A stretch of DNA of 51,661 nucleotides, taken from positions 1-51,661 of the forward strand of contig DAHXMJ010000001.1 of assembly GCA_027365525.1 (NCBI GenBank). Reading direction: 5' to 3'. Position 1 is the stretch's first letter. Each line of letters starts with the position of its first letter. The notes beneath the pieces are model-generated. The model was not told the DNA's origin. It saw nothing but the letters and a program-made list of their open reading frames with translations, and did not search any database. A program made the translations under genes and the position numbers. Origin of the DNA: Acidithiobacillus sp. Its GTDB lineage: Bacteria > Pseudomonadota > Gammaproteobacteria > Acidithiobacillales > Acidithiobacillaceae. Positions 1-51,661 of the stretch are shown here, one piece after another.

Positions 1-321
<321 letters not shown>

Positions 322-597
322 CTAGCTCCTTGTTGATGTAGCCCCATGCCTGGAATCAGTGGCCAGAACAGCACATACTCCTAGCAGTACCAGCAGGAGA
401 CCATCCCTGACCGCCCACTCCCGAGTTTGGACAATATCCGCTAGGAAAGGGGCAAGGTCAAATCAGCCATCCAGATCAAAAAAATTCTTCCTTATGGGCC
501 ACCGGTAAAACTGGCCTTCCAAGGTTTCCACCAGCGGAGGAGGGAGCAGGTGGTTTCTCCGGTAGACCAGCAGAATCATCGAGCACAGAAACGGGTG

Positions 598-1128
598 CTA
601 CGTAGTGCTTTCCGGACTAGAGAGGCCAGTAGGCGGCAGTGCCCCCAGGTCCGGCAGGCCAAAATGCTGCAGGAATTCCGGTGTGGTGGTCCACAGTGCC
701 GGACGTCCAGGGCTGTCCCGGGTGCCAGCTGTTCCAATCCACTGGAGGTCCTGCAGCTGCTGCAGAATGCCCGAGCTTACACTCACGCCCCGCCAGTGCT
801 CGATTTCGGGACGGGTTACCGGCTGGTGATAGGCAATGACCGCCAGCGTTTCGAGGGCAGCGCGGCTGAGTGGCCGGGGTTTCTGGAGTTCCAGTGAAGC
901 CAGCAGTGCGCTGTGGCGGGCATGGATGCGGAGATGGCAGCCGGAATTCGTCCAGAGAACCTGCAGGGGACCATAGCCATACGCGCAGAGCTCTTCCAGC
1001 GCAGCTTCCCAGCGGACACCAGGATGAAATTCCGACAGAATCGATCCAAGACGGGAACGATCCACTGGAGCGCCAGCGGCAAGCAGAATGGCCAGAATGG
1101 CTTCCTGGATAGGAGACAGGTTCTGCAT
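598..1128 (-). CDS. scpB: Segregation and condensation protein B (ScpB)
   Basis: Kleisin-partner subunit that binds ScpA and SMC to compact and segregate the chromosome. About 176 residues with the two winged-helix domains of the family; the block ALETLAVIAYHQPVTRPEIE is the diagnostic ScpB signature, followed by VSSGILQQL and the GRPALWTTTPEFLQHFGL ending. I chose the ATG at 1128 (MQNLSPIQ) because it follows the scpA stop by 4 nt; an in-frame start at 1161 would overlap scpA. It is the last gene of the run trpS-scpA-scpB, so it is probably translated from the same transcript. Confidence 0.93.
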   Translation of the reverse strand: MQNLSPIQEAILAILLAAGAPVDRSRLGSILSEFHPGVRWEAALEELCAYGYGPLQVLWTNSGCHLRIHARHSALLASLELQKPRPLSRAALETLAVIAYHQPVTRPEIEHWRGVSVSSGILQQLQDLQWIGTAGTRDSPGRPALWTTTPEFLQHFGLPDLGALPPTGLSSPESTT

Positions 1129-1132
1129 GCCG

Positions 1133-1930
1133 CTAGTCGTGAGCAACCTCCCAGTTTCCATCCTCTCCGGGAAGGAGCCGGAGGGCCCGCTGGCGGATCA
1201 GTTCGAGGACAGCCAGCAGGGAAATCCCCAGGACCATCCGGTCTGGCCGGTCCGGCAGAAGCTCGAGAATGCCGAGGGGACGGCGGACGGACTGGCAGAG
1301 GGCCAGCAATTCCCCCATGCGCTGGCGCAGGCTGAAGGCCGGGCTGGCGATCTGGTGTCCAGCGGGAACGGCAGACCGGGGGCGGCGCCGGCCGAGGTCC
1401 TGCAGTATGGTCACCAGCATGGCCAAGTCTGTATTCGGGGGTGGATCGGCCATACGCTCGTGCGCGACCATACCGGGCAGCCAGAAGTCCCTACCGAGGC
1501 GCGGCAGGGCGTCCAATGCGCCGGCCTGGCCCTGGATTTCAGCCAGCAGCTCAAGACGGCGGGCCAGTTCCTCGCGGGGATCGACATCCACATCTCCGTT
1601 TTCAGGCGGGACCGGAAGCAGGATTCTGGCCTTGATCTCCGCCAGCCATGCGGCCATGAGAAGATAGTCTGAAGCAAGTTCGAGATTGCGGTGACGCGCC
1701 TCTTCCAGATAGGCCAGATACTGGCTGGTTACTTCCGCAACCGGAATGTTGCGGATATCCATGCGGTTGCGCCGGATAAGCCAGAGCAGCAGGTCCAGTG
1801 GACCTGAAAAGCGGTCCAGGAAGATTTCCAGGGCATCTGGAGGAACATAAAGCCCTTCGGGCAGATGCTCCAGCCGTTTTCCCTCAACCTGGATCCCGGG
1901 TTCCTCAGGGTTTCTGGGCTGCGGCTGCAT
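1133..1930 (-). CDS. scpA: Segregation and condensation protein A (ScpA)
   Basis: Kleisin subunit of the SMC-ScpAB condensin. About 265 residues, normal for the family. The FSGPLDLLLWLIRRNRMDI segment is the canonical ScpA N-terminal SMC-contact motif, followed by SQYLAYLEEA and the SDYLLMAAWLAEIKARILLP block. The C-terminal winged helix (VLGISLLAVLELIRQRALRL) closes the SMC head. The start at 1930 (MQPQPRN) overlaps the trpS 3' end by 26 nt; the frame is open further upstream, but that part lies wholly inside trpS and is not family-like. Confidence 0.93.
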   Translation of the reverse strand: MQPQPRNPEEPGIQVEGKRLEHLPEGLYVPPDALEIFLDRFSGPLDLLLWLIRRNRMDIRNIPVAEVTSQYLAYLEEARHRNLELASDYLLMAAWLAEIKARILLPVPPENGDVDVDPREELARRLELLAEIQGQAGALDALPRLGRDFWLPGMVAHERMADPPPNTDLAMLVTILQDLGRRRPRSAVPAGHQIASPAFSLRQRMGELLALCQSVRRPLGILELLPDRPDRMVLGISLLAVLELIRQRALRLLPGEDGNWEVAHD

Positions 1931-3119
1931 CAAGGCCAATGGCAGAGCGGACCTGCTCCATGGTTTCCTCCGCTTTCTGCCTGGCCCGCCTAGCTCCTTC
2001 CCAGGCAATTTCCCGCAGTTTCTCCGGCTGTCCGGCCCAGTATTCTGCCCGTTCCCGGATGGGAGCCTGGTCTTCCAGTACCAGGTCGGCCAAAGTGTTC
2101 TTGCAGTCCACGCACCCAATTCCTGCCGTGCTGCAGCCTTCCATGACCCAGGCCCGTGTTTCCGGTCCAGAATAAACCTGGTGGAAAGGCCATACCGGAC
2201 ATTTTTCCGGGTTTCCAGGATCATTTCGCCCGCTGCGCGCTGGATCGGTGGGCATGGTCAGCAGCTTTTTGCGCACATTTTCCGGCGGTTCCCGCAGGCC
2301 AATGGTATTGCCGTAGGATTTGCTCATTTTGCGCCCGTCAAGGCCTGGCATCCTGGCGGCATCCGCAAGCAGGGCCTCCGGCTCCCGGAGAATGCTGCGG
2401 CCCTTCCCTGCGAGATGGGCGAGAAGAAGCTCCCGGGTTTCGGCATCCAGTCCAGCCACCCTCCCAAGCAGAACCTGCGCTTCTTCCAGGGCCAGGAGGT
2501 CACCTTTTTCCTGGAAACGCTGCTGCAGCTTGCCATAGGCGCCGGTCATACGCTTGCCCAGCTGCGCGAGAACTGCCTCCAGCCGCGCGGCATCTGCCGG
2601 GGAACGGCCATAAAAGCTATTGAAACGCCGGGCCAGCTCCCTGCTGATCTCCAGGTGGGCAACCTGGTCCGCTCCTACTGGAACCTGTTCCGCACCGTAG
2701 AGCAGGATATCTGCTGTCATGAGCAGCGGATAGCCCAAAAAACCATATGTGGCGAGATCCCGCTCCCGAAGCTGTTCCTGCTGGTCCTTGAAGCTCGGTA
2801 CCCTTTCCAGCCAGGAAAGGGGTGTCATCATGCCCAGGAGCAGGGCCAGTTCCGCATGCTGGCTCACCCAGCTCTGGATGAAGAGAACCGACCTGTCGGG
2901 ATCAATGCCGGCCGCAAGCCACTCGGCCAACAGATCCCAAGAAAATCCCCCAGTACCCTCGGGATTCTCGTAGTGGGTAGTGAGAGCATGCCAGTCCGCG
3001 ACAAAATAGTAGCATTCGTGGGTATCCTGCAGCCGTACCCAGTTTTTGAGAACCCCGTGGTAATGTCCCAGGTGCAGCCGCCCTGTGGGCCGCATTCCCG
3101 AGACAATAGTGCTGCTCAT
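1905..3119 (-). CDS. trpS: Tryptophanyl-tRNA synthetase
   Basis: Class I aminoacyl-tRNA synthetase charging tRNA-Trp in the cytoplasm. The HIGH-like motif HLGHYHG lies near residue 17 and the KMSKSYGN signature near residue 263, both in place. At about 404 residues it is longer than the E. coli enzyme (about 334); the extra length is in the central and C-terminal parts. Its start overlaps the stop of the site-2 protease gene (ATGA), and its end overlaps scpA, so translation of this operon is coupled. Confidence 0.95.
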   Translation of the reverse strand: MSSTIVSGMRPTGRLHLGHYHGVLKNWVRLQDTHECYYFVADWHALTTHYENPEGTGGFSWDLLAEWLAAGIDPDRSVLFIQSWVSQHAELALLLGMMTPLSWLERVPSFKDQQEQLRERDLATYGFLGYPLLMTADILLYGAEQVPVGADQVAHLEISRELARRFNSFYGRSPADAARLEAVLAQLGKRMTGAYGKLQQRFQEKGDLLALEEAQVLLGRVAGLDAETRELLLAHLAGKGRSILREPEALLADAARMPGLDGRKMSKSYGNTIGLREPPENVRKKLLTMPTDPARSGRNDPGNPEKCPVWPFHQVYSGPETRAWVMEGCSTAGIGCVDCKNTLADLVLEDQAPIRERAEYWAGQPEKLREIAWEGARRARQKAEETMEQVRSAIGLDAAAAQKP

Positions 3120-3778
3120 ATCAGTCCTCCCAACTGCAGAAAAAAGTCGCGGATGAAGACAAAAGCCGGGCCGAGGATCCAGCCAAGCACTCCAGTAAAC
3201 AGCAGAACGATCAGAATGATAAAACCATACGGTTCAAGCCTGGCCAGCATGTCGCTCGCATTCGGGGGCAGAAGCCCTACTGCCACCCTTCCCCCATCCA
3301 GTGGCGGAATGGGGATAAGATTGAACAGGAAGAGAATGACATTGATGATAATGCCGGCTTGGCCCATGAGCACCATGGGCTGGGCAAAATAGGCGGACGC
3401 GCCCGGCAGGTGCGACCCCATCCACAGGATGCCCGTCCAGAACAGCGCCATCAGCAGGTTCGCCAGTGGGCCGGCCACGGCCACGAGCACCATGTCCCTT
3501 TTGGGATCCCGCAAACCCTCAAAATTGACCGGGACAGGCTTTGCATAGCCGAACAGGAAAGGGGAATGAAGCAGCAGGAGGACTGCTGGCAGCAGTACGG
3601 TCCCGAAAAGGTCAATGTGGCGCAGGGGATTGAGGGTCAGCCGCCCCATCAGCATGGCGGTGGGATCGCCACGCTTCCACGCTACCCAGCCGTGGGCCAC
3701 CTCATGCACCGTAATGGCAAAAAGGACCGGGAGCGCCCAAATCGCAAACTGGCGGAGAAAGCTGTCAATCTCTGGCAT
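3116..3778 (-). CDS. Site-2 protease family (M50) membrane metalloprotease
   Basis: Intramembrane zinc metalloprotease of the small S2P type. Visible features are HEVAHGW (HExxH zinc site) in the first membrane segment, the GPLANLLMAL turn, and NLIPIPPLDGGR, the third zinc ligand motif (NxxPxPxLDGG). About 220 residues with four to six hydrophobic segments, as usual for the short family often found next to trpS and scpAB. The start at 3778 (MPEIDSFL) is preferred over upstream starts, whose translation is charged and not membrane-like. The physiological substrate is unknown. Confidence 0.9.
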   Translation of the reverse strand: MPEIDSFLRQFAIWALPVLFAITVHEVAHGWVAWKRGDPTAMLMGRLTLNPLRHIDLFGTVLLPAVLLLLHSPFLFGYAKPVPVNFEGLRDPKRDMVLVAVAGPLANLLMALFWTGILWMGSHLPGASAYFAQPMVLMGQAGIIINVILFLFNLIPIPPLDGGRVAVGLLPPNASDMLARLEPYGFIILIVLLFTGVLGWILGPAFVFIRDFFLQLGGLI

Positions 3779-3810
3779 TGGCAGAGTATACCAGAGGCGT
3801 ACTGACCGAC

Positions 3811-4464
3811 CTAGAGTAAAATGCCGGTGTCTTCCAGTGGTTTCAGCGCTCCTGCACCCCGGCGGAGCACCTTGGGGGGCCAAACACAGAAGTCGAGTAT
3901 GGTCGAGCATTCCCGTCTCCCAGGACGGCCAAGCAGGACCAGATCTACGCGGTTGCCGGTCCGTTCGCAGATGTCATCCGGATCCACCAGTGGAAATTCC
4001 ATGCCCGGAAGCTGGAGTGTCGACCCCATGAGCGGTTCGCCAAGCCGCGCAAGCAGGGCCTGGCAGATGGGATCCCCAGGAATGCGCACACCAATGCTGC
4101 GCTTCTGGGGGCTGGAAAGCCGGCGGGGCACATCACGGGTCGCAGGCAGAACAAGAGTATAGGGTCCTGGAAGGAGGCGGCGGACAAGCCGGAAGGAGCG
4201 GTCGTCCAGCTTGGCATAGTCGGACAGTTGGGAAAGGCTGGAAAATATCAGCGAAAGGTCGTGCTGGACATCCAGCTGGCGGATAAGCCGCAGGCGCTCC
4301 TGGGCGGACCGCGCATCAATTCTGCACATGAGAGCATAACAGGTATCGGTTGGGCAGACCAGGAGCCCTCCCCGGTTCGCCATGTCTACAGCCTGGTCAA
4401 CAAGGCGCGCCTGGGGATTTTCTGGATGGATATGCAGGCAGCTGGCCACAGCCGGTAAATTCAC
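3811..4464 (-). CDS. YciO/Sua5/YrdC family protein (threonylcarbamoyl-AMP synthase-like)
   Basis: Family that makes L-threonylcarbamoyladenylate for the t6A tRNA modification; the YciO branch is a paralogue whose own activity is less certain. Typical blocks are HPENPQARLVDQAVDM at the start, GGLLVCPTDTCYAL (substrate-binding), the PGPYTLVLPAT motif and IGVRIPGDPICQALL. The best start is GTG at 4464, giving about 217 residues, close to E. coli YciO (206). The frame stays open for a further 159 codons upstream, but that sequence shows no family similarity. The start is therefore moderately certain and the family call strong. Confidence 0.87.
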   Translation of the reverse strand: MNLPAVASCLHIHPENPQARLVDQAVDMANRGGLLVCPTDTCYALMCRIDARSAQERLRLIRQLDVQHDLSLIFSSLSQLSDYAKLDDRSFRLVRRLLPGPYTLVLPATRDVPRRLSSPQKRSIGVRIPGDPICQALLARLGEPLMGSTLQLPGMEFPLVDPDDICERTGNRVDLVLLGRPGRRECSTILDFCVWPPKVLRRGAGALKPLEDTGILL

Positions 4465-4939
4465 CCTGTCGGAAGAAAGGCGGATGATACCGCAACCCGC
4501 GAGCCCGGGACCAGATGGCTGGATTTCCCACGGGCATGTTTCGCGCTGGCGGCGCAGCACCCCTGCTGTCCTCCACAGCACGTACAGTGCCACAGTCTCT
4601 CGGGAAAAAATCCGGCATCCGTGTGCTGCCAGTTTTCCTGGACCATGCCCTTTGGCTGTTCCCGGAAACTTTAGTTGCAGAGCCCCTTTCTGGGCGAAAT
4701 CCCTTGCTTCTATACTTTTGCGCAGTGACAGGAGTAGAGGAGTAGAAGCTCCTGCTGCAGGAACAGAATTTGGGCGTCTCCTGGAAAATGTCGTACAGTT
4801 GTCCCCTGAAACAAATTCCAGGTAGCCAATGCCCCTAGCGCCCAAGGCGGCACAACAACTTTGCCCGGGCCTGGCAGTAGGCCTGGAATATCGGCTACGT
4901 CCGGAAATTTCGGAAACACCAGGGAGGAAATTGGCAGGC
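4465..4939. other. Intergenic region between divergent yciO-like and ferritin-like genes
   Basis: Holds no gene I can recognise. Both strands have open frames here (the upstream extension of the YciO-like frame on minus and short frames on plus), but none reads like a protein family. It presumably contains the divergent promoters; a ribosome site AGGGAGGA at 4921-4928 serves the plus-strand gene. Confidence 0.5.
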
Positions 4940-5773
4940 ATGGCCCCCGTCGCCCATCATCTGCGGTGGTCCCTTGTGGACATCCCATATGACCACATCG
5001 AACCTGGCCGGATTGCAGGCAGCCAGGACTGGTTCTATCTTCTGGCCGGTGCCTCCTTTGTGGAAACACTCTCGGACCTTTATACCCGCAACCTGCGGGA
5101 ATATTACCGGCAGAATGCCACGGTCAGCGCCTGGCTCGGCGAGGAATGGGAGCTGGAGGAGCTCCAGCATGGGCGGGCCCTGCGGGAGTATGTGCTTCGC
5201 GTCTGGCCGGAATTTCGCTGGGATGAGGCCTATGCCCGTTTTGTGGAAGCCTATGCGCCTCTCTGCCGCTGTGACCTGCTTGGACCCACTCCTGCACTGG
5301 AAATGGCGTCGCGCTGCGTTGTAGAAACTGGAACATCAAGCTTCTACACCATGATCCAGCATGCCAGTCCCGAGCCTGTCCTCTCACAGCTGGCCGCACG
5401 CATCCGGTCAGACGAAGTGCACCATTACAAGTATTTTCTCAGGTTTTTCCGCGAGTACCAGAAAAAAGAGCGGGTTTCCCGCTGGAAGGTTCTACGGGAA
5501 CTGTGGCGCCGAGTGAGCGAGGCCGACCAGGAGGACAGCTATCTGGCTGTCAAGTGCGCCTATGAAACCAGCAACCCCGGACAGGAGTTTGGAAGTGGGG
5601 ATTTCAGCCATTTGCGGAAACGCATGTCCGGATGGGTCAGGAAACACTACCCATTCGAAATGGCAGTCAAAATGCTGCTAAAACCGGTTGCACTGCCGCC
5701 CCTCCTGAACCGGCTTATGCTGCCCTTGCTGACCAGGGGGGCGCGGCTGGTGGTTGCTGGCGGCCAGGACTGA
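4940..5773 (+). CDS. Ferritin-like diiron-carboxylate protein (acyl-ACP desaturase-like)
   Basis: About 277 residues with the metal-ligand pattern of the ferritin-like/acyl-ACP desaturase fold: EELQHG in the first half and VETGTSSFY then SDEVHHYKYF in the second (ExxH, E and DExxH). These suggest a di-iron centre and an oxidative or desaturating role; the substrate cannot be read. The ATG at 4940 (MAPVAHHL) follows AGGGAGGA at 4921-4928; an earlier in-frame start at 4829 lacks such a site. A C-terminal hydrophobic stretch (LPPLLNRLMLPLLTRGARLV) may touch the membrane. A sulfotransferase gene follows after 114 nt. Confidence 0.72.
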   Translation: MAPVAHHLRWSLVDIPYDHIEPGRIAGSQDWFYLLAGASFVETLSDLYTRNLREYYRQNATVSAWLGEEWELEELQHGRALREYVLRVWPEFRWDEAYARFVEAYAPLCRCDLLGPTPALEMASRCVVETGTSSFYTMIQHASPEPVLSQLAARIRSDEVHHYKYFLRFFREYQKKERVSRWKVLRELWRRVSEADQEDSYLAVKCAYETSNPGQEFGSGDFSHLRKRMSGWVRKHYPFEMAVKMLLKPVALPPLLNRLMLPLLTRGARLVVAGGQD

Positions 5774-5887
5774 TCCTTTGCAGAATCCGCCCCCAGCGGA
5801 CGTATTGATCTTTATTTTGTGCGCCAGGAGGAATTTTCCTGATGCCTTTTTGCCCCGTATTTCCGTAGAGACCATTAAGGAGGGGAT

Positions 5888-6523
5888 ATGGAACTGGAAG
5901 TCATTGGCGCCGGTCTTGGAAGAACCGGAACCCTTTCCCTAAAGCTCGCACTGGAGCACCTGGGCTTCGGCCCGTGCCACCATATGGAAGAAGTCATCCG
6001 GGATCCCTCGCGGCAGGTTCCCCTGTGGAACGCGGCCATTCGCGGTGAACCGGACTGGGAAGCAGTCTACAGTGGATATGCCTGTGCAGTTGACTGGCCT
6101 ACCGCCGCTTTCTGGAAAGAACTTGCCTCGGTGTATCCCGCGGCAAAATTTATCCTGACCATACGTGACCCGGAACAATGGCAGGAAAGTTTCTCGAAAA
6201 CCATCCTGCCCCTGATACAGACTACAGAACAGGCCCCCCCGGACGTTCGTCCCTTCCTCGAAATGGGAAAGGGAGCAGCGGCAAAATCAGGATTTCACGC
6301 GGACATGCACGGGGCTGAACTTCTCCAGGGATACCATGCGCACTGCCACACCGTAACCCAGGAAATTCCAGCACACCGGCTTCTTGCTCTGGATATCCGT
6401 CAGGGCTGGGAACCGCTCTGCGCTTTTCTGAAGATTCCTGAACCCGGGATTCCTTTTCCGAACAGCAACAGCCGGGACGAGTTCCTGAAAAATTTCGCTA
6501 ACCCGGCTGTTCATGGCCAGTAG
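5888..6523 (+). CDS. P-loop sulfotransferase family protein
   Basis: About 211 residues. The N-terminus GAGLGRTGTLSLKLALEHLG is the 5'-PSB loop of the sulfotransferase family that begins with VIGAGxGRTGT, and the middle TIRDPEQWQESF is the 3'-phosphate-binding block. It probably transfers sulfonate from PAPS to an unknown acceptor. The start is well supported by AGGAGGGG 5-8 nt before the ATG. It lies on the same strand as the diiron gene upstream and the channel gene downstream, but the gaps are wide, so an operon is not proven. Confidence 0.85.
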   Translation: MELEVIGAGLGRTGTLSLKLALEHLGFGPCHHMEEVIRDPSRQVPLWNAAIRGEPDWEAVYSGYACAVDWPTAAFWKELASVYPAAKFILTIRDPEQWQESFSKTILPLIQTTEQAPPDVRPFLEMGKGAAAKSGFHADMHGAELLQGYHAHCHTVTQEIPAHRLLALDIRQGWEPLCAFLKIPEPGIPFPNSNSRDEFLKNFANPAVHGQ

Positions 6524-6732
6524 ACCGGGGTGCTCGGAACAGCCTGCTCGCAGGAGACATCCCGTGGGATGCCCGATCGTGACGTAATGCGGAACTTTTC
6601 CGCAGGACAGCGGACAGAATCCTCCTCCAGATTACGGCAATGTCCCGTGCATCTCCCAAGGCCAGCGTGTCTCTCCCCGGGATTGCACCGGCAGGATATT
6701 CTCCTGCCGCCGGAAAACCGGAGAGCTGCCTG

Positions 6733-8991
6733 ATGGGCACCATCTGGAACCGTGCCCAGATTTTTCTGCTTCTGGTTCTGGAGCTTCTCAGCCTCTCCTG
6801 CAATGTCAGCGCTGCAAATGTGCGGACAGCGTTCACGGAAAACGCCGCCATCCTGAGAAACATCCATCAGCACCTGCAGGGCCCGCCCTCTACTTCCTAC
6901 CAGTTGAAACAGTGGTCTGCCAAAGTGAGGCACATAGTCCGGCAGTCGTCCGCCTGCATTCACGAGCAGGCGGATGTTCTTGGGAGTATCGGCCGATCGC
7001 TCCAGGCACTGGGCCAGCCGGTCCCGGGAGAACCCGGCAGCCTGACGGCGCTGCGCGATTCGCTGGCATCGCAGAAAAAGGCAGCCGATGCACGTTCTGC
7101 CACATGCCGGGTACTTCTCGCCTCCGGCAACCATCTACTGTCGGTTCTTCGGCGCAGGGAAGCCGTGCTGGATACCCGGAAGCTGCTCCAGAAAAATGTC
7201 GGGATACTCCGGCAGATGCAAAATTTTGCGGATCTCCCGCAGGCGTTCTGGAGCAGGGAAAACCTGTTTTGGCTATCTGTCCGTGGAACTCCCCTCCCCC
7301 AGAACCCCATATTCCTGCTGGCCTTTCTTCTAGGAGCGGCAACCTTTCTGGGGATACGGTTTCTCACCCCGGGAAAATGGCAAGCCAGCCGGATTCTGCC
7401 CCACCTGGCTGCCCTTCTGGTCGGCACTCTGGTGCTCTGGATAGATGGAGTCTGGTCTCAGCTGGTGACCCTCCTCCTGGCCATATGGATGGTCAACGCG
7501 CTGCTTTCCCTGGGTTTCCGGAGGCTCCTGCAGCGAATGGAAAATTCAGGCGGCCAGAAACCGGAACGGCTGCAACAGGTGCGCAGATCCAGAATTCCGT
7601 TCCAGCTACTGGCGTCCGCGGTGCTCTCCATCCAGATCTACCAATGGCTGGATCCTGAGGGAGCTTTGGCACTACTCCAGGGAGCTGTCGCCCTGCCAGT
7701 GTTTCTCCATTTGATCCTCGTCCCGGCAGTGCCCTGGCTAGTCTGGTTGATGGCTGTGGCCAGATCCCTGCCCAGACACCGTTTCCTTGAGCTGGTAGCT
7801 GTGGCCTGGGCGGTTGGGGTTCCAGGCCTTGACCTGGCCGGCTATGGCAATCTCGCGGACTACCTGTTCACCGGAGGAACGGTCACGCTCCTGGTCCTTC
7901 TGGCAGCGCAGTTTTCCAGCTGGATGATCCAGACTCTGGGCTACGGTGACACTGCCAGGAAGCCAGTACTGCTGGATGGCATCCTTCAGGGGTTTGGCCT
8001 TGCAGCAATGGAAGTGGTTCCCTGGCTGCACTGGATCCGGATTCTCTCCCATATGCTGGTCTGGCTGGCGGCCATCCTCATCCTGTTCATGGTCTGGGGG
8101 GTACCGCAAAGCTTTTTTCATCTGCTCTGGCAGGACATGGCCGGTGGCTACAGCATCGGAGGGTTCAGGATCCAGCCGGCCCGGTGGATCATTGCCCTGA
8201 CCCTCATGGTCGTCCTGGTCAACCTGAACAACTGGATTCAGAGCAGGCTGTCCAGCGATTCCTTTTTCCTTGCACACATGGATACCGGATCACGCCATTC
8301 AGTGCTGGCGATCCTGCGCTATCTCGGATTTGCCATCGCATTCATCGTGGCACTCTCCACCGCCGGGGTGGCGCTCCAGAATCTCGCAATTGTCGCTGGA
8401 GCTCTTTCGGTAGGGATTGGTTTCGGTCTCCAGAATATTGTCAACAATTTTGTTTCCGGAATCATTCTGCTGCTGGAAAGACCAATCCGCGTCGGGGACT
8501 GGATCCGGGTTGGGAGCGCAGAAGGGTATGTCCAGAGGTTGGGCATCCGCTATACCCTCATCCAGACCTTCGACCATACGGAGGTTTTTGTCCCCAATTC
8601 CGAACTCATTTCGGGACAGGTTACAAACTGGATGTATTCCAGCACGGTACTGCGGCTCATGATCCCTTTCAGGCTCGCACACTCTGCCGACATTGATGCG
8701 GTCCGGAACATCCTAGAAACAGTGGGGCAGCAGCACCCTGGAGTACTCAAGGACGATCCCCGTGGCCTCCCTCCCGCGGCACTGCTTCTGGATGTAACGG
8801 AAAACGCCCTGGTTTTTTACCTGCGGGTCTATATTCCGGACTGTAACAGCAGTTACAACGTGCAGACCGAGCTGCGCGCGATGGCCGTGGAAGCCCTGTT
8901 CCGGAAAGGCCTCCGCCTGGCCCACCAGCAGCAGGATGTCCATCTTTTTGGACAGGAGCAGTTCACAGCACCGGCAGACGGCGGGAAATGA
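6733..8991 (+). CDS. Mechanosensitive ion channel, MscS superfamily (large, MscK-like)
   Basis: About 752 residues. A signal peptide (IFLLLVLELLSLSCNVSA) is followed by a periplasmic, partly helical domain to about residue 190. Multiple membrane segments span about residues 190-530, and the MscS core comes at the end. The pore-lining and gate helix is recognisable as GALSVGIGFGLQNIVNNFVSG, followed by LLLERPIRVGDWIRVG and the IRYTLIQTFDHTEVFVPNSEL beta domain. It should act as an osmotic safety valve in the inner membrane. The start at 6733 is chosen because it opens the signal peptide; the in-frame sequence before it is not signal-like. The ribosome site is weak. Confidence 0.9.
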   Translation: MGTIWNRAQIFLLLVLELLSLSCNVSAANVRTAFTENAAILRNIHQHLQGPPSTSYQLKQWSAKVRHIVRQSSACIHEQADVLGSIGRSLQALGQPVPGEPGSLTALRDSLASQKKAADARSATCRVLLASGNHLLSVLRRREAVLDTRKLLQKNVGILRQMQNFADLPQAFWSRENLFWLSVRGTPLPQNPIFLLAFLLGAATFLGIRFLTPGKWQASRILPHLAALLVGTLVLWIDGVWSQLVTLLLAIWMVNALLSLGFRRLLQRMENSGGQKPERLQQVRRSRIPFQLLASAVLSIQIYQWLDPEGALALLQGAVALPVFLHLILVPAVPWLVWLMAVARSLPRHRFLELVAVAWAVGVPGLDLAGYGNLADYLFTGGTVTLLVLLAAQFSSWMIQTLGYGDTARKPVLLDGILQGFGLAAMEVVPWLHWIRILSHMLVWLAAILILFMVWGVPQSFFHLLWQDMAGGYSIGGFRIQPARWIIALTLMVVLVNLNNWIQSRLSSDSFFLAHMDTGSRHSVLAILRYLGFAIAFIVALSTAGVALQNLAIVAGALSVGIGFGLQNIVNNFVSGIILLLERPIRVGDWIRVGSAEGYVQRLGIRYTLIQTFDHTEVFVPNSELISGQVTNWMYSSTVLRLMIPFRLAHSADIDAVRNILETVGQQHPGVLKDDPRGLPPAALLLDVTENALVFYLRVYIPDCNSSYNVQTELRAMAVEALFRKGLRLAHQQQDVHLFGQEQFTAPADGGK

Positions 8992-9199
8992 CCGGAAAGG
9001 GTTCCGACTTTCTTTACCGTATTCCAGAATGCCACTGGTTTTCCCTGATGAACCCGGGATCCCTACACTACAGGACACCCATTTCTGGCCTCCTTTTGTG
9101 CCAGACAGCCCTGCCCCGGGAAAATGGCCACCATCCTTTCTGCCAGTTCCCGGAGAGTTCCGGGACTATAGGGATTCCTGTCGCAGTAGATGACTGCTC

Positions 9200-9628
9200 T
9201 TAGGCACCCATAATCAGGGTGAAGACCTGGCGGAGCAGTATCAGCTCCGCCATCGGCAGGCCTCGCAACTCGCTGATGGGCTTAAAAACACCGCCATGGT
9301 GAGCAACCGCATCGTGTGGTGCCTCAAATGTCGTGAAGCGGGCCAAGTGGACCTGAACCGAAGTAGTGTCAGCAGACAGCCAGGCCTGGAAAGCATCATC
9401 CAGTACCACTTGGCTGGAATCCATGCCCAATTTCTCTAACGCTGCTTGCAGTACTTCTGCAGGCAAGTCACCAGTCCCTGTTGGTGCCGCGCACATCTGG
9501 GCGTTTTCCGGGAGTGGTGCTGGCAACAGCACTGTGCTGTTGATGCGAACGAAGCGCAAGTCGGTACTGTAACTGTCGAAGTGACAGAGGATCAGGCGAT
9601 TGCGCTCAAGGAGATCGTTTGTGGGCAT
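9200..9628 (-). CDS. Hypothetical protein downstream of proB
   Basis: About 142 residues, soluble, acidic, with no signal peptide or membrane segment. I do not recognise the family. The last quarter (HHGGVFKPISELRGLPMAEL) is faintly like the end of NUDIX-type domains, but no NUDIX box is visible, so no function is assigned. It lies on the same strand as proB, 298 nt downstream of it, and could have its own promoter. Reading-frame length and composition make it a plausible gene. Confidence 0.5.
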   Translation of the reverse strand: MPTNDLLERNRLILCHFDSYSTDLRFVRINSTVLLPAPLPENAQMCAAPTGTGDLPAEVLQAALEKLGMDSSQVVLDDAFQAWLSADTTSVQVHLARFTTFEAPHDAVAHHGGVFKPISELRGLPMAELILLRQVFTLIMGA

Positions 9629-9926
9629 TGGGCTGTTCCTGTTTCAATCAGAGCGTGGGGTAGCCAATGGCAATTGACAGAGTGGTTCCATCTCTGCCAA
9701 ATCGGCCACAATGATGTCACTTTTGGCACCGGACCCACGATATGGGGGCAGGTCAGAACCATTCGGGCATGGATCAGCAGGAGCGTCTTCTGGCTTCAGG
9801 CGCCGGGACTTCACTCCCAGCGCTCCCGTCCCCAAAATCTATGGAGAAAAATTCGGATGCGGTGCACCATTGGCTGGAACTGGACCAACCCCCAGCGTGA
9901 CAGGACAGTCAGGTCGGGATGCTGAT

Positions 9927-11126
9927 TTACCAGTCTTCCTGAGGTCGGCCTAAGAAAGGTTTTTCCTCCGGAGTTCCCTTCCCGGGCTCAGACAGCGGTT
10001 TGGGAGTAAGCACAAGATTGTCCCGGTGTATGACTGTTCCCTCCAAACATCCTGGATCTCCGTCCAGTTCTTCCGACCGTTTCCCCCGACAGCGCTGGAG
10101 CACTTCGGCATCGAGATTGACCAGTCCCCGGGCAATTTCCTCTCCTTTCGGCCCCTGACAGCTGACCAGATCACCACGGCGGAAGTTGCCCTCCTGGCCG
10201 ACAACACCCACGCGCAACAGACTGGCTCCCTGCTCCAGCAGGGCAATTTCGGCTCCACTGTCGATGTGCAGCGTACCCTTTACACGCAGATGGTCAGAAA
10301 GCCATCGCTTGCGCGCGGCAAGCGGCTGGAAACGAGCATGCAGGAAGGTGCCCGCCGGCTCTCCGGCAGCCAGCTGCAGCAGGACCCCTTTCCTGTGCCC
10401 GCTGGCAATAACGGTAGAGGTACCGGAACGCGTCGCCCGTGCAGCTGCCCGGACCTTGGCAAGCATGCCTCCGGTCCCCACTGCAGAACCGCCGGAGCCG
10501 GCCATGGCCTCCATCCGTGGATCCCCCGCCATGACTTCGCTGAGCAGCCGTGCGTCCGGATTCTCGCGAGGGTCCGCATCATAGAAGCCCTCCTGGTCAG
10601 TCAGGAGTACCATGAGATCCGCATCCCAAAGATTGCTGACGAGCGCTGCCAGGGTATCGTTGTCTCCCAGCTGGATGGGACGGTAGGAAATGGCATCGTT
10701 TTCATTGACGATGGGCAGCACGCCGTGATCCAGAAGTGTACCCAGGGTGCTGCGCACATTGAGATACCGGCTGCGGTTGCAGAGCTCCTCATGTGTCAGC
10801 AGGACTTGGCCACAGTGCAGTGCCGGGCTGCCAGCCCCGGAAATCTCTTGGAGAATCTGCTCATAGCTGTGCATCAACGCCGCCTGTCCGACACTGGCGG
10901 CAGCTTGGCGCGAGGCGAGATCAACAGGCCGCTGGTCCCATCCAAGACGTTTTTCTCCTATCCCTACAGCGCCAGAGGAGACGAGAATAATCTGGATTCC
11001 CTGCGCGTGCAGAAGAAGGATCTGTCCCAGCAAGTCGGCCATCCGCTCGTGGTGCAGACCGCCTTCGCGGTTCATCAGGAGGCTGCTGCCAACCTTGACC
11101 ACCCATCTCCGGGCACTACGCTGCAT
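9927..11126 (-). CDS. proB: Glutamate 5-kinase with PUA domain
   Basis: First step of proline synthesis: phosphorylates glutamate to gamma-glutamyl phosphate. The kinase domain spans about residues 1-260, with WVVKVGSSLL at the N-terminus, LVSSGAVGIGEKRLG, VNENDAIS and the GTGGMLAKVRAA loop. A C-terminal PUA domain (about 280-360, KGTLHIDSGAEIALLEQGASLL) matches the bacterial long form. The start at 11126 (MQRSARRW) gives the usual short leader before the first strand. GGGAGGAG sits almost against the ATG, so a start slightly upstream (near 11174) remains possible. An obgE neighbour, common in relatives, is not present. Confidence 0.94.
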   Translation of the reverse strand: MQRSARRWVVKVGSSLLMNREGGLHHERMADLLGQILLLHAQGIQIILVSSGAVGIGEKRLGWDQRPVDLASRQAAASVGQAALMHSYEQILQEISGAGSPALHCGQVLLTHEELCNRSRYLNVRSTLGTLLDHGVLPIVNENDAISYRPIQLGDNDTLAALVSNLWDADLMVLLTDQEGFYDADPRENPDARLLSEVMAGDPRMEAMAGSGGSAVGTGGMLAKVRAAARATRSGTSTVIASGHRKGVLLQLAAGEPAGTFLHARFQPLAARKRWLSDHLRVKGTLHIDSGAEIALLEQGASLLRVGVVGQEGNFRRGDLVSCQGPKGEEIARGLVNLDAEVLQRCRGKRSEELDGDPGCLEGTVIHRDNLVLTPKPLSEPGKGTPEEKPFLGRPQEDW

Positions 11127-11182
11127 CTCCTCCCGGGGCCGTCTGCGAACCTGCGCGCTGCAGGATCTCCCCATCATACTCC

Positions 11183-12802
11183 TCATGGAGCACCGGCTTC
11201 CGAACTGCGCAGGCTGCGCATATACATCCGTATGCTGTCGTCCGAAACCGAGCTGCGGACGGCCCAACGGAAAATCAAAAGACCCGCGAGAGCCACCAGC
11301 ACCATTCCATCAGGAAGGGTAATGATGCCCAGGCCACCGAATTTCCCCGGACCAAGCCAAGCCGCGATCCAGAGGACGAGGAAATAGGGAATGATCCACC
11401 ACATGTACTGCCATCCCATGCTACGCAGCGGCTCCCGGCGTATGATTCCCCACAGGGCATACAAGCAGAGGATGGCAAAGAGCGTGCCAAACATAAAATT
11501 CAACGTGGCGACTCCGGACCAGAAGATGATCCAACTTCCGGACACGAATGCCGCCGGGGCGACGGCCCCGGCCATGGGAAGGGTAAAGGGGCGTTCCAAT
11601 GTGGGCATGGCTTTCCGCAGCTGGATCAGGGCCACAGGACCGATGATATATGAGAGTACGGTCATGGAAGCAATGTAGCCCACCATTTTCTGCCAGGACG
11701 GAAAGGGCAGGAAAACCAGCACGCCTGTCAGATAGAGAAGTATCAGTCCTGCCCAGGGCACACCAAACCGGTTGACCCGCGCAAGGATTTTGGGAAAGGC
11801 ACCCGTACCGGCGGTAGCCAGGGTTACGCGGGCTCCGGTAGCAGTATAGATCAAAGCTGCTCCTGCCGGGGAAATGAAGGCATCCAGGTACAAAACTACC
11901 GAAAGCCATGCAGCCCCCACAGCAGCAGCCAGAGCGGCAAAGGGTCCGTTGATGCCCGGAAAGCTCAGGTGTGCCCAGCCAGTATGAGCAAGATCTGCAG
12001 GGCTTACAGCACCAATGAAAGCGACCTGCAGGATCAGGTAGATGGCACCGGCAATCAGGACTGAACCGATGGTTGCCAATGGAATGTCACGGCGAGGATT
12101 CCGGCTTTCTCCAGCAAGATCAATGGCATGACGGAATCCTAGGAGACTGAAGATCACGCCGCTGGTGGCAACGGCAGCAAACATTCCTGGGAAGCTCGCC
12201 GGGACGTGGGATAGCCCCGTCCGGAAATTTCCCGGATGGAAGCCTGAAACCAGAAGAACTCCTGCGGTTAACATAGGTACAAAAATTTTCCACAGTGTTG
12301 CCCCGCTGTTGATCCGGAAGATCCACAGCACGGTCATAAAATTTAGCACGATAAAAAAAGCCAGTACCAGAACGGATATCCAGAAACCTTCTGTACTCAC
12401 AACATTTGTATGTGGAATCAGAAAAATCGGAATGTAGTTGTTGGCATACGTAAGCATGGCAGTAACCTCAATGGGAGCGATGGTGGCATAGGAAAGAAAC
12501 AGTACCCAGCTCCACAGATTTCCCACGATCGGCCCGTTTCCAACATTGGCCAGATGAACCACAGCCCCGGCTTTCGGAATGAGCGGACCCAGTTCAGCAA
12601 AAACCACGGACAAAAGAAGAATGGCCACAATTCCGATGATCCATGATCCGATCGCATAGGGTCCCGCCATCTGTGCTGCATAGAAGGGGCAAAACAGCCA
12701 TCCGGAACCAATAGAAGCACCAACACAGGCCATTAGAAGACTAGGAAGGCTACCATCGCGGCGCAGACGGAGAGCGCTTTCCGCGTTTTTCCGCTTTTTC
12801 AT
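11183..12802 (-). CDS. APC-family amino acid permease
   Basis: About 539 residues with 12-14 hydrophobic segments. The first transmembrane helix carries the APC unwound-helix pattern (MACVGASIGSGWLF), the second WIIGIVAILLLSVVFAELG, and the sixth-helix region FSLLGFRHAIDLAGESRNPRRDIP is diagnostic for the family. It likely imports an amino acid or polyamine by proton or cation symport; the substrate cannot be read. Its 3' end stops 57 nt before the proB start. The 5' side is unusually AT-rich (see the region 12803-13100), which may hold its promoter. Confidence 0.88.
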   Translation of the reverse strand: MKKRKNAESALRLRRDGSLPSLLMACVGASIGSGWLFCPFYAAQMAGPYAIGSWIIGIVAILLLSVVFAELGPLIPKAGAVVHLANVGNGPIVGNLWSWVLFLSYATIAPIEVTAMLTYANNYIPIFLIPHTNVVSTEGFWISVLVLAFFIVLNFMTVLWIFRINSGATLWKIFVPMLTAGVLLVSGFHPGNFRTGLSHVPASFPGMFAAVATSGVIFSLLGFRHAIDLAGESRNPRRDIPLATIGSVLIAGAIYLILQVAFIGAVSPADLAHTGWAHLSFPGINGPFAALAAAVGAAWLSVVLYLDAFISPAGAALIYTATGARVTLATAGTGAFPKILARVNRFGVPWAGLILLYLTGVLVFLPFPSWQKMVGYIASMTVLSYIIGPVALIQLRKAMPTLERPFTLPMAGAVAPAAFVSGSWIIFWSGVATLNFMFGTLFAILCLYALWGIIRREPLRSMGWQYMWWIIPYFLVLWIAAWLGPGKFGGLGIITLPDGMVLVALAGLLIFRWAVRSSVSDDSIRMYMRSLRSSEAGAP

Positions 12803-13100
12803 AATCCCAGTTCCATGAACATTTTTTCTTAGTATTCATGGTGGCATAACTTTTTTCTTTGGTCAAATTGATGGGTTATATTTCAAAAATTAATCGTGTT
12901 AATAAGAAAATGTAAAATTTTTCATAACCGCGCCCTTCCGGGAAATTTCCGTAATTAATTTTTTAACAATTATTTCCATAAAAAAGCGTGACGAAAATAT
13001 CCGTTTGATCCTGCACAGGATACAAAAAGGAACAGGCCCTAGGCGGCAGCCTGCGGACACGGATCAGGTCAGGCAGGGTCCGGGAAGATCCGAGCTGGTA
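12803..13100. other. AT-rich intergenic region upstream of the APC permease
   Basis: About 300 nt with no gene. The part 12830-12990 is strikingly AT-rich compared with the GC-rich surroundings, with many A and T runs. On the minus strand a TTGACC at about 12861-12866 is a candidate -35, but no well-spaced -10 is evident. It may be a promoter or nucleoid-protein-binding stretch for the permease gene; this is inference. Confidence 0.4.
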
Positions 13101-13715
13101 CTAGAGGGCCAAGGCCAGCTGGCGGATATTTTCCTGGTCTGCCCTGATCCGAAATGTCCGCTGCTGCCCGCCCAAAATCAGGGCTTCCCGAGGAGCAGGC
13201 AGGGTAGACTGTAGTCCAGCACCACTGTCTGGCTTTGCGGTGGAAAAAAGAACCCCCAGGGTATTTCCCTCTTCCGCCGCCTCGCGCAGCTGGGACAAGG
13301 ATGTTTCGTCCATCACCGGGGTCCACGCCAGGACCATGCTGCAGTTTCCGGCTCGCAGTGCCGATTCCAGAACAGGAAGCGGGTCCCCGCACCTGCGCGG
13401 TCGCACCACAAGCATGCGGCCCGGATGGATGCCTGCGGTGGCCAGAACCGGAGCTATGGGAATGCGGGGTGGGAAAACCCAGAGAATCCAGCGGGATTCC
13501 TGCTGACTGAGTCTGGCCATGGCGGGTAGCACAAGGCGGGGAATATCGCTCGCCCCTTCTGGCAGGTGAAATTCGGTAATGATTCCGGCATTCCCGCCGT
13601 CCATGGGCCGGCTGGACTCTGGCTGCTGGCGGGATCGGACCGCATCCTCCACACGGCTGCTGAAGGGCCTTTTCCGGGAAGGAACAGAGGTAAACACCTG
13701 TCTGGCGTGGATCAC
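13101..13715 (-). CDS. sulA: SulA-like SOS cell-division inhibitor
   Basis: SOS-induced protein that blocks FtsZ polymerisation. About 204 residues. The core IITEFHLPEGASDIPRLVLP, then MARLSQQESRWILWVFPPRI and the AGIHPGRMLVV segment follow the SulA pattern, a RecA-like fold without a Walker motif. The N-terminal 45 residues are a poorly conserved extension. The GTG start at 13715 overlaps the lexA stop (GTGA), so it is the second gene of a lexA-sulA operon like that of pseudomonads. It should be controlled by the SOS box at 14348-14367. Confidence 0.82.
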   Translation of the reverse strand: MIHARQVFTSVPSRKRPFSSRVEDAVRSRQQPESSRPMDGGNAGIITEFHLPEGASDIPRLVLPAMARLSQQESRWILWVFPPRIPIAPVLATAGIHPGRMLVVRPRRCGDPLPVLESALRAGNCSMVLAWTPVMDETSLSQLREAAEEGNTLGVLFSTAKPDSGAGLQSTLPAPREALILGGQQRTFRIRADQENIRQLALAL

Positions 13716-14323
13716 AGGAACTCTCCCCTACGCAGAAGTCCAACAACAATGCCCTCAACCGCAAGGGATTGGGTGCGCAGGTCTACCGTAATAGGCGCAA
13801 AATCCGGATTTTCGGGCATCAGAATGACCTGGTGCCCCTCCTGGTACCACCGCTTCACGGTCATTTCATTGTCTACCCGTGCCACAACGATCTGGCCGCT
13901 GCGCGGATCCTTCCTTTGAGAAACAGCCAGCAGGTCACCCTCCAGTATCCCTGCATCACGCATGCTCATTCCCTGCACCCGCAGGAGATAGTCCGCTCCT
14001 GCAAACAGCCCGCGGTCTATAGGCAGGAATCCTTCCGCTACACTTTCCGCCAGGATGGGCTGTCCCGCAGCTACCCGGCCAATGACTGGCAATCCAGCCG
14101 CCTCACCCTTTCCAGCAGCCAGCCGTATGCCACGGGCCGTACCTCCCTGCAGGGACAGATATCCCTTGCGGGCCAGGGTACGCAAATGGCTCTCCGCAGC
14201 ATTGGGCGACCGGAAGCCAAATGCTGCCTGCAGTTCCGCACGGGTAGGGGGAAATCCAGTCGCCACGATGCGCTCACGGACCCACAAGAAAATTTCTCTC
14301 TGTCTCGGACTGAGCTCTTCCAT
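13712..14323 (-). CDS. lexA: LexA SOS repressor
   Basis: Transcriptional repressor that self-cleaves when RecA is activated by DNA damage. About 203 residues. The N-terminal winged helix is SPRQREIFLWVRERI with the recognition region RSPNAAESHLRTLARKG. The cleavage site is Ala86-Gly87 in VAAGQP; the catalytic pair is Ser120 (QGMSMRD) and Lys157 (TVKRWY). The start at 14323 (MEELSPRQ) is chosen because the upstream in-frame sequence overlaps the operator. It is co-transcribed with the sulA-like gene and autoregulated through the operator just upstream. Confidence 0.95.
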   Translation of the reverse strand: MEELSPRQREIFLWVRERIVATGFPPTRAELQAAFGFRSPNAAESHLRTLARKGYLSLQGGTARGIRLAAGKGEAAGLPVIGRVAAGQPILAESVAEGFLPIDRGLFAGADYLLRVQGMSMRDAGILEGDLLAVSQRKDPRSGQIVVARVDNEMTVKRWYQEGHQVILMPENPDFAPITVDLRTQSLAVEGIVVGLLRRGEFL

Positions 14324-14347
14324 CCAATTTTTCCCCGCCACCCCAGA

Positions 14348-14367
14348 TACTGTATTTTTATACAGTA
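14348..14367. promoter_or_regulatory. SOS box (LexA operator)
   Basis: TACTGTATTTTTATACAGTA, 25 nt upstream of the lexA start. The outer TACTGT and ACAGTA arms are perfect and match the enterobacterial/pseudomonad-type SOS consensus CTG-N10-CAG. It should give autoregulation of the lexA-sulA operon. It also lies upstream of the TRIC-type gene end, but that gene is transcribed towards it. Confidence 0.93.
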
Positions 14368-14431
14368 TCTGGAAAAATGGCAAGCACGGGAAGGAAACCC
14401 GCGCCCCCATGATCTTCTGGAACAGGCCAGT

Positions 14432-15055
14432 TCAGCGGGGGCGGGGCAGGCTCCAGTGGCGGTAAAGGGCCATAGTTCGGAGAAAAAAGGTCAGGCTGGC
14501 TCCAGCGATAATGCTCTCGATGGGGGGAAAATAAAGGTAGTCCCCGGCCAGAACCAGCAGGGCTCCAAGAAAGGCTGCAGAAGCATAGATTTCCGAGCGC
14601 AGGACTATAGGAACCTGGGCGGTCAGGATGTCGCGCACTATGCCACCTCCAATCCCACTGATCATGCCCAGAACGGCCGCCATGAGTGGGGGAAGTCCGA
14701 AGGCCAGGGCTTTTTGGGCACCCGTAGCAGAAAATACGCCAAGGCCTGCAGCATCAAAAAGGAGCACCGGGTGCTGAAGCTGTTCAAACATGCGGTGGAA
14801 AAAAAATACGACCAGCCCTGCAAAAACGGCGATAGCGATACCATGCCAGTCGGAAATGGATTCCGGTGGGATGGCGCCGATGAGAAGATCCCGGAGAATT
14901 CCTCCGGATACTGCCGTAACAACCGCCAGCACAAGAATGCCAAAAATGTCCATCTGGCTACGGACTCCCCGCATGGCACCGCTTACAGCGAAAACGAAGA
15001 TTCCGACCAGATTGATCAGGTGCAGCAGCACCATTGTGGCTGAATGGTTTAACAT
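14432..15055 (-). CDS. Trimeric intracellular cation channel (TRIC/UPF0126) family protein
   Basis: About 207 residues forming seven hydrophobic helices in two similar halves. The conserved blocks IFVFAVSGAMRGVRSQMDIFG, VSGGILRDLLIGAIPP and its repeat GIGGGIVRDILTAQVP are the family hallmark; the glycine pairs line the ion path. It is an inner-membrane cation channel of uncertain physiological role. AGGGG 6 nt before the ATG at 15055 supports the start. It is divergent from the SDR gene, sharing the 143-nt gap. Confidence 0.9.
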   Translation of the reverse strand: MLNHSATMVLLHLINLVGIFVFAVSGAMRGVRSQMDIFGILVLAVVTAVSGGILRDLLIGAIPPESISDWHGIAIAVFAGLVVFFFHRMFEQLQHPVLLFDAAGLGVFSATGAQKALAFGLPPLMAAVLGMISGIGGGIVRDILTAQVPIVLRSEIYASAAFLGALLVLAGDYLYFPPIESIIAGASLTFFLRTMALYRHWSLPRPR

Positions 15056-15198
15056 CTAGACCCCTGATGGAATCCTGGGTGGCATGTCCCGCCGCTATGC
15101 CACCACTGGTAATGAGGGGGATAATACCGGAACAGGACGGCTGGACAGAAGGACAGGGGAAATCCGGTTCTTCTGCTGCGGAATGCAGGAGAATCTTG

Positions 15199-15942
15199 AT
15201 GAAAACCGCTGTCATCACTGGTGCCTCTGCCGGGATCGGGGAGGCTGCTGCACTGCTACTGGCCAGAGAGGGATACCGTGTCATTCTGGGGGCCAGGCGT
15301 ACAAGCCGTCTGGAGCAAGTTGCCGCCCGCTGCAGCGGAACTGCCCTACCACTGGACGTCTGTTCCGCAGAATCGGTCGCCGCATTCGCCCGGGAGATCT
15401 CTGGTCCGGTGGATGTACTGGTCAATAACGCCGGTGGGGCCCTCGGAAAGGAGCCGCTTGTCGGGCTGGATGAGTCGAAATGGCTGCAGATGTACCAGAC
15501 CAATGTTTTGGGCCTGGCCCGTGTGACAAAGGCCTTGTGGGAGCATCTGCTCGCTGCGCCACTGGCGACGGTGATCAACATCGGCTCCGTGGCCGGAGAG
15601 GAAACCTATGCCGGCGGAGCCGGATATACCGCCTGCAAGCATGCTGTCCGGGCCCTGACAGAAACCATGCGACTGGAGTGGCTGGGCCTACCGGTCCGGG
15701 TCACTAGCATTGATCCAGGAATGGTGGAAACCGAATTTTCGCTCGTACGCTTTAATGGCGATACCAATGCAGCTGGGGCAGTGTACGCTGGCATGGAACC
15801 ACTGGTGGCAGAAGATATCGCGGAAGCCATCCGCTGGGTGGTTTCCCTGCCCGGGCACGTCAATATCGACCGGCTGGTTATCAAGCCCAGGGACCAGGCA
15901 CGTGTGGATCGGGTATTCCGTCGCGGGGGCGGTAACATATAG
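15199..15942 (+). CDS. Short-chain dehydrogenase/reductase (YdfG-like)
   Basis: About 247 residues with the classical SDR pattern: TGASAGIG cofactor loop at residues 7-14, NNAGG after the fourth strand, a catalytic Ser in INIGSVAG, then the YTACK catalytic Tyr-Lys pair. The ITGASAGIGEAAA start and SIDPGMVETEFS ending resemble the YdfG/serine 3-dehydrogenase group, which prefers NADP and small hydroxy acids; the substrate is not certain. The ATG at 15199 follows AGGAG at 15187-15191. The frame is open upstream, but that sequence is not family-like. Confidence 0.88.
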   Translation: MKTAVITGASAGIGEAAALLLAREGYRVILGARRTSRLEQVAARCSGTALPLDVCSAESVAAFAREISGPVDVLVNNAGGALGKEPLVGLDESKWLQMYQTNVLGLARVTKALWEHLLAAPLATVINIGSVAGEETYAGGAGYTACKHAVRALTETMRLEWLGLPVRVTSIDPGMVETEFSLVRFNGDTNAAGAVYAGMEPLVAEDIAEAIRWVVSLPGHVNIDRLVIKPRDQARVDRVFRRGGGNI

Positions 15943-16229
15943 ACATGTCCGGCCCAGCGGCGCCAGCAGGCAAGGGTCAGGGCCGTCCAGTTTTGTCAAG
16001 TTACGGGCATTTACTCCCTTTTCCTCGTTGCATATGCGGAACATCTTGTTGCAAGATCTACCATTCCTGCCATCCGGAAATGGCAGGAAGGACACCATTT
16101 GCGCAAAATGTTCTAATATTTCCGTGCGGGCGGCCTACATCCTGGAAAGGCACCGGGACGGTTAAGGGAAAAATTTCTCTGCCAATCACTTTAAGACTAT
16201 GTCAGACGGCAAAACTAAGGACAAACACG

Positions 16230-16916
16230 ATGAAAAGAATCGCTGCGATTTTCCTGCTTTCCACCCTTCCCTCTCTTGCGCTTGGCGCAGAGTATGGAGA
16301 AGCCCAAAATCTGATTGGCATTTATGGCCAGATCGTGAGCACCCCCTCTTCCGCTTCGATTTCCGGGGGGAATACGGTCGGAGGTGTGGGCATTTTCGCC
16401 ACGGGTGTCAACAGCCAGCTCTGGACTGCCCATTTGGGGTTCAACTACGCCGCCGGTGCCCCAATCGGCGGAGCCTATCCAAGCGGCTATTCCATGCAGT
16501 TCAACCTGCGTCTTGGCAAACTGTTCGCGGTAACCCCTGAGGTCGCGGTAGGTCCCTACCTCGCCTACCAGTATGCCAATTTCCGGACAGACCTGAATGG
16601 AAATCTTGGCCATGAAAGCTACCAGAACAATGCCATAGGGGGTGGTGTTGAGGCTACCACAAATCTGGGTGGCCCCCTGGATTTCACCGGCCATCTCGGC
16701 TATCTTGCCGGGGTAGGTTCGAGTGCTTCGGCCTCAGGTTTCAATGTCATCAACGCGCCATCTGCCGATGACCTGCAGATTGGAGCCCGTGCTGTTTACG
16801 CTTTCACCAGCCAATTCAGCGCGTTCGCTGGCGTAGCCTATGATCACTACCAAGTGAGCTACGACTCTCCTTCCAATGAAATCCGGGGGCTGGTCGGTAT
16901 GGCCTACCACTTCTAG
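16230..16916 (+). CDS. Outer-membrane beta-barrel protein (YfaZ-like)
   Basis: About 228 residues. A clear signal peptide (MKRIAAIFLLSTLPSLALGA) is followed by alternating hydrophobic and glycine/aromatic strands typical of an 8-10-strand barrel, ending in YHF, the C-terminal aromatic signal for outer-membrane insertion. It is similar in style to YfaZ and opacity-type porins, but function cannot be read. The start at 16230 is set by the signal peptide and by AAGGA shortly before it. A GC hairpin follows the stop. Confidence 0.8.
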   Translation: MKRIAAIFLLSTLPSLALGAEYGEAQNLIGIYGQIVSTPSSASISGGNTVGGVGIFATGVNSQLWTAHLGFNYAAGAPIGGAYPSGYSMQFNLRLGKLFAVTPEVAVGPYLAYQYANFRTDLNGNLGHESYQNNAIGGGVEATTNLGGPLDFTGHLGYLAGVGSSASASGFNVINAPSADDLQIGARAVYAFTSQFSAFAGVAYDHYQVSYDSPSNEIRGLVGMAYHF

Positions 16917-16942
16917 TCCACAACCAGCAATTGTCAGGCATT

Positions 16943-16964
16943 CTGGCCGCCTCCTGGCGGCCAG
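16943..16964. terminator. Hairpin after the outer-membrane protein gene
   Basis: Perfect 9-bp stem CTGGCCGCC / GGCGGCCAG with a TCCT loop, 27 nt after the stop codon. It lacks a T tract, so it may be a weak or Rho-assisted terminator or an mRNA-stabilising hairpin. Confidence 0.45.
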
Positions 16965-17661
16965 CCATCCCCAGAGATGCCAGCCCCTGATTTTGCTGCC
17001 CCGCTCTTCCCATGCGGCAAAAATCTCATCCTGGCCAAGCACACGGAACCGTGCCGGGCTGCTTCCTCCGAAAGCGCATAAAGCCTCCACGACTGCTGGA
17101 ACCGTGCCCGTATTTTCTTCCCGACCGGCTGCCAGGGATCCCGGACCAACGTTCCCCCGCACAGGTATTTTCCAGGCCAGTCCTGTGTCCCTGCAGGTCG
17201 CACTTCCAAGAATCCGAGCTCTTTGGTCCTATCAACGAGACAAAAACCGTCAAGAAATGGTCTTTTAGCAGTCCATTCCCTGAGTAACCATGAACATGGC
17301 CTCACACGGTATGCGTAGTTGCAGGGTATACTACTGCACTATTCATGCAGCAGATTCTGGCGAATGGCCACAGCCGGATTTCAGGCAGGTCCCACAACCC
17401 TATAGCTGCCCCTTGGTGCTTCCCGTAAACCTTACTGCACAAAAAAGCGGCAGATTTCGGCAGCAGGGCCAATCATTGTAATACCAATGATGAGCACATG
17501 TCTGGTACGCCCAGCCAGACGGACAAACGCTGGCACAGGGGACGGAGCGGTACCTATCTGCCATGCCAATGCGGTCATCCCCACAGAAGTAAGGACAAAA
17601 GGGGCTTTCATTACAGGCAGCAGGGACCGGAATGCGCGAATAGAGGCCTGTTTACAGGGTA
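16965..17661. other. Stretch without a recognisable gene
   Basis: About 700 nt between convergent transcription units. Several open frames exist on both strands (one of 123 codons on minus, 16934-17305), but none looks like a known family or has a good ribosome site. A perfect 7-bp inverted repeat ATCATTG/CAATGAT with a 6-nt spacer lies at 17472-17491; its role is unknown. Confidence 0.4.
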
Positions 17662-18105
17662 CTAATAGCCCTCTTTGCTGGCCTTACGCATGGTATGCAT
17701 TCCGGGAATGTTGCCGCAGGAGACAGATATCCCCATCTGTTTTTTGCTCTTGTGCACATTGATAGCATAAGTCCCATTCTGAATGGTAGACAGGGGGACC
17801 GGAACAATGGTCTCAGATTTGCCATTTACGACATTCGCAAGCAGCCATTTTGGATGGGGGTTGAGATGGATACAGGTTCCTGGATGGATATGTGCTGGCT
17901 GGACGATCCCTGCCGGTGCGTGGGCAAGGCGGATAATCACCTTGGTCCTGGTACCCTCGGGGACCAGCGTGGCCGTACCATTCTCTCCGGAGCGGTTTTG
18001 GGCCTTGAGGTGAATGGTGAGCGGTCCAGAAGCGGCTGCTGCCGCAGCACCTGACAAACCTGCAAGCGGGATCATAAAAGCCATTGTGAACAGTAAGCTG
18101 CGCAT
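17662..18105 (-). CDS. Secreted CHRD-like/cupredoxin-like small protein
   Basis: About 147 residues. A signal peptide (MRSLLFTMAFMIPLAGLSGA) is followed by a single all-beta domain. The blocks PAHIHPGTC, WLLANVVNGKSET and YAINVHKS, plus a late SCGNIP, form a pattern I associate with small periplasmic proteins of acidophiles with a CHRD/SOD-like beta fold. The His and Cys residues could bind a metal, but that is inference. GGAGGAAGG before the ATG at 18105 is a strong ribosome site. No operon partner is adjacent. Confidence 0.7.
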   Translation of the reverse strand: MRSLLFTMAFMIPLAGLSGAAAAAASGPLTIHLKAQNRSGENGTATLVPEGTRTKVIIRLAHAPAGIVQPAHIHPGTCIHLNPHPKWLLANVVNGKSETIVPVPLSTIQNGTYAINVHKSKKQMGISVSCGNIPGMHTMRKASKEGY

Positions 18106-18279
18106 AGCCTTCCTCCTAGCATGAACAGGAATCTCCGGAGCACGGAGTGCTGTCGGATGAACGGGAAATCCAGCGGAAATACAGTCTGATATGTAAGTCT
18201 AGCGCGCTTTTCCCAAGTTGCAATTCCATCGTGCAATCTGCCAGTTCCGCAGGTCAAAACCCCTTTCTATTGTCCAGAC

Positions 18280-18311
18280 TCCGAAAATAAAAAAGGCCGG
18301 ATTTTCCGGCC
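18280..18311 (-). terminator. Rho-independent terminator (minus strand)
   Basis: Read on the minus strand: stem GGCCGGA / TCCGGCC with a 3-nt loop, then TTTTTTATTTT. It is a textbook intrinsic terminator, but its upstream side (18312-19059, transcription from the right) contains no recognised gene. Confidence 0.75.
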
Positions 18312-19059
18312 AGAAGGAGTACAAAGAGAACATCTTTGAACAGGGTTTAAGTAGTATAATATCTTAATATCATCTTAGTCAACAGCATGTCTCTTCCATG
18401 CACTGAGCCTGCAGGAACTGGGCTGGGATCTTCGAAACATGATTGTGACATCCAAGGCCCTGCTCTGACTTCACTGGCAGGACAACGCTTTGTCTTCCTC
18501 GCAGGTCCTCTCCTAGTCCGGGAGATCTCCCGTGATGCTGGCCGGAGAAAGTACCTGGCATTCTCCTGGACGAGATATCCCAGCCTGACTGCAGATTCGG
18601 ACGACCAGCGACTGTCACTGTCACCATCCCCCTTTCCAAGCCTGCCGGATCTACTATTACCACCCCAATACCGTAGCTGCACAATATCCTGCTGCGAGCA
18701 ATTTCCCGTCTTCTCCGTACGCATGGACCGCTGCCTAAAGCTGTGCCGCTGTCATCAGTTTCATGCCCGAGCCTGCTAGCCTCCACTGTTATGATGGCTG
18801 CCGGATTTTCCGGAATGATGCAGGCCAGAATCTCCAGCTTCGGACACCATGAGCATCCCCTTCCCTATTTTTCAGCATGCCAGAACCCACAATGCCTGCC
18901 AGTTTCCAGGATTATGGGGTTGATGCCCTTAGAGACCAGTTTCTCCCGTACGCTCCTTTTTCACACCTAAATGCATGAAAACTTTTCAACGAAAAACAGC
19001 CCATGTGTGGCCCAAAAATTGCTCACTATCTTAATGGCAGCAATTCGGAGAAACGTGCA
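18312..19059. other. Stretch without a recognisable gene, upstream of a terminator
   Basis: About 750 nt. Minus-strand frames at 18347-18724 (125 codons) and 18379-18786 (135 codons) end near the terminator, but their translations look low in coding quality and have weak ribosome sites. TATAAT occurs on plus at about 18355-18360 without a convincing -35. It may encode a small RNA or a degraded gene. Confidence 0.4.
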
Positions 19060-20052
19060 ATGAACCGATTCGAACATTTTCATGAAATGCGCGCTGACCT
19101 GCTGACCCTTCTGGGAGGTATGGTGGAAACCGTAGCCAGCCCGGCCATCTTTGAGCAGGATCCGGCAGGACAGCGGAGGATACTTGCAGCACTCATCCAC
19201 CGATACTCTTTTCTCGACCTTGCTTATCTTCTGGATGCCCATGGCGTCCAGGTAGGCGACAACGTTGCTGCAAGGCGCCTTTCCCGGGAACGTGGAGGTG
19301 CGGACACGGACCGCCGCCATCGTCCCTATTACCGGCTGGCACGTGAGGCCACTACTCCCATTCTGACAGATCCTTACCTCTCTCTTACCAATGGACGGCT
19401 CTGCATTACCATTGCTGCTCCAGTACGCATGGAAGACGGCCAGTTTATGGGAATGGTGGTAGCAGACTGCGAGCTGGAGAGGGCACTGGCCCTTCTCGAA
19501 GAAGACGATACACGGCGCAGCGTTGAACCAGCTTTCAAATTCTTCTACCTGCTTTTTTCTGCAGGCCTCCTTCTGGTCAGCGTCTCTCTCGGAATGAGGG
19601 GCTTTCTTGCAGTGCACGACATCTGGCGTATGACCCAGCCACTTCAGGATTTTGACGCCCCTTTCCAGGCCACCATCTTTTTTACCCTGGCTCTGGCAGT
19701 ATTCGATTTGGCCAAGACAATCTTTGAAGAAGAAGTTCTGCTGCGCAAGGATATCCGCCGGCACAGCAGCACCCGCCGCACACTTACCAGGTTTATTGCG
19801 GCCATTTCCATTGCTGTGTCCATTGAAGGGCTGATGCTGGTGTTCAAATTTGCCCTGAATGCTCCAGGGGAACTCTGGCTTGCAGTTCTCATTCTGGTAG
19901 CGGCTGCAGGACTAGTGGTGGCTTTGGGCCTGTACGTTTATCTCGGGGTCCGTGCAGAAATTCTGCTTCTGGAACAGAGGCAGCGCAGCAGCAGGCATCC
20001 CTTTTCGCTTCCGCAGAAGGAAATCCAGGAACAGTCCGGCCAGTGGGGATAG
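19060..20052 (+). CDS. Membrane protein with a PDC/Cache-like sensor domain
   Basis: About 330 residues. The N-terminal 150 residues resemble a PDC sensor domain (RPYYRLAREATTPILTDPYLS, then ITIAAPVRMEDGQFMGMVVADC, the usual 'latest strand' of such domains). Four or more hydrophobic segments follow from about residue 165. No kinase, GGDEF or methyl-accepting module follows, so it is not a full receptor. An acidic and arginine-rich loop (FEEEVLLRKDIRRH) sits between membrane parts. The start at 19060 (MNRFEHFH) has GGAG 9 nt before. The ligand is unknown. Confidence 0.7.
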   Translation: MNRFEHFHEMRADLLTLLGGMVETVASPAIFEQDPAGQRRILAALIHRYSFLDLAYLLDAHGVQVGDNVAARRLSRERGGADTDRRHRPYYRLAREATTPILTDPYLSLTNGRLCITIAAPVRMEDGQFMGMVVADCELERALALLEEDDTRRSVEPAFKFFYLLFSAGLLLVSVSLGMRGFLAVHDIWRMTQPLQDFDAPFQATIFFTLALAVFDLAKTIFEEEVLLRKDIRRHSSTRRTLTRFIAAISIAVSIEGLMLVFKFALNAPGELWLAVLILVAAAGLVVALGLYVYLGVRAEILLLEQRQRSSRHPFSLPQKEIQEQSGQWG

Positions 20053-20160
20053 GCGCCACTTCCTGACAGCAGGAAAATGGCGGATTAACGTGGATAGATG
20101 ATAGATGTCATGCTTTCGGGGAATTTCCGGGCCAGGCGCACTCCCCGGTACGGAAAGCAT

Positions 20161-21153
20161 TCAGGACTGCGAGGCACCGATGGTCTCCGGCAGTACCGCC
20201 TCCCCCCACAGGCCTGTTTCCCGGAAATGGAAATAGGTGCTCTCAATGCTATGATGGAGCACGGCCAGATTTTTCTGGGTCTGGTCCAGATATTCATGTA
20301 AAAGACTCGGATGCAGTCCCTGCAGCTGCATCCTTTCCAGGCGCAGCCGGATGTGGCCCAGGGTTTCGGCCGGCATGGCTGAATTGGGCAGATAGGACAG
20401 GGCCATTTCCATATCTGCGAAACAGCTGTGGATGCTACGTGGAAACTTGCTGTCCCGCAGCAGAAAATCCACTACGCGGTCCGGGCGGATCTGGACTTCG
20501 ACATGGTGCCTGTACATCTCGAGTGCGCTCATGGCACGTAGGACTCCTACCCAGACGGACTGGATGACCGCATCATGAAGACTGGGATCGCTCGGCATGA
20601 TCACGGCGGTGGTTACATCCACGATTCGGCTGGTCATGTCGGCACGCTCGATGTTGCGCCCCAGCTTGATGAACTGGTAGGCGTGATTCTGGCTCATGCT
20701 GCCCACCAGAAGACCCACCAGAGCATGGCGGCGGGAAATGACCTCGTTCAGAAAGGAAAGCCGCTCCCGCCGGTCCAGCACAGCCTGCTGTTCAACACCT
20801 TCCTGCACAAAGAGATAGAGGGAATTGATCCTTTCCCAGAATTCTCCTGGTAGCAGGTTCCGGAAAACACGGCAGTTCTCCCGGGCCTGGTGTATGGCCG
20901 CCACGATGGAACTGGGATGCCTTCTGTCCGCTATCAGAAACCGCATGATGTGCTCTTCGGAGGGTTTACCATAGTGGGTCTGGTAATACCCGCCCTCACC
21001 GGTTACCTGGAGCAGCAGGTCCCACCCGAACCTGGTTCCGTGCGGGAGATCCAGCAGCAGAAGCGTGGTGGAATTGATCAGGCGACCCATATCCTCGGCA
21101 CGCTCCAGATAGCGGGCCATCCAGTACAGGTTTTCCGCTACTCTGGAGAGCAT
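20161..21153 (-). CDS. Alpha-E domain protein (DUF403), Anbu-cluster member
   Basis: About 330 mostly helical residues. The opening SRVAENLYWMARYLERAEDM is the alpha-E signature. The family lies almost always next to a circularly permuted ATP-grasp protein and is thought to take part in making or modifying a peptide, with no proven reaction. The ATG at 21153 follows GGAGGAG; it overlaps the ATP-grasp gene by 16 nt, so translation is coupled. The same region holds the Anbu peptidase gene, which supports the functional link. Confidence 0.88.
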   Translation of the reverse strand: MLSRVAENLYWMARYLERAEDMGRLINSTTLLLLDLPHGTRFGWDLLLQVTGEGGYYQTHYGKPSEEHIMRFLIADRRHPSSIVAAIHQARENCRVFRNLLPGEFWERINSLYLFVQEGVEQQAVLDRRERLSFLNEVISRRHALVGLLVGSMSQNHAYQFIKLGRNIERADMTSRIVDVTTAVIMPSDPSLHDAVIQSVWVGVLRAMSALEMYRHHVEVQIRPDRVVDFLLRDSKFPRSIHSCFADMEMALSYLPNSAMPAETLGHIRLRLERMQLQGLHPSLLHEYLDQTQKNLAVLHHSIESTYFHFRETGLWGEAVLPETIGASQS

Positions 21154-22598
21154 GCCGGCTCCTCCTCGACAATCCACGTATCTTTGCTGCCCCCTCCCTG
21201 GGAACTGTTTACCACCAGGGATCCGGCATGCATGGCCACTCGCGTTAACCCTCCTGTAGTTACATGAATTTTTTTCCCCTGCAGGATAAACGGTCGCAGA
21301 TCCAGGTGGCGAGGTTCCAGCGAATCCCCCATGAATGTAGGCGCCGTGGAGAGATTGAGCACCGGCTGGGCAATATAGTTGCGGGGGTTGCTCCGGATCA
21401 GCATGGAAAAGTGTTCCCGGTCCGCCACAGTAGCCCTGGGCCCGATCAGCATTCCATATCCCCCGGATTCATTGGCTGGTTTGACCACCAGTTCATGGAG
21501 ATGGGCCAGGACATACTCCCGGTCTTTTTCACGCATACAGAGATAGGTGGGCACATTGGGAAGCAGTGGTTCCGTATCCAGGTAATAGCGGATTATGTCG
21601 GGCACAAAAGAGTAAACAACCTTGTCATCAGCTACACCTGTACCGGGAGCATTGGCAATGGCTACACGTCCACGCCGCCAGGCCCGCATCAGTCCAGGAA
21701 TGCCTAGAACGGAATCCTCACGGAAGACTTCGGGATCCAGAAAATCGTCGTCTATCCGGCGGTAGATGACATCTACCCGTTTCAGGCCAGCAATGGTTCG
21801 CAGGTAGACATAATCGTCCTCCACACAGAAATCTGGTCCTTCTGCAAGCCATGCTCCCATCTGCTGTGCCAGATAGCTGTGTTCGAAATAGGCGGAGTTG
21901 TAGATCCCCGGTGTCAGGACTGCAATGACAGGATTATCTCCTTCCCGGGGGGAAAGCGCGGCAAGAGTTTCATGGAGCCTTGCTGGATAGTCGTCTACAG
22001 GCAAAATCTGGCAGTGGGCGAAAATTTCCGGGAACAGACGCTTCATGATTTCCCGGTTTTCCAGCATGTAGGACACCCCGGATGGCACTCTCAGGTTATC
22101 TTCCAGCACATAGACAGTACCATCTGCATCCCGGACCAGGTCTGTACCACAGATGCTGGCCCATACACTGTGGGGTGGATGAATCCCCCGGCAGGCATCC
22201 CGCAGGTTGGATCCAGCCAGGACCTCTTCTGGAAAAACGCCATCTGCAACGATGCGCTGGCCGTGGTAAAGGTCATCAATAAAAAGGTTTAACGCCTGCA
22301 GCCGCTGGCGGAGTCCTGCGTCAATGCGTACCCACTCGGAGCGGGGCATGGTCCTGGGCACAATGTCAAAAGGCCAGGCACGGTCGATATTGCCTGCTTC
22401 GTTGTACACCGTGAAGGTAATCCCCATGGCAAGAATGGCGGCTTCTGCTGCCTGGCGGCGTGCCCTGAGGTTTTCCGGTCCCAGCGAGTCGAGATGCTCA
22501 AGAAGGGAAGCAGCAGCAGGGCGTACCTGGCCATTAGGCTGAATCAGTTCGTCGTAGGCCGTGCTGGCCTGATAATAGAGATTCCTCAGTCCTGCCAT
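21138..22598 (-). CDS. Circularly permuted ATP-grasp protein (DUF404/DUF407)
   Basis: About 486 residues. Typical blocks are YELIQPNG-like YDELIQPNGQVRP near the N-terminus, DLVRDADGTVYVLEDNLRVP SGVSYMLENR in the middle, then VVKPANESGGYGMLIGP, the permuted ATP-grasp glycine loop. It probably forms peptide (amide) bonds using ATP, acting with the alpha-E protein. The start at 22598 (MAGLRNLY) has GGAGAAACGGGA before it; the longer frame begins upstream of the predicted transcript start. The sigma-54 type promoter at 22671-22686 lies about 60-70 nt upstream. Confidence 0.9.
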   Translation of the reverse strand: MAGLRNLYYQASTAYDELIQPNGQVRPAAASLLEHLDSLGPENLRARRQAAEAAILAMGITFTVYNEAGNIDRAWPFDIVPRTMPRSEWVRIDAGLRQRLQALNLFIDDLYHGQRIVADGVFPEEVLAGSNLRDACRGIHPPHSVWASICGTDLVRDADGTVYVLEDNLRVPSGVSYMLENREIMKRLFPEIFAHCQILPVDDYPARLHETLAALSPREGDNPVIAVLTPGIYNSAYFEHSYLAQQMGAWLAEGPDFCVEDDYVYLRTIAGLKRVDVIYRRIDDDFLDPEVFREDSVLGIPGLMRAWRRGRVAIANAPGTGVADDKVVYSFVPDIIRYYLDTEPLLPNVPTYLCMREKDREYVLAHLHELVVKPANESGGYGMLIGPRATVADREHFSMLIRSNPRNYIAQPVLNLSTAPTFMGDSLEPRHLDLRPFILQGKKIHVTTGGLTRVAMHAGSLVVNSSQGGGSKDTWIVEEEPACSPE

Positions 22599-22670
22599 TC
22601 CCGTTTCTCCCGATATCCCGCAATTGCAGGGCTTTTCTTTATGAAACGCCCTGACACCCAGAAGGGTTTC

Positions 22671-22686
22671 AGCAAGGTGTATGCCA
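22671..22686 (-). promoter_or_regulatory. Sigma-54 promoter candidate for ATP-grasp/alpha-E operon
   Basis: On the minus strand TGGCATACACCTTGCT fits TGGCAC-N5-TTGCW with the invariant GG (-24) and GC (-12) in exact register. Transcription would start near 22660, leaving a leader of about 60 nt. Two NtrC-type sites lie upstream, centred about 83 and 104 nt from the predicted start. Confidence 0.75.
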
Positions 22687-22734
22687 GGAAGAATTGGCGG
22701 AATCATCGTCAGAAATAGATATACAACAATATTT

Positions 22735-22771
22735 ATGCACTATAATAGTGCATTTAGCACTAAAAAGGTGC
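22735..22771. promoter_or_regulatory. Tandem NtrC-type activator sites
   Basis: Site 1, TGCACTATAATAGTGCA (22735-22751), is a perfect palindrome matching TGCAC-N7-GTGCA. Site 2 (22757-22771) is GCAC-N7-GTGC. Their centres are 21 bp apart, two helical turns, as expected for cooperative enhancer binding. They sit upstream of the 22671 promoter and downstream of the Anbu gene. Confidence 0.7.
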
Positions 22772-22810
22772 GGGTACTGCTAGAGAAAATATGTCAGACT
22801 TTCGAGATAT

Positions 22811-23536
22811 TTATTCCCAGGGAAACACTGGGAGAGCATCCATGGCAACGGCAAGTCCCTGGCTCCAGGAATCGGCCACAGACCGGTAGAAAGGATCATC
22901 ATCCGCAAGATTCAGATACTCTCCCGGCTCAAGACTCCCGTTCCTGTAGAACAGCAGCTCTATTGGAGCACCTACCATCAGGTTGCTCCGGATGGTGGAG
23001 TTCATGGAGACCAGGGCACATCGCCCAGCCTTTTCCAGGGGAAGTGCAGAATGCACCACCCGGTCCAGAATTGGCTTTCCATACTTTATTTCGCCGACCT
23101 GCAGGAAAGGATGTTCTGCCGATTCATGGATATAGTTTCCTTGGGGATAGACCAGATAGATGCCTGGAACCTCTCCCTGAATCTGTCCTCCGAGAATAAA
23201 TGTGGCCTCAAAAACCGTACTGGCGGCATCCCGGCTGGACTGGTTTCGCTGGATATCTGCACTGATCATCCCGATATAGTCTGCAGCTGCCACCAGGGTG
23301 GGTACCGTCCACAAGCTTAGTCTTCCAGGCTGCGCGGTATCCTGGCGCAGCCGCTGCAGTACGGCCTGGGTAGTGGCGAGGTTGCCAGATGAAAGAAGGC
23401 AGAAAAACCGTTTCCCCGGACAGACAAACGTATGCATTTTAGAGTAGACATTAATATGGTCGGTACCTGCACTGGTACGTGAGTCGGAACAGAAAACCAG
23501 TCCATCCTCCACATGGATGGCCAAGGCATAGGTCAT
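22811..23536 (-). CDS. Anbu proteasome-like peptidase
   Basis: About 241 residues, the size of Anbu (ancestral beta subunit). An N-terminal Thr2 follows Met1 (MTYALAIHVEDGLVFCSDSR), consistent with the proteasome-type catalytic threonine, and the SDSRTSAG block matches the family. The C-terminal part has AGRCALVSMNSTIRSNLMVG and the GAPIELLFYR segment. It is predicted to be an oligomeric cytoplasmic protease of unknown substrate. It is the promoter-proximal gene of the set Anbu, ATP-grasp, alpha-E; the transglutaminase-like gene often found with these is absent from the window. Confidence 0.9.
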   Translation of the reverse strand: MTYALAIHVEDGLVFCSDSRTSAGTDHINVYSKMHTFVCPGKRFFCLLSSGNLATTQAVLQRLRQDTAQPGRLSLWTVPTLVAAADYIGMISADIQRNQSSRDAASTVFEATFILGGQIQGEVPGIYLVYPQGNYIHESAEHPFLQVGEIKYGKPILDRVVHSALPLEKAGRCALVSMNSTIRSNLMVGAPIELLFYRNGSLEPGEYLNLADDDPFYRSVADSWSQGLAVAMDALPVFPWE

Positions 23537-23603
23537 CTAGCGTTCCTCATGAAAATTGATATCCCCAATATTCGCCCACTTCCGCCAGCGTGTGAAGTGC
23601 TTC

Positions 23604-23619
23604 AGCAACTTGCATGCCA
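23604..23619 (-). promoter_or_regulatory. Sigma-54 promoter candidate for the Anbu gene
   Basis: Minus strand TGGCATGCAAGTTGCT: -24 TGGCATG and -12 TTGCT in exact spacing. Predicted start near 23593, about 57 nt before the ATG at 23536. It is nearly identical in its conserved bases to the promoter at 22671-22686. I see no clear NtrC-type site in the 130 nt upstream of it. Confidence 0.75.
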
Positions 23620-23976
23620 TGTAGAAAGAATTTCGGCTGCCCAAAATGCTTAAGATGCAGATCAAGCGCAACACTGTTTATTTCCTGCAGACAGCTGCCT
23701 GAATGAGGCAGGGTGTGGAAAAAAGGAATGACATGGTCTCAGATAGGATAAGAACCCGATCGTTTAGCACATCAAGGAAATACGCCAAATTCTGCTGTGA
23801 GTCGCTTCCCTGTGGCAATTTCGGGTTAGATGATCCGCAACCAGATTGGCTTACCCCAATAGGGAATGGCTGCCGCAGAGGTGAACCGCCCGGGTTTTGA
23901 GCGATCAGGCCCTGATCCATCACTCAGACAGGGGATCACAAGACGGATTCAACAGGTCGTCGCAACACCATCAATC

Positions 23977-24336
23977 ATGGAGGTGTTTATGGGACGGCCT
24001 GCGGGATGGATACAGAAGTTGACGGGGCGAGAAGCAATGCGCTCGCCAGGGGCGCCTTCACTTCGGCGTGAGGTTGAGCGGCAGTTTTGGGTACAAATTG
24101 CAACGGGAATCACCAGTGAGCGCGCTGCCGAGACGGTCAGCGGTCTATACAGGGCCGAAGTCACCCATCAGCGAGGCCCCTGGAAATCCGCCGATGCGGT
24201 CGAATGGGCCACCCTTGAATGGATGTCATGGTTCAACAATCAACGTCTGATGGAATCCTTGGGCTATATCCCGCACGCAGAAGCTGGGGCAAACTGCTAC
24301 CGGCAACTCAGGCAACCAACCTCCGTTGCCGATTAA
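23977..24336 (+). pseudogene. Chimeric transposase remnant (IS30-type start fused to IS3-type end)
   Basis: The first part (GRPAGWIQKLTGREAMRSPG, then SLRREVERQFWVQIATGITSE) is the N-terminus of an IS30-family transposase. The last part (RGPWKSADAVEWATLEWM, then WFNNQRLMESLGYIPHAEA) is the C-terminus of an IS3-family OrfB. Both are in one frame, joined near 24130-24150, and both lack the rest of their DDE domain. It cannot be an active transposase. The frame is open upstream to 23866. The junction probably records an insertion or deletion between two elements. Confidence 0.8.
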
Positions 24337-24583
24337 CTTTAACCAAACAGCCTCCGCGAAAACCGGGGCGGTTCAGTGCCAGGATTTTGTCTGCCTTCAA
24401 TACCTGCCTACTTCACCCATGCTAATAAATGCCACATCTTTCTCCTGTTTGTAAGGCATCAAGATGGGCAGGTAATAGTGCTGTTTCTGCCAACAAGTCC
24501 AAAAATCTTGCCCCTCATAAATTTGGCATAATTCTCGGCAGATAGTCATAATCTGATAACTCGTCTTTTTTCAGGAATAAGGC

Positions 24584-25054
24584 ATGCAGATCTTCTTGCG
24601 TCAAGCGACTAAAAACGATCTTCCTAGTGTATTACGACTCTATGCCCAGCCGGACATGGATGACGGAAAAATCCTAAATGCTGCCGATGCAGAGCGGGTA
24701 TTCGACCGCATGGGCCGATATCCCAATTACAGGCTATATGTGGCCGTCACAGGGCAGCAGATCGTTGGAAGTTTTGCGCTGCTGGTCATGGATAATCTCG
24801 CCCATCAGGGGACTCCTTCAGCAATTGTAGAGGACGTGGTGGTGGATTCCTCCCACCACGGTCAGGGTATCGGAAAATTTATGATGCAACATGCCATCAA
24901 AATCGCTCAATCAGAGGCTTGCTATAAACTCATGCTGTCATCGAACATCAAACGGCAGAGAGCCCATAGGTTTTATGAATCACTCGGGTTCGAGCGCCAC
25001 GGGTACAGTTTTCGTATCGACATCAGCTGTCAGCCAGATTCAGAGATGTTCTAG
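24584..25054 (+). CDS. GNAT family N-acetyltransferase
   Basis: About 156 residues with the GNAT fold. The acetyl-CoA motif A is visible as VEDVVVDSSHHGQGIGKFMM (R/Q-x-x-G-x-G/A form HGQGIG), and motif B as AHRFYESLGFERHGYSF. The substrate cannot be read. The ATG at 24584 has AGGAATAAGG before it. It lies in the decayed accessory zone, next to transposase remnants, which makes horizontal arrival plausible. Confidence 0.88.
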   Translation: MQIFLRQATKNDLPSVLRLYAQPDMDDGKILNAADAERVFDRMGRYPNYRLYVAVTGQQIVGSFALLVMDNLAHQGTPSAIVEDVVVDSSHHGQGIGKFMMQHAIKIAQSEACYKLMLSSNIKRQRAHRFYESLGFERHGYSFRIDISCQPDSEMF

Positions 25055-25374
25055 CCTTGCAAACCCTTGCCGAAATCGGGATAGATCGGGTTAAAAGAGC
25101 CATTCAATTTTTGATCGATCTGCGATCACCAGGATGGGGAAAGCATTTTTCGGGGAGGAATATCTAAATATCCCCTGCGCCGCATTCTGATTCCGACGTC
25201 ACCGGCATGTACACCACTTTTTTCTGGTACTCCTGACTCCTCATTTCTCAGAATTCTGCGAGTCCTGTCATCCAGGCGGTTCTGTCGTGCATGAGAAACT
25301 TTCCATCTCCGGCAGGCATATCGCGGTAGACAGCTCATATCCGTGCCTCAAGCGTGCCTGCAGCCAGGTCCTAC

Positions 25375-26598
25375 CTACCTTCCCGCATTTTCTGGTCGAA
25401 CTGGCAGAAAAAAGGCGAGAAATCCCAGTAGAGGCAGAAACGAGCATATCTGGTATACAGCATTTATTCCCCAAAAATCGGCAAACTGACCCAAAACCGC
25501 TGCCCCAATACCCCCCATGCCGAACGCGAGTCCAAATAACAGGCCGGACATGGTGCCAATCCTGTCCGGGAAAAGCTCCTGGGCATACACAACCATTGCC
25601 GGAAATGCCGAAGCCAGGAGAAATCCAATGAGGATGGTAAGGATGGCACTCGTCGTCAGGGAAACGTAGGGCAGTGCCAAGGTAAAGGGAGCGATCCCTG
25701 CCATGGAGACCCAGATGACCTGCCTCCGTCCGATACGGTCTCCAATGGGGCCGCCAAATAGCGTGCCAGCCGCTACTGCTGCCAGAAAAAGGAACAGGTG
25801 AAACTGGGCTTCACGGACCGGAATGGCAAACCGTTGCATCAGATAGAAAATGAGGTAGCTGCTGATGCTGGTCAGGTACACAAACTTGGAGAACATCAGC
25901 AGAACCAGAACGACCATGCTACGGCGGGCGGTTGCTGGTGCGACGCGGTGTACGGCAGTGGTCCCCATGGTGCTCCTGGGCCTGCGGTGCTGGTTCTGGT
26001 ACCAGCGGCCTACAAATACCAGGATGGCAATGGCAGTCAGTGTAACCAGAGAAAACCACGACAGGCTGTGCTGGCCATTGGGCATCACCACCAGAGCAGC
26101 CAGGAGCGGGCCTGTGGCTGTCCCAGCGTTGCCACCCACCTGGAATATGGATTGGGCCAGCCCATAGCGCCCTCCCGACGCCAGCCGTGCCACCCGGGAA
26201 GATTCCGGGTGGAATATGGAGGACCCGAGGCCAACCAGGACTGCTGCTGCAAGGACAGCAGGATAGTCTGGAGCGATGGAAAGCAGTAGGAGCCCCAGAA
26301 ACGTGGATACCATTCCAAGTGGCAGGGAATAGGGGAAAGGGTGCCGGTCCGTGTAAATGCCAACCAACGGCTGGATAATAGATGCCGTCAGCTGGTACGC
26401 TAGGGTAATCAGGCCGATCTGCGCAAAAGTCAGCGAAAAGCTGTCCCTGAACAGGGGATAGACGGCGAGCATGAGCGACTGGATGCTATCGTTCAGGAAG
26501 TGGGAAATACTAATAGCTCCCAGCACCATAAACTGTGTCTGGGCAGGATGAAGAGATCCGGGCGGGGATGGCGCATCCAGTCGGCTGGCAGTGGACAT
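25375..26598 (-). CDS. MFS exporter, fosmidomycin-resistance (Fsr) type
   Basis: About 407 residues with 12 hydrophobic segments. The first helix block GAISISHFLNDSIQSLMLAVYP is the Fsr family signature. GLGSSIFHPESSRVARLASG in the first half and the RIGTMSGLLFGLAFGMGGIGAA block in the second are also characteristic. It is likely a proton-driven inner-membrane exporter of small toxic compounds. The start at 26598 is the first ATG. A short N-terminal proline-rich tail precedes the first helix. Confidence 0.87.
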   Translation of the reverse strand: MSTASRLDAPSPPGSLHPAQTQFMVLGAISISHFLNDSIQSLMLAVYPLFRDSFSLTFAQIGLITLAYQLTASIIQPLVGIYTDRHPFPYSLPLGMVSTFLGLLLLSIAPDYPAVLAAAVLVGLGSSIFHPESSRVARLASGGRYGLAQSIFQVGGNAGTATGPLLAALVVMPNGQHSLSWFSLVTLTAIAILVFVGRWYQNQHRRPRSTMGTTAVHRVAPATARRSMVVLVLLMFSKFVYLTSISSYLIFYLMQRFAIPVREAQFHLFLFLAAVAAGTLFGGPIGDRIGRRQVIWVSMAGIAPFTLALPYVSLTTSAILTILIGFLLASAFPAMVVYAQELFPDRIGTMSGLLFGLAFGMGGIGAAVLGQFADFWGINAVYQICSFLPLLGFLAFFLPVRPENAGR

Positions 26599-26836
26599 TA
26601 CTCTAGTTCATCCGGCCGGGGAAAAGCATGTATTTTTAGCAGCCTGCATAATGCCCATAGTTACTCCCGCCAATAATAATGCCCAGCTCCATGCGGATCA
26701 TTGGCGCCACAATCCGCCTCCCCCACTTTAAGCCCCCATCTCCAGGATTCCCGTGCTTGCCGCATGATATGTGACTGCTGTAATACACGCTATTTTTGGC
26801 CTTCCACACGGTCCGTGCCAGAGGAAAGTACTTGCC

Positions 26837-27133
26837 TCAGTACCGCCTGCCACTTGTGGCCGTATTCAGCGAATATCGCAGAACCTGGCACGCCCGGAAT
26901 CGGGGCACCCTGCGCTCCGGAATCTGGATCTCCTGTCCTGTAGCCGGGTTCCGTCCCCGCCGTGCAGCTCTTGTTCCCACAAAAAAGGTCCCAAACCCGG
27001 CAAGCCGTACCGGTTAGCCCGCCATCAGTGCGCCAGACATCACGCTAAGGATGCTTTCGATCGACACGGCTGCCCTCCCCTGGGTCAGTTCTACCGACTC
27101 GGCAAGGTGCAATATCAGACCCCGCTTGTTCAT
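26837..27133 (-). pseudogene. HU-family DNA-binding protein gene with in-frame ochre stop
   Basis: The frame begins MNKRGLILHLAESVELTQGR with AGGAGG 5 nt before the ATG at 27133, exactly like HU. It continues to a TAA at 27014-27016, then in the same frame reads [27 protein letters not shown] and [11 protein letters not shown], the DNA-binding arm and end of HU. The whole is 99 codons, the family's size. One codon at the tip of the hydrophobic core is a stop, so the protein would be cut to about 39 residues. A sequencing error is the main alternative. Confidence 0.85.
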
Positions 27134-27286
27134 TACCACCTCCTTGAAGTTCCTGAAAACGGTTTTCCCTTGGCGGATGGCTTCCGCTCCTGCAGGCAGA
27201 ACCTCACCCCGCAGAAAAGGGCTGCAAACCTCCAAAAAATCAGTGAAATTACGGTGAAAACCCCGCAAATACCAATAGTTGTGCTA

Positions 27287-27660
27287 TCAGAACACCACTT
27301 TCATGGTACCAAAGAAGGATCTTGGCATCATGGGCTCTCCTTCCAGATAGGCGCCACTGTTGCCATTGATGTACAGAAACTGCTTTTCAAGCACATAAGC
27401 TTCCGAATTGAGAAGATTGACACCCGTCAGGCTGAGCGTGACATTCCGAATGCCATAACGGCCAACCGGGAAGGTGTGGGACAGGTTGAAATTCATTGCG
27501 GTATTTAGGAGGGCATGCTGCTGGAGGTAGGAGTTCCCGTGCTGGCCCCAATATACTGCGGACCGACAAGATTGGCATACATGCGCGCACTTGTTCGCTG
27601 GTAGTGCAAAAGGACCTCCAGTCCTGCAAGGTAGGCGGGGTATAGGGTCTGGGTTCACCA
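27287..27660 (-). pseudogene. TonB-dependent outer-membrane receptor, 3' fragment with frameshift
   Basis: The last 80 codons (NTAMNFNLSHTFPVGRYGIR, LTGVNLLNSEAYVLE, then the final strand ending in KVVF) are the C-terminal barrel strands of a TonB-dependent receptor. Upstream, the matching sequence moves to another frame (YPAYLAGLEVLLHYQRTSAR, MYANLVGPQYIG), so a frameshift lies near 27540. Weak receptor-like traces continue to about 27960 in further frames. No complete receptor, plug or signal peptide remains, so the gene is dead. Confidence 0.72.
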
Positions 27661-28029
27661 ATGCTCGTCGCGACACCATACTGGCTTGCATCACGTTGGC
27701 ATGGACCAGCAACGTCTGAACAGCTTTTTGCAGTCCAGCGGCTACTTCATGAACGGCCGCCAGAAGCAGATACCCTACAACAAACAGTATCAGCAGTGCA
27801 CGCGCAGATATTTGAGCAGGGTGGAGGAACAGGAGGAGTCAAAAATCGGGGTTGAAGTTACCATTCAGATCGGCCATGAAGGGGTTCAGGTAGGAATCAT
27901 TTGGCACCCACTGCTCCGGAAGAAGAAAGACGGACTGCTCCACTGTCCCTGTCCATAACCCCATGTATGGTCCCGATTACCGGAACCCCTGTTCAGGCCA
28001 AAACAAACACTGGCTTTATGGGCATCTTC

Positions 28030-28608
28030 CTAAGGCCTGAAGACACGCAACACGGCCGGGGACTTGATTGTATGCAACAAGGCCATACCGATATGTCCCC
28101 ACCAATATAGCCAGACAAAAGATGATAGAAAATCATGCAGTTTCTTTGGTATTTGGTAAAAGGCTATAGGTGCAGATACCCCACCATTTGGGATTAGAAA
28201 AAACATTATAAATCCCAGGACGGCCATGCCAGTTACAGCCAACAAACCAAGTCCATGTATCATTCCTGGCAAACCACCCCTCATCCCGCTGGGTGGAAGC
28301 CTTCCATCTGCCAGTCCTTTTATATCTCTGCATATGTTTTCCAAATACTCGCCCCTGTATGGGAAAATATGTGAGCGCAGACTTTTGATGCGCAGAACTT
28401 CGACCCACAATGCCAAAACAATTAGCGCTGCAGCCATGCCCACCCACATGTGTGCATGAAATAGCAGATGCCTAAACGGAAGCTCCCCCACTTTTTTCCA
28501 AATTGCCTTCATATCAAGTTCGCTAAGAAGCAGAAAGGTCACCACCAAAGCAAACCCCATATGTATCCATCGTGTGCTTCTTGGCCATTCTTGAATCTCT
28601 TCTGACAT
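28030..28608 (-). CDS. Cytochrome b561/b-type membrane protein
   Basis: About 192 residues with four hydrophobic helices. Histidines placed for two b hemes are visible: RWIHMGFAL in helix 1, HLLFHAHMWVGM in helix 2, MIHGLGLLAV in helix 3 and WWGHIGMALLH in helix 4. It would carry electrons across the inner membrane, probably for a partner enzyme that is not encoded nearby. The gene is more AT-rich than its surroundings, consistent with later acquisition. AAGAGG precedes the ATG at 28608. Confidence 0.82.
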   Translation of the reverse strand: MSEEIQEWPRSTRWIHMGFALVVTFLLLSELDMKAIWKKVGELPFRHLLFHAHMWVGMAAALIVLALWVEVLRIKSLRSHIFPYRGEYLENICRDIKGLADGRLPPSGMRGGLPGMIHGLGLLAVTGMAVLGFIMFFLIPNGGVSAPIAFYQIPKKLHDFLSSFVWLYWWGHIGMALLHTIKSPAVLRVFRP

Positions 28609-29202
28609 AATAACCTCTTGTTTTTAAAATAAAATTATCCAGTTTCAGGGGGGATTTTTACGACAAGCCATGATATACAATAAGCATGAAAAAAACAGCG
28701 TATGTTATGTTATTTTTATTACACTCTTCTGCCGTATGCAGGCCGGCCCTGAAATCACACAACAAGGCTGGCTGACCAGAGGAAAGGTTCCCGGTTTGGT
28801 TGAGGCTTCACTCTTTGGATTAAAATTTGGACCATGAACAGGCCGAAACAGATCTTCTCCTGGCACATGACGTGCCTCAGGGAATTGTCTTTCTTGCCGA
28901 CCTGATCAGGGGCCCCCAAGTGCTGCCTGCGGCGGATAGCATGTTCGTGCATCACTCCATGGTGGTGAAGACCTGTGGTCCGGCAGGACCGGTTGGATAC
29001 CCTTCCTGCACCCATGCACCGGAATCCGGCCTGGACGAATGCCTTGAACCAGAATTTCAGTGCTGCTGCCCTATGCCAGGGTCAACAAGGCCATTTGCGT
29101 CATTTTGCCATAGCAAGCCTTTAAAATTGGTCAGAAGCGCTTTTGACTAGCAGTTACGGGACAGTTCTGGCATAAGCGTATGCAAGGTGCTATCGTTTAC
29201 GT
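28609..29202. other. Intergenic region without a recognisable gene
   Basis: About 590 nt between divergent genes. The left 130 nt are AT-rich and probably hold the promoter of the cytochrome gene; TGTATATCAT on minus is a possible -10. The rest is GC-rich and contains only frames that do not look like proteins. Confidence 0.4.
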
Positions 29203-29484
29203 ATGAGAGCGATCCCCAGTCTATTTTTCGTTTTGACCCTGTCGGCATTGCCCTTGGCATCACCTGCATTCGGCCAGGCCTCAGGCAGCTCAGGCTCGGT
29301 AGGACAGCAGTTCAGCAGTGGGGCAAACAGTGTCGGACAAGGTGCCGCCCAGATTGGAAATGGCATTGCCAATGGTGCGATCCTGACTTGGCACGCCATG
29401 AAAGCTGGGGCAAATGCTTTCGCCAGCGAATTCGGTGGGGGACGGGCGAAAAATTCCCGCCCTCATGGTTCTCCAGCACAATAA
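29203..29484 (+). CDS. Small secreted Gly/Ser-rich protein
   Basis: About 93 residues. A signal peptide (FVLTLSALPLASPAFGQA) is followed by a Gly/Ser/Ala/Asn-rich mature part, with short repeats of the kind GxGAxQIGNGIANGA, and a basic tail. I do not recognise the family; such proteins are common envelope components in acidophiles. It lies 202 nt before the pigment operon, in the same direction, but a separate promoter candidate lies between them, so it may not belong to the pathway. Confidence 0.6.
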   Translation: MRAIPSLFFVLTLSALPLASPAFGQASGSSGSVGQQFSSGANSVGQGAAQIGNGIANGAILTWHAMKAGANAFASEFGGGRAKNSRPHGSPAQ

Positions 29485-29551
29485 TCCCCAGCACCAGCAG
29501 CCGTACAGCCTTCACCAAGCCCAGCTAGCCAGACCCGTACCCGCCTGCCGG

Positions 29552-29579
29552 TTGCAACAGGGGGATGATCTGGTATAGT
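29552..29579 (+). promoter_or_regulatory. Candidate sigma-70 promoter of the pigment operon
   Basis: TTGCAA (29552-29557) and TATAGT (29574-29579) with a 16-nt spacer, about 105 nt before the ACP start. It is the best match in the gap, but only a moderate one. Confidence 0.4.
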
Positions 29580-29686
29580 TGCCTCATGGAAGGGTTGCCT
29601 GTGCAAATTGATCCTAAAAACTGTCTGTCCCTGTCTGCTTTTCAGCCCCCCAAAGAGTCACACAAGGTGACTGGATCGTGTGAGAA

Positions 29687-29965
29687 ATGAGTACCAGCAC
29701 CGCCATGCTGTTACCCGAGGAAGCCGAACTCGCCCGACTGATCGTTGAGACCCTGAACATGGATATTCCAGCGGAAACAATCGATCCGAAAATTCCACTT
29801 TACGGGACAGGCCTTGGTCTGGACTCCATAGACATGCTGGAAATTGCACTTGTCGTGTCCCAGCGCTACGGGGTAAAGCTTCAGGCCGACGATGAAAACA
29901 ACACCCAGATTTTTAGCTCCCTGCGCAGCCTGAGCCGTTTTATTCAGGACAGCCGGAGCAGCTGA
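29687..29965 (+). CDS. Acyl carrier protein of the aryl polyene pathway
   Basis: About 92 residues. Ser47 in GLGLDSIDMLE is the phosphopantetheine attachment site. Acidic helices around it and a C-terminal FSSLRSLSRFIQ fit the ACP fold of aryl polyene and xanthomonadin clusters. It carries the growing polyene. It is the first gene of an operon whose next genes begin immediately after or within its stop. Only this one ACP is visible in the window, while many aryl polyene clusters have two. Confidence 0.92.
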   Translation: MSTSTAMLLPEEAELARLIVETLNMDIPAETIDPKIPLYGTGLGLDSIDMLEIALVVSQRYGVKLQADDENNTQIFSSLRSLSRFIQDSRSS

Positions 29966-30538
29966 ATGCGGGCTCCAGCGACAGCCAGTCCATTTGGCCT
30001 GTCCCTGCTGGGTTTCCTTCTCGTCCCCGCTCTGTTCCATCTTGCCATTGTCCTGACATCCTCTGTACCACTGGCTTTCCGGTTTACCCCAGGGGTGCTG
30101 GCCAAACTTGGTCTGGTATCTGTGGCCGCAGCCATGCACTGGGGAATCTATGCAAGCCTTCTGGCCACATTCGGGCTGACACTTCGACGGGGTCGTGAGC
30201 CCATCATCACCACTATGGTGCGGCGCCTGCACGGTGAAATTGACGATGAAATCGTGCTCTATACACGCAAGGTCACCATTGCCTGGACACTGTTCTTTGC
30301 CATGCAGCTTGTTCTTTCCGTTTCCCTGCTCTGTTGCGCGCCCCTGGTGGTCTGGTCCTTCTTCGTCAACATTCTGGATCTTCCGCTGATAGCCACCATG
30401 TTTGCCAGCGAATATGCCATCCGGATCCGGTGTCTTCAGAACCCTCCCCGCGACTCCCTGTCCGCGGTGTTTTCCATGATCACCGCTGCCGTACACGAGA
30501 AACCGGTGCAGCAGCGGGCTGGACCCGGGGCTAGATGA
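29966..30538 (+). CDS. Inner-membrane protein of aryl polyene cluster (COG4648-like)
   Basis: About 190 residues with four or five hydrophobic helices (SLLGFLLVPALFHLAIVLTSS, LGLVSVAAAMHWGIY, WTLFFAMQLVLSVSLLCCAP, WSFFVNILDLPLIA). A conserved loop VRRLHGEIDDEIVLYTRKVT lies between helices 2 and 3. This membrane protein accompanies the ACP and ligase genes in most aryl polyene clusters; its biochemical role is unknown. The start directly follows the ACP stop (TGAATG), and the stop overlaps the ligase start (ATGA). Confidence 0.83.
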   Translation: MRAPATASPFGLSLLGFLLVPALFHLAIVLTSSVPLAFRFTPGVLAKLGLVSVAAAMHWGIYASLLATFGLTLRRGREPIITTMVRRLHGEIDDEIVLYTRKVTIAWTLFFAMQLVLSVSLLCCAPLVVWSFFVNILDLPLIATMFASEYAIRIRCLQNPPRDSLSAVFSMITAAVHEKPVQQRAGPGAR

Positions 30539-31869
30539 GCACTGTTGCGGGCCAGCACTATCCTATTGCCTGCCATGCAGCACATGAGGTCATAGCCCGG
30601 CGGGGAATCCATACGGTCAGCATGGCACAGTTCCAGAAGCATGTTGCGGCCCTTGCATCCATGCTGCCTGAACGGCAGCATGTCCTTAACCTGTGTGCTG
30701 ACCGCTACCACTTTATCGTTGGTTTTGCCGCCGCACTTGCACGTGGACAGGTCAGTCTGATGCCGTCTGCCAGCGTACCGGTAGCCCTGCGCATTCTTGC
30801 CGAGGATTACCCGGATATTTACGCGCTCACTGATTCGGGCAACACGGTAGCACTCCCCAGCATCGTCTTTCCAGACGATCTTGATGGCCATGACCCCCGG
30901 CCTCCGGCACCCATACCGGGCGTACGCCTGTCTTCCATCCAGTTCACCTCTGGCTCCACCGGCCGTCCCAAACCCGTACCCAAGTCCTGGTCCACGCTTG
31001 TGCACAGTGCCCGGATGTCCGGAATCCGGCTGAATGCCGCACAGCTCCAGGGCGCCACCATTGTTGGTACAGTTCCCCACCAGCACAGCTACGGGCTCGA
31101 ATCCATTGTTATGCTGGCACTTCAGCACGGGTTTGCTGTGGAAGCCGCAACTCCGCTCTACCCTGCCGACATCCGTGCCATACTGGAACGCACACCCCGC
31201 CCGCGCATTCTTGTATCAACGCCGGTACACCTGCGTGCACTTGTGGCAGAACCGGAAGGAATGCCGAAAGTCGATCTTATTCTGTCCGCTACCGCACCGC
31301 TGCCAGGACCACTGGCAGTGGCAGCTGAATCCTGTTTTCATGCCCCCTTGCTGGAAATCTATGGCTGTACCGAAGCCGGACAGGTTGCAACCCGGCGTAC
31401 CACACAGGAGAGCGACTGGCACATGTTTGATGGTATTGCCATCCACCACGACGGGACCGGAAACTGGGCAAGCGGTCCTGCAGTAGAGGGAGTTGCGCCC
31501 CTGCAGGACATTATTGAAATTACCGGGCCGCGGCATTTCCGTCTGGGAGCTCGCGCCGCAGATCTCATAAATATTGCAGGTAAACGCAGTTCCCTCCCCT
31601 ATCTCAACGGCCAGCTTCTTTCCATTCCCGGGGTCGAGGACGGGGTATTTCTGCTTGACGATACCACCACAGTGGGCCTGGTCCAGCGCCTGATAGCCAT
31701 AGTGGTGGCCCCCGCCCTTTCCACCGGGGAGGTCCTGCAGGCCCTCAGAGAACGCATTGACCCGGCCTTTCTCCCACGCAGGCTTGCGATAGTGCAATCC
31801 CTGCCCCGCAATGCACTGGGCAAGCTGCCCCGTTCGGATCTTCTTCAGCTGATGGAGGACACCGTGTGA
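30535..31869 (+). CDS. AMP-dependent acyl-ACP ligase for aryl starter loading
   Basis: About 444 residues of the ANL adenylation superfamily. Visible are the P-loop FTSGSTGRPKPV, the motif LEIYGCTEAG, the hinge-side DLINIAGKRSS and the C-terminal ALGKLPRSDL lysine motif. In xanthomonadin and aryl polyene pathways this enzyme activates the aryl acid and loads it on the ACP. Here the likely substrate is hydroxybenzoate made by the chorismatase at 43.8-44.8 kb (inference). The start overlaps the previous stop. Confidence 0.88.
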   Translation: MSTVAGQHYPIACHAAHEVIARRGIHTVSMAQFQKHVAALASMLPERQHVLNLCADRYHFIVGFAAALARGQVSLMPSASVPVALRILAEDYPDIYALTDSGNTVALPSIVFPDDLDGHDPRPPAPIPGVRLSSIQFTSGSTGRPKPVPKSWSTLVHSARMSGIRLNAAQLQGATIVGTVPHQHSYGLESIVMLALQHGFAVEAATPLYPADIRAILERTPRPRILVSTPVHLRALVAEPEGMPKVDLILSATAPLPGPLAVAAESCFHAPLLEIYGCTEAGQVATRRTTQESDWHMFDGIAIHHDGTGNWASGPAVEGVAPLQDIIEITGPRHFRLGARAADLINIAGKRSSLPYLNGQLLSIPGVEDGVFLLDDTTTVGLVQRLIAIVVAPALSTGEVLQALRERIDPAFLPRRLAIVQSLPRNALGKLPRSDLLQLMEDTV

Positions 31870-32153
31870 ATGGCCTCGAGACACGGATCCTCATGATCCC
31901 GGCCGACCATCCCAGCGCGGCTGGGCACTTTCCGGGAAATCCCATCATTCCTGGTGCACTCCTTCTCGACTCTGTACTTTCCGCCATGGCGGTAGCCGGA
32001 TCCCCTGTCATACACAGCGCAAAATTCCTGCGCCCAGTCCGTCCAGGGACCCTGATAGAGCTGCGCTGGCAGACAGCTGGCGAAAACCGGATGAGTTTCG
32101 AGTGCATTGCCAACGGAAAACCTGCCATGACCGGAGTGGTGGCAACCGGATGA
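31866..32153 (+). CDS. Hotdog-fold 3-hydroxyacyl-ACP dehydratase (ApeI-like)
   Basis: About 95 residues, a short FabA/FabZ-like hotdog domain. The hallmark HFPGNPIIPGALLLDSV is present near residue 21, and the strand IHSAKFLRPVRPG follows. It should remove water from the beta-hydroxy intermediate to make the polyene double bond, perhaps together with the second dehydratase at 39857-40300. The start is GTG at 31866, overlapping the ligase stop (GTGA); its end overlaps the acyltransferase start. Confidence 0.83.
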   Translation: MNGLETRILMIPADHPSAAGHFPGNPIIPGALLLDSVLSAMAVAGSPVIHSAKFLRPVRPGTLIELRWQTAGENRMSFECIANGKPAMTGVVATG

Positions 32154-33052
32154 AAGGTGACGCCCAGATCCAGGAGTGGACTACCAGGGCCGAGCGGGGT
32201 TCTTTACCGCTGATCCGGGCCTGCGTCTGGCTTGCACTCCGCCTTGGCCGCAGTACGGTAAGAATTTTTCTTTATCCAATCTGCCTGTACTTCCTGCTAT
32301 CATCACCGGCATCCACCGCCGCATCGCGGAGCTATCTCAGCCGTGTGCTGGGCCGGCCGGCAAGGTGGACAGATATTTTTCGGCATTTTCTCACCTTCGC
32401 TTCCTGCCTTCTTGACCGGGTCTTTCTTCTCAACGATCAGGGATACTGGTTCGATATCACCGTGCATGGCGAGCAGCTGCTCCAGGGGATTGAGGCATCG
32501 GGTCAGGGCTGCATGCTTTTTGGTGCGCATTTTGGCAGCTTTGAGGTAGCCCGGGCCGTGGGACGCCAGCGCAGTGACCTGCCTATCAGCCTGCTCATGT
32601 ACGAGGAAAACGCACAGAAAATTCGCGCAGCCATGGCCGCCATCAATCCCCGGCTGGCCACCGAGGTAATCGGGCTCGGACGCCTGGATTCGCTCATTGC
32701 AGTGGCGGGACGGCTTCAGCACGGACATTTCATCGGCGTGCTGGCAGACCGGAATGTCGATGGCCGCGACCTTGTCCGTTACCCTTTTCTGGGCAGAGAG
32801 GCCAGCTTTCCGAAGGGCCCCTTCCGCGTGGCCATGCTGCTCCAGCGGCCGGTAGTAATGATGGTCTGCATTTACCGCGGTGGGCATGCGTACGAAGTTT
32901 TTTTCGAGCAGATCGCGCCGGCCACCAGTGGGCGTCCGGCCCATCCCGAGGCATGGATCAGCGATGTCATGCAACGGTACGTCAGCCGGCTGGAAGACTT
33001 CTGCCGTGAAGCGCCATTCAACTGGTTCAATTTTTATGATTTCTGGTCCTGA
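32150..33052 (+). CDS. LpxL/HtrB-type lipid acyltransferase
   Basis: About 300 residues of the lysophospholipid/lauroyl acyltransferase family. The catalytic HX4E motif is H127-FGSF-E132 in GAHFGSFEVA; one hydrophobic segment at residues 35-55 anchors it to the membrane. VLADRNVDGRDLVRYPFLGR, then ASFPKGPFRVAML, is the second acceptor-site region. In aryl polyene clusters this enzyme probably moves the polyene, or an acyl chain, onto the lipid anchor. The ATG overlaps the previous stop (ATGA). Confidence 0.86.
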   Translation: MKGDAQIQEWTTRAERGSLPLIRACVWLALRLGRSTVRIFLYPICLYFLLSSPASTAASRSYLSRVLGRPARWTDIFRHFLTFASCLLDRVFLLNDQGYWFDITVHGEQLLQGIEASGQGCMLFGAHFGSFEVARAVGRQRSDLPISLLMYEENAQKIRAAMAAINPRLATEVIGLGRLDSLIAVAGRLQHGHFIGVLADRNVDGRDLVRYPFLGREASFPKGPFRVAMLLQRPVVMMVCIYRGGHAYEVFFEQIAPATSGRPAHPEAWISDVMQRYVSRLEDFCREAPFNWFNFYDFWS

Positions 33053-33053
33053 A

Positions 33054-33641
33054 ATGCGCCGTCTTCTGCTGGCTGTTCTGCTCTTTGCGCCGGTCTGCGC
33101 AGGGGCGCAGACCATTCCCTGGGGACTGGATGCCCTGATGCAGCAAATGGCCCATGTGAAAAAGGCCACCGCCAGCTTCACTGCACAAAAAACATCCCCC
33201 CTGCTCACCACCCCTCTTTCGGCACGGGGCGTACTGGTCTACCGGGCGCCCTATTACATGCGCAAGACTACCCTTTCCCCGGTACATGAGGTGTTTATTC
33301 TCGACCATGACCGGATCACGATGAGTGGCGGTCCTGGCGGTCAGACACAGAGGTTCAGCACCTCAGATGCCCCGCAGATTGCCGGACTGGTCACTGGCAT
33401 CCGTGCCGTTCTTGCCGGAGATACGGCCACACTTACACGGCTCTATTCCGTCGGGCTCAGGGGAACCGAAGGTACCTGGCAGCTGCGCCTTGTGCCGCTG
33501 GATGCCCGCACAAGAAAAATCGTGAAATCAATCACCATCGCTGGTAGTGATGACCGCGTCACGGGCATAGATACGCTTGCCCCCAGCGGGGGCCTTACCC
33601 GCATGCATGTAACCGAGACCATAACCACCGATGCGCACTGA
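33054..33641 (+). CDS. LolA-like outer-membrane lipoprotein carrier
   Basis: About 195 residues. A signal peptide (RLLLAVLLFAPVCAGA) is followed by a LolA-type half-barrel: MAHVKKATASFTAQKTSPLL, RGVLVYRAPYYMRKTTLSP and FILDHDRITM are typical strands. Cluster-specific LolA proteins are thought to ferry the polyene lipid across the periplasm. The start follows the acyltransferase stop by 1 nt; an in-frame ATG at 33036 inside that gene is an alternative. Its end overlaps the exporter gene by 11 nt. Confidence 0.82.
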   Translation: MRRLLLAVLLFAPVCAGAQTIPWGLDALMQQMAHVKKATASFTAQKTSPLLTTPLSARGVLVYRAPYYMRKTTLSPVHEVFILDHDRITMSGGPGGQTQRFSTSDAPQIAGLVTGIRAVLAGDTATLTRLYSVGLRGTEGTWQLRLVPLDARTRKIVKSITIAGSDDRVTGIDTLAPSGGLTRMHVTETITTDAH

Positions 33642-35961
33642 CCGCCTCGCACTTGGATTATGGCTGCTTCTGCTGGCCGTATGCGCAGTCATCGACGCAA
33701 GCAGCGTTTACCGCACAAAGATGGGAGATTTCCTGCCGCATTCGGCTTCCCTGGCGCAACGGGTGCTGGCACGGCAGGTTAATGGTGGGGCCGCCTCCCA
33801 CATTCTTCTGGTATCACTGCACGGTGCACCAACGGCAACACTGGCCACCCTGAGTGAGGGGCTGGCCAAACGCCTGCGCCAGAACCCGGCTTTCATCGAT
33901 GTTCTGAATGGTGATGCCCAATCTCTGGCACCCATTCAGAACTTTATATGGAAAAACCGCTACCTGCTGAGTCCAACCGTGACGTCCGGCCGGTTTTCCG
34001 CGCCGTCACTCCATTCTTCCCTGACCGGCGATCTGGGACTGCTGGCAACCGATCTTGCCCCAATGCTCAGCCATAGCATTCCTGCAGATCCAACCCAGGA
34101 GATCATGAGCGTCATGGACCTTCTGAAACCCGCGGGACGCGGACCAGAGCAGATGGACGGCGTCTGGACCTCTCCCCACGGCACGGCGGCCCTTCTCCTG
34201 CTGCATACCGCAGCGCCAGGCTTTGATCTTAATGCCCAGCAGCGTGATCTCCAGACACTGGATGCCATGTTTTCCCGTATCCGGGCCAAAACCCGCGGGG
34301 CACAAATGGTACGGCTGGAGGTCACGGGGCCCGGCGTATTCGGCGTACGCACACGGGCCGTGATCAAGGATGATGTTACTCTCCTTTCGTCAGTCGCGAT
34401 AACCGCCATTGTCCTGCTTCTGCTCTACGTCTACCGTTCTCCGCGCATGCTGCTGCTGGGAATATTGCCCATTGTCAGCGGGGCCATAACGGCTATCGCG
34501 GCCGTGTCCCTTGTTTTTGGCTTCGTGCACGGCATAACCCTCGGATTTGGGATTACGCTCATGGGTGAAGCGATGGATTACACGATCTATCTTTTTACCC
34601 AGACCGCAAGGGATGGCAGCGCGCAGGGCACGATCAGGAGAATATGGCCTACGCTTCGGCTTGGCGCACTGACCTCGGTGGTCGGGTTTTCCGCCATGCT
34701 GGCCTCAAGCTTCACCGGTTTCGCGCAGCTTGGCCTGTTTTCCATCGTTGGGCTGGTCACTGCCGCTGGAGTCACCCGATTTGTCCTGCCTCCGCTTGTT
34801 CCCGTCCAATTTTTCGCTGAAGGGGCAGAAAGAATTGCCAGACCCATGGAGTGGCTCATCCGCAACCGCCGATCTGCCCGCCCGGTTGCCGTTGTGGTGC
34901 TTCTGGGGGCCATCGCAGCGCTTCTGAACCACCAGGGCACGATGTGGGACCAAAACCTCCTGGATTTAAGCCCCATACCGGCTTCTGCCCAGTCACTGGA
35001 CACCAGGCTGCGACACGAACTTGGCATACATGGCCAGCGCTACTTCGCAGTATTCCAGGCGGTCAGTGCCCAACAGGCACTGGACAAAAGCGGCAATCTT
35101 GCCCCCGTTCTGGCTGGGCTCAAGACTTCGGGACTGATAGCTGCCTATGACCTGCCAAGCACCATACTGCCCAGCAGCGCCACCCAGCGCGCACGCCAGG
35201 CCGCCCTGCCCAATGCCGCAATCCTGAAGTCCCACCTGGACCAGGCACTGGCCGGACTGCCGTTCCGCAGCGGGGTTTTCAGCCCTTTCCTCAAGGATGT
35301 GGAATTGGCACGGACAGCGCCCCTGCTGACTCCTGCCAATCTCCCACCAGCGCTTGCGCTCCGTTTCAACTCCATGCTGGTACGCAACGGGTCTGGTTGG
35401 GTGGTCATAGCACCGCTGCGGGGAGTTTCTGACCCGACTGTGGTCAAGCAGCGTCTTGGCACTGCCGGTGCAGATTTCGTCGACCTGGGCCATCAGACCG
35501 GGGTGCTCATGGCCACGTTCCAGCATGAAGCCGTGATGCTGGCCACCTTCGGCAGCCTGGCGATTCTGGTCGTGCTGCTGGCCGGACTGCGCTCACTGCG
35601 CCGCGCCCTCACCGTGGCACTGCCGCTGGCTGCCGCGGTGACGATTACCGCCGCCCTCCTCACCACCAATGGCGGTAAACTGTCCATATTCATGGTCATG
35701 GGATTCATGCTGATTGTGGCGACCGGTTCCAATTACTGCCTGTTCTTTGAACGTGCCATACCCGGCAGCCCATTCTGGGACCGTGCCATTGCCTCGATTG
35801 TCCTGGCCAACCTCTGTACCGTGGGCGCCTATGGGCTCCTGGCGCTGTCCCGCATTCCCGTGCTGCATGACATCGGTCTTACTGTAGCAGCCGGCACGTT
35901 TCTCAGTCTGGTCTGCGGAGCTCTTTTCAGCCTGCCGCCAGACAGGATGCGTACGCCATGA
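33631..35961 (+). CDS. MMPL/RND-superfamily exporter
   Basis: About 776 residues with the duplicated RND plan. One N-terminal helix is followed by a periplasmic loop (about 30-250), then five helices ending near 405. A second single helix, a periplasmic loop (about 430-620) and five more helices complete it. FGITLMGEAMDYTIYLF in the first half and MLIVATGSNYCLFFERAI in the second carry the polar residues of the proton path. It is expected to move the finished pigment lipid out of the inner membrane, working with the LolA-like protein encoded just upstream. Confidence 0.88.
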   Translation: MRTDRLALGLWLLLLAVCAVIDASSVYRTKMGDFLPHSASLAQRVLARQVNGGAASHILLVSLHGAPTATLATLSEGLAKRLRQNPAFIDVLNGDAQSLAPIQNFIWKNRYLLSPTVTSGRFSAPSLHSSLTGDLGLLATDLAPMLSHSIPADPTQEIMSVMDLLKPAGRGPEQMDGVWTSPHGTAALLLLHTAAPGFDLNAQQRDLQTLDAMFSRIRAKTRGAQMVRLEVTGPGVFGVRTRAVIKDDVTLLSSVAITAIVLLLLYVYRSPRMLLLGILPIVSGAITAIAAVSLVFGFVHGITLGFGITLMGEAMDYTIYLFTQTARDGSAQGTIRRIWPTLRLGALTSVVGFSAMLASSFTGFAQLGLFSIVGLVTAAGVTRFVLPPLVPVQFFAEGAERIARPMEWLIRNRRSARPVAVVVLLGAIAALLNHQGTMWDQNLLDLSPIPASAQSLDTRLRHELGIHGQRYFAVFQAVSAQQALDKSGNLAPVLAGLKTSGLIAAYDLPSTILPSSATQRARQAALPNAAILKSHLDQALAGLPFRSGVFSPFLKDVELARTAPLLTPANLPPALALRFNSMLVRNGSGWVVIAPLRGVSDPTVVKQRLGTAGADFVDLGHQTGVLMATFQHEAVMLATFGSLAILVVLLAGLRSLRRALTVALPLAAAVTITAALLTTNGGKLSIFMVMGFMLIVATGSNYCLFFERAIPGSPFWDRAIASIVLANLCTVGAYGLLALSRIPVLHDIGLTVAAGTFLSLVCGALFSLPPDRMRTP

Positions 35962-36647
35962 GCACTGCGGGTATCGCAGCAAGGCTGGACTATGCCTCTC
36001 CCATCCATGGAGAAAACCGCATATTGCTGGTAATGCTGCCGGGTGCAGGCATCCGTGCCCAGGATTTTGCTGCCGAGGGGATGGTGGACACCACCCATGC
36101 CCATCCCCTGCCGATCGACATTGCCGTCGTGGAACCAGAGCTTGCCCTCTATCTGGAGGACGGCATTGCGGACGCGCTCCACAAAGAAATTGCCTGTACT
36201 GCCCTGGATCTGGGATACCGACGCGTATGGCTGCTTGGCATCTCCCTTGGCGGCATGGGAGCACTGCTCTACGCCAGCACCTACCCGGGCAATGTGGAAG
36301 GGATCATACTGCTTGCCCCTTTCCTCGGAACCCGCGGCACGATGGCGGTTCTGGGCAGGGATGGCGGCTTTCAGCCAGACCGTGAGCATCTGGCCACCAC
36401 ATCCTCCGAACAGCGTGTGCTGGCCTGGCTTACGGCACACCTGAAAGACGGGGCAAATGCACCCAGTCTCTATCTGGGCTATGCACGGCAGGACCGTTTC
36501 TCCCACGGCCACAGACTGCTGGCTGATCGTCTGCCACCGGAACGGACCGCCATCCGGGATGGCGTCCATGACTGGAACTCCTGGACAGCGCTTTGGGGGG
36601 ACATTCTGGAACGCCCCCTCTTTTGCCCCACGGGCCGGCGGCAATAG
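35958..36647 (+). CDS. Alpha/beta hydrolase (possible thioesterase of the pathway)
   Basis: About 229 residues. The nucleophile elbow is GISLGGM with Ser96. The preceding LLVMLPGAGIRAQDF gives the oxyanion loop. A late acid in YARQDRFS and the His in DGVHDWNSW complete a plausible triad. No dedicated thioesterase is otherwise visible in this locus, so release of the polyene from the ACP is one possible role; a plain esterase is the alternative. ATGA overlap with the exporter gene ties it to the operon. Confidence 0.78.
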   Translation: MSTAGIAARLDYASPIHGENRILLVMLPGAGIRAQDFAAEGMVDTTHAHPLPIDIAVVEPELALYLEDGIADALHKEIACTALDLGYRRVWLLGISLGGMGALLYASTYPGNVEGIILLAPFLGTRGTMAVLGRDGGFQPDREHLATTSSEQRVLAWLTAHLKDGANAPSLYLGYARQDRFSHGHRLLADRLPPERTAIRDGVHDWNSWTALWGDILERPLFCPTGRRQ

Positions 36648-37855
36648 TGACTTTTACCCCATGTGAAGACATGCGTGCGCCTGGCGCTCCGGATGTTGGG
36701 TCTGCAGCTTCCGGAGTGCGCTACGAGGATTTTTTTCCCTATTACGCCGAATTTTCTGCCCTATCAGAATTCCGCAAAAAACCAGGTTGTGGCATCGAGA
36801 TCAGCAGTGGCATGGGAGGACATTCGATCCTCTATCTCAACGGGGTGAAAGTGGACCGTTCCACCGGTTACCCGATACTGCGGCTCTGCCGGCCCAATGA
36901 GGCGCCAGAAAAACATGGTACCGGCATCAGCGTAAATTCGCATTACCGCAATGCCAACTGGGTTGCCGTGGAAGGACGGGAATTCCTGATGCGGGGGGCA
37001 CTGGGCGAGGAAGAACCCCTGACACGCCTGAATTATGCCAAAACCCAGGCCCGTGCCCGGGAAATGGGAATACTGGAAGGAATAGAATTCCATCCGCGTT
37101 TCTTCCGTAACAAGCCGCCCGGCATGTCGAAAGAGGAATACATGTATGAAATTTCCGTGGCCACGGATTACGGGGTACGGTTTGGCCGGAATGCGTATAG
37201 TGCCAGGGTCCCGCTGGACTCTTCCCGCATGGGCGCGGTGGTGGAATACCTGAATGCCCTCAACCATCCATACCGGGAAGGGAAACGGCTCTATAACTGG
37301 AAACTGTTCAATAATAACTGCGTCCATGTCTGCCACAATGCTCTTGCACATGCCGGAGTCTGGGCTCCCTGGCCAACCGGCCAGGCGGCCGTGGTCGCGG
37401 CGTTCCGGTTTCCGGTGCCCAAGAACACTTTTGTCGACCTGATGCTGCGTACCAATGATCTTCCCATTGAAGACCCACTCGCCCTGTACGCTGACCCGTT
37501 CGTCCGGGAAACTCTCCTGCGCTGGGGTACACTGCCAGTGGGGGCTGGTGGGCTGGCCACCTCCGAACCGGTCATCCTGCGCAACGAGATCTATGACGTG
37601 GCACGCACACTGAAGCTGATCTTTTACGACAACCCGTTCTGGGGTCCCTACCGGCTGCATTTCCGGCGCATTTTTACCGACCTGCGCTATACCGACCTCA
37701 AAACCAACCTGTGCCATTTTGCTGCCCGCTACGCAGTATCCCCCGGCTGTCAGGACCTGGTGCACGCCTCCTTTTCCAAAGGCTATGGAGAACATGTTTC
37801 CCGTGCGGCCAGTGAGGTCTCCGCCATGCTCATACGGCTGGGAGATGCGGCATGA
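36647..37855 (+). CDS. Unrecognised protein with a permuted cysteine-hydrolase-like pattern
   Basis: About 402 residues, no signal peptide and no clear membrane helix. I do not recognise a named family. A His in GMGGHSILYLNGV (residue 59) precedes a Cys in LFNNNCVHVCHNALAHAG (Cys225), followed by the closely set His/Cys residues 227-230. His-before-Cys with an N-N-C motif is the order found in circularly permuted papain-like enzymes (LRAT, DUF4105-type). An amidase or acyltransferase role is therefore possible, but unproven. The GTG start at 36647 overlaps the preceding TAG; an ATG at 36671 is the alternative. Its end overlaps the ketosynthase start (ATGA), so it sits inside the operon. Confidence 0.7.
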   Translation: MTFTPCEDMRAPGAPDVGSAASGVRYEDFFPYYAEFSALSEFRKKPGCGIEISSGMGGHSILYLNGVKVDRSTGYPILRLCRPNEAPEKHGTGISVNSHYRNANWVAVEGREFLMRGALGEEEPLTRLNYAKTQARAREMGILEGIEFHPRFFRNKPPGMSKEEYMYEISVATDYGVRFGRNAYSARVPLDSSRMGAVVEYLNALNHPYREGKRLYNWKLFNNNCVHVCHNALAHAGVWAPWPTGQAAVVAAFRFPVPKNTFVDLMLRTNDLPIEDPLALYADPFVRETLLRWGTLPVGAGGLATSEPVILRNEIYDVARTLKLIFYDNPFWGPYRLHFRRIFTDLRYTDLKTNLCHFAARYAVSPGCQDLVHASFSKGYGEHVSRAASEVSAMLIRLGDAA

Positions 37856-39045
37856 CAGGTCTGGTTTTCTCCGCGTTTTCCATCGTTACGGCCCTGGGCG
37901 CCGGGCAGAAAGCTACACTTGCGGCTCTGCACGAAGGGCGGAGTGGCCTTGCTCCCTGCCGGTTTGACACACTGCCCATTGCCGCCCATGCCGGAGAAAT
38001 CGGGGGGCTGGAAAAATGGCCGCTGACCGGAACCTTGGCAAGATTTGACTGCCGCAACAACCGTCTTGCTGCGCTTGCGCTTGAACAGGATGGTTTTCCG
38101 GATATCCTCGAGGCCGCGAAGATCCGCCACGGACCAGCCCGAATTGGCGTTTTCCTCGGTACCAGCACCTCGGGCATTCTGGAAACGGAAGTGGCCTACC
38201 GTCACAGCCACCCGGAAACAGGTGCGCTACCCGACAGTTTCAACTATGCGGGGACCCACAATACCTACGCACTGGGAGCCTTTGTCCGTGAATATCTGGG
38301 GCTCTCCGGCCCCTCATTTGTGGTATCTACTGCCTGTGCGGCCACCTCCAAGGCATTTGCCAGCGCGGCGCGGATGATCAGTGCCGGGGTATGTGACGCC
38401 GCTCTGGTGGGTGGTGTGGACACACTTTGCGGAACTACCCTGTTTGGCTTCCACGCCCTGGGCGTCATAGCGGATGGCCCCTGCCGGCCGTTTGATGCCA
38501 GACGCAATGGTATATCGATTGGCGAGGGTGCCGGATTTGTTCTGCTTGAGCGCCGCCGCCGGGAGCATGGCGCAGATGCCATCGAGCTTCTTGGTACAGG
38601 GGAAAGTTCCGACGCCTACCACATGTCCTCACCCCATCCCGAAGGCGCCGGAGCCCGTGCCGCGATGGCCGCAGCCCTGGCCTCGGCCGGGTTGCGGCCG
38701 GAAGGCATCGACTATGTCAACCTGCATGGAACGGCAACCGTGACCGGGGACGCAGCGGAGGACAGGGCGGTATCGGGTATCTTCGGACATACGCTTCCCT
38801 GCAGCTCCAGCAAGGGCTTTACCGGACATACTCTCGGAGCATCCGGAGTGGTAGGGGCAATTTTTGGTGCTCTTGCCATCCAGAACGGATTTATTCCAGG
38901 CAGTCCCCACACAGGGGAGGTCGATCCCGGCTTTGCAAGCCACTACCAGTCCGTCGGGCGGGAAGCACGGGTCCGCCGGGTACTCTGCAATACCTTTGGT
39001 TTTGGTGGCGTAAACTGCAGTCTCGTACTGGGCAGGAAGGCGTGA
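37852..39045 (+). CDS. Beta-ketoacyl-ACP synthase (KS) of the polyene pathway
   Basis: About 397 residues of the thiolase fold. The catalytic triad is in place: Cys162 in STACAATS, His292 in LHGTATVTGD and His326 in KGFTGHTLGA. Additional KS blocks are ISIGEGAGFVLLE and the C-terminal NTFGFGGVNCSLVL. It condenses malonyl units onto the aryl starter. It is immediately followed by a chain-length factor gene (stop and ATG share one base), so the two proteins probably form a heterodimer, as in other aryl polyene systems. Confidence 0.93.
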   Translation: MTGLVFSAFSIVTALGAGQKATLAALHEGRSGLAPCRFDTLPIAAHAGEIGGLEKWPLTGTLARFDCRNNRLAALALEQDGFPDILEAAKIRHGPARIGVFLGTSTSGILETEVAYRHSHPETGALPDSFNYAGTHNTYALGAFVREYLGLSGPSFVVSTACAATSKAFASAARMISAGVCDAALVGGVDTLCGTTLFGFHALGVIADGPCRPFDARRNGISIGEGAGFVLLERRRREHGADAIELLGTGESSDAYHMSSPHPEGAGARAAMAAALASAGLRPEGIDYVNLHGTATVTGDAAEDRAVSGIFGHTLPCSSSKGFTGHTLGASGVVGAIFGALAIQNGFIPGSPHTGEVDPGFASHYQSVGREARVRRVLCNTFGFGGVNCSLVLGRKA

Positions 39046-39860
39046 TGCATACATATCTGGACGGCATTGGCCTGCTGGCCCCCGGACTTGAGAGCTGGGG
39101 CGCGGGTCGCACTGTTCTGGCGGGAGAGGTGCCCTACTTCCCTTCCGAGACCCCACTTCCCGTGGCAGCGGTGCTGCCCGCAAATGAACGGCGGCGCGCG
39201 CCAAATATCGTCCGCGTTGCGCTGGCCACCGGCATGGAGGCGCTGGGTGCTTCCAGACGCGATCCCGCAGTGGTTCCCGCCGTATTCGCCTCTTCGGGGG
39301 GCGATGGAAACACCATCCACGAAATCATGACGGCACTGGCCTCACCCCAGCGCGAACTCTCCCCCACCCGTTTCCACAATTCAGTGCATAACGTGTCAGC
39401 CGGATACTGGAGCATAGCCACAGGGTCACGGGCGGCCACCACCAGCCTGTGCTGCCATGATGGCAGTTTTGCTGCCGGTCTGCTGGAAACAGCCGCCCAG
39501 GCGGCCGCCTGTGAAGTGTCGATACTGGTATCCAGTGACACGTCCTACCCTTACCCGCTCGGGGCTGTGCGGCCGGTTGGCGTCCCGTTTTTTGGGGTTG
39601 CCCTGGTACTTTCCTCTACGCCATCTTCGTCCACCATCGCGCGTTTCACGGTAGGCACATCCAGCGAAAAGGCGTCCTGCTTCCCGGACGATCCAGCACT
39701 GGAATCGCTGTGCCACGCCTCTCCTGCCGCACGCTGCCTGCCGCTGCTTGTGGCCCTGGCAAAAGGCACTGCAGCGGTAGTAACGCTGGAATACCTCCCG
39801 GACCTGATGCTACAGGTAGAGATCACACCGCACATGGACGAAAGAAGCAGAAAAACATGA
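39045..39860 (+). CDS. Beta-ketoacyl synthase chain-length factor (truncated KS homologue)
   Basis: About 271 residues, matching the short 'ketoacyl-synthase chain length factor' domain. It keeps the thiolase-like strands (VVPAVFASSGGDGNTIHEIM, then FHNSVHNVSAGYWSIATGSR and CEVSILVSSDTSYPYP) but has no catalytic Cys/His/His set. It is expected to pair with the upstream KS and set polyene length. The ATG at 39045 overlaps the KS stop; a GTG 3 nt earlier is possible. Confidence 0.87.
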   Translation: MHTYLDGIGLLAPGLESWGAGRTVLAGEVPYFPSETPLPVAAVLPANERRRAPNIVRVALATGMEALGASRRDPAVVPAVFASSGGDGNTIHEIMTALASPQRELSPTRFHNSVHNVSAGYWSIATGSRAATTSLCCHDGSFAAGLLETAAQAAACEVSILVSSDTSYPYPLGAVRPVGVPFFGVALVLSSTPSSSTIARFTVGTSSEKASCFPDDPALESLCHASPAARCLPLLVALAKGTAAVVTLEYLPDLMLQVEITPHMDERSRKT

Positions 39861-40300
39861 GCATCCTGGGCCACAAAGAGATTCTGGAACTGATTCCCCA
39901 CGCCGGAAGCATGTGTCTGCTGGATGAGGTCCTAAACTGGAATGCGGTTCTGGTGCGCTGTCTATCCCGGCGCTACCACGAGCTGGACAATCCGCTCCGG
40001 CGCACGGACGGGAAACTGGGTGCTGCCTGTGGCATCGAAATCGCCGCCCAGGCCATGGCCGTGCATGGCCGGCTCACCGCCCCCGCGGATACCCCTCCCA
40101 TGCCCGGCTATCTGGTCAGTCTGCGCAATGTGCGGCTGGCCGCGCCAGTGCTGGACGGTGGTACCGGTGATCTTCTCCTTGTGGAGGCACACCTGATGGC
40201 GGGCGGGAAAGACAGCGCCAGTTACGAATTCGTGGTTTCCTCCCGTGGCACACCATGGGTCGAAGGTCGTGCAGTCGTACTATTCGGGGCCGCCCGGTGA
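39857..40300 (+). CDS. Hotdog dehydratase (ApeP/FabZ-like)
   Basis: About 147 residues. IPHAGSMCLLDEVLNW is the N-terminal hallmark of the aryl-polyene dehydratase, and a glutamate in CGIEIAAQAMAVHG lies on the central helix, where the second catalytic residue is expected. It acts with the dehydratase encoded at 31866-32153; such pairs form heterodimers in studied aryl polyene systems. ATGA overlap with the previous gene, and its stop overlaps the ketoreductase GTG. Confidence 0.85.
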   Translation: MSILGHKEILELIPHAGSMCLLDEVLNWNAVLVRCLSRRYHELDNPLRRTDGKLGAACGIEIAAQAMAVHGRLTAPADTPPMPGYLVSLRNVRLAAPVLDGGTGDLLLVEAHLMAGGKDSASYEFVVSSRGTPWVEGRAVVLFGAAR

Positions 40301-41016
40301 AGCGCGCACTGGTCACCGGTGGGAGCGGCGCGATCGGTGCCGCCATTGCGCACCGTCTCGCTGCCGCAGGGCATCATGTTTACGTGCATGCCTACAGCCA
40401 GCCTGCACGCGCCCAGGCAGTGGCCGCGTCCATCACCGCACATGGAGGCTCAGCCGAAGCCATACAGTTTGACATCACCGATGCCCGGTCCACAGAGGCG
40501 GCACTCTCCATTCTGCTGCAGTCCGGACCAGTACAGATTCTGGTGAACAATGCGGGCATTCACGATGACGCACCACTGCCCGGAATGCGGCATGAGCAGT
40601 GGTCGCGGGTCATTGACGTTTCCCTCAATGGGTTTTTCAATACCACGCAGCCGCTACTGATGCCGATGATCCGCACGCGCTGGGGACGGATCATCAACAT
40701 TTCCTCGGTGACCGCCGTGATGGGCAACCGTGGCCAGAGCAATTACGCCGCAGCCAAGGCCGGCCTCCATGGAGCAACCCGTACTCTGGCGCTGGAACTG
40801 GCCAGCCGGGGAATTACGGTGAACACCGTTGCACCGGGCATTATTGCCACGCCAGCCACGGAAACCGTGTTTCCAAGGGAAGTTGTGGACCGGATCGTAC
40901 CGATGAAGCGCGCTGGGACACCGGAAGAGGTGGCGGCTGCCGTTGCCTTTCTGGCTTCCGGGGAGGCAGGATATATTTCGGGGCAGATCCTCAACGTTAA
41001 CGGTGCCATGGCATAA
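40297..41016 (+). CDS. 3-ketoacyl-ACP reductase (FabG-type) of the polyene pathway
   Basis: About 239 residues, classical SDR. Cofactor loop TGGSGAIG at residues 7-14, NNAGI, catalytic Ser in INISSVTA, YAAAK Tyr-Lys pair, then a VNTVAPGIIATPAT exit and ISGQILNVNGAM ending, all FabG-like. It reduces the beta-keto group after each condensation with NADPH. The GTG at 40297 overlaps the dehydratase stop; a start further upstream would give an uncharacteristic N-terminus. It is the last gene of the plus-strand operon. Confidence 0.92.
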   Translation: MKRALVTGGSGAIGAAIAHRLAAAGHHVYVHAYSQPARAQAVAASITAHGGSAEAIQFDITDARSTEAALSILLQSGPVQILVNNAGIHDDAPLPGMRHEQWSRVIDVSLNGFFNTTQPLLMPMIRTRWGRIINISSVTAVMGNRGQSNYAAAKAGLHGATRTLALELASRGITVNTVAPGIIATPATETVFPREVVDRIVPMKRAGTPEEVAAAVAFLASGEAGYISGQILNVNGAMA

Positions 41017-41048
41017 AACCCGCGGATGCATGCCGCTGCTTGCCTCAC

Positions 41049-41065
41049 AAAAAGCGCCCGGGCGC
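41049..41065 (-). terminator. Possible intrinsic terminator of the minus-strand pigment genes
   Basis: On minus, the palindrome GCGCCCGGGCGC is followed by TTTTTG, just 7 nt after the glycosyltransferase stop. The stem is short (effective 4 bp with a 4-nt loop), so efficiency is doubtful. It lies in the 55-nt gap between the convergent operons. Confidence 0.4.
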
Positions 41066-41071
41066 CAGAAA

Positions 41072-41782
41072 TCATCCCAGCCGAAGCAGCAGCCGCAGGT
41101 GCATGGCGGCCAGGTGCAGATTGTCCCGCCCATAGCGGAAGTGCGAGACCCCTCCCTCCTCCGGCCGGAAATAGCGCACAGGTGCCAGGCGGCGGCGCAC
41201 GGGCACACCCTGCCGGCACAGCCGTACAAGTGCCTCCGCATCAAAATCGTACCCCCGCATATGGCGGCTGCCCTCCATCAGGCACAGCAGGGGCTTCAAC
41301 GGATAGACGCGAAAGCCGAAGAGAGTATCGCCAACCTCTTCCCGTGTCTCCCAGCGGGCCAGAACGTCGGAGATCCGCCGTCCCAGCACGCGAATGCGCG
41401 GGGCTGTGGCATCGAAAAGCGGCTGGCCGAGAACCATCGCCTCAGGATGGCGCACCGACTCTTCCATAAAACCGGCAATCTCGGCTGCTGGATGCTGGCC
41501 ATCGCCATCCATTACCAGGGCATGGGTATACCCTTGCCGACTGGCGGCGCGCAGCCCATCCAGTACGGCTGCGCCCTTTCCTCCATTCGACGCGCGATGG
41601 ACCAGCCGCAGTCCTGAATGGGAAAGGTCCGCTAGCGCGCGGTCGCTGCCATCCGTGCTGCCGTCGATCACGACCCAGACATCCGGCCAGTGGTGCAAGG
41701 CCCCAGTCACGGTTTCGAGAAGCTTTGGCCCACTATTGTAGCTCGGGATCAGGACAAAATTTTTGTGGAACACGTCATCCAC
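41072..41782 (-). CDS. Family 2 glycosyltransferase
   Basis: About 236 residues of the GT-A fold. LIPSYNSG at the start, VVIDGSTDGSD, and the metal-binding MDGDGQHP motif are typical of GT2. A late SHFRYGRDNLHLAAMHL segment may contact the membrane. In aryl polyene and xanthomonadin clusters a GT2 of this length helps attach the pigment to its lipid/sugar carrier. The GTG at 41782 overlaps the halogenase stop; a second GTG at 41773 is possible. Confidence 0.85.
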   Translation of the reverse strand: MDDVFHKNFVLIPSYNSGPKLLETVTGALHHWPDVWVVIDGSTDGSDRALADLSHSGLRLVHRASNGGKGAAVLDGLRAASRQGYTHALVMDGDGQHPAAEIAGFMEESVRHPEAMVLGQPLFDATAPRIRVLGRRISDVLARWETREEVGDTLFGFRVYPLKPLLCLMEGSRHMRGYDFDAEALVRLCRQGVPVRRRLAPVRYFRPEEGGVSHFRYGRDNLHLAAMHLRLLLRLG

Positions 41783-43055
41783 CCTGAATGGCCGAACCGC
41801 CCTCTTTTCCACGAAACCTGAGCCACTGTCCCAGCCTGGTGGCATAATACAGGCCACGGAACAGGTACAGTCTCAGCCTGACATGCCATCCTTCAAAAAT
41901 ATCACCGGCCAGAAGCGAAAGTACGGCTTCCTCTACCCGGAAAGTGTTGCGTGGGGACATGAAAAGGTTGCGCATTGCCGGCTGTCGGATGCGGTAGATG
42001 AACCAGGTAAATGCCCCCAATGCCCTGCGTACAGAAGCATCATACTGCCGGAGCGCTGTTGTGGCCCGTTCCGGATGGCGGAGGCAGGTATCCACTGCAT
42101 CTGCGGCCGAAAAGGCGCCCAGCATGGCAAGATAGACACCGGATGAAAATACGGGATCAATGAAGGAGCAGGCGTCACCCACCATCAGGAAGCCCGGTCC
42201 GCTGGTGACCGATGAGGCATAGGAATAGTTGCCCGTTGCGGTCACGCTGCCGACAAGAGTGGCATCCTTAAGGCGGTCCGACACCTCGGGGGAAAGGGCG
42301 ATGATGCCATAAAAAAAGCTTGCCAGATCTCCCCGCCGGGTTTTCAGGAATTCCGGCGAACAGACAGCGCCGACGCTTGTCGTCCCATCTGCCAGAGGGA
42401 TGAACCAGAACCAGCCATTGTCAAACCAGACAATGGTGATATTGCCTGCGGCCTTGCCAGGAAGACGGCGGGCACCCACAAAATGGGCGTAAATGGCAGC
42501 ACTGGTATGGCGGGGATGGCGGGTTTTGGTGCCCATCTGTGAGGCCAGCAGCGTGTCGCGTCCGGTGGCATCCACGACAAACCGGGCCGTCCATGTCCGG
42601 CGGGTACCACCTTCATCCAGGCCAATGGCACAGGGCGCCGCCTTTTCCGGAAATTCGACCGACTCCACCCGGCATCCCTCAACCACGCTTGCCCCTTTGG
42701 CAGCAGCATTTTTCAGAAGGACGAAATCGAACTCCGACCGCCGAACCTGGAAAGCATAGGGAAAGTTCCGGTTCCAGGCACGGGCAAAGTCGTACTGCAT
42801 GCTTCTGCCGTGAAAGGGGGAGACGAATTCGATACCATATTTGGGCATCGCAATGGCCTCCATCTGTTCCCGCACGCCGAGGCGGTCAAGCATGGGCATA
42901 TTGTGGGGGAGCAGCGACTCACCGATATGGAATCGGGGATGATGCTCCTTTTCCAGAAGCGTGACGCGATGGCCGCGTTCTGCGAGCAGCGCCGCAATGG
43001 TAGACCCGGCTGGCCCGCCACCAATCACCAGGACGTCGCAGTCCACCTGTTTCAT
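41775..43055 (-). CDS. Flavin-dependent halogenase-like FAD protein
   Basis: About 426 residues. GGGPAGS (12-18) binds FAD and GES lies at 45-47. Three halogenase hallmarks are present: Lys72 (MPKYGIEF), placed like the catalytic Lys of tryptophan halogenases, WFWFIP (215-220, the WxWxIP motif) and FIDPVFSSG (298-306, the FxxPxxSxG motif). It may chlorinate or brominate the aryl head, as xanthomonadins are brominated. Related oxidoreductases without activity exist, so the reaction is unproven. I prefer the start at 43055 (MKQVDCDV); in-frame ATGs at 43064 and 43088 are alternatives. The frame stays open to 43613. Confidence 0.82.
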   Translation of the reverse strand: MKQVDCDVLVIGGGPAGSTIAALLAERGHRVTLLEKEHHPRFHIGESLLPHNMPMLDRLGVREQMEAIAMPKYGIEFVSPFHGRSMQYDFARAWNRNFPYAFQVRRSEFDFVLLKNAAAKGASVVEGCRVESVEFPEKAAPCAIGLDEGGTRRTWTARFVVDATGRDTLLASQMGTKTRHPRHTSAAIYAHFVGARRLPGKAAGNITIVWFDNGWFWFIPLADGTTSVGAVCSPEFLKTRRGDLASFFYGIIALSPEVSDRLKDATLVGSVTATGNYSYASSVTSGPGFLMVGDACSFIDPVFSSGVYLAMLGAFSAADAVDTCLRHPERATTALRQYDASVRRALGAFTWFIYRIRQPAMRNLFMSPRNTFRVEEAVLSLLAGDIFEGWHVRLRLYLFRGLYYATRLGQWLRFRGKEGGSAIQGG

Positions 43056-43798
43056 TGCCACCATTTCGGAATTTTGCCCTTCAGTCATTATGTCAGGATC
43101 ACCCTGTTTTCGGCGCTGCGGATACATAGGGCACGACAGGGCGTTTGCCATGCCCTGCAAGGTGGATGGGGATGGAAGCTGCCATACGCCATTTCCCGCA
43201 TCCGCCGGACAAACGTCTGGTGTCACGGTCAGCCTTGCAGCAGGCCAGCCCCTGATGCCGGAATTTCCCGCATTTAGAAAGTCCAGAACACGCTCAGGTT
43301 CCGGTTCCCAAGGTGCGGAAAAGCCGTCACCCATAGGACCTTCGATCCATATGGCAGAGCAGGATCCGGCGATTACCCTGGCCACAAACCGCCGTAGCCA
43401 AACGCACTGCCCTGCATATTCCGCCATTTTCCGGATAGTGGTCAGCAGGCCTGAAAATGCCCCACAGATCATCCTGACCGGGTATCCTGACACGGCAGAA
43501 TGGATTCTGTCCAATCGGGGATTGCGGCACACTTTGTCTGGTCGACCGGGACTGATGCTGGCATATGTACAGTTTTCCTGTCCACGCAGACGGTGACACA
43601 GGATGTACACCACCAGCCTGACCTGGGGCGCCCCACCACAGTTTGATGCACAGGGAACCCGGTCCGCCGTTCCGCCCTTGTGCGAGATATTTGGGTTTGT
43701 TCTGCCCTGCAGAACATCCTGCCTCGGTGGAAAAGCCCTGTGAGATACCAGGATTCACTCCGTTCTGGCAGGCGCTCCCTGCATCCGGCCAAACCGGG
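43056..43798. other. Gap between halogenase and chorismatase genes
   Basis: About 740 nt on a stretch where neighbours are otherwise packed. The halogenase frame is open through most of it (to 43613), and another minus frame covers part, but neither reads like a known protein. The halogenase promoter presumably lies here. Confidence 0.4.
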
Positions 43799-44794
43799 CT
43801 AGTCTGCTGGGAGTGCGATGCCCTCAATTTCCACCAGCAGTTCACTGCGACACACATCCGCCTGGATGAACAGGCAGGAAATGGGACGCCCCGCCGCGCG
43901 TTCCATTTCCTCCTGCACCACCGGCAGGTCCTCGGCGTGGCGCAGATACGCCTTGAAGCGCAGGTCACCGGTACACCAGTGCACGCCATGGCGAATGCGG
44001 ACCTCTTCAAGCAGGGCATTGATGTTGCGAAGGGTCTCGCGAGTCTGCTCCCGGCAGTTGCCAACATGCATGTTCTGGTGTCCAAGAATACTTGCCGTGC
44101 CGGAGACAAAGAGCACGGGACTGCCCAGATCTACCAGGTTGGCGCGTGAAAAAATTGGTGGGCATGGACCATAGTCGCCGGGATAGTGATAGGCGCTCAT
44201 CTGTCGCGGATTTTCCACTGCCATGGGCTGCTGGCGCGATGCCAGGGCATACAGTGTCAGGGGAGAGCCGTCATCTGCTCCCAGAGCACTGGCTGCGGGT
44301 ACGCTGGCACCGGCCACATGGCGGCCGCTACCCATGAAAGCCTGCTGGCGGCCAATGTTGAACTGGCGGTAGCGCTCCAGACCGGAGGAGGCATCATTGA
44401 TACCGGCAATGTGGTTCCATACCCGCAGCAGATGGGGATAGCCCAGAGCGTCAATTTCCGAGAACAGTGCACAGTACGCCGACCTCGCTGCATCCTCCAG
44501 ATGCTGCCCGTTATCGGGGATGTTCACTGCCAGAAACGCCAGCACGCCATCCGCACACCAGTGGACCGGTCCATCCCTGCCTCCATGGACCGGCCGGGGA
44601 GACTGCCACGCCTCACAGACATCCCCGGTACTACCCAGCGTGGCTGCCCTGACCGCTGCAACAGGCACGGCAAGGACTCTGCCCAAACCGGCATGGCTCT
44701 CACCGGAACCATACTGCACAACACCGAGCATTCCGGACCTCTGTCCTGCAGAATGCTGCAGCAGGTCTGTTGCAGTCGTCACCCGCAGTCGCAA
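43799..44794 (-). CDS. Chorismatase (XanB2/FkbO/Hyg5-type hydroxybenzoate synthase)
   Basis: About 331 residues. The blocks HLLRVWNHIAGIN, GLERYRQFNIGRQQAF and the ending ADVCRSELLVEIEG, with its conserved Cys and catalytic Glu, match chorismatases of the RidA-like fold. These enzymes cut chorismate into pyruvate and 3- or 4-hydroxybenzoate or a dihydroxy acid; XanB2 supplies the starter for xanthomonadin. It probably supplies the aryl head here. The start is uncertain: TTG at 44794 has AGGA 7 nt before it and follows an in-frame TAG; GTG at 44782 is the alternative. Confidence 0.87.
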   Translation of the reverse strand: MRLRVTTATDLLQHSAGQRSGMLGVVQYGSGESHAGLGRVLAVPVAAVRAATLGSTGDVCEAWQSPRPVHGGRDGPVHWCADGVLAFLAVNIPDNGQHLEDAARSAYCALFSEIDALGYPHLLRVWNHIAGINDASSGLERYRQFNIGRQQAFMGSGRHVAGASVPAASALGADDGSPLTLYALASRQQPMAVENPRQMSAYHYPGDYGPCPPIFSRANLVDLGSPVLFVSGTASILGHQNMHVGNCREQTRETLRNINALLEEVRIRHGVHWCTGDLRFKAYLRHAEDLPVVQEEMERAAGRPISCLFIQADVCRSELLVEIEGIALPAD

Positions 44795-44911
44795 ATCGCT
44801 GTCCTATCCGTCATGTTTCGTTTCGCACCCCTGAATTTCAGGCCCTTCCCTGCATCAAAGCGGTCCAGTTAAAAATGCAGGTGTGACGGTGAAGCGAATC
44901 AGGCTGAATGT

Positions 44912-45352
44912 TTATCCGGCAAAACTGAAAATCCCCAAAGCCAGTACCAGAAAACCCAGGACGGTGCTTATGCCTGCCAGCCGCCGTATCTGCCGCAGCT
45001 GCTTCCCCGCAAGACTCCAGTCGGCCGCTGCAGCCGCGCGCCGGAGCCTTCGGTAGGGTGCAAAATAGACATGCAGAAAAATGGACATCATCGCAATGCC
45101 AGCCGCAGCCATCAGCCATACCGCTGGTCCAGGTCTACCTTGGGAAGCCATGGCGGAGCCGGTTACAAGCAGTGCAGGAAAGGAAACCCACACCCACGGA
45201 AAAAACCGGCCAAATACCCGAACCCAGAATGGAAACTGTAGATCTGGAGGGAGCTGCGCGGCGGCCGGGCGGACGGCAATGTAGGCGAAAAACATTCCCC
45301 CGATCCAGATGACGGCGGCTAGCAGGTGTACATATAGCAGAATTCCTGGCAT
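44912..45352 (-). CDS. CopD-like four-helix membrane protein
   Basis: About 146 residues with four hydrophobic helices. The N-terminal LLYVHLLAAVIWIGGMFFAY has the conserved His and the W-x-G-G pattern of CopD-domain proteins, and LHVYFAP holds a second His. Such proteins are linked to copper handling or to heme b in the inner membrane, but function is not settled. It lies between the pigment and arsenic genes, on the minus strand. Confidence 0.75.
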   Translation of the reverse strand: MPGILLYVHLLAAVIWIGGMFFAYIAVRPAAAQLPPDLQFPFWVRVFGRFFPWVWVSFPALLVTGSAMASQGRPGPAVWLMAAAGIAMMSIFLHVYFAPYRRLRRAAAAADWSLAGKQLRQIRRLAGISTVLGFLVLALGIFSFAG

Positions 45353-45462
45353 AGAAAGAAAATCCTGTTCATCAGTTGCATCCGGTTTCCGTATTGTGAA
45401 CCTTCCCTGCCACCTGATCCATCTCCCGCCACATCTGTGGCAGAAAGCGGACCAGTTTTCTG

Positions 45463-45954
45463 TCAGGGTCTGTCCACGCCGATGCGCTCCAGTTCTTCAC
45501 GGAGCTTGTCTGGATCGCGGGCCAGGAGATCGGCCACCGGTATCTCCAGCAGCCTTTCGATCCTGTGGCGCAGGATCCGGTACGCAGTTTCAAAGGCTCC
45601 GTCAATTTCGGCTTCAGTACCTGTGGCCTTTGCCGGATCTTCCACACCCCAGTGGGCCCGGATGGCCGGCCCAAGCCATGCGGGGCAGGTCTCCCCGGCG
45701 GCGCTGGCGCAAACCGTAATGACGATATCTGGCGTTCCACCGGTGCTGTCCCACGACTTGCTGTGCAGGCCGTCTGTGGCAAATCCCTCGTGCTGCAGCA
45801 GGGCAATGGAGCGTGGATGGACATAACCTGCGGGATGGCTTCCGGCACTGGTGGCGTGCAGCGTTCCGTCCGCAAGGGCATTGAGGGTGGCCTCGGCCAG
45901 AATGGAGCGGCAGGAATTGCCGGTACACAGAAACAGGATTTCAGGTTTTTTCAT
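45463..45954 (-). CDS. arsC: Arsenate reductase, thioredoxin-coupled low-MW phosphatase type
   Basis: About 163 residues. Cys10-TGNSC-Arg16 is the CX5R loop, and Cys82 and Cys90 (VCASAAGETC) give the disulfide relay typical of thioredoxin-coupled ArsC. It reduces arsenate to arsenite for export. It is downstream of arsR on the same strand (15 nt gap), so arsR-arsC are likely co-transcribed, opposite to arsB. The C-terminal 40 residues are normal for the longer proteobacterial form. Confidence 0.94.
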   Translation of the reverse strand: MKKPEILFLCTGNSCRSILAEATLNALADGTLHATSAGSHPAGYVHPRSIALLQHEGFATDGLHSKSWDSTGGTPDIVITVCASAAGETCPAWLGPAIRAHWGVEDPAKATGTEAEIDGAFETAYRILRHRIERLLEIPVADLLARDPDKLREELERIGVDRP

Positions 45955-45969
45955 GGGTTCACTCCATTC

Positions 45970-46338
45970 TCAGCAGGAATTTTCAGGGTTTATGAGCATG
46001 GGAATCGCGGTCCCACAGGAGACGGTTCCGCCGCAGCAGTTTTCGGTGAGATAGGAAAGCAGCCCACGCACCTGTGGCATATCCGCCCGGTACCGCTGGT
46101 ATCGTCCCTCGCGCTGGACCGTCACAAGGCCGGCGTGCTGGAGGCTTTTGAGATGGAAAGAAACCGCGTTGTGGGGCTGTTCCAGCCGTTCGGCGACCCC
46201 ACCGGACACAAGGCCCTCCGGCTCGTGCTCGACCAGCAGCCGGAAGATGCGCAGGCGCTGGGGAGACGCAAGCGCTTCCAGGCGGGCGGTCATCCGTTGG
46301 AGTTCGGGGTCATCCATTTCGCTGCGTTCATGGCCCAT
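45970..46338 (-). CDS. arsR: ArsR-family arsenite-responsive repressor (atypical site)
   Basis: About 122 residues of the winged-helix ArsR/SmtB fold. ALASPQRLRIFRLLVEHEP and QPHNAVSFHLKSLQHAGLV hold the dimer and recognition helices. The usual CxCxxC-type site in the recognition helix is absent. Instead, three cysteines sit near the end as CC-GGTVS-C, the spacing described for the A. ferrooxidans repressor. A further Cys ends the protein. The start at 46338 (MGHERSEM) is preferred; the ATG at 46317 is an alternative and shifts numbering by 7. It should repress both arsRC and arsB from the shared gap. Confidence 0.9.
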   Translation of the reverse strand: MGHERSEMDDPELQRMTARLEALASPQRLRIFRLLVEHEPEGLVSGGVAERLEQPHNAVSFHLKSLQHAGLVTVQREGRYQRYRADMPQVRGLLSYLTENCCGGTVSCGTAIPMLINPENSC

Positions 46339-46439
46339 TGGCAATCCTGATATTATTTCAATGATGGATGAAGTATTGACATGAAAACATTTCCCGTCAA
46401 GACTGCAGCAGAAACCAGAACCAAGGAGCCAGATTTCCA
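46339..46439. promoter_or_regulatory. Divergent ars promoter/operator region
   Basis: 101 nt between arsR (minus) and arsB (plus). A TTGACA at about 46375-46380 is a -35 candidate for arsB, but no good -10 is visible at 17 nt. An imperfect inverted repeat (TTCAATGATGGATGAA, about 46357-46372) is the best ArsR-site candidate. On minus TAATAT at about 46351-46356 may be an arsR -10. Confidence 0.45.
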
Positions 46440-47750
46440 ATGACCGCTTTCCTGATTTTTGCAGTCACCCTGCTTCTGGTGATCTGGCAGCCCCGGGGGC
46501 TGAACATTGGCTGGAGCGCCATGGGTGGAGCAGTCCTCTCCCTGGCGGCGGGAGTCATTACCTGGCAGGACATTCCGGTGGTCTGGGGCATCATTTGGGA
46601 TGCCACCTTCACCTTTGTCGCGCTTATCATCATTTCCCTGATTCTGGATGAGGCGGGGTTTTTCCACTGGGCGGCCCTGCATGTGGCACGCTGGGGCGGC
46701 GGACGCGGACGCCGGCTCTTCCCGTTCATCGTGGTCCTTGGTGCCCTGATTGCAGCCGTTTTTGCTAACGACGGCGCTGCCCTTCTCCTGACCCCGATTG
46801 TTATGGCGATCCTTCTGCAGCTGGAATTCTCCCCCGCCGCTACTTTTGCCTTCGTGATCGCGACCGGTTTCGTGGCCGATACCACAAGTCTGCCACTCAT
46901 GATCTCCAATCTGGTCAACATCGTAAGCGCCAACTATTTCGGGATTCCCTTTGACCGCTATGCAGCAGTCATGGTTCCGGTTGACATCATTTCCCTGCTG
47001 GCAACCCTGGTGGTTCTGCTTCTGGCATTCGGCAGGCGGATTCCGGCCCACTATCCCACAGCCCATCTTCCGGAACCCCGCTCTGCGATCCGGGATCCCC
47101 TGGTTTTCCGCGCCAGTTTTCCGGTCCTTGCCCTGCTGCTGCTAGCCTATTTTGTAACGGCACGATGGCATGTGCCGGTGTCCGCAGTAACCATTACCGG
47201 AGCTCTGGCACTTCTCGCCCTGGCCGGCCGCTGGTGGCAGGGCGGACGTGGGGCCGAAATTTCAGTGCCGCGCATTCTCCGTGAGGCCCCGTGGAAAATT
47301 GTAGTTTTCAGCCTCGGCATGTACCTCGTGGTATATGGCCTGCGCAATGCAGGGCTTACCGCATACGTGGCGCAGGCCCTGCAATGGCTGGCTGCCCATG
47401 GAACCGTGGCGGCCACCCTCGGAACAGGCTTCATCGCAGCACTTCTTTCCTCGGTCCTGAACAACATGCCGGCCGTTCTTGTCGGAGCGCTGAGCATCCA
47501 CCAGGCAGCGCTGCTGCATACGGCCCCGCAGACCCACGAGGCTATGGTCTATGCCAATATCATCGGCTGCGATCTGGGTCCCAAATTTACCCCCATAGGC
47601 AGCCTTGCCACCCTGCTCTGGCTCCACGTGCTGGAGAAAAAAGGAATACATATTGGCTGGGGAGAATACATGAAAACGGGGTTGCTCATTACCCCTCCGG
47701 TACTGCTGGTCACCCTGGCTGCCCTGGCCGGCTGGATGATGGCTCTCTGA
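46440..47750 (+). CDS. arsB: Arsenite efflux pump ArsB
   Basis: About 436 residues with 11-12 hydrophobic helices of the ArsB/NhaD permease family. The block [18 protein letters not shown] is the typical transport motif, repeated in the second half as [18 protein letters not shown], then [19 protein letters not shown]. It exports arsenite across the inner membrane by proton motive force. AAGGAG lies 12 nt before the ATG. A long palindrome follows the stop. Confidence 0.95.
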
Positions 47751-47778
47751 GGATAGGAATTTCCAGGACATTTAGATG

Positions 47779-47810
47779 CCGCTGTCCCGGCCATATGGCC
47801 GGGACAGCGG
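47779..47810. terminator. 32-bp perfect palindrome after arsB
   Basis: CCGCTGTCCCGGCC, then ATAT, then GGCCGGGACAGCGG: a perfect 14-bp stem with a 4-nt loop, 28 nt after the arsB stop. No T tract on either side. It lies between convergent genes and may act as a bidirectional transcription block or an mRNA-protecting hairpin. Confidence 0.65.
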
Positions 47811-48079
47811 AATAGCCACCCTCCCCGCAGAAACAAACATCCGGGGTGGCCGAAACCGCGCTGAATGCATCAGGTACCTGCAGTCTTCCGGATTAGTGAT
47901 CCTCTGCCATGCTAAAACCCGGGTTACAGGGTCAGACATCATCTTATGTGGAACTACAGGCCGGATACACGTTTGCAGCCAGTTCGTCGTCCAGACCGCG
48001 AAGCCCTGTAAGGCAAGAGACGTTCACAGCTGTTCGCTGTAGCAAAGATCACGATGGGGACAGGCTGTGGGGCCCGGCA

Positions 48080-48832
48080 TCAGTTGCGCCGCGCAAGTGA
48101 GCGCAGCATCCCCTGGTAATCTTCCGTCAGCTCCGTGTCAACGGCGGGAGCCGCCTTCAAAAGCAGATTGGCAATAAAGGCCTGGTCATTCCTTGGGTCT
48201 TCCAGAGCTTCGCGCAGAATCGGCAGGCTGTCTTCAATATGTGCAAGGAAGGCGACACCCTTGTCCGCCGTTTCCACCCATTTTTCGCGGGTCCAGCAGG
48301 CCAGCGGATACATAATCTCCCTGTCGAAGTTGGAAGTACGCGCCTTTTCGAAAAAGCGCAGGCCGGCATTCCAGTTCTCCCTGGCACGCATGGGGGGCGG
48401 GGGAATATCGCCTTCCAGCATTTTTTTGCCCGCCTGTCCAACAAAATCGTCCAGTGTGGTCGGGGCATCAATGGTGCCTCGGAAGTACCACATACCATGG
48501 AAACCGGGATACTCCTTGCCCAAACGTCCGACCAGGCCTTCCTCAACTTTCTCCACGGCTGACTTATCACCCTTCAGGGAAGCGGTCATGCAGAAGGCGA
48601 ATATGGCATCGTTGCCCACCTGGTGCACTCCTCCAGTGCGCAGATCGCCAGCGGACAGCTTCGGGGTGAAACCGTCCACAGGCGTGACAGCTTCACCCAT
48701 GCGCTGGGCCCTGATAAAAGCGGTGATTTCCAGCCAGCCCATGTATTTGTCCAGAAACGCGTCTGGATCCACGTGGACGATGGCAAGGTTCAGCGGTGTT
48801 TTACGCCGTACAAGTTCTGACATATCAGTCAT
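48080..48832 (-). CDS. Unrecognised cytoplasmic protein
   Basis: About 250 residues, soluble, with no signal peptide, membrane segment or catalytic motif I can name. The sequence is clean and protein-like throughout, with rich aromatic and acidic content: NLAIVHVDPDAFLDKYMGW, GFHGMWYFRGTIDAPTTL, a proline run near GDIPPPPM, and EKWVETADKGVAFLAHIEDS. GGAGGAAACC before the ATG at 48832 is a strong ribosome site and fixes the start. It stands alone between the ars locus and an IS element. No function is assigned. Confidence 0.75.
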   Translation of the reverse strand: MTDMSELVRRKTPLNLAIVHVDPDAFLDKYMGWLEITAFIRAQRMGEAVTPVDGFTPKLSAGDLRTGGVHQVGNDAIFAFCMTASLKGDKSAVEKVEEGLVGRLGKEYPGFHGMWYFRGTIDAPTTLDDFVGQAGKKMLEGDIPPPPMRARENWNAGLRFFEKARTSNFDREIMYPLACWTREKWVETADKGVAFLAHIEDSLPILREALEDPRNDQAFIANLLLKAAPAVDTELTEDYQGMLRSLARRN

Positions 48833-49053
48833 GGTTTCCTCCATAGCCTCTGGACTCGGCGGCATGGATTGTCACTCTTACGACAAAATCCCTGTTCCGG
48901 CGCCCTATTGAGCCTATAATGCAAAAACAGTACCCATGATCGCGGTCTGCCCAAGCTTCGCGTTAAGTGTATGTGCCGTCGCAGGGGCTGCCACTGACCT
49001 GAGCCCCGAGAACTCCTCCAATTTTTGTAGAGTCCGTCAACGCAAGGAGACGG

Positions 49054-49340
49054 ATGATGAAGCGATCACGGTTCACCGGGGAATAGATTATTGGCATGGT
49101 CAAGGAGCACGGGGCCAGGATGAAGACGGCCGATGTTTGTCGCAGGCACGGCCTGGGCGAGGCCACGTTCTACAGGTACAAGGCCAGATACGGCGGCATG
49201 GACATCTCTGAGGCTCGCCGGCTCAAAGCCCTGAGGAAGAGAACACCCGTCTCAGGAAGCTGCTGGCCGGGGCGATGCTGGATAACGCCATCCTGAAGGA
49301 TGTTGCCGCAAAAAATGGTGACGCCCGACGCACGGCGTGA
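49054..49340 (+). pseudogene. IS3-family OrfA, broken by stop and frameshift
   Basis: Starts MMKRSRFTGE after AAGGAGA, then an in-frame TAG at 49084 where a Gln is expected (GEQIIG). The frame resumes MVKEHGARMKTADVC and GEATFYRYKARYGGM, a helix-turn-helix of IS3 OrfA. A 1-nt loss near 49230 then shifts it; the rest reads EENTRLRKLLAGAML in another frame. An AAAAAAT run at the OrfA/OrfB overlap is the usual frameshift site. Confidence 0.85.
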
Positions 49341-50152
49341 AGCCGTCGCTCACACCTGTGAGGTCCACGGGGTGAGCCAGCGTCGGGCGTGTTCGGTCCT
49401 GGCGGTCGATCGCACAACGGTTCGGTACCGCAGCTGTCGTGGTGCGGATGCCGGGCAGCGTTCGGCCATGAAGCAGATTGCCGCCGGGAGGCGCCGTTTT
49501 GGTTACCGGCGGATCCCTATCCTGCTGGCCTGTCAGGGCTGGGTGGTCAATCACAAGAAGCTTCGACGCCCATATCGCGAGGAACGCCTTCAGGTACGCC
49601 GTCGTGGCGGTCGCAAACGCGCCTTGGGAACACGGCGCCCGATGGTTGTTCCCGACCGGGCTGACCAGCGCTGGAGCCTGGACTCCATCAGTGATGCGGT
49701 CACCGATGGTCGACGCTTCCGGGTGCTGGCTGTGGTAGATGGCTGCACACGCGAATGTCTGGCGCTGGTAGCGGATACCTCACTATCCGGCGTGCGTGTC
49801 GTACGCGAACCCGATGTGCCCATCGCACGCTGGGGGCTACCGTGGACCATCGTCAGTGACAGCGGCACGGAACTGACCTCCTAAGCCGTGCTGCTGTGGT
49901 GCCAGCAAACCGGGGCGTGGAATGGCACTATATCGCCCCGGCAGGCCCATGCAGAACGGCTTCGTCGAAAGCTTCAGTGGCCGATTCCGGGACGGGTTCC
50001 TAAACGGGACTTTGTTCACGACACTCGCCGAGGCACGTCGGCAGATCGAACACTGGCGGGAAGACTATAACCACCACCCGCATTCGGCTCCGGGTAACTT
50101 AACGCCCGTCGAATACGCGCAAAACCAGTCACTGGACAGACACGCTGCTTAA
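49300..50152 (+). pseudogene. IS3-family OrfB transposase, broken
   Basis: Begins MLPQKMVTPDARREAVAHTC and keeps RRFGYRRIPILL and the DDE-domain start RADQRWSLDSISDAVTDG. The frame stops at 49882 just after the second DDE region (VSDSGTELTS). The rest continues in another frame as RPMQNGFVESFSGRFRDG, WREDYNHHPHSAPGNLTP. A frameshift near 49880-49920 thus separates the last acidic residue, so the protein is inactive. Confidence 0.87.
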
Positions 50153-50428
50153 TCCTAATTTAACCCTTGGACTCTGCACAAACCTGGATGAAACTTGGGG
50201 CCAGGTCACGGTCAGTGGAACTGTATGTCTGTGGCTACAGCCTCTTCTCCGAGCACAGTTGGTGAATCAATCGCTGGAATGCGCACCAAAAGCGGCATTG
50301 GAGAAATACTGGTGAACAGCTACCAGCATTGCTGAAAAGCCAGACTAAAGCATGACAAGCGGACGCACAAAGCCGTTCGCCATTATGATCGCTCCATTTA
50401 TGGACATTAAATAAGGAGGATGTACTAC

Positions 50429-50704
50429 ATGCAGAGACATGACCAGCCCGCGCTGCGCAATCGTGCCTATTCACTCATGCAGTGGGCAATGCTGGCCAGC
50501 CTTACCCTGGCACTGACGGGTTGCTATGCGGCGGTATCTCCGGGCCCTGGGGGATATTACGGTCCGCCGCCGCAGCCACCTGGATACTACGGTCCGCCAC
50601 AGCCACCTCCAAGCCCCGGGGGATACTATGGTCCGCCATCCCCGGGACCGGGAGCCATACCCCCAGGACCACCGCCTCCGCCCCCAAGTGGCTATTACAA
50701 CTGA
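50429..50704 (+). CDS. Small proline/glycine-tyrosine-repeat lipoprotein
   Basis: About 91 residues. A signal peptide ending in the lipobox LTGC is followed by a low-complexity tail of GYYGPP/PPSPGGYYGPP units. Such tails are found on small outer-membrane lipoproteins of unknown role. AAGGAGG 9-10 nt before the ATG at 50429 favours this start; an ATG at 50420 overlaps the ribosome site itself. Confidence 0.78.
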   Translation: MQRHDQPALRNRAYSLMQWAMLASLTLALTGCYAAVSPGPGGYYGPPPQPPGYYGPPQPPPSPGGYYGPPSPGPGAIPPGPPPPPPSGYYN

Positions 50705-51022
50705 CCGGCAAGATCCTGCGCAACGGCCCAACACCTGAGGTCCTGGGGTTGGGCCGCTGCGGAAGATGTTCCACATCACAGGTAGTGCAGGGCCGCATCA
50801 TTTAGTCGTCTCTTATGCCTTGATACCAGTCTTGCACAGGATTGGCAGTCAACGACCGGGCACACCGGGGTAGCCTGTGTTGAGGCGTAAGCCGTGGAGC
50901 TGCCTTGACACAAAGCGGGTCTGCACATTCAAAGTGACTGAAGTCAGGCCACTTCTGGCAGGCAGGAAGGAATTTTCACCCTTCAGGGCAAAGAAATGGC
51001 GAATTAGATACAAAGGAAAGGC
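50705..51022. other. Intergenic region without a recognisable gene
   Basis: About 320 nt. The first part contains a GGTCCTGGGGTTGGGCC-like GC-rich stretch, possibly a hairpin, but no clear terminator. AAAGGAAAGG before 51023 is the ribosome site of the next gene. Confidence 0.4.
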
Positions 51023-51451
51023 ATGGGTATCGAAATCAAAATCAACATTCCAATATCGACTGATCAATTCATCAAACTGCTCAATGAATCAGCCTTAGGC
51101 GAACGAAGGCCGGTCGAGGACCGAGAGTGCATGGAAGGAATGACAAAAAATAGCAATCTAATGGTAACGGCGTGGGATGGTGAGAAGCTTGTAGGCATTG
51201 CACGTTCGATGACCGATTTTCATTATGCGTGCTATCTTTCCGATTTGGCCGTTCATAAAGATTATCAGCAACAGGGCATCGGGAAAAATCTTCTAAAGAC
51301 CACTCAAAAACAATTGGGCCCAAGGTGCAAATTAATATTGGTTGCCGCACCAGCGGCAGCCAAGTACTACAAGCATATCGGATTTGCAAACAATCCAAGG
51401 TGCTGGGTACTTGACCGTCATCAAAGCGTCCGCAGCAAACCTGCATTTTGA
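51023..51451 (+). CDS. GNAT family N-acetyltransferase
   Basis: About 142 residues. Motif A is visible as YLSDLAVHKDYQQQGIGKNL (Q-x-x-G-x-G-K), and motif B as AAKYYKHIGFANNPRCW. The substrate is unknown. It has a lower GC content than the backbone and sits between insertion sequences, so horizontal transfer is likely. It differs in sequence from the GNAT at 24584-25054. Confidence 0.88.
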   Translation: MGIEIKINIPISTDQFIKLLNESALGERRPVEDRECMEGMTKNSNLMVTAWDGEKLVGIARSMTDFHYACYLSDLAVHKDYQQQGIGKNLLKTTQKQLGPRCKLILVAAPAAAKYYKHIGFANNPRCWVLDRHQSVRSKPAF

Positions 51452-51541
51452 GCGGAACACTCTGCCAGCAAGTCGGTTCTGCCCCCTCAAACTAAACGTC
51501 AAGAGGCAGATGGCCACTCCCAGATACCGTCTTGAGGGCTG

Positions 51542-51661
51542 CTATGCAACCCCAAAGTTGGGGTTGAATGGTTGCCCAGATTTAAGCACTCCGAAAGCCA
51601 GATGGAGGAGCCTACGCATGGCCGCTATCACCACCTGCATGGGTCGTTTACCTCTAGCCAA
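51542..51661 (-). CDS. IS110-family transposase, C-terminal end (cut by window edge)
   Basis: The last 39 codons read ARGKRPMQVVIAAMRRLLHL then AFGVLKSGQPF and end at a TAG (51542-51544). This is the conserved C-terminus of IS110/IS1111 transposases. The rest of the element lies outside the window, so whether it is intact cannot be judged. Confidence 0.82.
   Translation of the reverse strand: MARGKRPMQVVIAAMRRLLHLAFGVLKSGQPFNPNFGVA

Follow-up and report, generated by a model that had tools for sequence, protein, structure and literature searches.

The window, the whole stretch of 51,661 nt of Acidithiobacillus DNA that was analysed, carries on its minus strand a gene for Anbu accompanied by genes for a circularly permuted ATP-grasp protein of type 2 and an alpha-E protein (Table 1), with the linked ATP-grasp and alpha-E genes standing beside Anbu as they do in the Anbu gene set. 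The predicted Anbu protein retains Thr2, Asp18 and Lys33 (T1, D17 and K32 of the mature form), which correspond to the catalytic Thr, Asp and Lys; the catalytic residues of Anbu are named in PMC6376114. The first ATG of the ATP-grasp reading frame (22706) overlaps the sigma-54 promoter described below. As many ATP-grasp homologues align in tblastn searches only from about residue 33-45 onward, the real start is most likely the ATG at 22598, 62 nt past the predicted transcription start. The start of the alpha-E gene overlaps the end of the ATP-grasp gene, and the two are probably translationally coupled.

Table 1. Genes and candidate regulatory elements of the Anbu locus (window coordinates)
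Feature	Position	Strand	Evidence or remark
alpha-E gene	20161-21153	-	PF04168, 279 bits, full length
ATP-grasp gene (circularly permuted ATP-grasp type 2)	21138-22598	-	PF14403, 534 bits, full length
Sigma-54 (-24/-12) promoter of the ATP-grasp/alpha-E unit, TGGCATACACCTTGCT	22686-22671	-	perfect match; predicted +1 at 22660
NtrC-type enhancer site, proximal, TGCACTATAATAGTGCA core	22737-22751		perfect; 65 nt 5' of the -24 element; same position in sister species G303
NtrC-type enhancer site, distal, GCACTAAAAAGGTGC (minus strand GCACCTTTTTAGTGC)	22757-22771		perfect
Anbu gene	22811-23536	-	matches solved Anbu structures 5LOY/5LOX/5NYW/5NYJ, E 1e-54 to 1e-70
Candidate sigma-70-like core promoter of Anbu (CTTC...GCGAATAT block)	23596-23567	-	position conserved in family
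Sigma-54-like site 5' of Anbu, TGGCATGCAAGTTGCT	23619-23604	-	lineage-specific; without activator site; predicted +1 at 23593

A transglutaminase gene is present in 24 of the 29 family genomes searched, mostly adjoining alpha-E. None was found in the window's own assembly (G000, 62% complete) or in that of the sister species (G303, 91% complete), and none lies 3' of alpha-E at the sister locus L010. Its absence from G303 and from the incomplete window assembly suggests that the transglutaminase is dispensable for keeping the promoter. In the window (19003-20052) and in G303, related convergent genes with a Cache-like domain take its place. On the other side of the cluster, 330 bp 5' of Anbu, a remnant reading frame (23866-24336) joins an unrelated N-terminus to the C-terminus of an IS3-family transposase, and this remnant may have displaced older regulatory DNA upstream of Anbu.

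The ATP-grasp promoter and its probable regulators

The sequence-only reading had placed TGGCAT-N5-TTGCT elements in exact -24/-12 register upstream of both the Anbu and the ATP-grasp genes. Both are indeed perfect, and TGGCATACACCTTGCT and TGGCATGCAAGTTGCT are the sole zero-mismatch matches to TGGCAYN5TTGCW in the window, where a dinucleotide Markov model predicts 0.22; the predicted starts of Table 1 follow from their -12 positions. The ATP-grasp element has the GG and GC at exact spacing, and 5' of it lie two perfect GCACN7GTGC sites, 20 bp apart from start to start and not 21 bp as first read. The pairing of such sites, originally ascribed to the locus as a whole, holds for the ATP-grasp promoter but not for that of Anbu, where the best NtrC-like match within 1 kb upstream has at least two mismatches. 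NifA sites (TGTN10ACA) were found near neither promoter, the Anbu side having been covered to 500 nt upstream. An exact sigma-54 match accompanied, no more than 150 nt upstream, by a perfect NtrC site appeared in none of 300 windows simulated under the Markov model. Across the assembly (1.37 Mb, 62% complete) the extended palindrome TGCACN7GTGCA occurs once, as the proximal site, and exact sigma-54 matches occur eight times.

The two regulators on which this reading depends are both encoded in the genome: rpoN is intact, and the ntrC product scores 707 bits, over both curated NtrC cut-offs of NCBIfam and far under the NtrX cut-off. The remaining exact sigma-54 sites lie 5' of ntrB, nifB, nifH and three less clear genes, these names having been assigned by inspecting translations; the less clear cases are a short cysteine-rich ORF (G000 C9:8051), an OpgG-like gene (C36:3840) and a small secreted-protein-like ORF (C59:55278). 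Among all exact matches in the assembly, only those of ntrB and ATP-grasp are combined with an NtrC site, which in the case of ntrB is a perfect GCACCAAACTGGTGC 112 nt upstream. In Escherichia coli, promoters of the glnA/ntrBC type carry GCACN7GTGC enhancers upstream of the -24/-12 element; the ATP-grasp promoter shares this architecture, which is also found at ntrB of the same genome. No canonical site was detected upstream of amtB or in the 156 nt readable upstream of glnK before the contig ends, and glnA is represented by a 3' fragment only. With these readable upstream regions devoid of sites and the assembly 62% complete, the Ntr regulon is only partly visible here.

Comparison with relatives separates the two promoters. 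The -24/-12 element before ATP-grasp is kept in all six congeners having the locus (G299-G303 and G305), there with CGGCAY where the window has TGGCAY; NtrC-like sites accompany it in 6/6. Aligning this intergenic region across seven congeners leaves the GGCA box, the CTTGC box and an NtrC half-site as almost the sole conserved blocks. A strict sigma-54 match lies within 300 nt 5' of ATP-grasp in 24/25 family loci. All 26 family promoters, the window's among them, have no farther than 215 nt upstream an NtrC site that deviates from the consensus in one position or none (2.3 expected from shuffles), and 21 of them have a second site at a spacing of 20-21 or 41-43 bp (1.2 expected; maximum 7 in 1000 shuffles), these loci being related and the counts thus not independent; a recognisable phased partner is absent from the other five. 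Spacings of this kind would correspond to two or four helical turns, as dimers bound on one face would need. General sequence similarity does not account for the pattern, because both the distance from site to promoter and the intergenic length vary among the family loci. Conservation of the promoter bases in close relatives, which had been proposed as a check, was thus borne out for ATP-grasp but not for Anbu, whose perfect site (23604-23619) recurs in none of the six congeners.

These features make it highly probable that the region between Anbu and ATP-grasp contains a classical NtrC-activated sigma-54 promoter serving the ATP-grasp/alpha-E unit, with Anbu transcribed mainly from a sigma-70-like promoter. 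Under nitrogen limitation NtrB would phosphorylate NtrC, whose dimers are predicted to occupy, along a single helical face, both GCACN7GTGC sites at about 77-112 bp 5' of the start. The bound NtrC would then oligomerise and loop to the sigma-54 polymerase at -24/-12, switching on ATP-grasp and alpha-E from about 22660, and the gene products would make or modify and hydrolyse amide or peptide bonds under nitrogen shortage.

Transcription of Anbu and competing readings

Upstream of Anbu a CTTC...TAT block keeps an almost fixed position relative to the ATG (about -65) in 23/25 family loci, a count that is purely descriptive because the pattern was defined after viewing the alignment. In the window it overlaps the sigma-70-like match listed in Table 1, and we infer that Anbu is transcribed mainly from this conserved promoter, some 60 nt before its ATG. 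The sigma-54 site before Anbu appears to be lineage-specific and may or may not work.

A different possibility, the one put forward in the sequence-only reading, is that both promoters are active sigma-54/NtrC promoters, that of Anbu perhaps being served by the downstream enhancers at 22737-22771, some 830 bp away, or by sites lost to the insertion-sequence remnant. The Anbu site is a perfect 16-mer with a sensible leader of 57 nt, and the Markov rate gives an estimated chance of roughly 1-2% that a perfect sigma-54 site would fall in any upstream region of the window. Sigma-54-like sites also precede Anbu at loci L013 and L254 (CGGCATTGATATTGCT) and L177 (TGGCATCATTGTTGCT), and in Pseudomonas putida PP_2685 is itself nitrogen responsive (PMC8050072). 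Against this, the sister G303, whose Anbu is 87% identical, has near the same place only a degenerate TAGCATGAAATTTGCG, no activator site of either type was found within the distances given above, and the frequency of sigma-54-like sites upstream of Anbu (6/79, 1/75 and 1/24) is close to the background of about 4%. We regard joint control as a serious contender, though a somewhat doubtful one.

The remaining alternatives concern the ATP-grasp promoter itself. That the sigma-54 promoter is real but answers to NifA, NtrX or another homologue instead of NtrC is improbable: several other enhancer-binding proteins are encoded in the genome, one of them beside the nif genes, but the paired sites fit the NtrC consensus, the same site recurs at the ntrB promoter of this genome, and TGTN10ACA is missing near either promoter. 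Still less credit can be given to the palindromes being terminator hairpins of Anbu and not protein-binding sites. The proximal one did score as terminator-like (ATGCACTATTATAGTGCAT then AAATATTGTT), but such matches are no more frequent than in shuffles (3 versus 3.0), the inner seven bases are non-complementary in the distal site and in many homologous sites, GCACN7GTGC also occurs 5' of ntrB, where no gene ends, and phasing at 20-21 or 41-43 bp is unexpected of terminators; we rejected the terminator reading on these grounds. Functionless chance matches are the most improbable of all, for although the Markov rate predicts a few perfect sigma-54 matches, taken by themselves, in any genome, and eight were observed, conservation and phasing in 24-26 family loci lie far above shuffles and contradict chance in the case of the ATP-grasp promoter.

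The sequence-only reading had treated Anbu, ATP-grasp and alpha-E together as a nitrogen-starvation response. Judged by its regulation, such a response is likely for ATP-grasp and alpha-E, in view of rpoN, ntrC, the conserved phased sites and the counterparts elsewhere, but this does not extend to Anbu, with its site missing from congeners and rates near background.

Wider distribution, ntrBC linkage and known systems

Under the strict rule applied to the family, a sigma-54-like site lies within 300 nt 5' of ATP-grasp in 54/65 wider loci (genome_contigs set) and in 16/62 of a phylum-wide sample; the background for other ORFs of those loci is 43/1028 (4.2%), with 0/64 for alpha-E. The family set overlaps the 80-locus set. 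In many loci of beta-proteobacteria the gene next after Anbu encodes a large transglutaminase and carries a sigma-54 site of its own, such a site preceding a separate transglutaminase unit in 18/46 beta loci. The sigma-54 promoter thus tracks the heads of transcription units despite differing gene order. Many beta loci outside Acidithiobacillia have the sigma-54 site, but GCACN7GTGC is rarely recognisable there, and for this reason the activator may differ.

In Acidithiobacillus-type loci (L013, L015-L026 and L080) ntrB-ntrC is directly divergent from Anbu, and a perfect NtrC palindrome, GCACCATAATAGTGC, is invariant between them in all except L013. On the Anbu side of this intergenic region no sigma-54 promoter was found in Acidithiobacillus, again except in L013. 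The invariant TGCACCATAATAGTGCA of this region fits instead an ntrB-side promoter, TGGTGYGYTTTTTGCT, the candidate ntrB sigma-54 site of these loci. Elsewhere, ntrBC is divergent from the ATP-grasp unit at the Sideroxydans locus L071, and an amtB-like gene lies upstream of the cluster in the congener locus L011. A 2025 survey of sigma factors in Acidithiobacillia, the main text of which mentions neither proteases nor ATP-grasp, stated that ntrB-ntrC lacks nitrogen-metabolism genes in its vicinity (PMC12194929); in contrast, the Anbu gene set directly adjoins ntrB-ntrC in Acidithiobacillus.

The tie of this gene set to nitrogen limitation in other bacteria, raised in the sequence-only reading, proved well founded. 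In P. putida, nitrogen limitation induces PP_2685 and PP_2688, and PMC7801951 and PMC8050072, citing Hervas 2008/2009, place them under NtrB/NtrC; the structural papers PMC5666114 and PMC6376114 also cite nitrogen/NtrC control of the P. putida genes. In Burkholderia cenocepacia H111, the transglutaminase-containing cluster I35_5080-83 needs NtrC and sigma-54 under nitrogen limitation (PMC5491218), and a 2025 sigma-54 survey lists the COG3484 proteasome-type protease in a cluster enriched in the alpha, beta and gamma classes (PMC12316311). The P. putida Anbu operon PP_2685-PP_2688 comprises the same gene families as the window under the type of regulation proposed here, but there ATP-grasp (PP_2688) and Anbu (PP_2685) are separated by the transglutaminase gene PP_2686, whereas the window has Anbu in first place and a distinct promoter for ATP-grasp, and its species yielded no transglutaminase. 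The B. cenocepacia cluster resembles our proposal in its NtrC and sigma-54 dependence; its host is a beta-proteobacterium, and PMC5491218 does not name Anbu. In view of the P. putida and B. cenocepacia work, NtrC/sigma-54 regulation of the gene set is already known. The present analysis adds the occurrence of the ATP-grasp promoter and its phased NtrC sites across the family, its distinctness from the promoter of Anbu and the ntrBC linkage; neither the family-wide conservation nor the ntrBC adjacency is reported in the literature that we searched. As for biochemistry, YbAnbu showed no peptidase activity, and the ATP-grasp protein of its operon releases phosphate from ATP (PMC6376114).

It is conceivable, and we offer it tentatively as a proposal with nearly even prospects, that Anbu, ATP-grasp and alpha-E, with or without the transglutaminase, belong to the core of the Ntr regulon in Pseudomonadota, as a module whose transcription units have retained a sigma-54 promoter while genes were rearranged and which in Acidithiobacillus is an overlooked nitrogen-linked neighbour of ntrBC. 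If so, the chemistry of a core Ntr module would be that of nitrogen scavenging or nitrogen storage. Provided that the set does form amide bonds, its induction by nitrogen shortage could serve to tag, store or recycle amino compounds. To our knowledge, Anbu is a proteasome relative with no known substrate, partner or demonstrated peptidase activity. The conserved NtrC/sigma-54 switch and the ntrBC linkage point to nitrogen starvation as the time to seek its function, the most tightly switched part appearing to be ATP-grasp/alpha-E rather than Anbu.

Two further observations emerged from the survey. A contig binned as Methylacidiphilaceae (Verrucomicrobiota) bears an Acidithiobacillus-like Anbu cluster (L014), a placement that is probably a binning error. 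Multiple Anbu genes per genome or tandem Anbu pairs per locus occur in G311 (L271), L061, L071, L074, L086 and L087.
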